Positions 1-61,344 of a stretch of 61,344 nucleotides of DNA are shown in pieces (the first letter of the stretch is position 1; each line of letters begins with the position of its first letter). The notes beneath the pieces are model-generated. The model was given only the letters and a program-made list of their open reading frames with translations, did no database searches and was not told the origin of the DNA. The DNA is from Deltaproteobacteria bacterium (GTDB taxonomy: Bacteria; Desulfobacterota; Binatia; UBA9968), in NCBI GenBank assembly GCA_016874755.1, contig VGTH01000005.1, positions 115,547-176,890 of the forward strand. Reading direction: 5' to 3'. The translations under genes and the position numbers were made by a program.

Positions 1-634
1 TGATGAGCTGGCCGTTGTCTTCCGGCAATACTCTGCTGACCGCGCCGTTTTCCGCACCGGTGGTGCGCTTAAGAATTTCCTTTAGCTCGGCGGGCGTGGG
101 CGGCGCGACCAAGAGCTTAAAGAAAAAGCGATCGAGCTGCGCTTCGGGCAAAGGATAAGTGCCTTCCAATTCAATCGGGTTCTGCGTCGCCATGACCATG
201 AATGGCGACGACAACAGATGCGATTCGCCGAAAACAGTGACCTGCTTTTCTTCCATGGCTTCGAGGACGGAGGACTGGGTCTTGGGCGTCGCCCGGTTGA
301 TCTCGTCGGCGAGCACGACATGGGCGAAGATCGGCCCTTTTTTGAATTGAAATTCGCGCCGGCCATTGGCTTCGGCCAACACTTCGGTGCCGACGATGTC
401 GGACGGCATTAGATCGGGCGTGAACTGAATGCGCTTGAATGACACGCCGAGCGCGCCGCTGAGGGTCTTCACCAATAGAGTCTTGCCCAGACCCGGCACG
501 CCTTCCAACAGTACGTGGCCGCCGCCAAAGAAGGCGATCAAGATTTTCCGAATTACGTCGTCGTGACCGACGATGACCTTGCGAACTTCGGCCTCAAGGG
601 CTTTGAATACTTGGTTGAATTGTTCCGGCTGCAT
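1..634 (-). CDS. MoxR-family AAA+ ATPase, C-terminus cut by window edge
   Basis: Reading the minus strand from the ATG at 634 gives a protein that runs off the left edge after about 211 residues. It shows a Walker A motif (GVPGLGKT, about residue 44), a Walker B/DEINR segment ([13 protein letters not shown]) and the [19 protein letters not shown] sensor region typical of MoxR ATPases. MoxR proteins are chaperone-like ATPases, usually encoded beside membrane and VWA proteins, that help assemble or activate partner complexes. A ribosome-binding site AGAAGGGA precedes the ATG. The gene starts 16 bases after the stop of the Gln-rich membrane protein, so the two are probably co-transcribed. Family assignment is strong; the substrate is unknown. 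Confidence 0.93.
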
Positions 635-650
635 TAAATCCCTTCTCTTA

Positions 651-2081
651 TCAGCGAATGATCCCGCGGTACTCCAGCGGCATCCGTTGCTGCTCGGTCG
701 GCGCATCCGGCAAATGCGGCGGCAGCGGCGTGTTGCTGACCGGTACTTTGGCGCCGGCGCGATTGTTCTTAGAGTTCTTCGTGCCGCTGCTTTGGCCCTT
801 CTCCTCGGCGCCGACTTCTTCCGGTAGCTGCACGGTGACGTAGCGCGCGTTCTTGAGGCCGCCAGCGCCGTCGCCGCCTTGTGTCATCCGATCGCTGGGC
901 GGAGCGCCTTGCGGAGTGTCCTCGGAAGTTTTGCTTCTGCTGCCTTTTCCCGCGTTGTTGCTCTGGTTTTTCCCGGCGGCCTCCTGATTTTTCTCGCCGC
1001 CGGATTGATTGGAGTCTTTCTGATCGCTTTTGGAGTCACCTTTGCTTTGGCCAGTCTTTTCGTTGCCGGCTTTTTGTGCTTCTCCCTTGGCGTCGCCCTG
1101 GGCCGATTGCCCCTGCTGCTTGCCATCGCTCATCTGCGCGTTGGCGTCGCCTTTACTTTGCCCATCGCCGCCCGGACTCGGCTTACTTTCACCTTTGCCA
1201 TCCTGAGGCAAGTTGCTCTTGATGTCGCCGCCGCCGCCAGCTTTGTCTTTTTGCTGCTCCTGGCCGCCGCCCGACTGCTGCTCCAAGCTTTTCAGCGTCG
1301 CCGAGGCGTCGTTCAACGTGTTGCGGTCGGCTTGTTGCTCCTCTTTGTTTTGTTGTTGAAGCGGTTGTTTCTCCTGCTGTCGTTGTTGCTGCTCGATTTG
1401 TTGCTGCATTTGCTGGATGAGTTTCTGCTGCTCCTGTGGCGTGGCTTTTGGGTCTTCGAGCTTGACCGCCAGTACTTGCAGGCTGCGCGCGATTTCCTGC
1501 AGATTCGGCCGCCAGGCTACCTTCTCGGCCAATTGCCGGACCCGCTCCGCCGGTGCAACAGGCCGTAACTTGGATTGCAGCACCGGCACCAGGTGAAACA
1601 AGGCCGTCGCGAGAACGGCGCCGATCAAAGAATAGTAAAAAGGTTTTTTGACTCGATAGGGAAAATCGCGCTTGATCTCGACGCGACTTTGCAGGCCGGC
1701 CGCCTCGCGGCGCAATCGACCTAGCAGTTCCGGCGCGCAGGAAGCGGAAGTAATGGTGGCGAGGGTGACGAAACGATCCTTGGCGCCGGTTAGCTGATCG
1801 ATTTTTTGCGCGGCTGTGTCGCGCGAAGGAATCTTCGGTTGAAAGAGTAAAAATACCGCCACGGCCGCCAACGAGATCGTGCCCGCAACCAATGCCGCTA
1901 ACCCAAATTGGCCCACCCAGCCGAGTTGAAAGAGATGAAACGAGCCGTACAAGCAGGCGAGCGCCGGCGGGACGATCAACAAAAGCGCGTCCCGCAGAAC
2001 ATGATTACGCAACTGTGCCGACCCCCGATCGAGCAATTGCTCGGGCGACGCACCGCGCAGGGACTGGGAAACCGCTTGCAT
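651..2081 (-). CDS. Gln-rich membrane protein encoded upstream of moxR
   Basis: About 476 residues. The first 75 residues hold two hydrophobic segments, a third lies near residue 150, and the rest is hydrophilic. Around residues 210-260 it becomes extremely Gln-rich with a likely coiled coil, then becomes a low-complexity region of Gly, Ser, Lys, Asp and Gln before a short proline-rich C-terminal tail. The layout resembles DUF4175-like proteins that accompany MoxR ATPases, but no catalytic motif is visible. An in-frame TTG lies 9 bases upstream (2090); I prefer the ATG at 2081. Its position just before moxR suggests it is a MoxR client or partner at the inner membrane. This is inference from context. 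Confidence 0.8.
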
Positions 2082-2240
2082 GAGCGACAACTATAACACT
2101 TAATCGGTAGAGCCAAAACGCCAGCGCCCGGCCAGATCATTTACGAACGTGCGTGGTGCGTGCGAAAGCGGAGCGACAGAGGTGCAACCCTTCCGGAGCG
2201 AAGGCAACAGAGCAGCGCTTCGACGCCGCCTTGTAGAGCG

Positions 2241-3308
2241 CTAGCGCGCGCGGGCTGAGGTTTTGGCCGCAGGCGCGGCATTGCGCAGAATCTGATAGGT
2301 GCGCACGGCCTGGTTGTGGGAGGCCAAATCGGCTGAGAATTGATGCGTGCCGTCGTTTTTCGAAACAAAGTAAAGCGCGGGATCGTCGGCCGGAGACAAC
2401 GCCGCCTTGATCGACGCCACGCCCGGGTTGCAGATGGGACCCGGCGGTAGCGCGGCGATACGATAGGTATTGTAGGGCGTGTACTCCTGTAAGTCTTTGC
2501 GCGTCAGATTGCCGTTGAAGTCTTTGATGCCGTAGATGACCGTTGGGTCACTTTGCAGTGGCATGCCGCGCTTGAGGCGATTGTGAAAAACAGCGGCAAC
2601 CAAGGTCCGCTCGGCTTCGACCCCGGTCTCTTTTTCGATGATCGAGGCCAGCGTGACAATCTCATGGGGCGTCATCTTGATGCTCTCATCGACTTTTTCG
2701 AACAGCGGCCGCGACGCGCGGCGAAACTGCCCCACCAAAACCGCAACGATCCTGCGCTCGGAAGTGCGGGGCGCGAAATAATACGCGCTCGGAAATAAAT
2801 AGCCCTCGAGGGACTTACCTTGGAGATTGAGCTGCGCCAATAGTTCCGGTTCTTGGGTGGCGGCGATAAATTTTTCTTTGTCGGCGAAGCCGGCTTTGGC
2901 GAGCAGCTCGGCGATCTCGACGATGGTCAGACCCTCAGGGATGGTGACGCTCAGCAAAGTTCCTTTGCCGGTGACGATCCGATCGAGAACCTGGGCGGCG
3001 GGAGTTGGGGTTTCGAAGCGATAGAAGCCTAAATGCAATTTTTTGTCGGCGCCGGTGAACCGCGCCCAGAGTGAGAATAGCTGGCGATTGACGATGATCT
3101 GCTGTTCGCTCAGCTTGCGCGCCACCGTGGAAAATGAGTCGCCTGGCTCGACGTGAATTTCTCTCACGGTGTCACTGGGCGTCGGCGTGGAATAGTGAAT
3201 GTGCGCGGCCAAGGCGCCGAACGAGAGGGCCGCCGCCGCGACGATGCAACCAAGCGCGATGAGAATACCTTTCACAGCGGATCTACGTTTCGCAAACGGC
3301 AAGATCAA
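2241..3308 (-). CDS. mltG: Endolytic murein transglycosylase MltG (YceG family)
   Basis: A 355-residue protein with a single N-terminal membrane anchor (about residues 13-35), a LysM-like segment (VEPGDSFSTVARKL, about 54-66) and the YceG catalytic domain. The conserved ASIIEKETG block contains the catalytic Glu (about E225), followed by VFHNRLKRGMPLQSDPTVIYG. MltG cleaves nascent glycan strands in the periplasm and helps set glycan chain length. The start is a TTG at 3308 overlapping the TGA of the upstream gene (TTGA), which implies translational coupling; no ATG lies near the N-terminus. Length fits the family. Identification is firm. Confidence 0.95.
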   Translation of the reverse strand: MILPFAKRRSAVKGILIALGCIVAAAALSFGALAAHIHYSTPTPSDTVREIHVEPGDSFSTVARKLSEQQIIVNRQLFSLWARFTGADKKLHLGFYRFETPTPAAQVLDRIVTGKGTLLSVTIPEGLTIVEIAELLAKAGFADKEKFIAATQEPELLAQLNLQGKSLEGYLFPSAYYFAPRTSERRIVAVLVGQFRRASRPLFEKVDESIKMTPHEIVTLASIIEKETGVEAERTLVAAVFHNRLKRGMPLQSDPTVIYGIKDFNGNLTRKDLQEYTPYNTYRIAALPPGPICNPGVASIKAALSPADDPALYFVSKNDGTHQFSADLASHNQAVRTYQILRNAAPAAKTSARAR

Positions 3309-3862
3309 TTGGTAGAGATATTGACCTTGGCCCAGCCTTCGACTTGACGCAGGAAACCCGCAAACGGGTCCTCACCGGGTTCAGTGGTGAAATACGCTTT
3401 ACGAGTGTAGTCGAGCGCACCTGAATAGTACTCAAACTTTTTCGAGAGCTCTTGATAAAGCAAAAAACCGGTGCGGTAAAGCGATAGATCCAATTCCGAC
3501 ACCGTCCAATAGGACCGGCTGCCTTCTTGGATGTAGTAGTCGAGAAAGCCGCGCTTCTGGACATGGCTGCGAAACATGCCGCTCATGAACAGAGCGTAGT
3601 CGCCGACGTATTTGCGCACCGAGCGTTCCTTCATGAGCGACGATTCGTCGCTTAGCTCGTCGTTCTGTTGCGCCAACATCTCGACGACGCTATCGATCTT
3701 TTTACCACCGCGGCCGCGAACCTTATAGAGATTGTCGGCCCGCGCAAAATCGGTCAAGACCTCGGCAACGTAGTTCGCGACGGTGGCATCGTAAATGCCC
3801 AATTGCCAGAAGCTTTGGCGAACGATGCTGAGAAAATAGTCTTGCAACTTGTTCTCGGACAT
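3305..3862 (-). CDS. Conserved protein of unknown function upstream of mltG
   Basis: 185 residues starting MSENKLQDYFLSIVRQ. The ATG at 3862 is chosen because a strong ribosome-binding site (AGGGGG) precedes it; the frame is open for another 22 codons. The protein is soluble, with no signal peptide or membrane segment, and predicted largely helical and rich in charged and aromatic residues. I do not recognise the family. Its stop overlaps the mltG start, so the two are translationally coupled, which suggests a role linked to cell-wall synthesis or simply a shared operon. Confidence 0.8.
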   Translation of the reverse strand: MSENKLQDYFLSIVRQSFWQLGIYDATVANYVAEVLTDFARADNLYKVRGRGGKKIDSVVEMLAQQNDELSDESSLMKERSVRKYVGDYALFMSGMFRSHVQKRGFLDYYIQEGSRSYWTVSELDLSLYRTGFLLYQELSKKFEYYSGALDYTRKAYFTTEPGEDPFAGFLRQVEGWAKVNISTN

Positions 3863-4042
3863 CCGCACCCCCTGCAGACCTGCGAAATGATAACAAACTT
3901 GCCCAAACGAGAAAAGTAAATCACGCAATTGCCGCGCCAGAGCTTTGCTTTAGAAAAGGGGTCTGATGGGCCAAGAAACGCTTGTATTCGCTTTGTTGCG
4001 GTGTGCTCGCCGCGATCCTCTAGCGTAATTTCCCGGCCGATA

Positions 4043-4048
4043 TATAAT
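4043..4048 (+). promoter_or_regulatory. Candidate -10 box (TATAAT) upstream of the LeuA-domain gene
   Basis: A perfect TATAAT lies 28 bases before the ATG at 4077, in the divergent gap 3863-4076. No good -35 hexamer sits 16-18 bases upstream (CTAGCG at 4020). A clear GGGAGG ribosome-binding site follows at about 4067-4072. Confidence 0.45.
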
Positions 4049-4076
4049 CTGTTGTAAATTTTCACTGGGAGGTTTC

Positions 4077-4592
4077 ATGGCGCGAGATCTCAAAGAGGAT
4101 TTCTTTCGGCTCGATGGGGCATGGGCTTCGTTCGAGCTGATGTCGATCCGGCGGCGCGACGACTATCTAAATCCTTTTCGAGTGCTGCGCTGCAAGATCG
4201 ACGATCAGGTCGATTTTCAGAGCCCCGAATTGGTGCGCAGCACCACCGAAGCGACGGTATTGATCGAAGTCTTCGGCGAAGAGGAGCTGGTCGCCGCCAC
4301 CGGCCATGGACCGGTGCACGCGGTGGACAACGCGATGCGCAAGATTCTGGAAAAACATTACCCGCAACTTTCCGAGGTGCGGCTGGAAGAATTCGATGTC
4401 CGCTTGTTTCATCCCGGACTTCTGCGCGACGAAGAGCGCGGCGCTGGCGGACTGGTGCGGGTGCTGGCAACGTTCGCCGACGGGATGGACCGCTGGGGCA
4501 CGGTTGGCGTCGCCACCGATATCCTACAGGCGAGCGTCGAATGTATTATCGACGGCCTCGAATGGAAACTCCGCGGCGAGTACAAGCACTGA
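4077..4592 (+). CDS. Stand-alone LeuA/CimA C-terminal regulatory (dimerisation) domain protein
   Basis: 171 residues that match only the C-terminal allosteric domain of 2-isopropylmalate synthase/citramalate synthase. Visible hallmarks are STTEATVLIEVFGEE, then GHGPVHAVDNAMRKILE, a LEEFDVR strand, and the closing WGTVGVATDILQASVECIIDGLEWKL. In LeuA and CimA this domain binds leucine or isoleucine and feeds back on the N-terminal TIM barrel. No barrel is encoded here or directly upstream; the gene has its own ribosome-binding site (GGGAGG) and ATG. Either it is a free-standing regulatory subunit or ligand-binding protein, or a gene split from its catalytic half elsewhere. The domain call is strong; the function is open. 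Confidence 0.85.
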   Translation: MARDLKEDFFRLDGAWASFELMSIRRRDDYLNPFRVLRCKIDDQVDFQSPELVRSTTEATVLIEVFGEEELVAATGHGPVHAVDNAMRKILEKHYPQLSEVRLEEFDVRLFHPGLLRDEERGAGGLVRVLATFADGMDRWGTVGVATDILQASVECIIDGLEWKLRGEYKH

Positions 4593-5485
4593 TTGTCGTG
4601 TCGGCGCGTTCAGGCAATCCGGCGTGGCGAAATAGTCGCGCGCTCGCGGCCGCGGCATTGCTACTGGCTGCGACCGTGCTGGGCAGCGGCTGCTCAATGG
4701 ACCGGCTCATTTTTCACCCCGACCCGGTGCTGCACCAGACTCCGGCAGCGGCCGGTCTTGCGTTTGACGACCTATTTTTCACGACCGAAGACAACGTGCG
4801 GCTGCACGGCTGGTTTGTCCGCCACCCGAAGGCGATGGCGACGCTCATCTGGTTCCATGGCAACGCCGGCAACATCAGCCATCGGGTGGAAAACCTCAAA
4901 ATGCTGCACGAGCGGATACCGATCAATATTTTTATTTTTGACTACCGCGGCTACGGCCAGAGCGGCGGCTCAGTGTCGGAAGCGGGTACATACAAGGACG
5001 GCGAAGCGGCGATCCGCTTTTTAAAAGAGAAATACAACGTCGGCGCCGATGAACTGATTATTTTCGGGCGTTCGTTGGGAGCCGCGGTGGCGGCGGAGAT
5101 GGCCAATCGCTTCGAGAGCATGGCGGTGATCCTTGAAAGCCCGTTCGCGTCGATCCAAGAAATGGCGCGGGCGATACTGCCGTTTCTGCCCTTGGGTTCG
5201 TTGACCAGCACACGCTATGCCACGGTGGAAAAAGTACGCGGCATCAAAGCGCCGCTGCTAATTTTGCATGGCGATCGCGATGAAGTCGTGCCGTTTTCCC
5301 AGGGCAAGCAAGTCTTTGCGGCGGCGTTGGTGCCGAAAACCTTTTACACGATTGCCGGTGCCGGTCACAATGACACCTACTTTGTGGGCGGTGAGCGCTA
5401 CTATCAAGCCTGGCGCCAACATATCGAAGCGGCGCACCGGCGGCGCCGGGCGGCTTCGGCAAAAGCAGCGATCTCTAGCGGCTGA
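4562..5485 (+). CDS. Alpha/beta hydrolase, probable lipoprotein (ABHD13/BEM46-like)
   Basis: About 307 residues from the ATG at 4562, which overlaps the upstream gene by 31 bases; an in-frame GTG about 36 bases further on is an alternative start. A hydrophobic stretch ending VLGSGC (Cys about 44) looks like a lipoprotein signal with a slightly weak lipobox. The hydrolase core shows the oxyanion motif HGNAGN, a DYRGYGQSGG loop, the nucleophile elbow GRSLGAA (catalytic Ser), an acidic residue in HGDRDEVVP and the catalytic His in GAGHND. These match serine hydrolases of the BEM46/ABHD13 type. The substrate cannot be read from sequence. It converges on the phosphorylase gene with an 11-base overlap. 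Confidence 0.88.
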   Translation: METPRRVQALIVVSARSGNPAWRNSRALAAAALLLAATVLGSGCSMDRLIFHPDPVLHQTPAAAGLAFDDLFFTTEDNVRLHGWFVRHPKAMATLIWFHGNAGNISHRVENLKMLHERIPINIFIFDYRGYGQSGGSVSEAGTYKDGEAAIRFLKEKYNVGADELIIFGRSLGAAVAAEMANRFESMAVILESPFASIQEMARAILPFLPLGSLTSTRYATVEKVRGIKAPLLILHGDRDEVVPFSQGKQVFAAALVPKTFYTIAGAGHNDTYFVGGERYYQAWRQHIEAAHRRRRAASAKAAISSG

Positions 5486-7169
5486 CCGGGCCGTAGGCGT
5501 TGCGCAGATACTGCGAGACCATGCGCTGGGTGTTGAAGAACGAGCCGTTTAGCGCAATCGACGAGCCCATCACTTGGGCAAAGCCATCGGGCGATTGGTA
5601 GTAGAGCGGTAGGATGACGTTCTCTAGTTTGTCGTAGAGCGAGTTTGCTTCGGCGGCGGAATCGTTTTCATTGGCGTCGCCGATGGACCAGCCGGTTACG
5701 CCTTCGATGTGGCCTTCAATCCACCAGCCGTCGAGCACGCTAAAACTTGGCACGCCGTTGAGCGCCGCTTTCATGCCGCTGGTGCCGGAAGCCTCTTGCG
5801 GACGAAGCGGCGTGTTGAGCCAAACATCGACCCCGGAACAGATCAGCTTGCCGAGCGCCATGTCATAGTTTTCCAGATAAACCACGCGCACGTCATTGGC
5901 GAGCTCTGCGGCGGCTTCGAAGATGCGCCGAATGATCGCTTTGCCGCCATCGTCGCGCGGGTGGGCTTTGCCCGCGTAAATCAACTGCAAACCGCCGGCG
6001 CGGCGCGCGATGCCTTTGAGTCGCTCTAAGTCGGTGAACAGCAAATCGCCGCGTTTGTAGCCGGTGGCGCGGCGCGCGAAACCGATGGTGAAAATAGATT
6101 CGTCGAGCTGGGTGCCGGTGAGCCAGCGTACCTGCTGCAATAAATCTCTTTTGGCTTGAGCATGGGCTTGGCGGATCTTCGCCGGCGCTATGCCCACTGC
6201 GTAGCGCAGATAACAATTGTCGCTGCGCCAGTCGGGCATCATCTCGTCGAAAAGATCGGCGAATGGTTTCGAGGTCCACGCGGTGGCGTGCACGCCGTTG
6301 GTAATCGCATCAATCTCGTAGTTGGGGAACATGCCGCGCGACACTTGGCCGTGGCGCATCGAAACGCCGTTAACGAAACCAGACAAGTGGAGCGCGAGCT
6401 CGGTCATGTTCAACTCGCCATTCATTACACCCATTTGGCGCAAGGCCGTGGACCGGTGCTCGCCCAGCACTTTGGTTGCCAGCTCGCTGTGAAAGCGATC
6501 GTGGCCGGCGGGTACCGGCGTATGGGTCGTAAACACGCACTGGCGGCGCACCGCTTGAATGTCGGTTTCACTGAAGCCGCGGGCGCGTCCATGACCCGCT
6601 TGTTCTTCCAAGAGTGCCAACGTGATCAGCGCCGAATGGCCTTCGTTCATGTGAAAAGAATGGAGGCGGTTATAGCCAAGCGCCCGCAACATCGCCACGC
6701 CGCCGATCCCTAACAACACCTCCTGGCACAAACGATAGCGCTCATCGCCGCCGTAGAGATGATCGGTGAGCACGCGGTCGTGCGGGTCGTTGGCATCGAG
6801 ATCGGTGTCCAAGAACAACAACGGCACGGTGGATCCTTTGGTGCCGCAAAACAGATATTGCCAGGCGCGCACGCGCACATCGCGACCTTCGATGGCGATG
6901 CTGACCTGCGGCGCCAACTCTTCAAGAAATTTTTCCGGCGACCATTTCGACGGGCTCTCTTGTTGGTTGCCTTGAGCGTCAAGCCGCTGCTCGAAATATC
7001 CTTTGCGATGGAGCAGCGAAACGCCGATTAACGGGACGCCGAGATCGGCAGAGGAACGCAGCATGTCTCCCGCGAGAATGCCCAAGCCGCCGCTATAGGT
7101 CGGGATCGCGGAGTCGACGGCGACGTCCATGGAAAAATAAGCGATGGTTCTCAAGTCGGGGTTGTCCAT
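5475..7169 (-). CDS. glgP: Alpha-glucan phosphorylase, short form (GT35)
   Basis: 564 residues. The N-terminus (IAYFSMDVAVDSAIPTYSGGLGILAGDML) is the diagnostic alpha-glucan phosphorylase block, and EASGTSGMKAALNG near the C-terminus carries the pyridoxal-phosphate lysine (about K467). The enzyme releases glucose 1-phosphate from glycogen or maltodextrin. It belongs to the shorter bacterial/archaeal group, lacking much of the length of classical glycogen phosphorylases (about 800 residues). The start ATG at 7169 is well supported by alignment of the block immediately after it. It is monocistronic, with a 210-base gap upstream. No other glycogen genes are in the window. Confidence 0.93.
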   Translation of the reverse strand: MDNPDLRTIAYFSMDVAVDSAIPTYSGGLGILAGDMLRSSADLGVPLIGVSLLHRKGYFEQRLDAQGNQQESPSKWSPEKFLEELAPQVSIAIEGRDVRVRAWQYLFCGTKGSTVPLLFLDTDLDANDPHDRVLTDHLYGGDERYRLCQEVLLGIGGVAMLRALGYNRLHSFHMNEGHSALITLALLEEQAGHGRARGFSETDIQAVRRQCVFTTHTPVPAGHDRFHSELATKVLGEHRSTALRQMGVMNGELNMTELALHLSGFVNGVSMRHGQVSRGMFPNYEIDAITNGVHATAWTSKPFADLFDEMMPDWRSDNCYLRYAVGIAPAKIRQAHAQAKRDLLQQVRWLTGTQLDESIFTIGFARRATGYKRGDLLFTDLERLKGIARRAGGLQLIYAGKAHPRDDGGKAIIRRIFEAAAELANDVRVVYLENYDMALGKLICSGVDVWLNTPLRPQEASGTSGMKAALNGVPSFSVLDGWWIEGHIEGVTGWSIGDANENDSAAEANSLYDKLENVILPLYYQSPDGFAQVMGSSIALNGSFFNTQRMVSQYLRNAYGPVSR

Positions 7170-7379
7170 ACTTTACTTTATGCTCTGGTTCACGCTTGCG
7201 GCTTACGCCGTTTAGGTCAAGCCATCAATTTTGAGGCAGTCCCTTAATCTATCATCGGTTTGTTAGCACATCAATTTTAGGCGGGCTTTGGTATTTGGAC
7301 GAAATCGCGTTGTCAATTATTCGTAGGGGTTGTTTCTGATGGGTGCCTTATCGAGATAAGTCGTTGAAACAACACAGCT

Positions 7380-8099
7380 TCAGCCGATTCGGTAGACTCT
7401 GCGCAGAGCCTCCCACGAGGGCTGGTCAGCCAAGGTGCGCAGCACGGCCAGGGTCGGCGGCATCATCGGTGCTTGTTTCTTTTCATGGCGGAGCAAAGCC
7501 TGTCCGGGGGTGACCCACATGCTCTCGACCACTTCTTCTGAGGTGTGCAGGGGCTCCTGTTCCGGCGGCAGGGCGGCCAGGTAGAAGCGCGTGTCGAAAC
7601 GGGTTGAATAGTGTTCCGGCGTCACGCGGTGAAAAAAATAGCTAAGCTGCCCTAAATCGCAGTGCAAACTTTCCGCGACCAGGAGTTGGGCAAAGTCCAA
7701 CTCGCCCTGCTGCAAGGCGCGCCGCTTCTCCATCAAGGTTTCCGACGATTGGCCTTTTGCCGTGGCGATGGGTTCGCCACTCCGATCGACAAAGAAATGA
7801 ATACCGGCCTCTTCAAAAAGCTCGCGCACTGCCGCCACCCAGTATCCCAAGCACAACTCTGCCGCGCCATCGCTGCCCAACGCTTGGCGCGCCTGGTCCG
7901 GTGACACACCGCGCATCTGCTGCAAAATGGTTTCCGACCAATCACTGGTTTCTACCCGGCCTCCCGGAAAAACATACATGCCGGCGTAGGTGTCCATGTG
8001 ATCCGGCCGGCGATTCATAAAAATCTCAAAGCCGCCGGAGTGTGTAGGACGAGCCAAAACGACGGTCGATGCCGGGAGAGGAGTCGCAGGTTGTGCCAC
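7380..8099 (-). CDS. Nudix hydrolase (NUDT19-like)
   Basis: 239 residues beginning at a GTG (8099). The Nudix signature is present but split by an insertion, as in the NUDT7/NUDT19 branch: YAGMYVFPGGRVE, about 45 residues of insert, then AAVRELFEEAGIHFF with the metal-binding REXXEE core (RELFEE). This branch hydrolyses CoA or acyl-CoA diphosphate bonds; the substrate here is only inferred. Soluble, no signal peptide. It lies alone between the phosphorylase and the first LAS-like peptidase gene, all on minus, with 95 bases upstream. Confidence 0.9.
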   Translation of the reverse strand: MAQPATPLPASTVVLARPTHSGGFEIFMNRRPDHMDTYAGMYVFPGGRVETSDWSETILQQMRGVSPDQARQALGSDGAAELCLGYWVAAVRELFEEAGIHFFVDRSGEPIATAKGQSSETLMEKRRALQQGELDFAQLLVAESLHCDLGQLSYFFHRVTPEHYSTRFDTRFYLAALPPEQEPLHTSEEVVESMWVTPGQALLRHEKKQAPMMPPTLAVLRTLADQPSWEALRRVYRIG

Positions 8100-8194
8100 G
8101 TGGTAACCCTTTTTTGTCGAAAGCGCCGAGTCTGTACGTTATCTGCTTGTCAACGCAGCTCCCGCCGGGAGAAGATGGAGGCTCTGCTCTGGAA

Positions 8195-8965
8195 TTAGTT
8201 TTTTGCCGGCGAGGGGTGGCCGATATGAATATGGGCGCCGGTGGATGACCCGGCGATTGCGTTTCTGAAAGCAATAAACGGAATACCGCTGCGGCGCAAG
8301 TAGGAGAGCAGCGATTGGCCCTCCGCGCTGTCGGGATGCAGCGCAACGTCCATGGCGTTGCGATGGTCGAAGCGCAATCGATCATGGGTAGGCGTCTGAC
8401 CGAAGGCGCTGATGGGCAGGCCACGGCCGAAGGTTTGGGTGAAAAATGCCTCGATCTTGTGCGAGTCGGCGATTGACCATAGCGCCGTGCCGTTGAAGCG
8501 AATGAAGGCCGCAGTTTCGCTGTAGCCACCGGCGCCAAGAATAGGCAACCCCAAAATAATATCACGCGTCGAGGCTTCGGTGATGGCGATCTCGGACTCG
8601 GCGAGCCATTTTTTCTCTTCGTCGACGCGCAGGATGGCATTGGCCAACGCGCGCTCGGCTTGCGCCACCTCGACGCGCGCGATCAAACCCTGATGATAAA
8701 GCTCACGCCGCTGCAAGTACTCTTCATAGACGCGTTTTTTTTCTTCTTCGTGGAGGGCCAAAAGTTTTTGCGCGCCGGCATGGGACTCTTTCATCTTTTC
8801 CAAGACGTCGGCGCGCAGCCGCGCCAGCTCGGGATTGGCCGCGGCGCGCGGGGCCGAGCGCGGCACGACCTTATTTTGGGCGTAGCTAGACGCTGCGATG
8901 AGGCCTATCAGCAAAACGCCGATGCCGACGGTAACATAGCGGTGCTGCCAGAACCGGGTGAGCAT
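8195..8965 (-). CDS. Membrane-anchored coiled-coil protein with LAS/M15-like peptidase signature (copy 1)
   Basis: 256 residues. An N-terminal hydrophobic segment (about 12-28) is a signal peptide or anchor, followed by a long charged helical region (about 45-125, likely coiled coil) and a C-terminal domain. The last third has the metal-ligand spacing of LAS peptidases (M15-like D-Ala-D-Ala peptidases): FDHRNAMDVALHP (His and Asp) and, about 50 residues later, GAHIHIG (HxH). It is therefore a candidate periplasmic peptidoglycan peptidase. A paralogue of nearly identical length lies at 9874-10641, with the two facing a secreted protease gene between them. The peptidase call is inferred from motif spacing; I am unsure of the exact family. 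Confidence 0.75.
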   Translation of the reverse strand: MLTRFWQHRYVTVGIGVLLIGLIAASSYAQNKVVPRSAPRAAANPELARLRADVLEKMKESHAGAQKLLALHEEEKKRVYEEYLQRRELYHQGLIARVEVAQAERALANAILRVDEEKKWLAESEIAITEASTRDIILGLPILGAGGYSETAAFIRFNGTALWSIADSHKIEAFFTQTFGRGLPISAFGQTPTHDRLRFDHRNAMDVALHPDSAEGQSLLSYLRRSGIPFIAFRNAIAGSSTGAHIHIGHPSPAKN

Positions 8966-9077
8966 TCCCCGAAGTGTAAGTGCTGACCCCTGGTTTGGTC
9001 AAGAGATTTAGTCGAACGGTTGTGGGTCCAGCGGCACACGCGTTACAATGGCCGCCGTTCCAAGGAGTTAGTTGGCA

Positions 9078-9860
9078 ATGACGACAATCGGCAGAGCTTT
9101 ATTTGGCGCGGTCTTGTTGACGGCGAGCCTGGCGGCAAATTGCGGCGCCGCTGAGTTCAGCGCGCTCGCCGACACCATTGAAAAAGTGAAGCCCTCCGTT
9201 GTCGCCGTCGGCACGTTTCAGAAAACCCGCCGACCGCCGGCAGTATTTCGCGGCACCGGTTTTGTGATCGGCAAAGGGCTCCACGTCGTGACGAACGCCC
9301 ACGTGCTCCCAGAAAAGGTCGACGCTGACAAGCGAGAGTTTGTGGCGATTTTCACCGGCAAGGGGCAAACCCCCGACATTCGTGAGGCCACCAAAGTCGC
9401 CGAAGATTTGGACTACGATTTAGCCGTCTTAAGAATCAGCGGCGAACCTTTGACGGCACTCAAGCTAGGCGACTCGACGCGCGTGCGCGAGGGCGAGTAT
9501 TACGCGCTCACCGGCTTTCCCATTGGCATGGTGCTCGGGCTCCATGCCGTGACCCACAGGGCCATGATCGCCGCCATCACACCGATCGCGATTCCGCAGC
9601 TATCGGCACAACAGATCGACAAGAAAGTGTTGGCTCGTTTGATCGCGCCCTACAATATCTTCCAACTCGACGCCACGGCGTATCCTGGCAACAGCGGCAG
9701 CCCGCTTTATGACATCCAAAGCGGCCAAGTCATCGGCATCGTCAATAAGGTCTTCGTGCAATCGAGCCGAGAGTCCGCCATCGAGAAACCCAGCGGGATT
9801 TCCTACGCGATCCAAATCAGTCATTTGAAAGATTTATTGAAGAAGGCCGGCGTAGAATAA
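9078..9860 (+). CDS. Secreted trypsin-like serine protease (S1C/DegP-like, no PDZ)
   Basis: 260 residues from the ATG at 9078 (AAGGAG at 9062-9067); an in-frame TTG at 9072 is an alternative. The N-terminus is a signal peptide ending near CGAAEFS. The catalytic triad is clear: His75 in VTNAHVL, Asp114 in YDLAVL and Ser206 in GNSGSPL. No PDZ domain follows, since the protein ends soon after the protease fold, unlike DegP/DegS. It likely acts in the periplasm on misfolded or specific protein substrates. It sits between two divergently and convergently placed paralogues of a predicted cell-wall peptidase. Confidence 0.9.
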   Translation: MTTIGRALFGAVLLTASLAANCGAAEFSALADTIEKVKPSVVAVGTFQKTRRPPAVFRGTGFVIGKGLHVVTNAHVLPEKVDADKREFVAIFTGKGQTPDIREATKVAEDLDYDLAVLRISGEPLTALKLGDSTRVREGEYYALTGFPIGMVLGLHAVTHRAMIAAITPIAIPQLSAQQIDKKVLARLIAPYNIFQLDATAYPGNSGSPLYDIQSGQVIGIVNKVFVQSSRESAIEKPSGISYAIQISHLKDLLKKAGVE

Positions 9861-9873
9861 TTGACCAGCGGCT

Positions 9874-10641
9874 TCAGCGCCGGCCGATCCACCCCGACGG
9901 ACGGCCGATGTGAATGTGCGGACCGGTCGATGCGCCCAGCACCGCGCTCTTGAAGACAATGAAAGGGATGCCGGCTTGGCGCAAGTAGTTGATCAGTGCG
10001 CGCCCCTCGGTGCTATCGGGATAGAGCGCCACGTCCATGGCGTTGCGATGATCGAAGCCCAAGCGATTGTGGGTCGGGCTTTGGCCGTAGGCGCTAACCG
10101 GCAAATTGTAGCCAAAGGTTTTTACGAAGTAGTTTTGGATTGCCGGCGCGTCGCGCAACGACCAATTGGCGCCGCCGCTGAAACGGGCGAAGTTTTCAGT
10201 CTCGCGAAAATTGTTCTTGTCGGCCATCGCAAAGCGATCGACTTTGGCGCCGAGCACGGCTTCCGTAATCGCGATTTGGATTTCGAGAACTTGCGCTTGC
10301 ATTTCGTGCACTTTTCGCAATGAGGCGACGAACGCTTGTTCCGCTTGCGTCACCGCGGCTTTGTCCGTGCCGCCGTCTTGCAAGAGTTTGCGCTGGCGAA
10401 CCACCTCCGCTCGGAGAGCTGATTGAGCTTTTTCGTGACTAACCAGCAGCCGTTGGTCGTTGGCAAGCAACTCTTTCATTGCCGCGATCGACGCACCCGT
10501 CGATTCGGAGTGTTCCGCCCAGCGGATAAACCGGGCTCGTAGCCAGTCTTGACCGCCGCCAACGATGAAAATGACCAGCGCAATTGGCAGCAAGACCGCC
10601 GAGAGCAACAGCGGTCGATCTTTCAAGAACCCTAAAAGCAT
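9874..10641 (-). CDS. Membrane-anchored coiled-coil protein with LAS/M15-like peptidase signature (copy 2)
   Basis: 255 residues from the ATG at 10641, chosen because this start gives the same length and N-terminal layout as copy 1; the frame stays open 26 codons further. It has a membrane segment (about 10-30), a charged helical region, and the same C-terminal domain: NLPVSAYGQSPTHNRLGFDH, HRNAMDVALYP and GPHIHIG, which preserve the presumed zinc ligands. It is clearly a paralogue of 8195-8965 (roughly half of the C-terminal residues identical by eye), though the N-terminal helices have diverged. It ends 13 bases from the protease stop (convergent). Confidence 0.75.
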   Translation of the reverse strand: MLLGFLKDRPLLLSAVLLPIALVIFIVGGGQDWLRARFIRWAEHSESTGASIAAMKELLANDQRLLVSHEKAQSALRAEVVRQRKLLQDGGTDKAAVTQAEQAFVASLRKVHEMQAQVLEIQIAITEAVLGAKVDRFAMADKNNFRETENFARFSGGANWSLRDAPAIQNYFVKTFGYNLPVSAYGQSPTHNRLGFDHRNAMDVALYPDSTEGRALINYLRQAGIPFIVFKSAVLGASTGPHIHIGRPSGWIGRR

Positions 10642-10799
10642 TAGCGCCCAAGTGTAAGGGCTTAGAAAAAGAGCGTCAAGGCGACGAGGACCCCATGGCC
10701 CAGCAAAATAGATGACCAAGAGACGCTCCCCCTTCTACAAAGCCATGTGATAGGATCGGCGCGACCCAAACGCTCCAAATCAATAGGGAGACAACGAGC

Positions 10800-11924
10800 A
10801 TGCTGTTCATTGACAATGATGCGGTCAAACAAGTTCTCACCATGGAAGACACGCTGCGCGTCATCGAAGAGGGCCACAAAGAACTTGCTCGCGGCGAGCT
10901 TGCCGGCCGGCCGCGGGTCGATGTTTACACCGAGACGCGCAAACCAGAGACGTTTCATCGCTGGGGCACCATGGAAGGGTCGAGTAAAAGCTTGCAGCGT
11001 TTCGCGATTCGCTTGAAGTCCGACGTCGTCAGCTGGCCGGTCCGGCACGGCGTCAAAGTCGAAGACAAGTATTGCCGGCAGCCGGGACTTTACTGCGGCC
11101 TGATCATGTTATTCAGCACGGATAACGGTGAGCCTTTGGCGATCATCAACGACGGTTATCTGCAGCATCTCCGCGTCGGCGCGCTCTACGCTTTGGGCGC
11201 CAAATACCTTGCCCGCCAGGATGCCTCGGTCGTCGGTATGCTCGGCTCCGGCGGCATGGCGCATAGCCATCTGTTGGCGTTCGCGGCGGTGCGCAAGGTC
11301 AAGCGCGTGCAAGTTTTTAGTCCGAACCGTGAGCACCGCGAGCAATATGCCTGCGAAATGGCGCAAGCGCTCGACGCCGAGGTAATTGCTTGTAGCAGCG
11401 CCGAAGCGGCAGCCAAAGGCGCGCATATTCTCGCGACCTGCACCAATTCGAAAGAGCCGACCGTTCACGCACGCATGCTCGAGCCGGGGATGCATTTGAC
11501 CCAAGTTTCGGGTGAGCTCGCTGCGGACGTGTATCCCAAGCTTGATCTCTGCATCGGCGGCGGCCCGGCGAGTCAAGTCGTCGAGGGCGCCGCCATCGAC
11601 GACGCGCAGGGTTTTACGACCTATCTCGCCGGCAGCGCGGCGGCGCTTGAAAAAGCCAAGGGCAAAGCGCGCAGGCGCGCCCGCAAGGATCAGGATTTTC
11701 ACGGCCGGTTGGTTTCCCTTACCGAGCTGATCACTGGCGGGGCCACTGGCAGGACCAGCGCTCAGGAAATCTCGGCGTCGAGCGGCGTAAAAGTTGGCGG
11801 CGAGGATAGCGTCAAGGGATTGCAGTTTGTCACGGTGGCCTCGCTGGTCTACGATCGCGCCAAGGCCGCAGGACTCGGCAGAGAATTTCCGACGGAGTGG
11901 TTCCTGCAAGATATTCGCGATTAA
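10800..11924 (+). CDS. Ornithine cyclodeaminase/mu-crystallin family protein
   Basis: 374 residues. The family signature is evident: CGLIMLFSTDNGEPLAIIND, the helix YLQHLRVGALYALGAKYLAR, and the NAD-binding Rossmann motif VVGMLGSGGMAHSHLLAF. Members include ornithine cyclodeaminase, alanine/lysine dehydrogenase, ketimine reductase and opine synthases; the exact reaction cannot be assigned. GGGAG precedes the ATG. The molybdopterin oxidoreductase starts 7 bases after its stop, so the two probably form an operon with the SGNH protein that follows. Confidence 0.9.
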   Translation: MLFIDNDAVKQVLTMEDTLRVIEEGHKELARGELAGRPRVDVYTETRKPETFHRWGTMEGSSKSLQRFAIRLKSDVVSWPVRHGVKVEDKYCRQPGLYCGLIMLFSTDNGEPLAIINDGYLQHLRVGALYALGAKYLARQDASVVGMLGSGGMAHSHLLAFAAVRKVKRVQVFSPNREHREQYACEMAQALDAEVIACSSAEAAAKGAHILATCTNSKEPTVHARMLEPGMHLTQVSGELAADVYPKLDLCIGGGPASQVVEGAAIDDAQGFTTYLAGSAAALEKAKGKARRRARKDQDFHGRLVSLTELITGGATGRTSAQEISASSGVKVGGEDSVKGLQFVTVASLVYDRAKAAGLGREFPTEWFLQDIRD

Positions 11925-11931
11925 GGATTGA

Positions 11932-14199
11932 ATGAAGGCCGTGGCTGAAGCGCGCGTCATCCGCACCGTGTGCGATCCCAATTGCCACGCCAACCCGCGC
12001 TGCGGCATTGCGGCGCATGTGGAGCACGGGCGGATCGCCAAAATCGAACCGGGCTCATTTCCGCTGCCAGAATACGACGGGCGCGTCTGCGCCATGGGCA
12101 TGGCGCGCTTGGAGCAGCAGTATCACAAAGATCGGCTGCGCTATCCGATGCGGCGCACGGGCGCGCGTGGCCAGGGGCAATGGCAGAGAATTAGCTGGGA
12201 TGAAGTGTACGAACGTCTTGCGACGCAACTGCGCGCGATTGCTGAACGCCATGGCCCGCGTTCGTTGGCTTTTTTCACCGGCAGCGGTGCCGCCGGCGTG
12301 CTCACCAAAGGCTCGGCGCAGCGTTTCGCCGCCGCCATCGGCGGCACGGCCTATCGCGCTGGCGGCGTCGACTACGGTGTGCCAAAGGGGCTCGAGTATA
12401 TGTTCGGCGTGCCGGCGTCGACCTACTTTCGCCCTGGTGGCCACGAGATGGCCGACGCCGTCAATTCGAAACTCATCTTGCTTTGGGGCGGTAACCCAGC
12501 GGACACACGCCAGGTCGATTTTCATTTTCTTACCACAGCGCAAAAGCGCGGCGCGAAACTGGTTTGCATCGATCCGAACCGGACGGTGACGGCAAAGCGT
12601 GCCGACCAATGGATTTCGCCGCGGCCGGGCACCGACACCGCGCTTGCACTGGCGCTGCTCAACGAAATACTCCGCAACAATCGGCAGGACGACGAGTTTT
12701 TGCGCCGTTACACCAACGCGCCGTGCTTGGTCCGGCGCGATAACGGCGCACTGCTGCGCGACGATGACACGACTGACGCGGCGCCGTACTTGGTTTGGGA
12801 TTTGTCGCGAGGCTTGGCCGTGCGCTGCAGCGAGTCCGCCAATCCAGCGCTACGCGGCCACTATCAAGCACGGCGCGCCGACGGCAGTGTCGTCGCCTGC
12901 GCGCCGGCATTCCAATTGCTTTGCGACCTCGCGGCGCAACATTCTGCCGACGAAGTTAGCAACATCACCGGAGTGCCGTCATCGACCATCGTCGAGCTCG
13001 GGCGGAAGATTGCACGTAAAAAGCCCGTGTCAGTCCGCATCGGCTACGGTGTCGATCGCTGGTACTACTCCGATTACACGGCGCGGGCGGTTGCTAATCT
13101 GGTTGTCGCCACCGGAAATATTGGCATTGCCGGCGGCGGCATCAGCGTGCACGACGGCACCTACGCGGCGCCGCTCAATTTACAAACTTTCCGTGCGCCG
13201 GAGGGGCGCGAAGCGGCCACCCTCGATGTGGTTTCCTTGATGTCTGCCATTGAGCATGGCGAGCCGTACCCGGTTCGAGCGTTGTGGCTATCGAGTTCGA
13301 ATCTTTTCAATCAGACCACTGTCAATCGCAGCCGCACCCTGAGGGAAATTGTACCGAATCTCGAATTATTGGTGGTGGTCGATCATTTCATGACGGATAC
13401 GGCTGCGCTAGCCGACCTGGTTCTGCCGGCGTGCACGATCTTCGAGAAGAAAGATTTAATCGCCGGTATGTTCCTCCAGCTGCAGCGGCCGGCCGTCGCG
13501 CCGGAGGGCGAGAGCAAGAGCGATTGGGATATTTTCGCCGGCCTCGCCGAGCGCATGGGGCTGGGAAAATATTTCGCCGAACAGCCCGAGGCCTATCTGA
13601 AGGAAATGATTGAAACCGATCATCCCTTGCTGCGAGGCATCACCCTCGAGCGGCTCGAGCGTGAAGACGCTGTCATGCTCAATCGCGCCGCCGATCCGTA
13701 CGTCGCGTTCACGGATTTCTCGTTCAAAACGCCTTCGCGCCGAATTGAGCTGTACAAAGAAGAGTTACTGCGGCATGGCGCTGAGCTGCCCTACTATCGT
13801 GAGCCGGTGGAAGCTTCACCGGTGAGTCCCTTGTATAAGCAGTTCCCCATCACTCTGCTTTTTTCCCATAGCCGCCACCGCATTCACTCGACGTTTGCCA
13901 ATTTACCGAAGTTCAAACGCCTCGAACCGGAACCGACGGTTGAGATCCATCCGACCGACGCGGGGAAGCGGAAGATCGCCAGCGGAGACTATGTGCGGGT
14001 CTACAACCAACGCGGCAGCGTTACGCTCAAGGCCAGGCTCAATGCGGATATCAAAGTCGGTGTCGCGGTGATTTCGGAAGGTTCTTGGGCGAGCGATTTT
14101 ATCGAAGGCGATCCGTACAGTCTCACCCACGAGCTGATTAGCGCGAGCTCCGAGAACTATGCGTTCTACGACACGCTGGTCGAAGTCGAAGCATGTTGA
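11932..14199 (+). CDS. Molybdopterin-dependent oxidoreductase (DMSO reductase family)
   Basis: 755 residues. The N-terminus carries a [4Fe-4S] ligand set, CDPNCHANPRC then a fourth Cys in GRVCAMG, followed by the molybdopterin oxidoreductase fold (RLRYPMRR, RISWDEVYERLA, LLWGGNPADTRQ). A molydopterin dinucleotide-binding domain closes the protein (about 640-750, SRHRIHSTFANL and YVRVYNQRGSV). There is no Tat signal, so it is probably cytoplasmic. No obvious iron-sulfur or membrane subunit is encoded nearby, which is unusual for respiratory members and suggests a soluble partner encoded elsewhere. Substrate unknown. The stop overlaps the next gene's start by 7 bases. Confidence 0.92.
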   Translation: MKAVAEARVIRTVCDPNCHANPRCGIAAHVEHGRIAKIEPGSFPLPEYDGRVCAMGMARLEQQYHKDRLRYPMRRTGARGQGQWQRISWDEVYERLATQLRAIAERHGPRSLAFFTGSGAAGVLTKGSAQRFAAAIGGTAYRAGGVDYGVPKGLEYMFGVPASTYFRPGGHEMADAVNSKLILLWGGNPADTRQVDFHFLTTAQKRGAKLVCIDPNRTVTAKRADQWISPRPGTDTALALALLNEILRNNRQDDEFLRRYTNAPCLVRRDNGALLRDDDTTDAAPYLVWDLSRGLAVRCSESANPALRGHYQARRADGSVVACAPAFQLLCDLAAQHSADEVSNITGVPSSTIVELGRKIARKKPVSVRIGYGVDRWYYSDYTARAVANLVVATGNIGIAGGGISVHDGTYAAPLNLQTFRAPEGREAATLDVVSLMSAIEHGEPYPVRALWLSSSNLFNQTTVNRSRTLREIVPNLELLVVVDHFMTDTAALADLVLPACTIFEKKDLIAGMFLQLQRPAVAPEGESKSDWDIFAGLAERMGLGKYFAEQPEAYLKEMIETDHPLLRGITLERLEREDAVMLNRAADPYVAFTDFSFKTPSRRIELYKEELLRHGAELPYYREPVEASPVSPLYKQFPITLLFSHSRHRIHSTFANLPKFKRLEPEPTVEIHPTDAGKRKIASGDYVRVYNQRGSVTLKARLNADIKVGVAVISEGSWASDFIEGDPYSLTHELISASSENYAFYDTLVEVEAC

Positions 14200-15887
14200 G
14201 GTTCGTCAAGCATTTTCTTTTGGCTTGCGCGGTGTTATTTCCCGCCGTCCTGCTATTGACGGAGATTGTTCTCTACTCGCAAAACTCTCTCTACCTCAAC
14301 GGTCGTTGGGTCGTCCAAAAGCGCATGATGAAAATGGGCTTGATTCGAGCGGATGAATTTCTCCTGACACGGACCCCGCTGGCGCGAAATGTGCTCAATC
14401 TCGGTAGCAACCTCGGCTATCAGGAAGTTCTTTATCGACAACCGCTGATTCTCGGGCGAATCGACTTCAGATTTCAAATCGAGGATGGGTCCTATCTCGA
14501 TATTATTTATGATCGAGATGATGCTGGCTATTCAGGCATTCGGCTGAGCAGACGCCCGGAGAGCCCATCGATCGCTTATAAGAGCACGCCAACCGGGCGG
14601 TTTCACTCGATCACACCGGCCTCGACGCAAACCATTGGAGCCGGCTGGCACAAAGCATCGGTGCAGAGTTCGCCGTCCGGCGTAACCCTGAGGATCGATG
14701 GTCAGATCTTTTCTCCCGAAGCAGCTTCCCGTGTAACCGCCGGTCTGGTCGGTTTTAGTGGGGGAATGAACGGAGCTAAGATCGATGATGTGGAAATTCA
14801 ACCCCTCGGTGGTTCGCCGTTTCGTGACAGTTTTCGTAATACAAAAAACTGGCGGCGGACGTTCGCTATCACATATGGACTCATGGTCATTCTCGGCGTT
14901 CTGCTATCAAAACTAATGCTTGGACGCTACTGGGCTGGCACCAAAGATGGCCTCTATTGTTGGCTGCTGTTGTCTTTCGTTGCCGTTATCTGCGCCGGCA
15001 GCTGGTATCTATTCGATTTTCATTTTTACTCCACGCGAATTCCCCGCGATTCGGGGATTACGCGTCCATTGCTTGGCACAGAGAGTTTTCGCCTACCGAG
15101 TTTCGAACGATTACGTTTTGCGGCATTTAGCGGTTGGTACGGTTTGGCTGGGGGAGAGATCGTCACGCACCAAAGCCTTAGTGATCGTGGGTACCCGGCC
15201 AAGCGGATATTTCAAGGGCCCATTTATTGTGCAGCGCAGCCGCAATCTTGCGTAGAGGGGTTACCGTCGACACCCGGTAATGCAGCGCGCAAAGCACCCA
15301 ACTGTCGGGTCCTGTTCATTGGTAGCTCGCAAACCATCGGTGCCGGTGCGCGAAGCCTGGAAGAAACATTTTTTGTGCGAGTGCACAAGCATGTCACAGA
15401 TGCCTTGGCGCCCAAGTTCCATGTCGAGTCAATCAACCTTGCTATGTCCGGGCTCCGGGCCGCCGAGCTGCTCAAGGAATACAAGTCTCGGTATCACGCA
15501 TTTTGGCCTCATGTCATGCTTATCAACTTGTCCTATAACGACCGGCGCTCCCCAGAGCAGTTTGCCGCCGCCATTGAGGAATTCCTTGGACTCAACCAGG
15601 CAGCGGGCATCAAAACACTTTTGCTCCAAGAGGCGAGAAGTCCTGAACCGGCGGATGATAAAAGAGTGCTTGCCAACTATGAAGTGCTGCGGAAGTTGGG
15701 CGAAAGATATGCAGCTCCAGTTCTGGCGTCAAATGACTTTCTGCGAGAGGTTAGCAAGCTGCGGACCGGAGCGCTCTGGTGGGACACGGTTCATTTGACG
15801 TCTTACGGGCAAGATATCCTCGCAGACTGGCTTGCCCCCCAGGTAATCAATGCTCTGCGCACCTCCCGTATTGCCGTGACAGATTGA
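14193..15887 (+). CDS. Membrane-bound SGNH hydrolase-like protein with LamG-like domain
   Basis: 564 residues. A membrane segment (about 5-27) is followed by a beta-rich region resembling a concanavalin/LamG fold (about 85-210), two further hydrophobic segments (about 227-245 and 253-272), and a C-terminal SGNH hydrolase domain. The SGNH blocks are visible: FIGSSQTIGAG (catalytic Ser), LAMSGLRA (Gly), INLSYNDRR (Asn) and WWDTVHLTSYG (Asp and His). Such enzymes are esterases or acyltransferases acting on lipids or glycans, often in the envelope. The ATG overlaps the stop of the oxidoreductase. The substrate is unknown and the link to the upstream redox genes may only be an operon effect. Confidence 0.82.
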   Translation: MLRFVKHFLLACAVLFPAVLLLTEIVLYSQNSLYLNGRWVVQKRMMKMGLIRADEFLLTRTPLARNVLNLGSNLGYQEVLYRQPLILGRIDFRFQIEDGSYLDIIYDRDDAGYSGIRLSRRPESPSIAYKSTPTGRFHSITPASTQTIGAGWHKASVQSSPSGVTLRIDGQIFSPEAASRVTAGLVGFSGGMNGAKIDDVEIQPLGGSPFRDSFRNTKNWRRTFAITYGLMVILGVLLSKLMLGRYWAGTKDGLYCWLLLSFVAVICAGSWYLFDFHFYSTRIPRDSGITRPLLGTESFRLPSFERLRFAAFSGWYGLAGGEIVTHQSLSDRGYPAKRIFQGPIYCAAQPQSCVEGLPSTPGNAARKAPNCRVLFIGSSQTIGAGARSLEETFFVRVHKHVTDALAPKFHVESINLAMSGLRAAELLKEYKSRYHAFWPHVMLINLSYNDRRSPEQFAAAIEEFLGLNQAAGIKTLLLQEARSPEPADDKRVLANYEVLRKLGERYAAPVLASNDFLREVSKLRTGALWWDTVHLTSYGQDILADWLAPQVINALRTSRIAVTD

Positions 15888-15932
15888 CCATCAGTCAACC
15901 TGCTTTTGACTACCCGATTGGTTGAGAAAACA

Positions 15933-16595
15933 TCAAGCTGCCCACTTCGCCGCGAAGTGATCCCAAGCGCGTTCCACGGACGCAGGCTTGAACGTGCGCT
16001 TGGCAATTTTCTCGGCCTCGTCGCGCGACATGAACATCGGCTCGCCGAGGCGCATCGCTTCGGCTTGCAGCTTGGCCGATTCTTCCAAGAACAGCGACAG
16101 CATGCAGACCTCGCGAATCGATTGGCCGACGACGACGGCGCCGTGACCGCGCAGCATGAGGGCTTTCGAATTGCCAAGCAGCTTGGCCATTTCACCGGCC
16201 CGCGCCGGTGTTTCGACTTGGCCGGTCCCTGTGTAGAGCGGCACGCCTTCGTAGAAAATCGCGCTGTAGTTGTGCATCGGCCGAATGGTTTGGCCCAGCA
16301 CGCTCATGAGGATAATCGCCGGCGAGTGGAAATGAAAGATCGCCTTTACGTCGCTGCGGGTTTTGTAGATCGCTTGATGTAAGGACGACTGCGGCACCGG
16401 TTTTTCGAAGTCGACGAAAAACAATTCTTCAGGCTGCACCAATGCCGGGCTCTTGCGCGGCATGAAGAGCATTTCGTTGCCGTCGTTGCCGCGCATGCTC
16501 AAGTGCGCGAAGGCATCGCTCAGTCCTTCGCGGTGGATGATCCGCAGGGCCGCGATGAAATCGTCTTTGGCAGTTTTGTAAGCGTCGTTGCTCAT
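15933..16595 (-). CDS. Class II aldolase/adducin-family protein
   Basis: 220 residues. The zinc-binding HFHSP motif (about 89-93), a RGHGAVVVG segment with a third metal-binding His (about 149-157), and the overall length match class II aldolases such as L-fuculose-phosphate aldolase and L-ribulose-5-phosphate 4-epimerase. The family cleaves or epimerises phosphorylated sugars or decarboxylates related acids. The substrate here is not determined. It is followed upstream on the same strand by the cold-shock gene, 11 bases away, and the two may be co-transcribed. Confidence 0.88.
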   Translation of the reverse strand: MSNDAYKTAKDDFIAALRIIHREGLSDAFAHLSMRGNDGNEMLFMPRKSPALVQPEELFFVDFEKPVPQSSLHQAIYKTRSDVKAIFHFHSPAIILMSVLGQTIRPMHNYSAIFYEGVPLYTGTGQVETPARAGEMAKLLGNSKALMLRGHGAVVVGQSIREVCMLSLFLEESAKLQAEAMRLGEPMFMSRDEAEKIAKRTFKPASVERAWDHFAAKWAA

Positions 16596-16606
16596 CGAGT
16601 CCTCGC

Positions 16607-16810
16607 TCAGCGTATTTTCAAATCGAAGGCCACCGGACCTTTGTCGCCCTTGCGGGTTTGAAACTGCACGCTGTCGCCTTCATTGACGTCTTCGATCTGT
16701 ACCCGCGGCGCCATGCTGCCGCGGTGAAAGAAAACGTCTTCGGTGCCGTCATCCGGCTTGATAAAGCCAAAGCCCTTTTGCCGCATTACTTTTTTGACTG
16801 TTCCCGTCAT
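16607..16810 (-). CDS. Cold-shock-domain protein (CspA family)
   Basis: 67 residues with RNP1 (KGFGFIKP) and RNP2 (DVFFHRG) of the cold-shock domain, the usual length for bacterial Csp proteins. These bind single-stranded RNA/DNA and prevent secondary structure. A good ribosome-binding site (GGGAGAAGG) precedes the ATG at 16810. The gene is divergent from the glycosyltransferase, sharing a 92-base intergenic region. Unlike cspA of E. coli, there is no long 5' leader visible within this gap. Confidence 0.96.
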   Translation of the reverse strand: MTGTVKKVMRQKGFGFIKPDDGTEDVFFHRGSMAPRVQIEDVNEGDSVQFQTRKGDKGPVAFDLKIR

Positions 16811-16844
16811 AGATCAACCTTCTCCCGCTTTCGCGCATCGAATC

Positions 16845-16873
16845 TTGACAATCTCTCGTCGCACCCCTAGCCT
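16845..16873 (+). promoter_or_regulatory. Candidate promoter TTGACA-N17-TAGCCT for the glycosyltransferase gene
   Basis: A consensus -35 (16845-16850) is followed after 17 bases by TAGCCT (16868-16873), about 30 bases before the TTG start at 16903. The -35 lies in a 15-base string that recurs exactly at 59563-59577. Confidence 0.5.
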
Positions 16874-16902
16874 CTTTCCGATTACATACCTCCGAAAACC
16901 GC

Positions 16903-17982
16903 TTGAGTTCAATTCTCTACTATATTTCCGGTCATGGCTACGGCCACGCGGTGCGCTCGGCGCAAGTGGTGCGAGCTCTGCTCAAGGCACGCCCAGGACT
17001 AAAGGTTCACGTTCGCACCACGGCGCCGCAGTGGCTCTTTCCCCGCGCGGCCGACTGTTCCAGGCAATCCCTCGATGTCGGGCTCGTCCAGCGCGATAGC
17101 CTCGACATGGACCTTCAGGCGACCTTGCGCGCATGCCAGGCGCTGTACCGCGATGCGGAAAACCTTACCCAACAAGAAGTCGCGTTCGTAAAACGAAACG
17201 CCATCTCTCTCGTCGTCGCAGACATTCCTCCCCTGGCCTTCGAGATAGCCGCGCGCGCGCGCGTGCCATCAGTGGGCATCAGCAATTTTTCCTGGGATGT
17301 CATCTACCAAGGTTATGTCGGCGACTATCCTGACTTCAAACCGCTGGTTGAGCAAATAGCAAGCTACCACAACCAAACGAGTCTGCTGCTAACGCTGCCG
17401 TACCCGTGCCCGATGCATGCGTTTCCACGCCAAGAAGCGATTCCTTGGATCGCTCGCCCTCCTCGGATCGATAGAGCCAAAGCGCGGGCACAATTTGGCT
17501 TGCCGCAAAGCGCGACCATCGTGCTGCTCAGCTTTGGCGGCTTGGGGCTTGAACGTCTGCCGTGGGACAAACTCAAGGCGCAGAGCGAGTTATTTTTTCT
17601 CGCCACCGGCAACGCGAAGCGCGAAGACGGCAACGTTATGATCCTCCCCGACACCCAGCGCTACTACGAAGGTTTGCTGTCGGCCATCGACGTGCTGGTC
17701 ACCAAGCCCGGCTACGGTATCGTTGCCGACGTTCTTTCGCAGCGAGTGCCGATGCTCTACACCGACCGCGGCGATTTCGCCGAGTACGAGTATTTAGTGC
17801 AAGCACTGCGGGAATGCGCCCACGCCGCCTATATCCCGCAAACCGAGCTGCTGGCCGGCAACATCGCACCATACACCACGGCTCTGCTGAACAAGCCGCC
17901 GCATTGGCCGACCGTTGGGTTGAATGGCGCGGCGGTTGCCGCGCGGAAAATTCTGGACATGTACGATCTGCGAAATCAGTAG
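16903..17982 (+). CDS. Glycosyltransferase-like protein (MurG/GT28-like, arabinokinase N-domain type)
   Basis: 359 residues starting at a TTG. The N-terminus ILYYISGHGYGHAVRSAQVV is the glycine-rich donor-site loop of GT-B glycosyltransferases, and VTKPGYGIVADVLSQRVPMLY near the C-terminus is the nucleotide-sugar binding region of the MurG/GT1 type. Close relatives include the N-terminal half of plant L-arabinokinases. The acceptor and donor cannot be named. It stands alone, divergent from the cold-shock gene and 47 bases before the toxin-antitoxin remnant. Confidence 0.82.
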   Translation: MSSILYYISGHGYGHAVRSAQVVRALLKARPGLKVHVRTTAPQWLFPRAADCSRQSLDVGLVQRDSLDMDLQATLRACQALYRDAENLTQQEVAFVKRNAISLVVADIPPLAFEIAARARVPSVGISNFSWDVIYQGYVGDYPDFKPLVEQIASYHNQTSLLLTLPYPCPMHAFPRQEAIPWIARPPRIDRAKARAQFGLPQSATIVLLSFGGLGLERLPWDKLKAQSELFFLATGNAKREDGNVMILPDTQRYYEGLLSAIDVLVTKPGYGIVADVLSQRVPMLYTDRGDFAEYEYLVQALRECAHAAYIPQTELLAGNIAPYTTALLNKPPHWPTVGLNGAAVAARKILDMYDLRNQ

Positions 17983-17993
17983 CTCACCTAGAT

Positions 17994-18023
17994 TTGAAGC
18001 AACTCCTGAGAACATGGTATTCT
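17994..18023 (+). promoter_or_regulatory. Candidate promoter TTGAAG-N18-TATTCT for the vapB-like gene
   Basis: A -35-like TTGAAG (17994-17999) and -10-like TATTCT (18018-18023) lie 18 bases apart. The predicted transcript would start at or near the ATG at 18030, giving a leaderless or nearly leaderless message, and no ribosome-binding site is visible. Confidence 0.4.
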
Positions 18024-18029
18024 TTCTCC

Positions 18030-18227
18030 ATGACGACACTCACCGAAATCGAGGCCGCTGCTGACGCTCTTTCGCCCGAGCAAAAGCAGGAGCTATTCCT
18101 CTTCTTGGCCGCACGGTTGCGCGCCGCTGGGCAGTTACCTCCGCCCCGCGATTTTAGTCTAAAGCAAATTGAAGAATGGATTGCGAAAGATGAGGAGGGC
18201 ATGCGCCGTTTGCGAGCGGGGCAGTGA
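18030..18227 (+). CDS. VapB-like antitoxin of a PIN-toxin module
   Basis: 65 residues, starting MTTLTEIEAAADALSPEQKQ. The pattern of a helical, Leu-rich N-terminal half (SPEQKQELFLFLAARL) and a charged C-terminal tail (IEEWIAKDEEGMRRLRAGQ) is that of small antitoxins paired with PIN-domain toxins. Its TGA overlaps the GTG of the next frame (GTGA), as usual in vapBC operons. The partner toxin has lost its middle, so this antitoxin may no longer have a local target. The call rests on context and pattern rather than a strong domain match. Confidence 0.72.
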   Translation: MTTLTEIEAAADALSPEQKQELFLFLAARLRAAGQLPPPRDFSLKQIEEWIAKDEEGMRRLRAGQ

Positions 18228-18490
18228 GACTGTTCCTCGACACAAGCGTGCTGTTATCCGCATCCGGTTCGTCGAACGGGGCTCTTGATCGATTGGTTAT
18301 ATTTCCCGCGAGCAAAGACCGGCCGATCTTGTTCACCGCTTTGGCGACCGCTGACGTATTGCTTACTTTAGATCAGAGAGATTTCGCCAGTTTGCTTGGC
18401 GGAACGTTTTACGGAATGCGGATTCAGCTACCGGAACAATTCTTTCGATACGAGCGTGGACCTGGGCGTCTCCAAGTTGACGCTCTTTGA
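18224..18490 (+). pseudogene. VapC-type PIN-domain toxin with internal deletion
   Basis: The frame opens with GTG in the antitoxin stop and starts with the PIN signature LFLDTSVLLSASGSSNGA (first catalytic Asp). It then jumps directly to the end of the fold, KDRPILFTALATADVLLTLD (later acidic residues). Normal PIN toxins have about 130 residues; about 50-60 residues holding the second conserved acidic position are missing, and the product is only 88 residues. The reading frame is kept, so the deletion is in frame or partly repaired. The protein is very unlikely to be an active RNase. The genuine C-terminus probably ends near residue 72. Confidence 0.78.
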
Positions 18491-18508
18491 GGCTTTCGGA
18501 GTTTTCGC

Positions 18509-19447
18509 ATGGCAATCCAGCAAGTAATCCTCGCCAAGCCGCGCGGCTTTTGCGCTGGCGTGGAGATGGCGATCGAGACTGTTGAGCGAGCGCTGCAAAA
18601 GCATGGCGCACCGCTCTATGTGTTTCACGAGATCGTCCACAACCAGCACGTCGTTAAAGATTTCTCCGAGCGCGGCGTGACGTTCGTCAACTCCATCGAC
18701 GAAATTCCTGCCGGCGCCAACGTCATTTTTAGCGCCCACGGCGTCTCGCCGGCGATCTGGCAACAGGCGAAGGAAAAGCAATTGAAATGGCTCATCGACG
18801 CCACCTGCCCACTCGTCGAAAAAGTCCACCGCGAAGTGCGCAAGTTCGTCGCGCAGGGCTATTGGATTATTCTCGTCGGCCACAAAAATCATGACGAGAT
18901 CGTCGGCACCAGCGGCGAAGCACCGGAGCGGACACTCATCGTCGGCACGGTCGAAGAAGCAAGAAACATAGCTGTTCCCGACCCAAACAAAGTGACCGTC
19001 TTGACCCAAACGACTTTGAGCGTCGACGACACGCGCGAGATTCTCGATGTGTTGAAACGGCGCTTTCCGAAGCTGGTCACACCAGCAAAGGAAGACATCT
19101 GCTACGCCACGCAAAACCGCCAAGACGCGGTGAAGCAGCTCGCGAGCAAGGTCGATCTGGTCTTGGTGATCGGGTCGAAGAACAGCGAAAATTCCAATCA
19201 GCTTGTGAAAGTCGCGCGCGCTCTCGGTAAACCAGCCTATCTTATTGACGACACTCGCGGCATCGACAGCGCGTGGGTTGAAGGTGTTGTCAGCGTCGGC
19301 ATCACGTCCGGCGCGTCGGTGCCGGATGCTCTCGTTCAAGAAGCGGTGAATCATTTCGCCCAACAGGGTGCCAACGTGCAGCAAAATGGCCTGATCGAAG
19401 AAAACATTCACTTCGCATTACCCGATGAGGTACGTGTAACCCCTTAG
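18509..19447 (+). CDS. ispH: 4-hydroxy-3-methylbut-2-enyl diphosphate reductase
   Basis: 312 residues with the three conserved [4Fe-4S] cysteine contexts of IspH/LytB: KPRGFCAGVEMAI, DATCPLVEKVH and DICYATQNRQDAV. It catalyses the last step of the MEP isoprenoid pathway, making IPP and DMAPP in the cytoplasm. Length and motifs are typical. The ATG at 18509 follows the VapC remnant by 18 bases with only a weak ribosome-binding site. The gene is complete and identification is firm. Confidence 0.97.
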   Translation: MAIQQVILAKPRGFCAGVEMAIETVERALQKHGAPLYVFHEIVHNQHVVKDFSERGVTFVNSIDEIPAGANVIFSAHGVSPAIWQQAKEKQLKWLIDATCPLVEKVHREVRKFVAQGYWIILVGHKNHDEIVGTSGEAPERTLIVGTVEEARNIAVPDPNKVTVLTQTTLSVDDTREILDVLKRRFPKLVTPAKEDICYATQNRQDAVKQLASKVDLVLVIGSKNSENSNQLVKVARALGKPAYLIDDTRGIDSAWVEGVVSVGITSGASVPDALVQEAVNHFAQQGANVQQNGLIEENIHFALPDEVRVTP

Positions 19448-19858
19448 CCCGCTTTGTTCTCGCTAACCCCAATAGAAAGCCCCAGAATTTATCTCAAGCC
19501 CCATATGTTGTGCATTTGGGACTTCGCCGCCTTTTGTTCCTTACGTATACCTGCGTAAAAATCTGTTTTCCACAGAAAAACACCTTGACGAGATATCCAG
19601 TGTTTCGATAGAAGGTCTCCCACCGATTTGCTCCTCTGAATGGATTCGATGGTAAGTAAAAGGACAGAAGCTACCAGGAGTGAATTATTTTCCTGACGGC
19701 ACATCGAACTACCAGCGCCTGAAATAATTCCCCCAATTGAACGGTAGTTTAAACACGAACTTACAACAGTTTGGCGGATCTGTTTTTTCTAGTGCTGAGT
19801 GACGCACCTTTCCACATAGCAGTTTCTACCGAAAAGTATGGGGGAGGAAGAAAAAAAA
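19448..19858. other. Gene-free, lower-GC stretch (411 bases)
   Basis: I see no supported gene here. The composition shifts to lower GC after the ispH stop. The only notable element is a strong ribosome-binding site (GGGGGAGGAAG, about 19840-19850) at its end, which belongs to the kinase gene that follows. Confidence 0.5.
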
Positions 19859-20705
19859 ATGGCAACGTTCCATGGATGGAGCAGGGTTCGACAGGATCAG
19901 AGTGGTAACGAGCAAGGACAACCCCGCATAGCAACCTTGAAGAACATTATGTCTCGGCGGGGGACTCCTCAGCGTTCCCGAGCCAACAATTTTTTTTGAA
20001 CGCTTTCGGATCGGAGCGGAAAAGCGTGTCTTCATAGTCGAGGGAATTTCCGGATCTGGTAAAGATACATTTCAGGAATACGTCAAAGAAAGTCTAAGCG
20101 ACTTTGATGTCTATGACTATGCGGAGGGTGAGTTGCTGCAATCTTGGAAGCAGTTGCACATCGAAGGCGTGCTCCGTTTGCGACTAAGGTTTATGAAACT
20201 CTTTGCGAAATATATGGCGGAGGTTGTCCGAAAGCAAAACAACGTCGTCTTTTTGCTAAACCGATTTCATCTCTCAACCTACGTCTACGCCGTTGCACAA
20301 GATCCGCGGTTTGAAAGGGAATACAACTCTATGATTCAGCTCTTGCGCAAACTGCCCATTCACGTGATCGTTTTGCTCTTGGAGGAATCGGAAATCGCGC
20401 AAAGAAGCATACACCCAGAGCGTTCCGCTGCCTGGAGAGACCACCAAGCACAAATCATTAACAAAGAAGGTTTTCGAAACACGCTAAATCGCCATATCTG
20501 GCAACAAGAACAGATTTTAAGAGCGGTCAAGAGTCAAAAAATCCCCTACTCGTTGCTAAAGCTAACGCCCACATCGCAAGCCGAGAGGAGTCTGATCGCC
20601 GACATGAGCGTAGATTCATCGGCGCTGAAGCAAAATGCAGAAACTCGATCACTGACTACTAAGAAAACGCGCCGAGTGCCTGCTGAGGTTGAAGGATCCT
20701 TTTAA
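19859..20705 (+). pseudogene. Thymidylate-kinase-like P-loop gene interrupted by a frame break at a T8 run
   Basis: A frame open from 19941 to 20705 encodes a P-loop kinase: RVFIVEGISGSGKD (Walker A, Lys at 20061), an LNRFHLSTYVYA segment like the DR(Y/F)..ST..Y motif of thymidylate kinases, and an R-rich lid (RSIHPERSAAWRDHQ). That frame has no ATG, GTG or TTG before 20133, which is downstream of the P-loop. Another frame begins at ATG 19859 behind a strong ribosome-binding site and ends in a TGA formed inside TTTTTTTT (19990-19997). Removing one T would join the two into one protein of about 280 residues. So this is a frameshifted gene, a slippage site or a sequencing error. Confidence 0.7.
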
Positions 20706-20749
20706 GCAAACGGCAATTGGGTTGACAGTGAACCCGAGGGTGAAAGGTT

Positions 20750-21469
20750 ATGTTAGTTACAGAGCATTTTGTTTTCACACATCTTCCTAGAACTGGCGGC
20801 ACTTTCATAGCTGATCTTATCAAAAGATTTTTCCCGTCAGTCCGGGAAGTCGGCTATCATCTTCCACGCATGATGCTTCCCAAAGAATACGCTCATCTTC
20901 CGGTGCTTGGCGGTGTGCGTAATCCGTGGGATTTCTACATTTCCTGGTATAAGCATCAAATCTCCCAAGCTGGAAATTCGCCACTGTTTTGCGGTGTGAG
21001 TGATAATCGCAAGCTCGATTTTGTTGAGACAACTCGAAATGCTTTAGATCTGTGTCTAAGCGAGGGATCGCTCGATTGTCTGATCCAGAATTTACCTGAT
21101 GACTTTGACTACCAAAAGAAACATGTGCCCAACGTGACCAAGAATATCATGCGGCGAATCCAAGGTAGCGGACTGGGTCTCTATTCCTTCCGGTTCAATC
21201 TGATGTTCGAGCCCTCGGAGGATGTTTTTTTCTGTAGAGTAGAGTCTCTCCGTACGGATCTGCTAACGTTCTTCGAGAGAGTCCGTGTCTTGAACAACCC
21301 GCTGCGGGATGCGGTACTCAATGTCGAAAAGAAGAATGTTTCTGATCACGATCACTACTCGGCATATTATTCTCCGGAGCTTGCAGAATTGGTTTCGCTC
21401 CGTGAACGCGCTTTGATCGAACGATTCCGGTACAAATTTGAGAGGCGGCGGGCGGTAGATGATGCATAG
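20750..21469 (+). CDS. Sulfotransferase-family protein
   Basis: 239 residues. The N-terminal THLPRTGGTFIADLI is the 5'-phosphosulfate-binding loop of PAPS-dependent sulfotransferases and GGVRNPWDFYISWY carries the 3'-phosphate-binding Arg and Ser. It would move a sulfuryl group from PAPS to a glycan, lipid or small molecule. The substrate is unknown, and cytoplasmic location is likely as there is no signal peptide. It lies 44 bases after the P-loop kinase gene, in the same low-GC block, so the two may have arrived together. Adenylylsulfate kinases also have P-loops, but the kinase here looks thymidylate-kinase-like instead. Confidence 0.85.
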   Translation: MLVTEHFVFTHLPRTGGTFIADLIKRFFPSVREVGYHLPRMMLPKEYAHLPVLGGVRNPWDFYISWYKHQISQAGNSPLFCGVSDNRKLDFVETTRNALDLCLSEGSLDCLIQNLPDDFDYQKKHVPNVTKNIMRRIQGSGLGLYSFRFNLMFEPSEDVFFCRVESLRTDLLTFFERVRVLNNPLRDAVLNVEKKNVSDHDHYSAYYSPELAELVSLRERALIERFRYKFERRRAVDDA

Positions 21470-21761
21470 GGGGGCGGGTCCAGAAAAATTCCGATTGAGC
21501 ACGTGAGCTGTAGCGATTTTCGATCCGCGCTCAATTTGTTCCCAAAAGTTCTGCACGGCTCCAAGAAGCACCTCAACGAATGTGCATTGAACACATCTGT
21601 GTTTCATTCTGCGTGCATTTGTACACTTGTCAACGCTCATAATCCGAAGATGTCACTTCTACTATCCTCAATGTGTGTGTTATAGTGCTGATCAAAAGAT
21701 AATAGAGCCGCGATTCTCGCATCTACTGACATCTGCTCTCGACGGCAAGGAGAAGTTTAGG

Positions 21762-22440
21762 ATGATTGTTGCCGCCGTCTTCGTTATAACCATTCTGGTC
21801 CTTTCAATCGTGGGGGCAGCAGACGCTCAACAGTCAGTTAAAGCTGGACTGCCACGGGTAGGGATAATTTCATCTTCTGGTGGTCGCTCGGATCCATGGC
21901 CACATTTGGAAGCCTTTCGTGCGGGACTGCGTGATCTCGGCTACACCGAAGGCAAGAATATCCAACTCGATCTTCGGTACGGCGAAGGTTGCGTTTAAGG
22001 AATACCTAGCTGCCGCTCAGTCGTTTAAGACAGAAATCCAGTCTCTGGCAGTTCGGGGTCCTAATGCCGATTTTCCCAAAACGTTTCAGAGCGCTAAAAC
22101 GGGTCGCGCGGAGGTCGTGATTGTTGTCGCAAATCCTCTGATGAGTCAACACATCAAGCAGATTTTTGAGATTGCTACAAAAAGCCGAGTTCCGACAATG
22201 ACAGAGGAAGCGCGATACGTAGAAGCCGGCGGCTTGATTTCGTACGGAGCCAATTTGGCTGAGCTTTATAAGCGTGCTGCCGAATACGTTGTGGACATCC
22301 TAAAGGGGCACAAGCCGGCCGACCTGCCCGTTAAGTTGGCAACAAAATTCGAGATTATCGCGAATCTCAAAACCGCCAAGCAAATCGGCGTTACGATTCC
22401 ACAGCACGTTCTTGTTCAGGCGGATAAAGTCATCAAATGA
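21762..22440 (+). pseudogene. ABC transporter substrate-binding protein (PF04392 type), deleted and frameshifted
   Basis: The ATG at 21762 (AAGGAG 9 bases upstream) starts a signal peptide (to about AADAQ) and the N-terminus of an ABC_sub_bind protein, RVGIISSSGG then AFRAGLRDLGYTEGKNI. It ends in a TAA at 21996-21998 right after LRYGEG. In another frame, from about 21993 to 22440, the C-terminal half continues: RAEVVIVVANPL, YVEAGGLISYGANLAELYKRAAEYV and IGVTIPQHVLVQADKVI. About 100 of some 325 residues of the usual protein are missing at the join and the frame is shifted. A single out-of-frame deletion explains both. No permease or ATPase genes lie next to it. Confidence 0.85.
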
Positions 22441-22732
22441 TTCGCTCTTTATTGTCCGTTTAAACCCCTCGGCCCAGTAGGGACCCAGATTGTTCGGGGA
22501 GCTAACCACAAGTTCCTCCTGGCGCCGACTTTGCGTCGAGACTCCCTTTTTTGTTAAGTGTGTCGAAGTTTTCCCGTTTGCTCGGTGTAATTTTTGTCGC
22601 AAAGTGCCGATTTATTCTTTTAACGGGCTCAGTTAGAAGCCGTTTTGAGAAAACTTTTGCTATTTTTGTAATGGGGCTTACAATTCGAATCTATCTAACG
22701 GTAAACCAGCGGCAAACGAACCCATTGAGTCG

Positions 22733-25720
<2,988 letters not shown>

Positions 25721-25743
25721 AATGTTTTTCATTGCCGCGCCGA

Positions 25744-26823
25744 TCAAGGGCCTGGGGCCGCGGCCGCAGCTCCAAGCTTGGCGATGTCGATAATGTCTAG
25801 GTATTTTTCGTAGCCCTCATCGCGCCAAAGCGTGATGGCATCGGCGGTGCCGCCTGGGCCATCGCCCTTTTTGCCATCCCACACCGCCAAGATCACCGGC
25901 TCTTCATCGAGACGCCGCGAGAACTCCATCGCCAGCCGCTGCACTTCGCGGTTCGCTGCAATCAGCGCATCGGTAAGCTCAGCTGCCGGCGGGCAGGGCG
26001 ATGTCAATGGCGGCAGAAACTCGATGCGCCGGTTTTTCTGAAGTTGGGCGAAGTGCTCGTTCCAGTTGCCACCCGCCGAGAGGGCTAAAAAATCCTCGCG
26101 GGGAATCGGCAAGACCACCGTTGCGGTCAAATCGCGCCGGACTAGTTCTTCGAGGACAATCATGTCAGTTCCACGCGATGCCTGACCGAAGCCGTGCAGC
26201 GCCCCGTATTGGTCGAGTCGCTGGCGAATCGCTCGACGCAAGGCGCCGATTTTTTCCTTGGGGAAGCGGGGCACCGGTCGGTTGTCGGCGTCGACCATGT
26301 GGCCGAAATAGACCAACACGCGCGGCACCGGCAGGACCGCGTCAAGCACATCGCGCGGCAGGCCTAGGGCTTCGAGGTTTAGTCGGGCCTGACGGCGCAT
26401 CACCGCGATGTTTTCATGCAAACCAGCGGCTTTGCCGGCCGCCTTGGCATACCAATCTTTTGCGTCATGCAGACGCTTGAGTAAAAGGTAGGCCTCACCT
26501 AGGGTCGCGCAATCCCAATGATCGAACTTCGCGTGATCACGCTTCAGCATGAGGTCACGCACCTGGGTTGCGATCTCATACATTTTCGCGTGATCACCGC
26601 AGTGCAAGGCCATGGAGGCGGTATTAACGCCGTTGAACGGATCGCCGGTGCGCTCGTAGGTGACGCGATAACAATCGAACGCGAGTTGGCGAAACGCGGT
26701 GTTTTTTGCCATGACCCAGCGTGCCTTGTAGCTCCCCGCGAGCAATCCACCGGTTTCTTGATCGAGTTGACCCTCGCGCGACAACTCTTCTAGTTGCGCA
26801 ATGGCGGCATCGATCTGCCCCAT
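25744..26823 (-). CDS. TPR-like scaffold with C-terminal Rossmann/SLOG-like domain
   Basis: 359 residues, no signal peptide. Residues 1-170 are helical repeats that resemble the TRAFs-binding/TPR region of MAP3K-type and bacterial conflict proteins (NTAFRQLAFDCYRVTYERTG, then GVNTASMALHCGD and ATLGEAYLLLKRLHDAKDWY). Residues 175-350 look like a Rossmann-type nucleotide-binding fold: VLVYFGHMVDADNR, then RGTDMIVLEELVRRDLTATV, VVLPIPREDFLALS and VILAVWDGKKGDGPGGTAD. This C-terminal layout is that of SLOG-like sensor domains, though I cannot score it here. It is the last gene of an operon with the trypsin-TIR protein (24-base gap) and a phosphoesterase. I infer a sensor that recognises a nucleotide signal made by the TIR protein. 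Confidence 0.75.
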   Translation of the reverse strand: MGQIDAAIAQLEELSREGQLDQETGGLLAGSYKARWVMAKNTAFRQLAFDCYRVTYERTGDPFNGVNTASMALHCGDHAKMYEIATQVRDLMLKRDHAKFDHWDCATLGEAYLLLKRLHDAKDWYAKAAGKAAGLHENIAVMRRQARLNLEALGLPRDVLDAVLPVPRVLVYFGHMVDADNRPVPRFPKEKIGALRRAIRQRLDQYGALHGFGQASRGTDMIVLEELVRRDLTATVVLPIPREDFLALSAGGNWNEHFAQLQKNRRIEFLPPLTSPCPPAAELTDALIAANREVQRLAMEFSRRLDEEPVILAVWDGKKGDGPGGTADAITLWRDEGYEKYLDIIDIAKLGAAAAAPGP

Positions 26824-26847
26824 TTTTCGTGTCGCCAGCGCGCGCAG

Positions 26848-28197
26848 CTAGCGCACGCGCAGGGTCGCCGGAGCGTTTTCTAATATCTGGAGGGTCGACT
26901 CAAATAGGCCTTTGCCGTTGAACGCTTCTGCTGCCGCAATGAGCGGTGCCAGATCGGTCGCCGTCGTCTTGCGCCACTCCGAAAGAATATCAAATATCTG
27001 CTTACCATCGCCCTTTGCCGCCGACTGAATTTCCGCGACAAACCGGTCGATCACACGGGTCTCCGCCGCGTTGGCGCGAGCCGTCGGAGTATTATCACTA
27101 TCGGTAAAACGGCCAACCAAAACGTTCAACAAACGGTCAAGGTTCGCCCCTTCAGCTTGGCTTTTGCCATTGAAGTCCAGCCACACGCGCGTGTCTAGAA
27201 ACGGCGGCATTGGCGAGTCATCCAAGCGCAAGGGCACCAGACAAAATTCCTCGTCTTCGATGGCGCGTTTTTTTAGCACGCTGGCTTCCTGCTGGCACCA
27301 GGGCGACTCCAACCAACCTTTGCTGACCAAGACGACGGCGGCTCGACTGCGTTGCAGCGCCGACTCTAGTTGTGCGGCCAGGTCACCGCCCGGAACCAAT
27401 TCACGCTGGTCGATGAACACCCTCAGCCCTGCCCCTTCCAAGCGGGCCACCAAGCTTAACGCCCAGGGTCGGTCGGTGGATCGATAGCTGACAAACACAT
27501 GATAGGCGGTGTCATCAATCGCTGGTACCAACTCGGTGCGGGTTGCCAAAACCGTCGGTGCAATCGCCACGCTCTCGGGCGCGATATCCAACAGCTTGAC
27601 GACTTCGCCAATCGGGCAGGCATAAACATAGCCATAAGCGGCGCGCCGCTTATCGTCGGCATCGCCGATATGTTTGGTCAGATGTCCCACTAAGGCGCCG
27701 TCAACCACCACCGGGCTTCCGGAAAAACCGTGCAATGGCGAGGCGTTGCCGGTGGCGATCTGGTCGGAATACAATAGAATAGCGGGCTGACCAATATCGT
27801 TTCTGGTTTGCGGGTCTTGAATTTGCCCATCGATAGGCAGACCCGTCGGTCGATCGGTTTTGCTGGTCAAGGCCGGAAAACCGTAACACTCCCAGACGAC
27901 TCGGCGTTTAAGCCCATGCGCGATCGGCAGCGGCGCGACCGCGAGCGATTCGTCAAAGCCCAGCACCGCGCTGTCGCTGGCGAGATCCGACTTGAGCAAC
28001 GTTGCGCGGCAGGTGGGACCGCCGACGCCGACGATCACCGGGTATCGTTGTCCGGGCTGCCACGACTTGACCACATGCAACGCGGTGGCGATGCGCTGCG
28101 GCGCGATCAGATACCCCGTGCCGGTGCCGTCAGGACCGGATATGAACACGCAGGTTTGTTTCAAACGCGTGAGCAGATCGGCTGCTACCTCAGCCAT
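26848..28197 (-). CDS. Trypsin-like protease-TIR domain fusion
   Basis: 449 residues. Residues 10-210 are a trypsin-fold protease with the triad His41 (TALHVV), Asp75 (SDSAVLG) and Ser159 (GFSGSP). Residues about 232-360 are a TIR domain, starting YHVFVSYRSTDRPWA and including the WCQQE segment whose Glu (about 304) matches the catalytic Glu of NAD-hydrolysing TIR domains. The C-terminal 80 residues are helical. A very good ribosome-binding site (GGAGGA) precedes the ATG, which overlaps the phosphoesterase gene's end by 8 bases. TIR effectors in bacteria deplete NAD+ or make NAD-derived signals; here the protease could process partners or be the activated effector. Function is inferred; domains are clear. 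Confidence 0.92.
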   Translation of the reverse strand: MAEVAADLLTRLKQTCVFISGPDGTGTGYLIAPQRIATALHVVKSWQPGQRYPVIVGVGGPTCRATLLKSDLASDSAVLGFDESLAVAPLPIAHGLKRRVVWECYGFPALTSKTDRPTGLPIDGQIQDPQTRNDIGQPAILLYSDQIATGNASPLHGFSGSPVVVDGALVGHLTKHIGDADDKRRAAYGYVYACPIGEVVKLLDIAPESVAIAPTVLATRTELVPAIDDTAYHVFVSYRSTDRPWALSLVARLEGAGLRVFIDQRELVPGGDLAAQLESALQRSRAAVVLVSKGWLESPWCQQEASVLKKRAIEDEEFCLVPLRLDDSPMPPFLDTRVWLDFNGKSQAEGANLDRLLNVLVGRFTDSDNTPTARANAAETRVIDRFVAEIQSAAKGDGKQIFDILSEWRKTTATDLAPLIAAAEAFNGKGLFESTLQILENAPATLRVR

Positions 28198-29593
28198 GGG
28201 AACTTCCTCCGGATAACTTCTGCATCAAAGCACCGGTCGTCACGCGTTCTTGGGCGTCGCTGTCAGCGAAGTAGACGTCTGCGGCGCACACGATGTTGTC
28301 ATCGAGATCGATCTTCACGTAAGTCGGCACGCCGCGGCGCCAGTTATCGAGCGCATTACTCTCCAGCTCGGCGACAAACGCCGTCAATGCACTAGCTGCA
28401 CGATCCGCGTCGGCCTGCCAGATGGCATCGGGCATGCGCATCAGGTCGGCCCAAGTCCCGCTGTTCAAATAGACCGGCATCGCGTCGCTGTTCGCGCCGA
28501 GCCGCACATGCTTGGCGAGGTGGGTGTGGCCATAGACGACGACCTTAAAACCAGCCGCGGCCGCAGCACGTGCAGGGGTGAGATAGGTATCCAATTCCTT
28601 GTCTACCGCGAAGGCGTCGCGGTGTTTGTTGACGGTGCTGCGGATAGCTTTGAACAACGCGCTGCGGCGCGCGGCACGCACTTTGTCGCTCACCGCCTCT
28701 GCCACTTGGCCGAGAAAATCGCTGACCGCGCCCACCTGGGCGGCGTCGCCGCCACTGGCGATATCTTGGGCGAGATCAAACAGCTGTTGGTCGCTTTGGT
28801 CGCCTGCGCCAATGAATTCTTGGTCCTGGGGTTCTCGGTTCTCGTCGAAATCGACTGCCCAGGTCTGCCGGAACCGTTGAAAGAATTGCCAGACATCGCG
28901 AAATCCGGCAGCCCCCAGCGCCGCAACGATCGGCAGCGCGCCTGCGTCCTCAGGCTTTAGTAGATCGATAAAGGCGTATTGTCGTTTCAAAGGGTTCATC
29001 ACGTCGATCACCAAGCGGCTCCCCGGCAAAACTGGAAATTCGGGCTTAACCGGCAGCGCGCGCGACAGCTGTGAGCGCACCCGGCGCAGAGCGCCATGGG
29101 GCACTGCGTTCCATTCATCGAAGCGATTGCCGTGTTCGATCAAAACCGGCCCGCAGGTAAAGGCTTCGTTGTCGTAGATGAAGTCGATGCGCCCAGGACC
29201 CATGCGGTCGAGAAAAAGTTGCCGCACTCCTGGCAGCGCCAGCTCGATATCGTGATTGCCGAGCATCAGCGTCAGCGCGCCGTCGCGTTTGGCAAAGCGT
29301 TGCAGCGCTTCCCACACTTGGGCAGTGTCATCGAGAATGCGCGCGAGTTTTTTGCGCGCCGTTTCGGGGTCGGGGGTGAAGGCGAGAAATGGTTCTTCAG
29401 CGAGAAAATCAACGATGTCCCCGGCGATCACTAGCCGGGTATCGCTGCTTGGCGTGCGGCCCGGAAGCCGATCGATGAATTGCTTTAGAAGAACATGAGT
29501 ACGCGGCGGACAGATTTGAAACCCGGGCCGTCCGTTTTCACCAGGGGAACCGCCCAAGTGCAGATCTGAAATGACGTAGATGGAAGTGTGCAT
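28190..29593 (-). CDS. Calcineurin-like metallophosphoesterase
   Basis: 467 residues, longer than a simple phosphoesterase. The metal-binding motifs are all present: ISDLHLGG (Asp and His), AGDIVDFL (GDxxD), LMLGNHDIE (GNHD), EHGNRFDEW, and VYGHTHLAK near the C-terminus. Between them lies an insertion of about 200 residues with few recognisable features. Candidate substrates are nucleotides, cyclic nucleotides, nucleic acid or phosphoesters of lipids; the sequence does not decide. It is first in the operon with the trypsin-TIR and TPR/Rossmann genes. The stop at 28190 overlaps the following ATG, so translation is coupled. Confidence 0.88.
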   Translation of the reverse strand: MHTSIYVISDLHLGGSPGENGRPGFQICPPRTHVLLKQFIDRLPGRTPSSDTRLVIAGDIVDFLAEEPFLAFTPDPETARKKLARILDDTAQVWEALQRFAKRDGALTLMLGNHDIELALPGVRQLFLDRMGPGRIDFIYDNEAFTCGPVLIEHGNRFDEWNAVPHGALRRVRSQLSRALPVKPEFPVLPGSRLVIDVMNPLKRQYAFIDLLKPEDAGALPIVAALGAAGFRDVWQFFQRFRQTWAVDFDENREPQDQEFIGAGDQSDQQLFDLAQDIASGGDAAQVGAVSDFLGQVAEAVSDKVRAARRSALFKAIRSTVNKHRDAFAVDKELDTYLTPARAAAAAGFKVVVYGHTHLAKHVRLGANSDAMPVYLNSGTWADLMRMPDAIWQADADRAASALTAFVAELESNALDNWRRGVPTYVKIDLDDNIVCAADVYFADSDAQERVTTGALMQKLSGGSSHG

Positions 29594-29960
29594 GGTAGTC
29601 TTTGTTGCATACCGCGATGCTTACCCGCGACTCAGATGCGAATTCGACCACAGCGCGTTCGTTCGCCGCGTACTTTGAACGAGATGGGATTGCTGGGTGG
29701 TTGAGACGATGCCCTGGCCGGTGGTGCGCGCCCTCGCTGGCGTAGCAGTTCCTAATCCCCTAGCACGACGACGCGCTTGGAATATCGCGACCGGGCTTGA
29801 GCTGTCAAGCCGGACTTCAGTGGCAGCAATGAAGACGTTGTTAGGATTGAAAGTGGTCGAGGGGACAAAGCCCGTCGTGAACTCTAATTGGTCACGCGCT
29901 GTGTGACGCATCTTAGATGCGTCGCTCGCTGCCAGTCTTTGTGTGCCGCGAATCTGGCCG
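29594..29960. other. Gene-free stretch upstream of the phosphoesterase operon (367 bases)
   Basis: No gene is supported here, though both strands stay open for about 60-90 codons, which is not unusual at this GC. It must contain the promoter of the minus-strand operon, but I see no convincing -35/-10 pair. A near-perfect palindrome lies at 29905-29923. Confidence 0.5.
29905..29923. repeat. 19-base palindrome between the cupin gene and the conflict-type operon
   Basis: The arms GACGCATCT and AGATGCGTC flank a single central base and are perfectly complementary. It could be an operator or a small hairpin; it is not followed by a T run on either strand, so it is not a classical terminator. Confidence 0.5.
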
Positions 29961-30512
29961 TCAGGCGACTCCGCGGAAGTTGGGACGCTTCTCTATCACC
30001 ATCGTGCCGGCCTCGTGGTTGTAGCGGCCGCGCGCGATGTTCTCCAGATTAACGCCGGTGACGCGGATGAAGCGCGCGCCGGCGGGGTAAGCAATCGAAT
30101 GGATGGCGCGGTCCTGAAATATACCGGCCTGGCCGCGCTCCATGCGGTAGGTCTTCGCCCTTTCTATCGTCGCCTTGCCGGCAACCGAGCCGTCGTCGGT
30201 GCGCTTCCATTCGGTCATCTCAGTATGCTTGACCGCCTGCCCATAAATCGCCCACGAGTCGCCATGATCATGGGGGCCGCCGACATAATCTCGGTCCATG
30301 ATATGCGCGAGGATCTGGAAGCCGAGTTCCGAATCTTCATACAATAGATTGGCGCCGCCGCTGGCATTCGGGCCGCATGTGGCAGCGACGAAATCGTCGT
30401 TCATCAGCAAGTCCTGCAGCTTTTTCCGCACCGCATCCCGTCCCATTGGGCCGGAGTCGGTCTTGAGGATATCACCGCAGTCGGCGGCAAATTCTTTAAG
30501 CGTGTAAGCCAT
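29961..30512 (-). CDS. Cupin-type protein (cysteine-dioxygenase-like)
   Basis: 183 residues. The start at ATG 30512 is supported by GGAGGA 7 bases upstream; the frame is open 23 codons further. A metal-binding cupin motif is seen in GGPHDHGDSWAIYG (His-x-His) near residue 88, with a second motif in the C-terminal half (RAIHSIAYPAG). The size and motif are those of the cysteine-dioxygenase and related thiol or small-acid dioxygenase group. The substrate is not determined, and the family has many non-dioxygenase members. It is on the same strand as the phosphoesterase operon, 367 bases upstream of it, and is probably separately transcribed. Confidence 0.75.
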   Translation of the reverse strand: MAYTLKEFAADCGDILKTDSGPMGRDAVRKKLQDLLMNDDFVAATCGPNASGGANLLYEDSELGFQILAHIMDRDYVGGPHDHGDSWAIYGQAVKHTEMTEWKRTDDGSVAGKATIERAKTYRMERGQAGIFQDRAIHSIAYPAGARFIRVTGVNLENIARGRYNHEAGTMVIEKRPNFRGVA

Positions 30513-30552
30513 GCCATATCCTCCGAAATAATCCAGCAGTTTTTTCAGGCGA

Positions 30553-30581
30553 GCTTTAGCGCCGGTTCCGACGATTGTCAA
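30553..30581 (-). promoter_or_regulatory. Candidate promoter TTGACA-N17-TAAAGC for the cupin gene
   Basis: On the minus strand a consensus -35 (30576-30581) is followed after 17 bases by TAAAGC (30553-30558), about 41 bases before the ATG at 30512. The -35 continues as TTGACAATC, the same string seen at 16845 and 59569. Confidence 0.45.
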
Positions 30582-30690
30582 TTGCTATGTTAGATCTGGA
30601 TTTGGGGTATTTGTTGAGGCCTCCAATAAAATTGCGGAGTACGGCTAGCCCTCGTTTTACCTTGTCCCCTGCATCAGCCAGTCTGTCTAT

Positions 30691-30730
30691 CCATTTATAC
30701 ATATTTATACGCGGAATTAAGTATAAATGG
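30691..30730. repeat. Perfect 10-base inverted repeat in the integrase-side AT-rich gap
   Basis: CCATTTATAC (30691-30700) and GTATAAATGG (30721-30730) are exact inverse complements separated by 20 AT-rich bases. It lies just before the integrase remnant. It may be a leftover operator or a recombinase arm site. Confidence 0.55.
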
Positions 30731-30766
30731 GTAAACTTGTTATAAATCTGGAAGCCAGACCGACGT

Positions 30767-31075
30767 TGCGGCGCGAGACACAGCGAAATCATTGCGCTGC
30801 GTTGGGGAGATGTCGATTTCAGCATAGGCGTCATTTCTATCACCAAGTCGCGCTACCGAGAAACCGCCAGTCCAACCAAAACCGTCGCCAGCGAACGCGA
30901 GATCGAGAAATCGATCATGGAATTGCTGAAGGCGATGAAGCCGCTTCACGTCGAAGAAACCGATTTTGTTTTCAAGAACCGCGAAGGGCAACCCATCAAA
31001 CAAGACAAGTGGCGCAACAAATATTGGTACCGCGCACTGCGTGCTTGCGACATCCGGCCAAGAAAATTCTACGCA
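30767..31075 (+). pseudogene. Phage-type tyrosine integrase fragment
   Basis: This open stretch encodes the middle of a tyrosine recombinase: SEIIALRWGDVDFSIGVISI (the conserved region around the first catalytic Arg), then KTVASEREIE, DFVFKNREGQPI and IRPRKFYA. It is missing the N-terminal arm-binding and core-binding domains and, at the other end, the C-terminal catalytic box with HxxR and Tyr, which should follow right after FYA. After that the frame continues into unrelated residues and the tRNA gene. It has no start codon of its own. It is a remnant of an element that integrated at the adjacent tRNA-Pro. Confidence 0.82.
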
Positions 31076-31108
31076 ATGAACAAGAAAGAGGATTTGATGA
31101 AAGAAAAA

Positions 31109-31185
31109 TGGTCGGGGCGAGTGGATTTGAACCACCGACTTCACGGTCCCGAACCGTGCGCTCTACCAAGCTGAGCCACGCCCCG
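31109..31185 (-). tRNA. tRNA-Pro (anticodon CGG)
   Basis: Reading minus from 31185, the acceptor stem CGGGGCG pairs with CGCCCCG. The anticodon arm CACGG-TTCGGGA-CCGTG presents CGG, which reads the Pro codon CCG. The T arm GGTGG-TTCAAAT-CCACT is regular (with a final G-T mismatch). Discriminator A is followed by an encoded CCA, so the gene is 77 bases. It is flanked on its 3' side by an integrase fragment. Confidence 0.95.
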
Positions 31186-31239
31186 ACTCGGGACAAACTA
31201 ACAACACCGAAGGTAGAAAACAAGCGCAGGCGCGCCGCT

Positions 31240-31317
31240 CCAGATTACAAATTCCATATTCCAGATCACCGCGACTCAGTACCAAATTTGGAATCTGTAA
31301 TTTGGCATCTGGAATCT
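31240..31317. repeat. Dispersed intergenic repeat related to 48188-48204
   Basis: This AT-rich segment between the tRNA and rpe contains the string CCAGATTACAAATTCCA (31240-31256), which recurs exactly at 48188-48204. It also has inverted units of ATTCCAGAT/ATCTGGAAT downstream. Confidence 0.5.
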
Positions 31318-31320
31318 CCC

Positions 31321-31343
31321 TCAGCGCCGTTACGCGGCGCTGA
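31321..31343 (-). other. Hairpin overlapping the rpe stop
   Basis: TCAGCGCCG and CGGCGCTGA form a 9-base perfect stem with a 5-base loop, covering the TAA of rpe. There is no T run after it, so it may only weakly stop transcription or protect the mRNA 3' end. Confidence 0.4.
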
Positions 31344-31995
31344 CGGCCTGTCGCATTTGCCGAATCGTTTCCGCGTAGTTGGACGTTTTAAAAATTCCCG
31401 AGCCTGACACGATCACTTCGCTGCCGGCTTCAACCACGCGGGCGATGTTGTCGGATTTGACGCCGCCGTCGACTTCGATCAGGATCGACTGCTGCGCCTG
31501 GTCAATCATTCTTCTTACCTCGACAATCTTCGGCAACACATCGGGAATAAACGCCTGGCCGCCGAAGCCGGGGAAGACGGTCATCATCAAGATCATGTCG
31601 ATATCCGGAAAACAGGCGGCGACTTTGCTCAGCGGCACATCGGGATTGACCGCGATGGACGCTTTGGCGCCGAGCTCACGAATTTTTCTAAGGGTGGCGT
31701 TGGGATTGGCGCAAGTGTCGGGATGAATCGAAACCCAATCGGCGCCGGCTTTGATGAACTCCGGCGCATACTTGCCCGGGTCGGTGATCATTAGATGCAC
31801 GTCGACCGGAATCGTGGTCACTTTTCGCACCCATTCGACGACCACCGGACCGATGGTTATGTTGGGTACGAAGTGACCGTCCATGACGTCGACGTGGAGC
31901 CAATCGGCGCCGGCTGCTTCAACCGCCTGGATCTCGTCCTTGAGCCGGCTGAAATCGGCAGAAAGAATCGACGGAGCAATCTTGATCGAAGACAT
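31330..31995 (-). CDS. rpe: Ribulose-phosphate 3-epimerase
   Basis: 221 residues with the family hallmarks: IAPSILSADFSRLKDEI at the start, DWLHVDVMDGHFVPNITIG (metal-binding His and Asp), VHLMI and EVDGGVKSDN with the phosphate-binding loop near the C-terminus. It interconverts ribulose 5-phosphate and xylulose 5-phosphate in the pentose-phosphate pathway. Its ATG at 31995 directly abuts the TAA of rsmB, so the two are coupled. It is the last gene of the priA-def-fmt-rsmB-rpe run, a common bacterial order. Confidence 0.97.
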   Translation of the reverse strand: MSSIKIAPSILSADFSRLKDEIQAVEAAGADWLHVDVMDGHFVPNITIGPVVVEWVRKVTTIPVDVHLMITDPGKYAPEFIKAGADWVSIHPDTCANPNATLRKIRELGAKASIAVNPDVPLSKVAACFPDIDMILMMTVFPGFGGQAFIPDVLPKIVEVRRMIDQAQQSILIEVDGGVKSDNIARVVEAGSEVIVSGSGIFKTSNYAETIRQMRQAVSAA

Positions 31996-33360
31996 TTAGT
32001 TGACCTTTCTCATGCGCGCCGCAAAGAAGCCGTCGCTGTTGTCGCGGTGCGGCAGCGCTAAAAAATATTTTCCCTGCACCAGCGATTTTGCTGGCTCAGG
32101 AAGATAGTTTGCGGCGGCTTCCAACTCGAATCCATCGTGTTCAGATAAAAATCGTCGAACCACTTCGTCATTTTCTTCGGCCATCAGCGTACAAGTAGAA
32201 TAAACTAGAACGCCGCCAGGTTTAAGATATCCGCTTGCGTTGTTCAATATCTTGCGTTGCAGAGCGCTTAGCCTCTTGACGTCGCTTTGATCGCGCTGCC
32301 ATTTGATTTCCGGATGGGAGCGCAGCGTGCCGAAGCCGCTGCAGGGCGCGTCGACTAAAATGCGGTCGTAGTTGGTAGATAATGCGGCTGGTAATGTTTC
32401 ACCCATGTCGTGGCACAACGCTTCTATCGAACGCAGCCCCAGCCGCGACCTGTTGTCGTTGATCTTGGCGATGCCGCTAGGCGACCTATCAACGGCGATG
32501 ACCGAGCCACGGTCATCCATCAACTCGGCCACGTGAGTTGCCTTGCCGCCGGGCGCGGCGCAGGCGTCGAGAATCCGCTCGTTGGGCTGCGGATCGAGCA
32601 GATACGATACAAGTTGCGAGGCTTCGCCTTGCACTTGAAAGTATCCCTCAGCGAATCCCGGAATACGATCGATGGCAGGTGCGGACTTAAGCCAAATGCC
32701 TACGGGAGAATTTCGCGTCGGCAACGCCTCGATACCGTTCTCGGCGAGCTGGGTAAGCAAAACGTCTCGGGAGATCTTTCTAACGTTGACGCGAACGACG
32801 AGCGGTGCTTGATCGTTGCTGGCACTCATCAGAGCGATTGCTTCGTCGCTGCCAAAATAATCGCGCCATTTCTCGACCAACCATTGCGGATGGGAATACT
32901 CTTGAGCCAGTGTAGCCACCGATGAATTTGACAACCGCGGTTGCGCTCTGTCGTCGCGTTGGCGCAGAACGTTTCTCAACACGCCGTTGACGAATCCTCC
33001 AGCCCTACTGCCCTGCAACTTTTTTGCAATCTCGACCGCTTCATTGACGGCGGCATAGTCAGGCACTTTGTCGAGAAACAACAACTGATACAGAGTCAGC
33101 CGCAGAAGGTTTCTGATGAGCGGATCGGCTTCCGACAAAGGCCGGCGTAGATGGGGCTGCAGGCGCCCATCGATTTTGCCGCGCCAACGCAGGGTGCCGT
33201 GCACGACCTCGGTCAAGAGCCCGCGATCGCGCTCGTCGAAGGGCTGCGATCTCATGCTGCTATCGAGGAGAATGTCAGCGTAGGCTTTGCGCGTATCGAC
33301 TTTGCTTAGGATTTCGGCGGCAAGCTGGCGAACGTTGGTCTTCTCATCCGAGGCGGTCAC
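31996..33360 (-). CDS. rsmB: 16S rRNA m5C967 methyltransferase
   Basis: 454 residues from the GTG at 33360. The frame is open 30 codons further, but the GTG has AAGGA in front of it and leaves only a 17-base overlap with fmt. An N-terminal NusB-like RNA-binding domain (about 10-140) precedes the methyltransferase domain. SAM motif DACAAPGGKATHVAEL, the catalytic PCSGFGTLRS cysteine and the second cysteine in YSTCTLMAEEN are all present. It makes m5C967 in 16S rRNA. Identification is firm. Confidence 0.94.
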   Translation of the reverse strand: MTASDEKTNVRQLAAEILSKVDTRKAYADILLDSSMRSQPFDERDRGLLTEVVHGTLRWRGKIDGRLQPHLRRPLSEADPLIRNLLRLTLYQLLFLDKVPDYAAVNEAVEIAKKLQGSRAGGFVNGVLRNVLRQRDDRAQPRLSNSSVATLAQEYSHPQWLVEKWRDYFGSDEAIALMSASNDQAPLVVRVNVRKISRDVLLTQLAENGIEALPTRNSPVGIWLKSAPAIDRIPGFAEGYFQVQGEASQLVSYLLDPQPNERILDACAAPGGKATHVAELMDDRGSVIAVDRSPSGIAKINDNRSRLGLRSIEALCHDMGETLPAALSTNYDRILVDAPCSGFGTLRSHPEIKWQRDQSDVKRLSALQRKILNNASGYLKPGGVLVYSTCTLMAEENDEVVRRFLSEHDGFELEAAANYLPEPAKSLVQGKYFLALPHRDNSDGFFAARMRKVN

Positions 33361-34285
33361 CGGTTTTGATCCTTGCTCCTTTGACAAACTCGGTTCCCGG
33401 GAGCCGTTTTTTGTTCTCCAGCTGAACTTCAGTGAGTGAGAGTACTCCACTGCCGGCGCCGACCCAGAATCCGCCGCTGTCGGCGCGCAGAACTTCGCCT
33501 GGAGCTCTTTCGGCCTGGTCGTTTACCAGTTGCGCCCGGTGCACTTTCAAAAGTTTTCCGGCGATATGTGTAAAAGCGCCGGGCCACGGGTCGAGCCCGC
33601 GCACCCGGCGTTCGATGGCACTGGCTGACTGAGACCAATCGATCTGGCCGTCTTCTTTTTTCAAGATTGGCGCGACACTGGCCAATGATTCATCTTGCTC
33701 TTGCGCTTGCAGCGACCCTTCTTTAAGTCGACGCAAGGTTTCGCGCAGTAAGTTGGCGCCGATGGGCCTCAGCTTTGCCTGGAGGGAGCCGGTGGTTTCG
33801 TCGGCCGCCAGCGCCACGGCGTGCTGGAGAAAAATCGCTCCCGCGTCCATTTTTTCGACCAGCCGCATGGTCGATACACCGCCCTCGGTCTCACCGTTAA
33901 TAATGGTCCAGGCCGCCGGTGCGGCGCCGCGATACTTCGGCAACAGCGAGTAGTGAATGTTCAGACAGCCCTGCGGCGCCAGCTCCAGGACAGCCTTGGG
34001 CAAGATTCTGCCATAGGCGACCACGACTATTATCTCCGGCTGCCAACTCTTGAGCGTCTCGATAAATTCCGGCGTGCGGATTTTTTCCGGGGCGATCACT
34101 GGGATATTGTGCGCTTCTGCCAACTTGCGCACCGGTGAGGGTTGGGTTTGTTGGCCGCGGCCTGAGGGTCGGTCCGGTTGGGTGACCACACCGACGACCG
34201 AATCTTCACTTTTGAGCAGCTCTTCTAAGGTCGCCGCTGCAATCGGCGGCGTGCCCATGAAAACAATACGCCAGGCAGCAGGCAT
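33344..34285 (-). CDS. fmt: Methionyl-tRNA formyltransferase
   Basis: 313 residues. RIVFMGTPPIAAATLEEL at the start, the formyl-transfer segment NIHYSLLPKYRGAAPAAW and the VSTMRLVEKMDAGAI block define Fmt. It formylates the methionine on initiator tRNA using 10-formyl-THF. The C-terminal OB-like domain closes with the coupled overlap into rsmB. Its partner, the deformylase, is immediately upstream (42 bases). The complete fmt-def pair is expected in bacteria. Confidence 0.97.
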   Translation of the reverse strand: MPAAWRIVFMGTPPIAAATLEELLKSEDSVVGVVTQPDRPSGRGQQTQPSPVRKLAEAHNIPVIAPEKIRTPEFIETLKSWQPEIIVVVAYGRILPKAVLELAPQGCLNIHYSLLPKYRGAAPAAWTIINGETEGGVSTMRLVEKMDAGAIFLQHAVALAADETTGSLQAKLRPIGANLLRETLRRLKEGSLQAQEQDESLASVAPILKKEDGQIDWSQSASAIERRVRGLDPWPGAFTHIAGKLLKVHRAQLVNDQAERAPGEVLRADSGGFWVGAGSGVLSLTEVQLENKKRLPGTEFVKGARIKTGDRLG

Positions 34286-34327
34286 AAGAAGTAGAATTGC
34301 AAGTTCAGAGCAGATGAAACCTGGGCG

Positions 34328-34870
34328 TCAAATCATCGCCCGCGGACTTTCCGATTTCGGTTCGACGCCGTCACGCAACATTTTTTTGCGCTTGCGTGTG
34401 TAGAGATCTCGCTTCAGGCGACTGATGCGATCGATAAAGAGTTTGCCGTCAAGGTGATCGAGCTCGTGTTGGAGTGCTACAGCGAGAAGCCCGTCGGCTT
34501 CGATCTTCACCGGGTTTTCGTTTTCATCGATGGCGGTGATTTCCACCTGCGCGGCGCGGCGCACCTCGGCGGTGTAATCGACCACGCTCAGGCAGCCCTC
34601 TTCCCAGACCACTTCGCCTTCGGCGCGCGCCACGACCGGATTGATAAGCTTGTAGACCTGTTTATGGGGGTTTTCGTGATCGATGTCGAGGACTACGATG
34701 CGCTGCGAAACCCCCACCTGCGGTGCCGCTAAGCCGATACCCGGCGCCGCATACATGGTGTCGAGCATGTCTTGCACCAGTTGTTGGGTGGCCGCCGTAA
34801 CGTTTTTCACCGGCTGCGCTACCCTGGTCAAGACCGGATCTGGATATTTGTGTATTTCCAAGATTGCCAT
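34328..34870 (-). CDS. def: Peptide deformylase
   Basis: 180 residues with the three deformylase motifs: GIGLAAPQVG, EEGCLSV and QHELDHLDG (metal-binding Cys, His, His plus the catalytic Glu). It removes the formyl group from nascent proteins. It starts 17 bases after the priA stop on the same strand, and is followed by fmt. Length is normal. Confidence 0.97.
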   Translation of the reverse strand: MAILEIHKYPDPVLTRVAQPVKNVTAATQQLVQDMLDTMYAAPGIGLAAPQVGVSQRIVVLDIDHENPHKQVYKLINPVVARAEGEVVWEEGCLSVVDYTAEVRRAAQVEITAIDENENPVKIEADGLLAVALQHELDHLDGKLFIDRISRLKRDLYTRKRKKMLRDGVEPKSESPRAMI

Positions 34871-34887
34871 AAGCTACTGAAACAAAT

Positions 34888-37170
34888 TCATAACATGCTG
34901 TAGGGATCGACATCAATGTGGAGGCGCACAGCGCGCCCTCGTCGCACCCCTTCGCGCGCTAACTGAGCGAACTCTAAAAGCGGCCCGATCTGTTTGCCTT
35001 TGATCAGGAGCTGCCAGCGATAACGATTGCGCAGCTTTTCGATGGGTGCGGGCGCGGGCCCGAGGAGCTCCAGTTGGCTGGAGAATTTCTCTTGGGTCGA
35101 TAGACGCCGGCGCAGCGCAGTGGCGAGTTTTTTAATCTCTCCTTCAACTTCTTCGGCCCTCGGCCCATCGAGACGAAGTTGCACGAGGCGGCTAAACGGC
35201 GGGTAGCTGAGCGCCCGGCGAAACTCTACTTCAGCCGCAAAAAAACCCTTGTAGTCATGATTGAGCAGATCCTGCATGGCGTAGTGGTCTGGCGCATAGG
35301 TTTGCACAATGACTCGACCGGGATCGTTGCCGCGCCCCGACCGGCCGGCGACCTGGCTCAAGAGCTGAAAGGTTCGTTCGGCCGCGCGAAAGTCAGGCAA
35401 GTTTAGCGATAGATCGGCGAGCAGAGCGCCCACGAGCGTGACGCCCATGACGTCATGCCCTTTGGTAATCATCTGGGTGCCGACTAGAACATCGAGCTCG
35501 CCCTTTTCCCAACTGCGAATCAGCGCCTCTTGGGAACCGCGTTTGCTGGTCGTATCGCGATCCATGCGAGCCACCCGCGCCAGTGGCAGCAGGTGCTTGA
35601 GCGCCTGCTCGATCTGCTCGGTGCCGGCGCCAATGCCAGTGAGACTTTCGTTGCCGCAACCCGGACAGAGTTGGGTGACGGGCTTGCGGAAATCGCAATG
35701 GTGGCAACGCACGCTGCGCTGTTTCAGATGGAGCGTCAGCGTGACACTGCAATAGGAGCAACGCAGCACATGGCCGCACAGCCGACACTGTAGAAAGTTG
35801 GAAAAGCCGCGCCGGTTCATGAAAATCAGACTCTGCCGCCGGTTGTTGAAATTCTCGACGAGCGCCTCGGCAAGCGGCGGCGAAATTAACGCCAGCGCTG
35901 CGGCGGGCTCACTGGCGGCGCCTCCTTCGGAGGGCGCGCTGGCTTGGTCCTTTGCCCGCAGCGGCTGCTCACGCAGATCGACAATTTCAATCTTCGGCAG
36001 CGGGCGCTCGTTGACGCGCCTGGATATTTCCAAGAGACGATAACGGCCTTGCCGGCAGTTTTCGTAGCTTTCGATTGCCGGCGTGGCCGAGCCGAGAAGC
36101 ACCGGGCAGCCGACAAGCTTGCCGCGCACCACCGCGAGGTCGCGTCCGTTGTAGCGCAGTCCCTCCTCCTGTTTGTAGGATGGGTCGTGTTCTTCGTCGA
36201 CAATGATGAGCCCTAAATCCGGGAGCGGCGCAAAAACCGCCGAGCGCGCGCCAACGACAACGTCTACTTCGCCGCGCAGAATACTCCACCAATGGGCCCA
36301 GCGTTGGGCGCCGGTGAGCGCGCTGTGGAGAACCCCGACCCGTCCGGGAAAACGCGCCGTGACGCGGTCGATTAGCTGGGGAGTCAAAGATATTTCTGGA
36401 ATCAAGATCAGACTACGGCGGCCCAGGTTGCGACAATTCTCCATGGCCCGCAAATAGACTTCGGTTTTGCCGCTGCCGGTGACCCCATGCAGCAAAAACG
36501 TTGCGAAGCCGCCCTGCTCGATGCGCGTGGCGATGGCACGGTAGGCGTTCTCCTGCTCATCACTCAGGTCAAAAGGCTGGCTCGCCTGCCCGCCGCTCAG
36601 GTCTTCCTTGCTATGGACCTTGCGGCGACGCAACCCTGGCACGCGCTCGCGACGGGACACTACGCCGGCCGCTTCAAGGCGCGCAACGGCCGGCAGGATA
36701 CTCGTTTTTTCTACCTGGCGCGCGAGAAACTTGACAGTAGCCCTGCCGTTTCTTTGACGCAGCAAGTGAATTATTTGCTCCTCGACAGGATCGGCAACGG
36801 CAAATTCTTCCACCTTGAGCCGCAGCCACTGCTCGGTTTCTAAACGCAAGCTGGGCGGCAGAATCGCCGTTAACACCTCGCCTACCGAAGCCAAATAGTA
36901 ATGGCTGATCCAGTGCAGCAGTCGAATCAGCCCATCGTCCAACACGGGACGGTCGTCCAAGACCGCGAGAATATCTTTTGTTTGGAGCAGCGGCGGGTCC
37001 GGCAAGAGCTCGATCACCACACCGCTAAGCTTGCGCTTGCCCAGCGGAATCAACACGCGTGACCCGACGGCGATGGAATCCCGCAGCGCCTGAGGAACGG
37101 CATAGGTCAACGCTTGCAGAAGCGGCGAAGGCACAACCACGCGCGCAAAATTCGCCGCTGTTTCGTTCAT
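34888..37170 (-). CDS. priA: Primosomal replication-restart helicase PriA
   Basis: 760 residues from ATG 37170; the frame continues to an ATG at 37221 but the family N-terminus (FARVVVPSPLLQALTYAVP) begins near the later start, and neither has a clear ribosome-binding site. The helicase core shows LLHGVTGSGKTEVYL (Walker A) and DEEHDPSYKQEEGLRYNGRD (DEEH box). The zinc-binding cysteines of the PriA insertion lie in CRLCGHVLRCSYC, CHHC and CPGCG. PriA reloads the replisome at stalled forks. Confidence 0.95.
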   Translation of the reverse strand: MNETAANFARVVVPSPLLQALTYAVPQALRDSIAVGSRVLIPLGKRKLSGVVIELLPDPPLLQTKDILAVLDDRPVLDDGLIRLLHWISHYYLASVGEVLTAILPPSLRLETEQWLRLKVEEFAVADPVEEQIIHLLRQRNGRATVKFLARQVEKTSILPAVARLEAAGVVSRRERVPGLRRRKVHSKEDLSGGQASQPFDLSDEQENAYRAIATRIEQGGFATFLLHGVTGSGKTEVYLRAMENCRNLGRRSLILIPEISLTPQLIDRVTARFPGRVGVLHSALTGAQRWAHWWSILRGEVDVVVGARSAVFAPLPDLGLIIVDEEHDPSYKQEEGLRYNGRDLAVVRGKLVGCPVLLGSATPAIESYENCRQGRYRLLEISRRVNERPLPKIEIVDLREQPLRAKDQASAPSEGGAASEPAAALALISPPLAEALVENFNNRRQSLIFMNRRGFSNFLQCRLCGHVLRCSYCSVTLTLHLKQRSVRCHHCDFRKPVTQLCPGCGNESLTGIGAGTEQIEQALKHLLPLARVARMDRDTTSKRGSQEALIRSWEKGELDVLVGTQMITKGHDVMGVTLVGALLADLSLNLPDFRAAERTFQLLSQVAGRSGRGNDPGRVIVQTYAPDHYAMQDLLNHDYKGFFAAEVEFRRALSYPPFSRLVQLRLDGPRAEEVEGEIKKLATALRRRLSTQEKFSSQLELLGPAPAPIEKLRNRYRWQLLIKGKQIGPLLEFAQLAREGVRRGRAVRLHIDVDPYSML

Positions 37171-37497
37171 CCATGAACTATTAAGGCTGAGGCCAGGAAA
37201 AGCAACCAGTCGGGATTCCATCGCTTACTGCAATTTTGTTGACGATCGCCATGGTCAAGGCTTGAAATCAACGGATAAGAACAGCGGCTAAGAGATGCTC
37301 AGGGACTGCCGATGGCTTTTATGAAGCAAAAATTCTGCTGACGATCGTGGCCGCCTTCTTGCGTAAGCGCAGGCTGTCCGTAAGAGAGGAACACAATTAT
37401 GCATAATTATATACAACTAAAATTTGACAGTAGTCACCCTATCGGGTAGGGTTGACACCCTCTGTCCATCCGGTTCCCGCACCGTTCTTCCCGTACA
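37171..37497. other. Gene-free gap with AT-rich divergent promoter region (327 bases)
   Basis: No gene is seen. It separates priA (minus) from the HTH/pil operon (plus) and contains an AT-rich run (37395-37423) followed by a candidate promoter for the HTH gene. Confidence 0.5.
37424..37452 (+). promoter_or_regulatory. Candidate promoter TTGACA-N17-TAGGGT for the HTH-pil operon
   Basis: A consensus -35 at 37424-37429 and TAGGGT at 37447-37452 are 17 bases apart, about 45 bases before the HTH gene's ATG at 37498. A second TTGACA begins at 37452 but has no plausible -10. Confidence 0.5.
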
Positions 37498-37698
37498 ATG
37501 CAGTTTGCGAATAACGTGAAAAAGCTTCGCGAAGCTAGAATGCTGAGCAGGTCCGAGTTGGCGCGCTTAGCAGGGATCTCGCCGCTCACCTTGGACCGTA
37601 TCGAGCAAGGCAAACCTTGCCGCGTCGCAACCCAACGCCGGATACTCCTCGCCTTGGGGCTCAAAGTATCGCAGAAAAGCAAAGTCTTTAGCCAATAA
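37498..37698 (+). CDS. Small XRE-family DNA-binding protein, first gene of the pil operon
   Basis: 66 residues consisting almost entirely of a helix-turn-helix: NNVKKLREARMLSRSELARL, AGISPLTLDRIEQGK and RRILLALGL are the five helices of the Cro/XRE fold. It has no effector domain. Only 8 bases separate its stop from the pilM ATG, so it is probably transcribed with the pilus genes and may control them or its own promoter. That link is inferred from spacing alone. Confidence 0.85.
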   Translation: MQFANNVKKLREARMLSRSELARLAGISPLTLDRIEQGKPCRVATQRRILLALGLKVSQKSKVFSQ

Positions 37699-37706
37699 GA
37701 AAAACT

Positions 37707-38801
37707 ATGCCGGCACTATTCAAAAACCTAAGTCTTAGCTCCCTGGGTTTTCCAGGCCGCAAGGAAAGCTACGTTGCGTTCGATATCGGCTCGAGCTCGG
37801 TCAAGATGGTCGAAGCGGCGCTCGACCGCAACAGCTGGCGCCTGCTCAATTTCGGTGTCTTGGGGATACCCGCGGGCGCAGTGCAAAACAACATGATTGT
37901 CGAAACCAAGCTGGTGGCCGAAGCCATGAAAAAATTGGTGAGCGACCACGGTGTAAAAGCGACCAAGGTCATCTCAGCCGTGCCGGGGCGCTCGGTGATC
38001 ATGAAAAAATTCGAGCTGCCGGCGCAAAAAGAAGAAGAGCTGGAAGCCAACATCGAGTTCGAAGCCAACAAAGTGATTCCCGAGAACCTCGAAAACGTCA
38101 ACCTCGACTACCAGATTCTCAACTCTCTTGAAGGGGGCAGCAAGGTCGAAGTCCTACTAGTCGCGGTGCGCAAAGAGATCGTCAATAGCTACACCGATGT
38201 CATCGAAGAAGCCGGACTCACACCGGCCGTCTTGGACGTCGACTATTTCGCCATGGAGAGCATGTACGAAACCAACTACGAGCCACAAAGCGCCGGCGAA
38301 GTCATCGGCCTGATCCATATCGGCTCGCGCTACACCAGTATCAATGTTCTGAGCAACGGTATCTCGACGTTCACCGGTGATTTACCGGTGGGCGGCGAAG
38401 AGTTTACCGAAACTCTACGGCGCTCGCTGCAAATCTCCAGTGAAGCAGCGGAAACCTTGAAGGTAACCGGCTCGCTCGAAGGCAAGCCCTACCCCGAGTT
38501 GGATGAACTACTTAGGCCGACGGCGGAGACGCTCGCCGAAGACATTCGGCGAAACCTGAGCCTGTACGGCGCCGTGGCAAGCGAAGAGGGCATCCGGACG
38601 ATTTATTTGAGCGGCGGCAGTGCCAGAGTGCGCGGTCTGTCGGCTGCCATGGAAGAAAAACTCGGCGTGCCCGTGCAGCTGGCCGATCCCTTGCGTGGTT
38701 TTCAGTTGGAAAAACACATTGATCGCGATTCCCTCGCCGAAACCGCAGCGCAGCTCGGTGTCGGTGTGGGACTGGCCATTAGGAGACCCGGAGACAAATG
38801 A
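37707..38801 (+). CDS. pilM: Type IV pilus assembly protein PilM
   Basis: 364 residues with the actin-like ATPase fold of PilM: YVAFDIGSSSVKMVEA (phosphate 1), later SGGSARVRGLSAAMEEKLGV. PilM sits in the cytoplasm and binds the N-terminal tail of PilN, linking the cytoplasmic motor to the inner-membrane alignment complex. Its stop overlaps the pilN start (ATGA), so translation is coupled. Confidence 0.96.
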   Translation: MPALFKNLSLSSLGFPGRKESYVAFDIGSSSVKMVEAALDRNSWRLLNFGVLGIPAGAVQNNMIVETKLVAEAMKKLVSDHGVKATKVISAVPGRSVIMKKFELPAQKEEELEANIEFEANKVIPENLENVNLDYQILNSLEGGSKVEVLLVAVRKEIVNSYTDVIEEAGLTPAVLDVDYFAMESMYETNYEPQSAGEVIGLIHIGSRYTSINVLSNGISTFTGDLPVGGEEFTETLRRSLQISSEAAETLKVTGSLEGKPYPELDELLRPTAETLAEDIRRNLSLYGAVASEEGIRTIYLSGGSARVRGLSAAMEEKLGVPVQLADPLRGFQLEKHIDRDSLAETAAQLGVGVGLAIRRPGDK

Positions 38802-39376
38802 TTTGCATCAACCTACTTCCGGTTAGGGAACTCAAGGCCGAAGTCACTCGGCGGCGCGAGACGGTGCTGGGTGTATCTTGCCTGGTGACCGTGTTAGTGG
38901 CCCTGGGGGCGCTTTATGGATATCAAGCCATGCAGGTTTCTGCTTTGGAAAAAGAACTAGCGGATGCCCGCGCCGAGCTGCAGCAGCTTGCCGCCAAGGC
39001 GAAAAGCGTCGTTGAGCTACAGGCGCGGGTCGCCGAGTTCCAGGGCAAACACAAGGTCATTGAGGACATCAACAAAAAGAAAGCCGGCCCGGTGCGCATC
39101 ATGGAGAATCTTTCAGCATCGACGCCAACGGCTCTTTGGCTGACTCAGTTTAGAGAAACGGGCGGCGATCTGACTATTACCGGAGTCGCGATGAACAACC
39201 AGACCATCGCCGATTTTCTAAAATCCCTCGCTTCCCATGCCAATTTTAGCAACACCGAGCTGGTCGAAACCGTTCAGACCGAACAAGCAGGATTGCCGCC
39301 GCGCCGATTTCTGATCAAGTCTAGACTGCTGTATCAACCGCCAGCCCAAACCGTGCCGGTAGCAAAGCGTAACTAA
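38798..39376 (+). CDS. pilN: Type IV pilus inner-membrane protein PilN
   Basis: 192 residues. The N-terminus MICINLLPVRELKAE contains the conserved INLLP motif that binds PilM. A membrane helix (about 22-42) and a coiled-coil/periplasmic domain follow. It forms heterodimers with PilO in the alignment complex between the pilus motor and the secretin. It is spaced 3 bases from pilO. Confidence 0.94.
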   Translation: MICINLLPVRELKAEVTRRRETVLGVSCLVTVLVALGALYGYQAMQVSALEKELADARAELQQLAAKAKSVVELQARVAEFQGKHKVIEDINKKKAGPVRIMENLSASTPTALWLTQFRETGGDLTITGVAMNNQTIADFLKSLASHANFSNTELVETVQTEQAGLPPRRFLIKSRLLYQPPAQTVPVAKRN

Positions 39377-39379
39377 TTT

Positions 39380-40000
39380 ATGAACGACCTGATTGCAAAA
39401 GTACTCGATAAACCGAAGCCGCAAAAAATCGGTATCCTCGTCGGTATCGTGCTGTTGCTTCTTGTGGTCGGCTACCTCTACATTTATGCGCCGCACAGCG
39501 AGCAAATGACCAAACTGCATGAGGAGATCGACTCAGTGCAGGCCGACCGCGATCGCAAGAAAGCCATTGCTGCCAACTTGCCGAAGCTCCAGAAAGACTT
39601 GCGCGAGTGGGACATCAAACTGAAAACCGCCGTCTCGCAGCTGCCTGACAGCCGTGAAATTCCTGAGCTGTTGAGCAACATTTCCACCAAAGCGCGCGAG
39701 GCCGGGTTGGAAATCGTGTTGTTCCGGCCCCGTGCCGAGAACATGCAAGAGTTTTACGCTGAGATTCCCGTGGACATCGTGGTGCGCGGCGGCTTTTACA
39801 GCGCGGTGAACTTTTTCGATGAGGTGGGCAAGCTAAACCGCTTGGTCAACATCGACAATATCGACTTCAAGAATCCCAAAGTTGCCGGCGACCAAGTGAA
39901 CCTGGAAATATCGACTCTGGCGACGACTTATCGATTTCTCGACGAAGCGGAGCGGAAGCAAGTCGCTGAGGCGAAGGCCGCCGCGGCAGCAAAGAAGTAG
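39380..40000 (+). CDS. pilO: Type IV pilus inner-membrane protein PilO
   Basis: 206 residues with a short cytoplasmic tail, a membrane helix (about 15-37), a coiled-coil segment and the ferredoxin-like periplasmic domain of PilO (LSNISTKAREAGLEIVLFRP, then GGFYSAVNFFDEVGKLNRLV). It partners PilN. It ends at 40000, 6 bases before the pilP start. Confidence 0.94.
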   Translation: MNDLIAKVLDKPKPQKIGILVGIVLLLLVVGYLYIYAPHSEQMTKLHEEIDSVQADRDRKKAIAANLPKLQKDLREWDIKLKTAVSQLPDSREIPELLSNISTKAREAGLEIVLFRPRAENMQEFYAEIPVDIVVRGGFYSAVNFFDEVGKLNRLVNIDNIDFKNPKVAGDQVNLEISTLATTYRFLDEAERKQVAEAKAAAAAKK

Positions 40001-40006
40001 GTGCGC

Positions 40007-40648
40007 ATGAAAAGGTCAACGCAAGTTCTAGTCTGTCTATGGGGATTTTTTTCTTTGGTCGGTGGTCTCCAAGCACAGGAGAAGATCGATGCAGTTTCGG
40101 CCAAGTCGAAGGAAGCGAAAGACATGCTGCACAACGCTCCCGCAGCCGTGGAGCAAGCGATTCGGCAAAACTTGCAGGACGTCGGCAAGACGGTCGGCAG
40201 CAAACTTGGTTTAGGGACCAAGGAAACCAAGACTGCTCCTGCCCCGGTCACTCAGGTTGCCTCGTTGCCGGAAAATAAACCGGCGGAACCGCCGCCGGCA
40301 CGAATCCTGCCCATCGGCCGGCGCGACCCGTTTCGTCCATTTACCTTGAACACCAAAAGCACGCCGGCTAAGAAGCGCGACAACCTGTCTCCGCTGGAAC
40401 GTTACGAACTGGGCCAACTGAAGCTGGTCGGCATCGTCGCCGACCCCAAGAACGCCAATGCACTGATCGAAGACGCTGCGGGCCTTGGCTACGTGATTCG
40501 AGTCGGGACACCGATCGGTTCCAACGACGGCAAAGTGATCGCAATCAAGCGCGACGGCATCACGATTCAGGAAAGCTACGTTGATTTATATGGCGCGGAG
40601 AAAAAACGGGAAGTCAGCATGAGGCTAACAGCGGAGGGTGCGGAATGA
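40007..40648 (+). CDS. pilP: Type IV pilus assembly protein PilP
   Basis: 213 residues. The start at ATG 40007 is chosen over the GTG at 40001. A signal peptide (to about LQAQE) lacks the lipobox cysteine that many PilP proteins have, so it may be periplasmic rather than lipidated. The C-terminal HR-domain is typical: RRDPFRPF and LERYELGQLKLVGIV. PilP links PilN/PilO to the secretin PilQ. Its stop overlaps the pilQ start (ATGA). Confidence 0.93.
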   Translation: MKRSTQVLVCLWGFFSLVGGLQAQEKIDAVSAKSKEAKDMLHNAPAAVEQAIRQNLQDVGKTVGSKLGLGTKETKTAPAPVTQVASLPENKPAEPPPARILPIGRRDPFRPFTLNTKSTPAKKRDNLSPLERYELGQLKLVGIVADPKNANALIEDAAGLGYVIRVGTPIGSNDGKVIAIKRDGITIQESYVDLYGAEKKREVSMRLTAEGAE

Positions 40649-42687
40649 ATGATCGGAACAAACACAGCGGTGAGACAATTATGAGCTTATTTCGACCCAT
40701 CAAGATGATAACGGGCAGCGGCATTGCCCTCGGTTTGGCAGCTGGTCTACTGAGCTGCACCCCGGCAGCCGTGGAACAACCCAAGCCTGCGGCGTCGGCC
40801 ACGCAAGGCACGGCTTCTGTGCCAAGGCCGGTCAACCCAACCCCTTCGCAGGCCGCGACCGATGCACCGGCTCCCAAGATTCAGGACTTTTTTGCGCGTC
40901 AGGAAGTTGGCCAGACCGTCCTGACGCTAAAATTATTGCAACCGATCGCGAACTTTCGCCATTTCCCCGCGGTGCAACCAGCGCGTCTACTATTGGACAT
41001 CTTTACCGACGCCAAACAACCGGGCGCGACGGAGAGCTTTCGTCTTGCGACCAATCTGGTGAGCACGGCGCGCGTTACCTCGGGTGAAGGCTACATGCGG
41101 GTTACCTTAGATATCTTGGCGGCCAATGTTCCGCCTTATACGATTACGCCTGAAGATGGCGGCGTGAAAATCACCATCGGTAATATCGATCCGAGCAACA
41201 CCGACAAGAAAAATATCGATTTCGTGAAAGCCGGCAAGCGCATCGAGGGCAAATCCTTTGAAACCACGCCCGGAGTTTTCCAGGCGGCCGGGGGCGGTCC
41301 CCAGGTCACTGCGGTCTCACGTTCGGATAATAAACGATACAGCGGTCAGCGTCTGTCGCTCGATTTCAAAGATGCCGACATCAAAAACGTCTTTCGGCTG
41401 CTCGCCGAGGTGAGCGGTCTTAACATCGTCGTTACGAGTGATGTTAACAATAAGGTTACCCTGAGACTGGTGGACGTGCCCTGGGATCAGGCCCTCGATC
41501 TTTTGATCGATACGAACGGTCTTGGCAAAGAGCAGGTCGGTAACGTGGTGCGCATTTCCACCGCGGGTCAGTTGAAAAAGGAACGCGACGACGTCGCCGC
41601 GGCGAAAAAGGCCGAAGAAAATCTAGAGCCGCTGGAGACGGTGTACTACAACATCAATTATGCGAAGGTGAAAGATCTCGAAGCGAAGGTCAAATCGCTG
41701 CAGAGCAAGCGGCCCGATGCGTCTTTGGTGACCGATGAGCGCAGCAATACCATCATGGTGCGCGACGTTAAAAAGGCGGTCGAAGATATTAGCACCCTGG
41801 TCGCTAAACTCGACATGCGCACGCCGCAAGTATTGATCGAATCCAACTTGATCGAGACCACACCGACCTTTGCACGAGCCTTGGGTGCCCGCTTGAGTTT
41901 CGACCTTCTCGGGGCAGGGTTTTCATCTGGCGCCGCCGCGGCCACGCCTTTCAGCGGAAACTCCGCAAGCTTTCCCAACTTCGCCAACGGTCTGGGGGCT
42001 ACACTGTCAATCATTCAAAATCGTGCCGCGGGTTTTCGTAACCTAGCGACGGCCCTAGAGGCCGCGGAAAACGAAGGCAACATCAAAATTATTTCGCGCC
42101 CGTCGGTTGTCACACTCAACAACCAGGCTTCAACGATACGCAGCGAGCGCATTCTGCGCATCGCGCTGCCGAGCTCGACGAACATCGCTACTGGCAGTGG
42201 ATCGTCTGCGGCTGGCGCCGCGGTAGCGACTGAACGAGTGCCGGTGGGCATCGTTCTTACCGTGACCCCGCAGGTTTCTAGCGACGGTTTTGTACTCATG
42301 AATATCAACGTCAAATCGAGTTCGATCGCCAACAGCGCCACCGTCCCCGACGGCTCGGTCGGTGTCGTGCCGTTCGACGAGCTCAACCGTGAAGCGAGTG
42401 CCAGCGTGCTTGTGAAAGATGGTGAAACCATCGTTCTTGGCGGTATACTCAAGGACACGGCACAGGAATCCCAAAGTGGCGTTCCTTACCTCAAGAACGT
42501 TCCGATTCTTGGCTGGCTATTCAAAAACCATCGCATCCAAAAAGACTTCGAAGAGCTGATGGTGTTCATCACGCCAAGGTTGACCACGGCCGGTTCCGGA
42601 ACATTGCCCAGCGCTGAACAATTGTGGCGCGATCAACTGCGCCGCACCGAGGGCGATCCGTCGACGCCGGTAGTCTACAACCCCTAG
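40645..42687 (+). CDS. pilQ: Type IV pilus secretin PilQ
   Basis: 680 residues. The start at 40645 has a strong ribosome-binding site (GGAGGG); an ATG at 40681 would trim the signal to a compact lipoprotein-type one. A lipobox cysteine lies in AGLLSC (about residue 38). An AMIN domain (about 85-185) is followed by an STN/secretin N0 region (about 231-310, LDFKDADIKNVFRLLAEVSG), an N1 domain (about 331-410) and the secretin beta-barrel (about 440-660, VPYLKNVPILGWLFK). It forms the outer-membrane pore for the pilus. It is the final pil gene; aroC starts 32 bases later. Confidence 0.96.
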   Translation: MNDRNKHSGETIMSLFRPIKMITGSGIALGLAAGLLSCTPAAVEQPKPAASATQGTASVPRPVNPTPSQAATDAPAPKIQDFFARQEVGQTVLTLKLLQPIANFRHFPAVQPARLLLDIFTDAKQPGATESFRLATNLVSTARVTSGEGYMRVTLDILAANVPPYTITPEDGGVKITIGNIDPSNTDKKNIDFVKAGKRIEGKSFETTPGVFQAAGGGPQVTAVSRSDNKRYSGQRLSLDFKDADIKNVFRLLAEVSGLNIVVTSDVNNKVTLRLVDVPWDQALDLLIDTNGLGKEQVGNVVRISTAGQLKKERDDVAAAKKAEENLEPLETVYYNINYAKVKDLEAKVKSLQSKRPDASLVTDERSNTIMVRDVKKAVEDISTLVAKLDMRTPQVLIESNLIETTPTFARALGARLSFDLLGAGFSSGAAAATPFSGNSASFPNFANGLGATLSIIQNRAAGFRNLATALEAAENEGNIKIISRPSVVTLNNQASTIRSERILRIALPSSTNIATGSGSSAAGAAVATERVPVGIVLTVTPQVSSDGFVLMNINVKSSSIANSATVPDGSVGVVPFDELNREASASVLVKDGETIVLGGILKDTAQESQSGVPYLKNVPILGWLFKNHRIQKDFEELMVFITPRLTTAGSGTLPSAEQLWRDQLRRTEGDPSTPVVYNP

Positions 42688-42719
42688 CCTCAAAAAAAAT
42701 AATACGGTAGGATGCCCGC

Positions 42720-43916
42720 ATGTTGCGTTACTTCACTGCGGGCGAATCCCACGGGCCCTGTTTGACGATGATCGTCGACGGCGTGCCCGCGGGATTTCCT
42801 ATCGATGTCGCCCAAATCAATCACGATCTGTGGCGCCGCCAGCAGGGCTACGGCCGCGGCGGCCGTATGCTTATTGAAAAAGACGAAGTGTCGATCCGCT
42901 CCGGCATCCGCTGGGGCGAAACCCTCGGCTCGCCGGTTACGTTCGGCATAGAAAACCGCGACTGGAAAAACTGGACCAAGAAAATGTCGCCGTCCGCCGA
43001 GGATCGCGATAACAAGATTGCCGTCACCAACCCGCGCCCCGGCCATGCCGATCTGAACGGCGTGCTGAAATACGACCGCGCCGATGCGCGCGACATTCTC
43101 GAACGGGCGAGCGCGCGCGACACGGTGTCGCGCACGGCCGTGGGCTCCTTCGCTAAACAGCTGCTTTCTCCCTTCGGTATTCGCGTCATGGGCTATCTTC
43201 GTTCGCTGGGCGGCATCGAAGCCAATCTGGATGGCTTATCTTACGAGGAAACCTTCTTGCGCTCTGAAGAGTCGCCGGTGCGCACGGCCGATCCAAAAGC
43301 GGAAGAGCAGATGATCGCGCTCATCGAAGAGTGCAAAATAGAAGGCAACACGCTGGGCGGAATCTTCGAAGTTGTCGCCCTCGGTTTGCCGCCCGGTTTG
43401 GGGACCCACACCCAGTGGGACCGCAAGCTCGACGGCCGTTTGGCGCAGGCGTTGATGAGCATTCAAGCCATGAAGGGCGTCGAAATCGGGCTCGGCTTTG
43501 AGATGGCGCGGCGGCGCGGCTCGCAGGTGCACGATGAGATTTTTTTCGATCCGAAGAAAGACGTGAGCCAGGCCACGCCGCGGATTGTGCCGACAGGTTT
43601 TTACCGCGGCAGCAACAATTCCGGCGGCACCGAAGGCGGCATGACCAACGGCTCGCCGTTGGTGGTGCGGGTGGCAATGAAACCGATTTCCACCTTGATG
43701 AGTCCGTTGAATTCGGTGGATCTGCACACGAAGCAACCCACGGACGCCTCGGTGGAGCGCTCCGACGTTTGTGCCGCGCCGGCGGCGGCGGTGGTGGGCG
43801 AGTCGGTGGTGGCTTTCGAACTGGCCAATGCTTTCCTGGAAAAATTTGGCGGTGACTCGCTGCGTGAAACCCGGCGCAACTACGAGAATTATCTCGAACA
43901 AATTAAAAACTACTAG
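42720..43916 (+). CDS. aroC: Chorismate synthase
   Basis: 398 residues with the FMN-binding/chorismate synthase signatures GESHGPCLTMIVDGVPAG, RRQQGYGRGGRM, RPGHADLNGVLKY, ASARDTVSRTAVG and GSNNSGGTEGGMTNG. It performs the last step of the shikimate pathway (EPSP to chorismate). It begins the aroC-aroK-aroB-aroQ run, 32 bases after pilQ, with a putative leader AT-rich stretch (AAAAAAAATAATA) between them. Identification is firm. Confidence 0.97.
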   Translation: MLRYFTAGESHGPCLTMIVDGVPAGFPIDVAQINHDLWRRQQGYGRGGRMLIEKDEVSIRSGIRWGETLGSPVTFGIENRDWKNWTKKMSPSAEDRDNKIAVTNPRPGHADLNGVLKYDRADARDILERASARDTVSRTAVGSFAKQLLSPFGIRVMGYLRSLGGIEANLDGLSYEETFLRSEESPVRTADPKAEEQMIALIEECKIEGNTLGGIFEVVALGLPPGLGTHTQWDRKLDGRLAQALMSIQAMKGVEIGLGFEMARRRGSQVHDEIFFDPKKDVSQATPRIVPTGFYRGSNNSGGTEGGMTNGSPLVVRVAMKPISTLMSPLNSVDLHTKQPTDASVERSDVCAAPAAAVVGESVVAFELANAFLEKFGGDSLRETRRNYENYLEQIKNY

Positions 43917-43919
43917 CCG

Positions 43920-44468
43920 TTGCAGGAACATCCTTCGCATAACATCGCGTTGACCGGCTTCATGGCGGTGGGTAAAAGCGCGGTGGGGCGCAATCTCGCC
44001 AAGAAGCTCAAGCGCCACTTTGTCGACCTCGACCGCGCCATTGAAAAAAAAGAAGGCAAAAAGGTCCGGGAGATCTTCAGCGAGAACGGCGAGCCCTATT
44101 TCCGCCAGGCGGAAAAGCAGGCGTTGGCCGAAGTTCTAGCGCAAAGTAGTCAGATCATCGCAACCGGTGGCGGCGTCATTATGGATCAGGACAATCTCGC
44201 TCTGTTGAAGGAGAAATCGCTGCTCGTCTGTCTCACGGCGAGCACCGAGGTCATTCTCAAGCGGGTGGGTAACGGCACCAAGCGGCCGCTGCTCAAAGGC
44301 ACCAATCGCGAAGAGCGGATCGAGCAACTGCTCGGCGAGCGCGCCAAGCAATATGCCCAAGCGCATCTCAGCGTCGATACCAGCGATGCGACGATCGATC
44401 AGGTGGTCGATAATATCATCGCCCAGTTGGATGCCCCGGCGAGTCATGATGCAAACGTTGACGGTTAA
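43920..44468 (+). CDS. aroK: Shikimate kinase
   Basis: 182 residues from the TTG at 43920, three bases after the aroC stop. ALTGFMAVGKSAVGR is the P-loop, FVDLDRAIEKKEGKKVREI contains the shikimate-binding Asp, and ATGGGVIM and RPLL complete the family pattern. It phosphorylates shikimate. It overlaps the aroB start, which supports coupling. Confidence 0.94.
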   Translation: MQEHPSHNIALTGFMAVGKSAVGRNLAKKLKRHFVDLDRAIEKKEGKKVREIFSENGEPYFRQAEKQALAEVLAQSSQIIATGGGVIMDQDNLALLKEKSLLVCLTASTEVILKRVGNGTKRPLLKGTNREERIEQLLGERAKQYAQAHLSVDTSDATIDQVVDNIIAQLDAPASHDANVDG

Positions 44469-45525
44469 TCTCGGGGAGCGCTCCTATCCGATACACATCG
44501 GCGGGGGGATTTTAGCGCGCGCCGGGGATTATCTCGCGCAGGCCGGTCTGCGCGGCAAGGTGGCCGTGGTGAGCAACCCCACCGTCGCCCAGTTGTATCT
44601 CGACACGGTGCACGACGGGCTCAAGGCAAGTGGCTTTGAAACCATTCCAATTTTGATTCCCGATGGGGAAGAGCACAAAAACCTTGCGACTTTGGCGCAG
44701 ATTTTCGATCGTCTCATCGACGAGCGGCTGGAGCGCAAGTCGTGCATACTGGCGCTCGGCGGCGGTGTGATCGGCGATATGGCGGGTTTCGCTGCCGCAA
44801 CGTACTTACGCGGCGTGCCTTACGTGCAGGCGCCGACGACGTTGTTGGCGCAGGTCGATTCGAGCGTGGGCGGCAAAACCGCGGTGGATCATCGCCAAGG
44901 CAAAAATTTGATCGGCGCATTTTATCAGCCGCGGCTGGTGCTGATCGATGTCGAGGCGTTGAATACTCTGCCGCGCCGTGAGCTCATCGCCGGCCTCGCG
45001 GAAGTGATCAAGTACGGCGTCATTGAGGATCCGGCGCTGTTTCGCCTGTTGGAGCGTGATATCGACAAGCTCATCGCGCTCGATCATGAGCTCTTGATTC
45101 ACGTGATCGCCACGAGCTGCGCCATCAAGGGGCGCGTGGTCGAGCAGGATGAGCGCGAAGACGACTATCGCGCGGTGCTCAACTTCGGTCACACTTTGGG
45201 CCATGCGCTTGAGGCAGCGACGAACTACACGCAGTTTCTCCACGGCGAAGCGATCGGCGTCGGCATGGCAAAAGCGACTGCGCTTTCGAAACGTTTTGGC
45301 CATTGCGATGAAACCGCCCTGGAGCGGGTGTGCAAGCTGATCGCGCAGGCCGGGCTGCCGCTGGAAATTCCCGCGAGCGTCACCTTGCAAGAGTTGATTC
45401 AAGGGATGGAAGTCGACAAAAAGTCCGCCGCCGGCAAAGTCAAGTTCGTCATGTGCGCCGGCATCGGCAAGACGAAGTTTCACAGCCTGGCGCCGGCCGA
45501 AATCATCGCGGCCTTGGGCGGCTAG
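44449..45525 (+). CDS. aroB: 3-dehydroquinate synthase
   Basis: 358 residues starting at ATG 44449 (another ATG at 44446; earlier in-frame starts lie inside aroK). GGGVIGDMAGFAAATYLRG, the TTLLAQVDSSVGGKTAVDH block and FGHTLGHALEA (metal-binding His) are diagnostic. It converts DAHP to 3-dehydroquinate, the substrate of the downstream aroQ product. It overlaps aroK by 20 bases. Confidence 0.96.
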   Translation: MQTLTVNLGERSYPIHIGGGILARAGDYLAQAGLRGKVAVVSNPTVAQLYLDTVHDGLKASGFETIPILIPDGEEHKNLATLAQIFDRLIDERLERKSCILALGGGVIGDMAGFAAATYLRGVPYVQAPTTLLAQVDSSVGGKTAVDHRQGKNLIGAFYQPRLVLIDVEALNTLPRRELIAGLAEVIKYGVIEDPALFRLLERDIDKLIALDHELLIHVIATSCAIKGRVVEQDEREDDYRAVLNFGHTLGHALEAATNYTQFLHGEAIGVGMAKATALSKRFGHCDETALERVCKLIAQAGLPLEIPASVTLQELIQGMEVDKKSAAGKVKFVMCAGIGKTKFHSLAPAEIIAALGG

Positions 45526-45543
45526 AATGGTTTGGAAGAGCCA

Positions 45544-45984
45544 ATGGCAAAAAAGAAAAGTATCTTGGTGTTAAACGGCCCCAATCTGAATATGCTGGGC
45601 ACGCGCCAACCGGAAATCTATGGCCGTTTGACGTTGGAAGAGATCAATCAGCAAGTGCGCAAGCTGGCCAAGGAGTTGAACGTTGAGGTCGACATCCGCC
45701 AGTCGAACCACGAAGGGGAGCTGGTCACTTGGATACAGGACGCGCCGAAACGGTTTCAGGCGATCGTCATCAATCCAGCCGCCTATACGCACACCAGTTT
45801 GGCGATGAAGGACGCAATCTTTGCGTGCGGCCTACCGACCGTGGAAATTCACATTTCAAATATTTACAAGCGTGAGGACTTTCGTCATCACTCGCATATC
45901 GCTGGTGCGGCGGTGGGGCAGATTGCCGGCTTTGGCGTGCAGAGCTACTTGCTTGGCCTGCGCGCTGCCGTGGGGCAAATCTAG
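45544..45984 (+). CDS. aroQ: 3-dehydroquinate dehydratase, type II
   Basis: 146 residues from ATG 45544, preceded by GGAAGAG; a TTG at 45532 in the same frame is less likely. [21 protein letters not shown] at the start, the catalytic Tyr in YTHTSLAM and [18 protein letters not shown] establish the type II family. It dehydrates 3-dehydroquinate. It ends at the base before the stop of the convergent gene. Confidence 0.96.
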
Positions 45985-46767
45985 TTATTCGACAAACAAC
46001 GAGCCGGTGTTGAAGCCTTTTTGGCGCATTTCATTGATCAGTTGTTCGCGTTGCCTCTCAATTTGAGTGGTTCTTTCACGGAGCTGGCTGAATTCCCTTT
46101 CTCTATCGTTGTAGGCCGGTGCTCCGGGTTGGGCAGCGGGGAACGGCGCGGGCGAAAATGACTCCGCTTTGGGCGGCAAGCTGCTAAACGGCGAGGGGAC
46201 CAATAGCTTGACTGGCTCCGGTTGCGAAGGGTTGTGGAGAGCGTTCTTGTAGCGCGAGTTCGCGTCGTCGTTGTGGGCGCGCAGTTGTTCGTCGGTGTGC
46301 AGCTGGTTGCCTTGCGGGCCGGTGGTGCCTCGCACTGCTTGCGAGTATTGATCCCGGGCGCTCTTGAGCTGTTCGGTTAACGCCCTGACCTTATCTTGGT
46401 ATTCCCTTTCTTCCTTGGCCCGTTGCGCTGCCTCGTTGGAAGCACCCTCCTTGCCACCCTCGCTGGCGGATCGTACCGCCGGCCGTGCGGGGGAAGCTGA
46501 GACCGTTTTTGTCGCCGTGGCCTGTTGGATATTGAAACTATTGCGATCTGCGGCGGCGGTATGGCGGATCGCCTGGATCTGGTCTTTGCTTATGCCAATC
46601 TCTCCGCCAAAGCCGCTGAACTTTATTACGCCGGCTTCTTCACGGTAGCTCGGCACGACGATGTTCCGGCCGTTCTTGAGCTCCAGCGTGTAGTCGGAAC
46701 GCGCGGCGGCTGGAAACGACGTGATTGCGAGGGCGATCAAGGGCAACAACGCTTTTGGCTTCATCAT
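45985..46767 (-). CDS. Secreted or periplasmic protein of unknown function
   Basis: 260 residues from ATG 46767 (a second ATG directly follows at 46764). A signal peptide (MMKPKALLPLIALAITSFPAAARS) is followed by a short beta-rich region (DYTLELKNGRNIVVPSYREE). Then comes a charged, Ala/Glu/Gln-rich helical portion with a likely coiled coil (about 110-150), and a Pro-rich linker before a C-terminal coiled coil. I do not recognise the family. A strong promoter (TTGCCG-N17-TATAAT) lies so close to the ATG that the message would be leaderless. Confidence 0.75.
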   Translation of the reverse strand: MMKPKALLPLIALAITSFPAAARSDYTLELKNGRNIVVPSYREEAGVIKFSGFGGEIGISKDQIQAIRHTAAADRNSFNIQQATATKTVSASPARPAVRSASEGGKEGASNEAAQRAKEEREYQDKVRALTEQLKSARDQYSQAVRGTTGPQGNQLHTDEQLRAHNDDANSRYKNALHNPSQPEPVKLLVPSPFSSLPPKAESFSPAPFPAAQPGAPAYNDREREFSQLRERTTQIERQREQLINEMRQKGFNTGSLFVE

Positions 46768-46774
46768 AGACGCT

Positions 46775-46803
46775 ATTATAGCGATCCGGCGGACCTCCGG
46801 CAA
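46775..46803 (-). promoter_or_regulatory. Strong sigma-70-like promoter giving a leaderless message
   Basis: On the minus strand, TTGCCG (46798-46803) and a perfect TATAAT (46775-46780) are 17 bases apart. The expected start of transcription, about 7-8 bases on, falls at the ATG at 46767. No ribosome-binding site fits between them. Confidence 0.7.
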
Positions 46804-46882
46804 TCGGCCAGTTTTGTTCGATATTATCCACATTTACTGGTCGTCTAAGACATGTTAGTTATTTGATTTACGGGGGCGCGCC

Positions 46883-48151
46883 ATGAACCGAGCAAAATTT
46901 AGGCTTGTTGCCCAGGGGATTCTTCTGCTGTTTGTGACCGTCGCTCAGGCTGCTCTCAGTATGGGAGCGGAGCCCAGGGTCCAGATTCTCTCGCCCAAAG
47001 ACGGCAGCCGCATCAGCCAAGATCAGAAAACCGTTCTGATTAGCGGCAAGGTCGGCAACCACCTGGCTCGATCCCCCAACGTCGATATCGCATTTATCGT
47101 CGATGTGTCCGGCAGCACCGCAGCCTATGCCGGCGTCGATCTCGGCGACGCTGGGCAGCTACCCGACGGTGGGTCGTCGCGGTTTCCGACACCGCAGATC
47201 TCCATTGGCGGCGTCAGTGTCGGTGGCGGTCCGCCGCTGCGCAACCTGCGCAATTCCGTGCTCGCCGCGGAGGTCGCCGCCGCGCGCCGCGTGCTTTTGC
47301 AACTCAATTCGGAGACCACCCGGGTCGGGGTGATCTCATTTGGTCAGGAGGTGCGGCTGCTGCAACCGCTCACCCAAGACTTCGATCTCGTCCGGCGCGC
47401 CCTGGACGACATATTACGCAATGGCCCGACCGGCGGAACCAACATGGTTGAAGGCATCCGGACGGGCATCTCCGAGCTGATGGGCTTTGGTCGCAGTGAA
47501 AAGCGGCCCGATGCGGTCAAAGTCCAGTTTCTGCTCACCGATGGCTTTCCAACACTGCCCATCGGCGGCGGCAAGTTTGCCGACCCGGAGGATACCAATC
47601 TCGCCATCAATGCGGCCCGCCTTGCGGGCCGCGCCGGGATCAAAGTTCATGTGTTTGCTTTGGGTGAGGACGCGTTGTCGCACCCCAGAGCGGCCACGGG
47701 CATTGCCGCTGAGAGCGGCGGCACGTACACACCGGTGTCGCGGCCGGCTGACGTGCTCGCGGTGATCGAAAGTATCTCCGTGGTGGGCGTCGATTTCGTG
47801 CAAATCGTCAATCAGACGAGCGGCCAGAAAGCTACCCAAACCAGGCTCGCCGCCGATGGATTCTTTTCTTCAGCCGTGCCGGTGGTGGATGGACGCAATC
47901 AGATCGAAGTCTTCGCGCGGGCGAGCGATGGCTCCATCGGCCGTGACCGGATTACCATCGACTACCAATCGAGCACACAGAAGTCGTTAGACCTGGAAGT
48001 CTTCCTGGAAAAAGAGAAAAGCCTAAAACTACAAGTGGAACGCTTGGGCCGCAGCCCGGCGGAAATCCAGCGCGACGTTGAGCGCAATCGCGAAGACAAC
48101 ACGCGGCGCCCGCCGCCGCAGCCGCCGGCGCCCTCGGAGACGCCGCGCTAG
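46883..48151 (+). CDS. Exported von Willebrand factor type A (VWA) domain protein
   Basis: 422 residues. A signal peptide (to about ALSMGAE) is followed by a short beta region, then a VWA domain with the MIDAS motif DVSGSTAAY, the conserved Thr in TGGTNMVEGIR and a later Asp in LLTDGFPTLPI. The insert between the MIDAS DxSxS and the next helix is long (PDGGSSRFPTPQ region). The C-terminus is a charged coiled coil ending in Pro-rich repeats. Such domains bind ligands or partner proteins in a metal-dependent way; the partner may be the convergent TonB/ExbBD-associated proteins, but only location suggests that. Confidence 0.88.
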   Translation: MNRAKFRLVAQGILLLFVTVAQAALSMGAEPRVQILSPKDGSRISQDQKTVLISGKVGNHLARSPNVDIAFIVDVSGSTAAYAGVDLGDAGQLPDGGSSRFPTPQISIGGVSVGGGPPLRNLRNSVLAAEVAAARRVLLQLNSETTRVGVISFGQEVRLLQPLTQDFDLVRRALDDILRNGPTGGTNMVEGIRTGISELMGFGRSEKRPDAVKVQFLLTDGFPTLPIGGGKFADPEDTNLAINAARLAGRAGIKVHVFALGEDALSHPRAATGIAAESGGTYTPVSRPADVLAVIESISVVGVDFVQIVNQTSGQKATQTRLAADGFFSSAVPVVDGRNQIEVFARASDGSIGRDRITIDYQSSTQKSLDLEVFLEKEKSLKLQVERLGRSPAEIQRDVERNREDNTRRPPPQPPAPSETPR

Positions 48152-48162
48152 ACGCTGCTCAC

Positions 48163-48182
48163 GTTGCTCACCGGTGAGCAAC
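48163..48182. repeat. 20-base perfect palindrome after the VWA gene
   Basis: Ten bases on each side of the centre are exactly complementary (GTTGCTCACC/GGTGAGCAAC). It lies 12 bases after the VWA stop and 41 before the end of exbD. There is no T run on either side. Confidence 0.6.
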
Positions 48183-48187
48183 AAATT

Positions 48188-48204
48188 CCAGATTACAAAT
48201 TCCA
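48188..48204. repeat. Second copy of a 17-base intergenic string
   Basis: CCAGATTACAAATTCCA matches 31240-31256 exactly. Both lie in short gaps between genes; the function is unknown. Confidence 0.55.
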
Positions 48205-48222
48205 GATTTTAGATTGCGGTCT

Positions 48223-48648
48223 TCAACGCTTGGCGCGTTCGGCTTCGGCGGCGATGGCGATTTCGGTGGCGCCGGCACGCTTGATGATCGACATGACGCG
48301 CACGGTTTCGCCAAATAAGACATCTTTATCGCCGCGCAAGATCACGGTCTTGTCGGCGTTGGCATTGAGCGCTTCTTTCAACGTGGCTTCGAGGGTATCC
48401 TCGCCAACTTTCTTCTGATTGACGAAAATCTCCTGCTTCGGCGTCAGCGTCACCGTGGTGCCGCGGGTCTCCGATTTTGTCGCAACCGCTTTAGGCAGAT
48501 TGACTTTGCCTCCCGATTCGATCATCGCCGAGCTGGTGATCATGAAAATGATCAGCAGCACCAGAAAGATATCGGTGAGCGGCGTGATATTGATTTCTGC
48601 GACGATGCCGGCATCGTCGCCATTGCCGCCGAGGGGTGTGATAGCCAT
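48223..48648 (-). CDS. ExbD/TolR-family proton-channel subunit
   Basis: 141 residues. The single N-terminal membrane helix with the conserved Asp (EINITPLTDIFLVLLIIFMI) and the periplasmic ExbD domain identify the family. It works with the preceding TolQ/ExbB-type protein as a proton-motive-force-driven motor for TonB-like partners. It is the last gene of the TonB operon and starts 7 bases after the ExbB stop. Confidence 0.94.
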   Translation of the reverse strand: MAITPLGGNGDDAGIVAEINITPLTDIFLVLLIIFMITSSAMIESGGKVNLPKAVATKSETRGTTVTLTPKQEIFVNQKKVGEDTLEATLKEALNANADKTVILRGDKDVLFGETVRVMSIIKRAGATEIAIAAEAERAKR

Positions 48649-48655
48649 GGTGCGC

Positions 48656-49288
48656 TTACACTGCGAGGTTAAGGTTGTGGAGCACTTTGCTCACTTGTAT
48701 GCGGAAAAGGCCGTTGATGTTGGAAATCCGCGTTTGAAAATAGTTGTAAAAAACCACGGCAATGATGGCCACCGCGAGGCCCAAGGCCGTTGCCACCAAA
48801 GCCTCAGAGATGCCGGCAGCCACTACCGCGAAACCGCCGGTGCCGGCGATGGCCATGTTTTCGAAAGCTTTGATGATGCCAACGACGGTGCCGAGCAAAC
48901 CGATGAACGGCGCGCTGCTCGCCACGGTGCCGAGGATCCAGAGATTCTTTTTTAAGTTTTGGGTTTCTTCAAACATCGCCTCGGCAGCAAAGGCGTTGGC
49001 GGTGTCGAGCCCAAAGTTGCCTTCCTTGTCAAAAACATTGAGGAAGATTCTCCCCGCTGGAGAATTGTTATTCTGCCGGCAGATCGCCAGGGCCAAATCG
49101 CGCTGGCCTTTTTTGATCGGATCGAGGAGAGATTCGGCCAGCCGAGTGGTCGCTGCGCCGACATTGCGCAGGGTCCAGAGCCGCTCGAACACGACCGCGA
49201 CGCTGACAATCGACAGAATGATCAATGGGTAAGTAGTCAGCCAACCCTTGTTGATAATATCGATGAGATCCAAACCTTGTGGTTGCAT
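48656..49288 (-). CDS. ExbB/TolQ/MotA-family motor protein
   Basis: 210 residues. Three membrane helices are visible: LTTYPLIILSIVSVAVVFER, GTVASSAPFIGLLGTVVGII and EALVATALGLAVAIIAVVF. These match ExbB/TolQ rather than MotA because of the length and the GLLGTVVGI motif. It forms a pentameric proton channel with ExbD dimers. The gene follows the TonB gene after 85 bases and is coupled to exbD. Whether this belongs to Tol-Pal or TonB uptake is not decided by the sequence alone, but the tonB gene next to it favours ExbB. Confidence 0.94.
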   Translation of the reverse strand: MQPQGLDLIDIINKGWLTTYPLIILSIVSVAVVFERLWTLRNVGAATTRLAESLLDPIKKGQRDLALAICRQNNNSPAGRIFLNVFDKEGNFGLDTANAFAAEAMFEETQNLKKNLWILGTVASSAPFIGLLGTVVGIIKAFENMAIAGTGGFAVVAAGISEALVATALGLAVAIIAVVFYNYFQTRISNINGLFRIQVSKVLHNLNLAV

Positions 49289-49373
49289 CGTCAGTGATTT
49301 CTCCGAATCTTTCGCGGCAGATTACCTGAAAACAACTATTATTGAAATCTTCAAACCAACAACGACGCAGCGT

Positions 49374-50423
49374 TCAGCCACGCACGCCGACGGTGACGGT
49401 GAACTGCATGCGCAATGGCTCGTTGGCGAGTTCTTTCAAACTGTCGGGGATCGGCGGAAAAGGCGAGGCCCTTCTCATGGCATCCACGGCGCTTGAGTTA
49501 ATGCGGGTATCGGAAGAATCGATGACATCGGCTTGAATCAGCCGGCCGGCGCGGTCGAGGGAGAAGACGACAGCGACACGCTGCACACCGGAAACACCAT
49601 CGGGAAAGCGCCAGACCGCTTCGACGCGTTTTTTTAGCTGGGTGAGATAGCTATTGAATTCCGCCGCGGGGATGCCCCGTAATCCAGTGGCACTGCCGCC
49701 GCCGGTACCCGTGCCGGTGCCGCCGCCGGCGATGCCAGTGCCACTCTTGCTGCCGCCGGGCACACCGTAGGGTCCTGTGCCGGTGCCCGTGCCTTTGAGC
49801 GCCCCGGGAATCTGCGCGCCTTCTTTAAGCCCGCGAATGCCTGGGCCGTCGCTCGCACCTTTGGCCATTGCCAAGCTCCTCTGGTTGAGCTCGGCGTCCG
49901 CCGCGGCGCTGCCGGGCAAATTGGTCGGCGCATCGCGGGTCGGCAGGCGAACTAGCGAATCGGGTGAAGTTTCCTTGGCGTTGACCGATTCCTGGCGCGT
50001 ATCCGCTGAGGCTAACACTTTGGGACCGGGAAGGGCCACCGGTTTAGGGGGCGGCTCGGTGGCCGGCTCGGCGTTCTTGCTTGGAGCGGTGGCTTCGAGC
50101 GAGCCACTATCGATTTTGCCGGTTCTCGGCGCCGGTGGAATCGGCGTGCCGAGCTTGGGCATAGTCTTGGGACCGCCGGGGCCCTGGCCCGGGCCGATGC
50201 TCTTGTTGGGCGAACTGCCTTCGCGCACCTCGGGCACGCGCACCTCCGCCAACTGCACGGCGATCGGCACTTCCGGCTCCGGTTTGGCGATCTGCAAGTT
50301 AACCAGGCGCAACGTCAAGAGGGCCAGCAAGCCATGCAACAGAATGGAGGACAGCAGAAAGGGGGCACGGAAAACCGAGGAGAGGCCCGTATCTCCCCAA
50401 GAAGTGGACATCGTGTTGCCCAT
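49374..50423 (-). CDS. TonB-like energy-transducing protein
   Basis: 349 residues from ATG 50423, one base after the upstream stop; the frame is open 48 codons further but that part overlaps the neighbouring gene and has no signal. GGAAG lies in front. It has an N-terminal membrane anchor (about 15-40), a long Pro/Gly/Ser-rich periplasmic linker with GTGTG-type repeats (about 220-250), and the TonB/TolA C-terminal domain (VEAVWRFPDGVSGVQRVAVV, then IDSSDTRINSSAVDAMRRAS). It would carry energy from ExbB/ExbD to an outer-membrane receptor. No receptor is encoded in the window. Confidence 0.87.
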   Translation of the reverse strand: MGNTMSTSWGDTGLSSVFRAPFLLSSILLHGLLALLTLRLVNLQIAKPEPEVPIAVQLAEVRVPEVREGSSPNKSIGPGQGPGGPKTMPKLGTPIPPAPRTGKIDSGSLEATAPSKNAEPATEPPPKPVALPGPKVLASADTRQESVNAKETSPDSLVRLPTRDAPTNLPGSAAADAELNQRSLAMAKGASDGPGIRGLKEGAQIPGALKGTGTGTGPYGVPGGSKSGTGIAGGGTGTGTGGGSATGLRGIPAAEFNSYLTQLKKRVEAVWRFPDGVSGVQRVAVVFSLDRAGRLIQADVIDSSDTRINSSAVDAMRRASPFPPIPDSLKELANEPLRMQFTVTVGVRG

Positions 50424-50424
50424 C

Positions 50425-51585
50425 TTAGCTTCCCGGCAGTGAAACAGTTCTAAGGTCGCTGTTAGGCAGCTGTTCTTGCTTGGCGAGAATTTCCAGACCT
50501 GCGGCGCTGACGTCGCGCCGCGCGACACGACCATTCTCATAGTAGGTCCAGATGTCGGCGATGCCATCGCCGTTCAAATCGCGCTCGTCTTTCAGGATAA
50601 CCTCGCCGTCTTGTGTCACATCGTAATAAACCCAAGAATCGGCACGGCCGCGGCCGGTGGTGTCGCGTTCGACTTTGGCGAGGCGGCCCTTTTCGTAGGT
50701 CGCGCGGTAGGTCATGCGCCCCTGGCCCACTTCGTCGCGTTCTTCGCGCGCGAGCACGTCGTCGTTGTAATAGTAAATCGTTGTCGGTTGGCCCTGGCCG
50801 CGGGTATCGACTTCACGACGCTGCAATTTGCCGTCTTTGAAATAGCTCCAGGTATCGACTCGGCCGTCGCCCTTGGTCGATTCCTCCTGGCGCACGATCT
50901 CGCCGGGTTTCTGGGGGTTGTAGTAAATCCAAAGATCTGGGATGCCATCGCCGTTCATGTCGCGGACCTCGACGTTTTTAAAGGGCGCTGGTGCGGCTGG
51001 CGCCGGCACGGGTTTATTGACTGAAGCAACCTCAATCCTTTCACGATTAGGCTGACTTTGGGAAGGCTGCGAAGCCCGGTTGCCACCTGGCGTGGTTGTG
51101 GGGGGGGTTGTTGTGCCGCTTCCCAACACCTGACCCTCCAACGCCCGCTGCCGCTCAAGTTCCTTTTCGATGAGCGCCTCGAGCTGCTGGTCTTTCTGGG
51201 TTTCCTTGCTGACCTGGGCTATGACTCGCTCTTCTTCCTGGCCGCTTGTCACCATCCCATAGATCGCGCCGACCAACATGCCGCCCAAAGCGCCGAAGTG
51301 GCCGAACGGGCCGGCAAGCATGCCCCCCCAGCGCGCTCCTTCAGCCATCGATCCCATAACATGCTGGTTGGCTCTGCTGCTGCGCGGCGGCGATTGGGGC
51401 TGTGGCGTTCGGCTGGTTGGAGATCCGCTTGCCGTGGGCGGCTGCGCTCCCGAGCCGGCCGGATAATTGGGCACGGGATAGCTGCCGGGCGGATATTGCG
51501 TCGCGCTCGCCTGGCAGCCAGCCAACAACGCTGCAACCAGCAAAAGCACCGGGGCTGAGGCGAATGTTTGCCAGGGGTCTTTCAT
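50425..51585 (-). CDS. Lipoprotein with 24-residue acidic repeats (partner of the TonB operon)
   Basis: 386 residues. A lipoprotein signal with lipobox LLAGC (Cys about 24) is followed by a Pro/Ser-rich linker and a Gly-rich hydrophobic segment (WGGMLAGPFGHFGALGGMLV) like a glycine-zipper. A coiled coil comes next, then about six repeats of 24-28 residues, each like YYxxGxxxRxExDxxGDGxxDxW. The acidic DxNxDG loops resemble calcium-binding repeats. The same repeat forms most of the next upstream protein. Its outer-membrane location is inferred from the lipoprotein signal; function is unknown. Confidence 0.8.
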   Translation of the reverse strand: MKDPWQTFASAPVLLLVAALLAGCQASATQYPPGSYPVPNYPAGSGAQPPTASGSPTSRTPQPQSPPRSSRANQHVMGSMAEGARWGGMLAGPFGHFGALGGMLVGAIYGMVTSGQEEERVIAQVSKETQKDQQLEALIEKELERQRALEGQVLGSGTTTPPTTTPGGNRASQPSQSQPNRERIEVASVNKPVPAPAAPAPFKNVEVRDMNGDGIPDLWIYYNPQKPGEIVRQEESTKGDGRVDTWSYFKDGKLQRREVDTRGQGQPTTIYYYNDDVLAREERDEVGQGRMTYRATYEKGRLAKVERDTTGRGRADSWVYYDVTQDGEVILKDERDLNGDGIADIWTYYENGRVARRDVSAAGLEILAKQEQLPNSDLRTVSLPGS

Positions 51586-51595
51586 AACGCCGATT

Positions 51596-52825
51596 CTACT
51601 TTACTTCGCTGGCCGCGGACAAGACGGCTTGCTTGCGCGATTGGCCGACGGCCGAAGCCATGACAGAGTCCGAGCCCAGCATCGTGCGCAGCTCCGCTTC
51701 GACGCTGCCGAACGGCGTCGGCACGCTGGGCGGGTCGATATTGGCGAGCTGCTCTTGGCCGGAGACCTGGCCGCCCTTAAACGTATACCGAGCGCTAACT
51801 TTGCCGGTGAAGTTTTGATCCTCTAGCTGCTCGACCATTTCGCCGTTCTCAAAGCGCACCCAGACATCGACACGGCGGTCTTTGTTGGTGTCGGCTTCCT
51901 GGCGGGCAACCTTGCCGTTCTCGTACCAGAAGCGCATGTCAAAGAAGCCATCGCCATCGCTGTCGCGCTCTTCGCGAATCAGCTCATTGTCTTTGAAGAA
52001 AAAAATCAGGTCCCACTTGCCGCTGGCTTTGCTGTCGCGCAGGCGCTTTTCCAACCGCCCCTGGTAAAAAGACTCGACCATATCCATGCGGCCGCGTCCG
52101 GCGCCATCTTCCTCGCGGCGAATCACTTCATCGCCATTGAAATAAACTATGCGGCCGACTCTGCCATCGCCCCGCATATCTTCCTCTTGTTTGACGAGCC
52201 GGCCGTCGCGATAATAACCCCAGAGGTCGATTTTTCCGCTAAATTTTCGGTCGAGCTCCTTGCGAACGAGTTGACCGTCTTCATAAAAAGAATAACTGTC
52301 GGGTTTGCCGTCGCTGTTGGTATCCTCATCGACTCGGCTGACTTTGCCGTCGCGAAACTGCACCGTGCGGTTCGTAACGCCGCGGCCCTTGGTATCTTCC
52401 TCGCTGCGCACCGGCTGGCCATTCTTGTAGTAAACCCATTGGGTAGGTTTGCCGGTGCGGTTGGGGTCCTGTCCCTTGCGCTCGATCTCGCCGCTGGCGT
52501 CAAGAAAAATCCAGGTATCGAACTGTCCGTCGTTCTTACTGGCGATTTCTTGCCGCCTCGGCTTGCCGTTTTCGTAGTAGACCATGGCATCGATCTTGCC
52601 GTCGAAATTACTGTCCTGTTCGATGCGTTCGATTTGCCCCTGCCGGTCATAGTGGGTCCAGCGGTCCATTTTACCGTCGTTGTTGGTGTCGCGCTCTTGG
52701 CGCACGACGTTGCCTTTTTCGTCATAAAAGAAGCTCGCCACCGGCTGCTGGGCAAACGCCGATGCAATGAGAAAAGCAGCGAGAGTCAGCGCCAGAAGGG
52801 CGGGAACTGGGAGCCGTTTAAGCAT
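51596..52825 (-). CDS. Exported protein made of about 13 tandem 24-residue repeats
   Basis: 409 residues from ATG 52825; the open frame continues 37 codons upstream but lacks a signal there. A signal peptide (to about SAFAQQ) is followed by about 13 near-contiguous repeats with the consensus YYENGKxxRxExDxNxDGKxDxW, each about 24 residues. The motif mixes a MORN_2/YwqK-like half (YYENGKL) with an acidic loop like that of calcium-binding proteins (DTNNDGKMD). The repeats end near residue 350, before a short C-terminal region. It begins the five-gene operon that ends with exbD. I do not recognise a characterised relative. Confidence 0.8.
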   Translation of the reverse strand: MLKRLPVPALLALTLAAFLIASAFAQQPVASFFYDEKGNVVRQERDTNNDGKMDRWTHYDRQGQIERIEQDSNFDGKIDAMVYYENGKPRRQEIASKNDGQFDTWIFLDASGEIERKGQDPNRTGKPTQWVYYKNGQPVRSEEDTKGRGVTNRTVQFRDGKVSRVDEDTNSDGKPDSYSFYEDGQLVRKELDRKFSGKIDLWGYYRDGRLVKQEEDMRGDGRVGRIVYFNGDEVIRREEDGAGRGRMDMVESFYQGRLEKRLRDSKASGKWDLIFFFKDNELIREERDSDGDGFFDMRFWYENGKVARQEADTNKDRRVDVWVRFENGEMVEQLEDQNFTGKVSARYTFKGGQVSGQEQLANIDPPSVPTPFGSVEAELRTMLGSDSVMASAVGQSRKQAVLSAASEVK

Positions 52826-53157
52826 GGCCACTTGTTGACCGGACCTTGTCAAGCTACGACGCGGCCATGGGCAAGTCAATGCGCAATGGCGCGGCTCCGA
52901 CAGGCCGTAACTCGATATTGTTGTCTCAACAGCCAATCCGCGTTATAAAATTGCGAAGAACCGCAATTGCTATCGGACCACCGAACTGTCTGTATGGTTG
53001 TCGTGCCACGCTAATGGTGAGTTTTCCTCGCAGGTGTTGGCCGGGCTTGGAGCCGGCGTTGCCAGCTCACGGCGGACGCGCGCCTGTTGAAGCCTAGCCC
53101 ATCGACGTAGCCTTCCGGATATTTTCTCCCTAATGCGTTCGTGCTGAATCGTTTGAT
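52826..53157. other. Gene-free divergent gap (332 bases)
   Basis: No gene is supported. The gap lies between the divergent repeat-protein operon and the glycosyltransferase gene and must hold both promoters, but I see no convincing hexamer pair. Confidence 0.5.
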
Positions 53158-54924
53158 ATGCAGTTAGATTACGACCCCATCGCAAAAACGACTGGAGAGA
53201 GCCGCGCCTACGCTCCCGCTCAAAGTGCGTTGAGCGAATCGCGCTGGCAGTTGCTCGTGCTGTTGGTTGGCCTGTTGATTCTATTCAGTGGGCTGGGCAG
53301 CGCGGCATTGTTCGAACCCGACGAAGGACGCAACGCCGAGAAAGCGCGGGAAATTCTCTTGCTCGGGGACTGGGTGACGCCGCACCAGAATTTTCTTCCG
53401 ACTCTCGACAAGCCGATGTTTTTCTACTGGCTCATCGCGGCAGCGTTTAAGATTTTTGGACTCTCCGAGTGGGCGGCGCGCCTGCCGTCAACCCTGGCAG
53501 CGTTGGGCTGTCTATTCTTGATCCATCGATTTGCGCGCCGACAGTGGGGGTTGTGGGAAGCTCTGTGGAGCTGCTTGGTCCTCGTCACGAGCCTGCAATT
53601 TGTCATCTTCTCCCGTCTAGTAATCTTCGACATGACCTTGACGTTTTTCATTACCTGGGCGCTGTTTTCCTTTTATCGCATCGCCGAGGATGCTGCGTTT
53701 GGAGCGCGTCGCCGCGACGTCGTCAGTCTCTATGTCGCGATGGCTCTTGGCACTTTGGTCAAGGGGCCGATCGCGCTGATCGCCCCCGGCATGGTGATCT
53801 TGGGTTTCCTGTTACTTACCCGAAGATGGGCGCTGCTCAAGCAAATTAACCTGCCGCTAGGATGTTTGCTTTACCTGGCTATCGTTGTGCCCTGGTACGT
53901 CGCTGCCGAGATCAGGAACCCGGGCTACCTGCGTTATTTTTTTTGGGATGAGCACTTCGCTCGCTATCTAACGCCGCGCTTTAATCGTTCGAAGGGCTGG
54001 TACTATTTCCCCCTAGTTATCAGCGTCGGCTTTCTGCCATGGACTTTGAACCTGCCGATGGCAATCAAACGTTGCTGGCAGCAAAGGGCTGAGCCGGTGA
54101 TGTTGTTTCTCGCACTCTGGGTGATTTTGCCCTTTGCCTTTTTCTCAGCGTCAAACTCGAAATTGCCACATTATATCTTGCCGATCTTTCCCGCTTTGGC
54201 GTTGCTGGTGGGACGCTCCATCAGTGCCGCGTTGCCAACGCAGCCGCGCGCTCCGTGGATGATGGACTTTTTGGCACCTTGGATTCTTTCCTTGAGCTGC
54301 ATGTTGTATTTGCTTGTAGGCGCTTTTGCGCCGCAGGTATTGGTCGGACGCATTCGCTCGGGGGTGGTGGCGAACAGAGCTCTACTTGTGGCGGCAGCGC
54401 TAACGATGATCCTGGTGCTTTCGGTGGCGCTGCGCTACCGATGGCAAAACCGCTGGCAGGACCGCGGCTTTCCTTATCTATGCAGCGCCACCGGCTTGGC
54501 CCTTTTCATGACACTGCTCACGCAAATCGTCGCCTCGGCATCTTTCAATCGCGTGTCTAAACCGTTGGCCCAAGCGGCCGCGCCGCATCTCAACGGCCAA
54601 GAACAGCTGGCATTTTACGACACCTACGTTGAAGGTATTCCTTTTTATTTCCGCATCGACAAGCCAGCGTGGTTGGTGCAATCACCGGGCCGAACTAGCA
54701 TCATGGCGAGCAATTACCTTGCGCTGCGCCGACCGCCGCCAGTCGCCGGTTATGGGCCGGTGCTGCTGCCATTCGAGGAATTCGCCGCGCGCTGGAAAAG
54801 CGGAAAAACCCCATTGCTTGTGATCGTCAGAGAAAACGGCCTGGGACAGTTCAGTGCATCCGTTGGCGCCACGCCGACGGAGCTTGCGCGTTTCGAAAAT
54901 TATCGTTTGGTTACCAATCGATGA
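53158..54924 (+). CDS. Integral-membrane glycosyltransferase (ArnT/GT39-GT83-like)
   Basis: 588 residues with about 11-12 membrane segments. The first periplasmic loop has the acidic catalytic/donor motif FEPDEGRNAEKAREI, typical of ArnT and related dolichyl-/undecaprenyl-phosphate sugar transferases. Such enzymes take a polyprenyl-phosphate sugar and add it to lipid A, proteins or cell-surface glycans at the periplasmic face. The C-terminal periplasmic domain is smaller than in E. coli ArnT, so the acceptor is uncertain. It is a single-gene unit, convergent with the VTT gene (4-base gap). Confidence 0.87.
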   Translation: MQLDYDPIAKTTGESRAYAPAQSALSESRWQLLVLLVGLLILFSGLGSAALFEPDEGRNAEKAREILLLGDWVTPHQNFLPTLDKPMFFYWLIAAAFKIFGLSEWAARLPSTLAALGCLFLIHRFARRQWGLWEALWSCLVLVTSLQFVIFSRLVIFDMTLTFFITWALFSFYRIAEDAAFGARRRDVVSLYVAMALGTLVKGPIALIAPGMVILGFLLLTRRWALLKQINLPLGCLLYLAIVVPWYVAAEIRNPGYLRYFFWDEHFARYLTPRFNRSKGWYYFPLVISVGFLPWTLNLPMAIKRCWQQRAEPVMLFLALWVILPFAFFSASNSKLPHYILPIFPALALLVGRSISAALPTQPRAPWMMDFLAPWILSLSCMLYLLVGAFAPQVLVGRIRSGVVANRALLVAAALTMILVLSVALRYRWQNRWQDRGFPYLCSATGLALFMTLLTQIVASASFNRVSKPLAQAAAPHLNGQEQLAFYDTYVEGIPFYFRIDKPAWLVQSPGRTSIMASNYLALRRPPPVAGYGPVLLPFEEFAARWKSGKTPLLVIVRENGLGQFSASVGATPTELARFENYRLVTNR

Positions 54925-54928
54925 ATCG

Positions 54929-55657
54929 CTACCGTTCGTGGCGGTGTTTGATCCAGTGAAGAATCTTTTCGCGGTAGATATAGGCGAGCAGCAATACCAA
55001 CGCCGAGGCAACCGCGATGATGGCGAATTGCAAATAGTCTTGTTCGCGGAACTTGGCACCCTGGATCGTTAGCATGTAGGTGCCGGGCAACCTGCCGATG
55101 ATCGAGACGATCAGAAACGTGCTGAGTTTCATGCGGCTCAGCCCCAGCACCAGACATAAATAATCCTTGGGGAACCCCGGAATCAAAAAAAGCAGAAAAC
55201 AGATGAACGTGCCCGTGTTCGTGGTCAAGAAGTCGAACTTGTGCAAAACTTCTTGACTGACAAAGCGCTCGACAAACGGGCGCCCGAGAATGCTTGCCAG
55301 CTCAAAGGCAACCCATGAGCCAATGGCCAGGCCAATCGTCGAAAGAATAAATCCCAGGGTCTCGCCGTAGACGAAACCGCCGACCACGCCGGTCAGTTCG
55401 CCCGGTATCGGCGCCGCCACAACCTGCAGGATTTGCAGCACAACAAACACTGCCGGTGAGTAGGGGCCAAGCGACTGCAGGAAGCGGCCAAGTTTGTCGC
55501 CGCTGGAGGCGACGGCTTCGAAGTCCTCAAAATCTTCTCCGGCCGGCGCCAATGCCATCAGCGGCTGGGGTATGTACCGGCTAAAAAAGAACAGCAGCGC
55601 CAGCAGCACAATGAAAATGACTCCTCTGGTAATGAGCTGGCGGCGCTGAGAAATCAT
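54929..55657 (-). CDS. VTT/DedA-like (TVP38/TMEM64 family) membrane protein
   Basis: 242 residues from ATG 55657; a TTG six bases upstream is possible. The VTT (SNARE-associated) core is recognisable: FVVLQILQVVAAPIPGELTG with the conserved Gly/Pro/Glu, GGFVYGETLGFILSTIGLAI, and FLIPGFPKDYLCLVLGL with the re-entrant loop Pro. This family includes undecaprenyl-phosphate flippases and lipid scramblases, which fits the sugar-lipid enzyme encoded next to it, but the exact lipid is unknown. Confidence 0.9.
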   Translation of the reverse strand: MISQRRQLITRGVIFIVLLALLFFFSRYIPQPLMALAPAGEDFEDFEAVASSGDKLGRFLQSLGPYSPAVFVVLQILQVVAAPIPGELTGVVGGFVYGETLGFILSTIGLAIGSWVAFELASILGRPFVERFVSQEVLHKFDFLTTNTGTFICFLLFLIPGFPKDYLCLVLGLSRMKLSTFLIVSIIGRLPGTYMLTIQGAKFREQDYLQFAIIAVASALVLLLAYIYREKILHWIKHRHER

Positions 55658-55742
55658 CGGCAAATGTATAGCAACGAAACGGTTCTAAGACGATAGAACT
55701 AGTCTTCAGGCCAAATGCTATCCGGGGCTGTCGCCGTGCTTA

Positions 55743-58445
55743 TCAGCGAGTACTTTGCATCTGTTGCAGTAGCGCTTCGACTTTCTTCAGTTCGTCGCCA
55801 TAGCCCGCCCAATTGCCCTGGCGCAGGAGCTCCTGCGCGCGTTGGAAATGCTGCAGTGCCTCACGCGCGGGATTTTTGACCTCGGCCGCCTTTTCGCCGG
55901 TTACAGCCGCGGTTGTGGGCGGCGCAAGCGGCGTCGTTGAAAGCGGCCTGCCGCCGAAAATCTTCTGAAGCGCCAGCTCAAGATTCTCCTCCATGGCGAT
56001 CTGGTTGCCGAACGCGACAATGACCCGCTTGAGCTCGGGCAAGCTGCCTTGTTCGGCAGCCAGATAGAGAGGTTGAACATACAAAAGAGACTGGTCGATC
56101 GGGATGGCCAGCGGGATGCCGCGCACGACTTGAGAGCCGGCTTGATTCCACAAACTGAGCTGCTGAGAAATCACCGTGTCCTGATCGATGCGGGCGTCCA
56201 CCTGTTTGGGGCCGTAAACCAGCTTGGCTTTGGGAAAGTTTAGCGCGATCAGCCTGCCGTAATTCGGCGCGTCGCTGCGCGCCGCCAACCAGGCGCGCAT
56301 GTTGTCGCGCTTATTGGGTGTAAAGGGCAGCAAGAGTACGAACTCTTCTTTTTGCTCCCCGGGCAGACGCATGATCGTGTAATAGGGGTCGAGCTCTTGC
56401 TCGCGGCCGCCGGTGCTCTTGCGTGGAATGCTGAGCAGGTCCTCCTTGTTATAAAACACCTGAGGATCGCGCACGTGAAAGGTCGCGTACATATGCGCCT
56501 GGACGGTAAAAAGATCGACGGGGTATCGAATGTGCTTTTGTAGGTCGGCAGGCATCGTGCTTAACGGCTTGAATAGGCCAGGGAAAATCTTTGCATAGGA
56601 CGAAACCAGCGGGTCGGTCGGATCGCTGAGATAAAAGTCGACGTTGCCATGATAAGCGTCAACGATGACTTTGACCGAGTTGCGGATATAGTTGCCCATC
56701 CGTCCTGCCGGCGCGGAGTAGGGGTAGTGACGCGAGGTGGTATAGCCGTCGATCATCCAGAAGAGCCTGCCGCCTTGTGCGATCACCATGAAGGGATCGC
56801 TGTCGAACGTGATAAACGGCGCAATCTTTCTGATCCGGTCCTGAATTTTACGGTGCAGGAGGATTCTGCTCTGGTTGGTGATGTCCTCCGACAGGGTGAT
56901 GCGAAGCGCGGCAAAGTGCGCCGAGAAAAGCAGCTTGCGCCAGAACGAGTCGATGGGAATGCCGCCGCGGCCATCGTAGGTGGTGTAAATATTTTGGTCG
57001 CCGGCAGGATAGTCGAGCTCGCGGGCCTTGGTTTTGACCAAAATGTACTGGTTCGCAAGCTCGCCAAAGTAGATTCGAGGTTGGGTGACCTTGAACGTAT
57101 CGGTTGACTGCGGCGGAATGTCCTTGATGAAAAATTCCGGCTGGCCGCCCGCGCTTACCTGGTTTACCGGGCTCACGACAACGCCATAACCATGGGTAAA
57201 GGTTAGATGGTCGTTGATCCAGTTTTGTCCCTGCAAATGGGCGTGGGAGATCTCGCGCGCGGAGATTGCTACCTGACGCATGCTGCCGTCGATTTCGTAG
57301 CGATCATGATCGAGGTCGACAAACTTGTAATAGGTGCGAATCTCTTGCAGCTGGGAGTAGCTTGCGAGCAATGGGCGCGGCTCCCAAAGTCGGATGTTCT
57401 TGATTGTGGAATCGTTGCGTTTGATGCCTTCCGCGGAAAGGCCTTCCTCGGCGGGGAAATCCTTGCTCTCGATCTTGTCCAGCCCATATGCTTGGCGGGT
57501 AAACCGGATGGTTCGCTCAAGGAATGGTTTTTCTGCGTCGACTTCGTTCGGGACAACACGAAAGCGCTGGAGCAACGTCGGATAGACATTGAGCCCGACC
57601 AGGTGTAATGCAACCAGGGCACCGATGCCGAACAGGACGAGCTTGTAACCGGTTCGGTAGAACTGGGCAAAACAAAGAACGGCCGCTGCCCCTGACATCA
57701 CCGCTAACGCGCGCAGCGCCGGCAGATTTGCGTTGACGTCCGTATAGCCTGCGCCGAAAGCGGCGCCGCGGGGGGAGTAGAGCAACTCGTAAGCTTCTAA
57801 CAGATAGCCGCCCGCTTTGGTGAGCAGAATCAATCCAACGAGCACCAGCAAGTGTTTCCGGGCGCGTTCCGAAAGAAAAATGCCGCGGGGGCCGTAAACG
57901 AGGCCGCGGTAGAGAAAATAAACCGCCGCACTGGCCACCAAACTCAGCCCCAAAGCGAATATTAGCCACTGGTAGACCGCGTTCAGCGCCGGCAACAGAA
58001 AGATAAAGAACGAAAGGTCGAGCCCAAAAACGGGATCGGCGATGGCAAAGGACGTGGGATTGAGAAACATGGGCAGCAGCTGCCAATTGGCGGCAACCGC
58101 AGGGGCGGCAAGCAAACCGATCAAGAATGCGCCCGGGAGCAACATCCGGCGCAGCAGCGGGTCGATCAACTCGGGAGGCGGCAGCTCGATCACATTGTCT
58201 TCGGCACTAAATCGGTAACCCGGAGGCGGCACTGCGGCAATTTTTAAATTGAGATACACCAATCCCGCTAACAGCAGGCCGCCGAGCGCTCCCAGGCCCA
58301 GTTTGTATGCCAGGGTCGTCGTAAAAACTCCGCCATACCCGACTTCCTGGAACCAGAGCCAATCTATATAGAAGTCAATGCCCTGCCGCACAAACAGGAC
58401 GCCAACAAAGAGGAGAAAAAACAGAGCACCGGTCAGCTGGCGCAT
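55743..58445 (-). CDS. UPF0182-family large membrane protein
   Basis: 900 residues with about seven membrane segments in the first 300 residues (e.g. FFLLFVGVLFVRQGIDFYID) and then a large soluble domain. This layout and the C-terminal Glu/Gln-rich helical tail match the UPF0182 family, whose function is unknown. The conserved segments FTHGYGVVVSPVNQVS and PVDLFTVQAHMYATFHVRDP are present. It stands alone, separated from the ABC permease by a strong terminator. Length is normal for the family. Confidence 0.93.
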   Translation of the reverse strand: MRQLTGALFFLLFVGVLFVRQGIDFYIDWLWFQEVGYGGVFTTTLAYKLGLGALGGLLLAGLVYLNLKIAAVPPPGYRFSAEDNVIELPPPELIDPLLRRMLLPGAFLIGLLAAPAVAANWQLLPMFLNPTSFAIADPVFGLDLSFFIFLLPALNAVYQWLIFALGLSLVASAAVYFLYRGLVYGPRGIFLSERARKHLLVLVGLILLTKAGGYLLEAYELLYSPRGAAFGAGYTDVNANLPALRALAVMSGAAAVLCFAQFYRTGYKLVLFGIGALVALHLVGLNVYPTLLQRFRVVPNEVDAEKPFLERTIRFTRQAYGLDKIESKDFPAEEGLSAEGIKRNDSTIKNIRLWEPRPLLASYSQLQEIRTYYKFVDLDHDRYEIDGSMRQVAISAREISHAHLQGQNWINDHLTFTHGYGVVVSPVNQVSAGGQPEFFIKDIPPQSTDTFKVTQPRIYFGELANQYILVKTKARELDYPAGDQNIYTTYDGRGGIPIDSFWRKLLFSAHFAALRITLSEDITNQSRILLHRKIQDRIRKIAPFITFDSDPFMVIAQGGRLFWMIDGYTTSRHYPYSAPAGRMGNYIRNSVKVIVDAYHGNVDFYLSDPTDPLVSSYAKIFPGLFKPLSTMPADLQKHIRYPVDLFTVQAHMYATFHVRDPQVFYNKEDLLSIPRKSTGGREQELDPYYTIMRLPGEQKEEFVLLLPFTPNKRDNMRAWLAARSDAPNYGRLIALNFPKAKLVYGPKQVDARIDQDTVISQQLSLWNQAGSQVVRGIPLAIPIDQSLLYVQPLYLAAEQGSLPELKRVIVAFGNQIAMEENLELALQKIFGGRPLSTTPLAPPTTAAVTGEKAAEVKNPAREALQHFQRAQELLRQGNWAGYGDELKKVEALLQQMQSTR

Positions 58446-58490
58446 GGCATCTCCTTATCCGTCAAGCTCCGCTCAGAGACTTGAACCGAG

Positions 58491-58532
58491 AAAAAAAATG
58501 GCGTCGGAGGGGATCCCCGACGCCATTTTTTA
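58491..58532 (-). terminator. Rho-independent terminator of the ABC permease gene
   Basis: A nine-base GC-rich stem (TGGCGTCGG/CCGACGCCA, 58499-58507 and 58517-58525) extended by A-T pairs, followed on the minus strand by eight T. It lies 29 bases after the permease stop. The run of T on the plus side makes it potentially bidirectional. Confidence 0.88.
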
Positions 58533-58560
58533 ACTAGCGATCCAAGAGGTCGTGAGCAGC

Positions 58561-59403
58561 CTAGGCCGTTGCGCCGACCTTCGGGCGCCACTTGTCGAAC
58601 TTATTTTCCAAGCGAGAGAGCAGTTCCATCGCGACCATGCCCGTGATCGCGAAGACCAACACGCCGACGAAAACTTTGTCCGTTTGAAAAGTCGCGCCCG
58701 CCACCGTGATCATGAAGCCGATGCCGGCCGTCGCGGCATATAGCTCGCCGACCATGACGCCAATCAAGGCGCGGCCGACGCCCAAGCGGAGCCCGGTGAT
58801 GATGAAAGGCAAAGTCGAAGGGAGCACGACGCTACGGAAGATCTGCCACTCAGAGGCGCCGAAGCTTTTGGCCGCGGTCAACAGATTGTAGGGGGTCGTT
58901 TTGACGCCGTCGCGAGCGTTGATCAGGATCGGGAACACGGCGCCAAGAAAGATGATCCCAACTTTGGAGAGAATGCCGATGCCGAGCCAAATGATGACAA
59001 GCGGCAGCAGCGCAACGCGCGGGGTCGCGTTCATCGCATTGACAAAGGGGTCAAAGGTGTAGGCCATCTTTTTGTACCAACCGGTAGCAATCCCGAACGG
59101 CACACCGACGATGACCGAAAGTAAATAGCCCCAGAAAAACTCGAGGCCGCTGACGCGGAGGTCGTTGTAAATTTCACCCGAAGCAAACAACTGGAAGGCG
59201 GCTTTGTAGATCAACGACGGGGCGCTCATGAACATCGGATTGATAATGCCTGCCCAGTTTCCGATAGTTTCCCAGGCGAGAAGAAAGATAATGACCGAGG
59301 TCGTGCCGATGATCAGTTTCTCGTTGTTGAGATAAAATTTGTAAGCGTTGGATGCTTCCGCAACTCGAACATCCAATAGTTGCTCTTCTGCTGCTTGTGC
59401 CAT
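58561..59403 (-). CDS. ABC transporter permease (nitrate/sulfonate/taurine type)
   Basis: 280 residues from ATG 59403, with GGAGGA 7 bases upstream; the frame is open 37 codons further without a better start. Six membrane segments and the permease EAA loop (AKSFGASEWQIFRSVVLPST, then GLRLGVGRALIGVMVGEL) match the BPD_transp_1 family in the SsuC/TauC group. It would import sulfonates, nitrate, cyanate or thiamine precursors with a separate ATPase and binding protein, which are not in the window. The N-terminus has a hydrophilic extension of about 30 residues. Confidence 0.9.
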   Translation of the reverse strand: MAQAAEEQLLDVRVAEASNAYKFYLNNEKLIIGTTSVIIFLLAWETIGNWAGIINPMFMSAPSLIYKAAFQLFASGEIYNDLRVSGLEFFWGYLLSVIVGVPFGIATGWYKKMAYTFDPFVNAMNATPRVALLPLVIIWLGIGILSKVGIIFLGAVFPILINARDGVKTTPYNLLTAAKSFGASEWQIFRSVVLPSTLPFIITGLRLGVGRALIGVMVGELYAATAGIGFMITVAGATFQTDKVFVGVLVFAITGMVAMELLSRLENKFDKWRPKVGATA

Positions 59404-59568
59404 ATCGTTTTCCTCCGGAGTTCTTAGGTTGAGAAACCCACCTTCGACCAGCCACGCGAACCAGTAGCAAATGGCTATCTGCTTGTCAATAGCAAAATAT
59501 CTCGGTTTTTGCAAGAAAATTCGACCGCTTTCGGCGGCGCCGCTGGAGCAGCGATTCCCCCGCGAATC

Positions 59569-59597
59569 TTGACAATCGTTTATGTATTAAATAGTTT
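59569..59597 (+). promoter_or_regulatory. Candidate promoter TTGACA-N17-TAGTTT for the radical SAM gene
   Basis: A consensus -35 (59569-59574) is followed after 17 bases by TAGTTT (59592-59597), 36 bases before the ATG at 59633. The -35 is part of a 15-base string also found at 16839-16853. Confidence 0.5.
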
Positions 59598-59632
59598 GGT
59601 CGGCAACACCCTGTCACTATCGGGAGAAATCT

Positions 59633-61114
59633 ATGAAGCTCCTCTTCATCACGCCGCCAATGGGCAATTGGGCACCCTGGGGCGACAAGCATCTTGCCGT
59701 CAACTCGCTCCATGCGCAGGTCGCCGCGTTCATTCGGGAGAAAAAAGCGGCCGATCTTGCGGTGCTCGATTGCCGCGCTTTGGGTCTCAGCGATGAACAG
59801 ATGCTCGAAGAAGTGAAGCGGGAAAAGCCGGACGCGGTTTTCTTTGGCGCCATGATCGCCGCCGCCGGCGGCGCCGCGACGCTCAATCGCTTTCATGGAG
59901 CGATGCAGAAAATCAAAGAGGTCGCGCCGAAGACAGTGACCATCGGCGGCGGCCTCATGTACACGGCGGTGCCGCAGAAGATCATGAACGACAACCCGCA
60001 GCTCGATTTCGCGATTGTCGGCGTCTTTGGCGACAATGAACACGCGGTTTGGGAGCTGCTCGAGGAGCTGAAAAAGCCGGCTCCGAATTTTGACGCCATC
60101 AAAGGTTTGGCCTATCGCAAGAACGGCGAGGTCGTGCTCACCCCGGCCCGGCCGGTGCTGATGAATCTCGACGAACTGCCGATGCCCGCCTACGATCTTT
60201 TCCCGATGGACAAATACTACGGCTATTCGGTGATTCCCAACTACAATGAGGCGGTCACCTCGCGCGGCTGCGAGGGCGCTTGCCACTTTTGTTATGAGTG
60301 GTGGCTGGTCGACCAGCGCAGCCCGCGCGACTTCAGCTCGCACCGCACGAAAGGCGGCCGCAAAGTCGCCGAAGAAATGGAACTGCTCAACAAAAAGTAC
60401 GGCGTCAAAGCGCTCACGTTCATGGACGACGACTTTAACTCGGATCGCCAAAAGATGGTCGACTTGGTCGAAGCTCTCGAGGCAAAGAAGTTAGACGTGA
60501 GCTGGTTTATGCTGAGCCGCGCGCAGAATCTGATTCGCGATATGGATCTGGTGCCGCGCCTGCGCAAAGTCGGCCTATATCAGGTTTTGATCGGCATCGA
60601 CGGCGGCACCGACGAAGAGATCGCCGAAGCGCGCAAGGGAGCGATGAAGGTCGGGGTCAAGGAACTGAAAGACCTGATCCAGTTCCTGCGCAAGAACGAT
60701 ATTTCGACCATCTCTACTTATTTAAACGGCTTCTGGGAGGACGACGAGGCGAAAATACGACAGCGCGCCAAAGCGGTCGATGAGATCGACCCGGACATCG
60801 TCATGATCCAGGTGCTGAACCCGATTCCCGGTTCACCGATTTACAAGGCGGCGGTGAAAAACAACATCATCGAAGTCGATAATCTCAGCCTCTATGATTT
60901 AGAACACAGCGTGATGCCGACCAAACATTTGACGCGGCAGCAGCTCGGCGAATTGACGGGATGGGCTTTCAAATCGTTCTACGGCAAGCCGGGGCGCGTC
61001 GAGCGCATTCTCAACGGCTACACCTCGCCTTACGTGAGAATGAAGTTCGAATCGTTCAAGAGCAACGCCGCCAAGTATGAAAAGAACGCCGCGCAAGGCG
61101 AGGCGGCAATATAG
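59633..61114 (+). CDS. B12-binding-domain radical SAM protein
   Basis: 493 residues. The N-terminal half is a cobalamin-binding-like Rossmann domain (KLLFITPPMGNWAPWG at the start, TIGGGLMYTAVPQKIM). The radical SAM cluster motif CxxxCxxC is in RGCEGACHFCYEWW (about residues 209-223). The remainder is a TIM-barrel core. GGGAGA precedes the ATG. These enzymes methylate or rearrange carbon centres in hopanoid, chlorophyll, antibiotic or lipid pathways; the substrate is not evident. The next gene (SDR) starts 13 bases after its stop. Confidence 0.92.
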   Translation: MKLLFITPPMGNWAPWGDKHLAVNSLHAQVAAFIREKKAADLAVLDCRALGLSDEQMLEEVKREKPDAVFFGAMIAAAGGAATLNRFHGAMQKIKEVAPKTVTIGGGLMYTAVPQKIMNDNPQLDFAIVGVFGDNEHAVWELLEELKKPAPNFDAIKGLAYRKNGEVVLTPARPVLMNLDELPMPAYDLFPMDKYYGYSVIPNYNEAVTSRGCEGACHFCYEWWLVDQRSPRDFSSHRTKGGRKVAEEMELLNKKYGVKALTFMDDDFNSDRQKMVDLVEALEAKKLDVSWFMLSRAQNLIRDMDLVPRLRKVGLYQVLIGIDGGTDEEIAEARKGAMKVGVKELKDLIQFLRKNDISTISTYLNGFWEDDEAKIRQRAKAVDEIDPDIVMIQVLNPIPGSPIYKAAVKNNIIEVDNLSLYDLEHSVMPTKHLTRQQLGELTGWAFKSFYGKPGRVERILNGYTSPYVRMKFESFKSNAAKYEKNAAQGEAAI

Positions 61115-61127
61115 TCCTGGCGGCGGC

Positions 61128-61344
61128 ATGGCGGAGCAGAAAACCTCTCCTTCCTTAAACGGTAAAGTTGTGCTGGTCACCGGCGCGAGCCGAGGCATCG
61201 GCGCCGCTGCGGCGATTCGCCTGGCCCAAGGCGGCGCTGCCGTGGTCGTCAACTATTTCCAAAACAAAGATGCCGCGCAAAAGGTGTTGGCGGAAATAGA
61301 AAGCGGCGGCGGCCGCGGCATTATTTTTCAAGCCGACGTCAGGC
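61128..61344 (+). CDS. Short-chain dehydrogenase/reductase, C-terminus cut by window edge
   Basis: 72 residues from ATG 61128 before the sequence ends. The Rossmann start VVLVTGASRGIGAAAAIRLA carries the SDR TGxxxGIG motif, and AVVVNYFQNKDAAQKV fits FabG/3-oxoacyl-ACP reductase-like members that bind NADP(H). It follows the radical SAM gene by 13 bases, probably in one operon. The active-site residues are outside the window, so the specificity is open. Confidence 0.9.
   Translation, partial: MAEQKTSPSLNGKVVLVTGASRGIGAAAAIRLAQGGAAVVVNYFQNKDAAQKVLAEIESGGGRGIIFQADVR

Follow-up and report, generated by a model that had tools for sequence, protein, structure and literature searches.

A TonB-ExbB-ExbD operon with MORN-like repeat proteins and an exported VWA partner in Binatia: a candidate force-transducing machine of the cell envelope

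Introduction

In the genome of a Deltaproteobacteria bacterium (GTDB lineage Bacteria; Desulfobacterota; Binatia; UBA9968; assembly GCA_016874755.1), genes for a TonB-type transducer and the motor proteins ExbB and ExbD lie together with genes for two exported repeat proteins, here named P1 and P2, and face the gene of an exported VWA protein. What is such a motor for, if repeat proteins and a VWA protein stand beside it instead of a receptor? The question was approached with the window, a stretch of 61,344 nucleotides (contig VGTH01000005.1, positions 115,547 to 176,890 of the forward strand), and with the corresponding loci of related bacteria; the named records of the family are metagenome-assembled genomes.

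Gene content of the locus

The operon comprises five genes, all on the minus strand, in the order P1, P2, TonB, ExbB, ExbD (Table 1), with intergenic gaps of 10, 1, 85 and 7 bases, respectively; the order and gaps given in a preliminary description of this DNA agree exactly with the coordinates. The VWA gene is convergent with the operon, its end lying 71 bases from ExbD.

Table 1. Features of the locus, in positions of the window
Feature	Position	Strand	Description
P1	51596..52825	-	exported repeat protein; some 14 MORN-like repeats in tandem, each a beta hairpin of 24 residues; DxNxDGxxD loops
P2	50425..51585	-	putative lipoprotein; glycine-rich helical region, disordered linker, C-terminal hairpin-repeat domain
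TonB-type transducer	49374..50423	-	SxxxH membrane helix, LPxPKxLA...SLVxLP linker motif, C-terminal TonB_2 domain
ExbB proton-channel subunit	48656..49288	-	of the lineage found beside VWA transducers in other class members
ExbD stator partner	48223..48648	-	Pfam ExbD PF02472
VWA protein, exported (signal peptide by eye)	46883..48151	+	Pfam VWA PF00092; convergent to the operon
Conserved neighbour of VWA	45985..46833	-	YgdI/YgdR-like match, under cut-off

ExbD and ExbB match their Pfam models, PF02472 (99.6 bits, cut-off 25.4) and PF01618 (109.9 bits, cut-off 22.9), and miss the cut-offs of the NCBI equivalog models exbD (75.5 vs 216) and exbB (79.7 vs 206.2); the best model for ExbB is tolQ, with 115.4 bits under a cut-off of 221. 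The transducer matches TonB_2 (PF13103, 33.9 bits, cut-off 22) and TIGR01352 (30.9 bits, over the cut-off of 27.1), and its match to TonB_C (PF03544, 22.5 bits) is below the cut-off of 24.6. Its membrane helix carries the SxxxH motor-binding motif at S26 and H30 (window numbering), both near-invariant across 11 aligned TonBs, one row of which lacks that part. These residues, together with D26 of ExbD and T134, E162 and T167 of ExbB, are presumed to be the functional ones, as in E. coli. Three TonBs of the family (L032, L034 and L045) gave no match to the linker motif. The locus resembles TonB-ExbB-ExbD import systems in having all three motor and transducer parts with residues presumed essential, but it differs from them in that no receptor match was found there, the repeat proteins and the VWA protein being present instead; receptors are encoded at other sites of the genome.

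Repeat proteins and VWA protein

P1 exceeds the Pfam gathering cut-off for MORN_2 (32.4 bits vs 29.6), while MORN_2 is absent from the Pfam matches of P2, which are to FG-GAP only and all under their cut-offs. The predicted structure of P1 (mean pLDDT 87.7) is a series of 14 beta hairpins, each some 24 residues long, and that of P2 (mean pLDDT 70.4) is confident only in the repeat domain, which is C-terminal and consists of P1-type hairpin repeats. The acidic loops to which the preliminary description drew attention are well above chance: P1 has four strict DxNxDGxxD-type loops against a shuffle mean of 0.0125 (maximum 1 in 2000 shuffles) and P2 has two against 0.0045 (maximum 1), so that the DxDxDG calcium-loop motif is enriched in both. 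Six repeat proteins from distant genomes contain 11-16 acidic loops each.

The signal peptide of P1 was assigned by eye, as was the lipoprotein character of P2, whose Cys24 is invariant in 17 aligned relatives. Residue +2, also read by eye, is Gln in the window protein and acidic in 11 of the 17 aligned sequences; P2 may, judging from this residue, be located in the inner instead of the outer membrane.

Comparison of P1 with known structures gave Z 13.7 (rmsd 11.3) for engineered OspA, a single-layer hairpin sheet, and Z 8.5-8.8 for MORN1, although Z values between repeat proteins may reflect a common arrangement only and a fold match is no proof of a shared function. A likeness to Rhs/teneurin shells, the top Foldseek matches, was dismissed as generic hairpin stacking (TM-scores < 0.2), and the P1 profile found no PDB sequence at E <= 1. 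The repeat sequence is also like that of the Lsa25.6 adhesin family (NCBIfam), with scores for P1 (54.7) and P2 (37.5) both under the cut-off of 150. P1 differs from Lsa25.6, MORN_2, OspA and MORN1 in being longer and linked to a motor.

The VWA protein (PF00092, 44.9 bits) contains a DVSGST MIDAS-type motif and a Glucodextran_B-like match at the C-terminus, and a short signal-like N-terminus, judged by eye, stands straight before the VWA domain. A PDB search with its profile gave weak generic VWA-domain matches and one annexin construct. One VWA homologue (L047) bears a bacterial SH3 domain, which would suit a wall-side role. The gene conserved on the other side of VWA (Table 1) is a possible further part of the machine.

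Distribution of the gene set among relatives

In all 20 genomes of the family and sister family, P1/P2 occur within 5 kb of a TonB of the operon type, and a separation of the repeat proteins from TonB genes in most relatives, which would have spoken against the association first proposed, was not seen. ExbB is on the same contig as P1/P2 in 19 of the 20 genomes and VWA in 18, the contigs ending in the remaining two: G002 has ExbB, ExbD and VWA on a different contig, whereas the contig of G005 stops inside ExbB and VWA was found nowhere in that genome. Adjacency alone is weak evidence, because synteny throughout the family extends to aroQ, PMT, DedA and UPF0182 genes as well as this block.

A wider comparison of 58 relatives found P1/P2 in 21 and VWA in 22. 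Presence was mismatched at contig ends in four genomes (G003, G005, G022 and G023) and in G042, where there is one weak match. The possibility that VWA is a bystander was therefore rejected, as it tracks P1/P2 across relatives. Three genomes (G006, G007 and G019) lack P1, P2, VWA and the linked TonB, and retain ExbB/ExbD, one receptor each and, at another site, a TonB without the linker motif. This shared absence may reflect a single event; G006, which is only 82% complete, groups with G007 as its sister in the ExbB tree, and G019, whose ExbB is divided between two contigs, is not included in that tree. G012 carries a further copy of P1 (L046), around which P2, TonB, ExbB and VWA are all lacking within 17 kb.

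Exchange of the motor

In five genomes (G011, G014, G018, G022 and G025) an alternative ExbB/ExbD pair shares one operon with VWA, which makes this protein, presented at first as lying next to the operon, more than a mere neighbour. Four of the five show P1, P2 and a TonB, and three of these TonBs share the linker motif; the TonB of G018 is cut, and G022 is cut inside P2. The ExbB tree separates the window-type and alternative motors. The set of P1, P2, TonB and VWA holds together in the family, and the ExbB/ExbD motor is exchangeable. Genus g11 includes both motor types (G014 and G020).

A single origin for the whole group of repeat-linked ExbBs was rejected by the AU test (p 0.011), as were joint clades of the window type with the alternative (p 0.045) and with the distant motors (p 0.017), while a clade of alternative and distant motors was not rejected (p 0.07); these values are indicative, the groups having been named after the first tree was seen and long branches meeting. 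Two short rows (L054 and L056) were left out of the first tree beforehand, and two badly extracted rows in it had a branch length of 10. Five of 54 rows (L062, L065, L067, L131 and L135) were dropped for the AU-test tree and 13 of 54, L065 included, for the final tree, in which L156 and L159 were below the score threshold. TolQ forms the sister clade of the window-type ExbB (98/91), at a point where long branches meet.

Relationship to VWA transducers and to distant operons

The window ExbB falls into one clade (100/97) with 18 ExbBs of the class, of which 15 stand beside an anchored VWA and three, of family f7, do not. Of 21 loci with orthologues of the motor in other members of the class, 18 have a membrane-anchored VWA transducer next to it, and 15 have a TPR protein. 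The profile of the anchored VWA matches 21 of 23 genomes of the class and none of 35 genomes of the window's order. These transducers are of the class treated in PMC12204202 (Williams-Jones et al. 2025); its section 8 calls the role of VWA-linked proton motors unknown, and its authors name gliding as one possible job.

With the force transducers of that paper the window system shares the ExbB clade, a VWA partner and the SxxxH-type transducer helix, but its transducer carries a TonB domain and its VWA is separate and exported. The repeat proteins occupy the place of the TPR protein, no TPR match being found among the 8 window proteins scanned. Descent of the exported from the anchored VWA is not supported (probability 39.7).

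Across the phylum, other ExbB/ExbD genes are preceded by a distant relative of P1 in 20 of 25 genomes. As in the window, a MORN-like repeat protein with DxNxDG loops stands directly beside ExbB/ExbD, but the ExbB belongs to another clade, TonB is placed after ExbD and receptors are often close. A receptor match was found near 10 of the 20 loci, in a comparison that is partly circular as the queries were drawn from six of the ten positive loci; DUF4198 or solute-binding proteins are near some. The repeat protein can therefore belong to import systems, and a general rule that repeat proteins exclude receptors fails. The profile of the exported VWA matches two of 395 genomes of the phylum, both of the window's family. 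The literature searched contained no paper on the pairing of a MORN-like repeat protein with ExbB/ExbD, nor is it mentioned in the available portions of PMC11247825, on nickel in cable bacteria, and PMC3123361, on the DxDxDG motif.

Proposed function and alternatives

The proposal that best accommodates these data, and which we hold to be somewhat more probable than its negation, is a dedicated machine of the cell envelope that transduces force independently of receptors and is kin to the VWA-transducer systems. The proton gradient would drive ExbB/ExbD and thereby movement of the TonB protein, which would fill the transducer role and whose C-terminal domain would act on rods formed by the P1/P2 repeats. 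Made of beta hairpins, these rods would be stiff, with Ca2+ bracing them at putative DxNxDG sites and a lipid anchoring P2 in a membrane. If each hairpin is taken to add 0.95 nm, the 14 of P1 would give a rod of roughly 13 nm. As the fourth component at work, the exported VWA, a separate protein, would probably form the end that binds a ligand or surface. What the machine most likely does is pull on or grip envelope or surface material, in tethering of the outer membrane or in adhesion, and not import nutrients. The suggestion of an energised envelope machine, made from the DNA alone, thus stands as the best reading, while motility, one of the purposes then considered, has no direct support.

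It is unlikely, yet deserves weight, that the operon is an ordinary TonB energiser for receptors encoded elsewhere, P1/P2 being periplasmic accessory or metal-binding proteins and VWA a separate neighbour. Plug matches (1-6 per genome) do occur in 24 of 26 genomes of families f1 and f2, and the Vibrio vulnificus TonB2 system requires extra Ttp proteins (PMC6957404). In G009, which has a receptor, the operon ExbB is the sole ExbB besides the TolQ type, so the operon motor may also serve import, and the receptors near distant loci point in the same direction. Against this, nine receptor queries found no match in 23 operon loci of the family (369 kb). At least one further TonB_2 protein, besides the TolA type and the operon type, is present in 25 of 25 genomes searched, as counted from the author's reading of positions, and in G002, G005, G010 and G025 another TonB is less than 1 kb from a Plug match on one contig. 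The three relatives without P1/P2/VWA keep receptor, ExbB/ExbD and another TonB, and the tracking of P1/P2 by VWA also argues against a separate neighbour. The view that repeat proteins here take the place of receptors as dedicated partners consequently holds within the window's family and must be limited to it, as distant loci often have receptors nearby.

A second Tol-Pal-like system for outer-membrane tethering and cell division, with P2 as Pal and P1 as TolB, is improbable. The locus is like Tol-Pal in combining a proton motor resembling TolQRA, a transducer, a soluble partner and a lipoprotein, and the tolQ score and TolQ sister clade of its ExbB are in line with this. However, a Pfam scan of 8 window proteins brought up neither a TolB nor a Pal domain; Tol-type genes are located elsewhere in genomes of the family, as a tolQ-like gene in G000 (L052) and tolQ-tolR-tolA-tolB in G005 (L069), and the absence of the set from three relatives implies that it is not essential. 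Gliding or adhesion, in which a VWA surface adhesin would be moved via the P1/P2 rods, is a special case of the force-transduction machine and has a rather small chance of being correct: the MIDAS-type VWA and the suggestion of gliding for VWA transducers in PMC12204202 suit it, whereas the SH3-bearing VWA homologue would fit the wall side.

The force-transduction machine may further represent an undescribed class that is not for import, a suggestion to which we give slightly less than an even chance: a split version of the VWA-transducer design in which TonB would carry the force and VWA act as a free effector, calcium-braced MORN-like rods would replace the TPR partner and the motor would be exchangeable. 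MORN-like acidic repeat proteins are common ExbB/ExbD partners across the phylum, and the window's family offers a natural experiment in which the motor has been swapped and the transducer is different, while the exported partners have stayed constant. This swap with constant partners indicates that P1, P2, VWA and the linker-bearing TonB probably work together, and makes the question testable.

Operon and its products

Re-reading of the gene coordinates bore out the five minus-strand genes of the preliminary description, their spacing and the convergent gene for an exported VWA-domain protein. Pfam and NCBIfam searches supported the identities of ExbD, ExbB, the TonB C-terminal domain and VWA. 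The exported repeat protein, P1, matched MORN_2 (Pfam) above cut-off, no Pfam or NCBIfam model exceeded its cut-off for the repeat lipoprotein, P2, and both resemble the NCBIfam family Lsa25.6 at far below its cut-off. Profile comparison revealed the same repeat in both proteins (probability 99.9, E 5e-32), and the acidic loops ascribed to them are real, far above shuffled-sequence level.

P1 is predicted, with a confident model, to form a row of beta hairpins; among Foldseek's candidates, the solved structures nearest in shape are OspA, with its single-layer sheets (Z 13.7, rmsd 11.3 over 299 residues), and MORN1 (Z 8.5-8.8, rmsd about 6 over 189 residues). P2 has a lipobox cysteine and, in its model (mean pLDDT 70.4), a helical region rich in glycine, then a disordered linker leading to the repeat domain. 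The VWA metal-site motif is present in 17 of 18 aligned sequences. The PMT-type, VTT/DedA and UPF0182 genes stay close to the operon in many family loci.

Coordinates of the operon and associated features
Feature	Sequence	Position	Strand	Basis
P1-P2-TonB-ExbB-ExbD operon	window	48223-52825	-	gene coordinates
Exported VWA gene	window	46883-48151	+	gene coordinates
PMT-type, VTT/DedA, UPF0182 genes	window	53158-58445		
Second P1 copy, genome G012	L046	10636-11772		
VWA homologue with N-terminal bacterial SH3 domain	L047	12790-14391		domain search

Conservation of the set and exchange of its motor

P1/P2 were found in 21 of 58 relatives, of which 19 belong to f1 (the window's family) and one to its sister family (f2), while G042 is a weak match. 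The proposed tie to TonB holds, since in 20/20 f1/f2 genomes P1/P2 lie within 5 kb of TonB, which is directly adjacent in 16 and upstream of P1 in four. ExbB shares their contig in 19 of these genomes and VWA in 18; in G002, ExbB, ExbD and VWA lie on a different contig, ending in a TonB fragment (L161), and in G005 a contig end falls inside ExbB and VWA was not found anywhere in the genome. By profile search, VWA occurs in 22 of the 58 relatives, every one in f1/f2, and in two of 395 genomes sampled across the phylum, both f1. VWA is more than a mere neighbour of the operon: it tracks P1/P2 across the 58 relatives, with discordance only in G003, G005, G022 and G023 (contig ends) and, weakly, G042. 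The second P1 copy of G012 stands alone beside a DedA-type gene, without other set members; this large genome (8.3 Mb) has 9% contamination and the copy may come from a second organism.

Two arrangements were observed. One, that of the window, has P1-P2-TonB-ExbB-ExbD facing VWA; in the other (G011, G014, G018, G022, G025), VWA-ExbB-ExbD forms one operon facing P1-P2, with TonB upstream of P1 in the four genomes where it was seen (G022 is cut inside P2). ExbB/ExbD of the second arrangement share 30-38% identity with those of the first, and its ExbBs form their own separate clade. A linker motif, LPxPKxLA...SLVxLP, occurs in TonB of 15 of the 20 family loci (12/16 and three of four in the respective arrangements). 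Six-frame reading of the 1.69 Mb of DNA fetched, a total that counts overlapping loci, showed it in no further TonB; a looser form added L039 and left L032, L034 and L045 without a match, L048 being cut. Judged by this linker, TonB of both arrangements is apparently one and the same transducer. Because TonB looks alike and the alternative motor falls in a separate clade, the ExbB/ExbD motor has been exchanged while P1, P2, TonB and VWA stayed constant. Genus g11 contains both motor types (G014, L037 versus G020, L050), and the exchange is therefore recent or repeated.

Relationship to anchored VWA systems

Outside the window's order, 21 of 23 genomes of the class encode an orthologue of its ExbB, at 44-53% identity, and the family ExbBs group with 18 class ExbBs in one clade (100/97), with TolQ as sister. 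In 18 of these 21 loci (L141-L159, L064, L065) the orthologous ExbB adjoins an anchored VWA with an N-terminal membrane helix and glycine-rich linker, and a TPR protein is near in 15 of the 21. In this helix, a His is invariant in the 11 sequences aligned, and the Ser four positions before it nearly so (Ala in L064). The three loci without a detected anchored VWA (L151, L154, L155) all belong to family f7 and have orthologous ExbB/ExbD. The pairing is not rigid, because a distant ExbB (27-28% identity) neighbours the anchored VWA in G049 and G056, and a second ExbB (44%) does so in G038.

The anchored-VWA profile matched 21 of the 58 relatives, comprising 21 of 23 class genomes, where the protein is near universal, and none of 35 from the order; since exported VWAs all belong to f1/f2, the two types are mutually exclusive within this sample. 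Their profile comparison (probability 39.7) did not show them to be sisters. Going by the description, the anchored systems are those that Williams-Jones et al. 2025 (PMC12204202) present as vWA force transducers, and whose function is unknown according to that paper.

Repeat proteins, receptors and the role of the motor

The P1 profile matched 33 of 395 phylum genomes. Leaving aside G000 and G009 (window's family) and six weak matches, 20 of 25 genomes have a same-strand ExbB no more than 1 kb downstream of the repeat protein; G211 is cut by a contig end, and G042, G087, G341 and G352 have no such ExbB. In distant loci the genes commonly run repeat protein-ExbB-ExbD-TonB, accompanied by receptors and at times DUF4198 or solute-binding proteins. 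Given this proximity and the receptors near some loci, association of the repeat protein with ExbB/ExbD is recurrent and extends to the neighbourhood of import systems. In distant phylum members (L119, L120, L122-L136, L138), ExbB-ExbD is immediately preceded by a MORN-like, DxNxDG-rich repeat protein, and TonB is commonly present too; such a pairing with TonB-type motors was not found in the open-licence literature searched.

Nine receptor queries (two from the window's family, seven from distant loci) had no match at E 1e-6 in 23 family loci (369,145 bases in total, with contig ends truncating several loci). Around distant P1 relatives (20 loci, 250,695 bases), the same queries matched in 10 loci, four of them independently, since six had supplied queries. 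The suggestion that repeat proteins take the place of receptors thus stands for the window's family (0/23 loci) but not phylum-wide, and adjacency to import systems is the main objection to a purely receptor-free reading of the repeats.

Three relatives, G006, G007 and G019 (82, 97 and 98% complete), have neither P1/P2 nor VWA, nor TonB beside ExbB/ExbD. They keep ExbD and an orthologous ExbB (66-67% identity in G006 and G007; in G019, 60 and 76% for two pieces at contig ends), one Plug-domain match each, and TonB_2 proteins elsewhere, of which the fetched non-TolA ones lack the linker motif. Judged from positions, all 25 genomes searched encode one or more TonB_2 proteins in addition to the TolA and operon types; for G022 and G023 the TonB of the operon itself was not seen, and their further TonB_2 lacks the motif. 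Because set-less relatives keep a receptor and another TonB, and a further TonB_2 is so general, receptor energising seems to be served outside the P1/P2 operon. Against this counts G009, whose sole ExbBs are the operon's and a TolQ-type one, so that one motor may be common to two TonBs.

Proposed function

Proton flow via ExbB/ExbD would set TonB in motion, TonB would pull the hairpin rods of P1/P2, and VWA, bearing the metal-site motif, would bind the final target. In E. coli, the +2 residue directs lipoprotein sorting; Gln at +2 in the window's P2 may indicate an outer membrane anchor, and the acidic +2 counted by eye in 11 of 17 aligned sequences may indicate an inner membrane one. The SH3 domain of the L047 VWA homologue favours a wall-side role. 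Motor and parts belong to known types. In the open-licence papers searched, neither their combination nor the split transducer nor an exchangeable motor was seen. For the family, tethering or adhesion is judged a more likely purpose of this machine than import.
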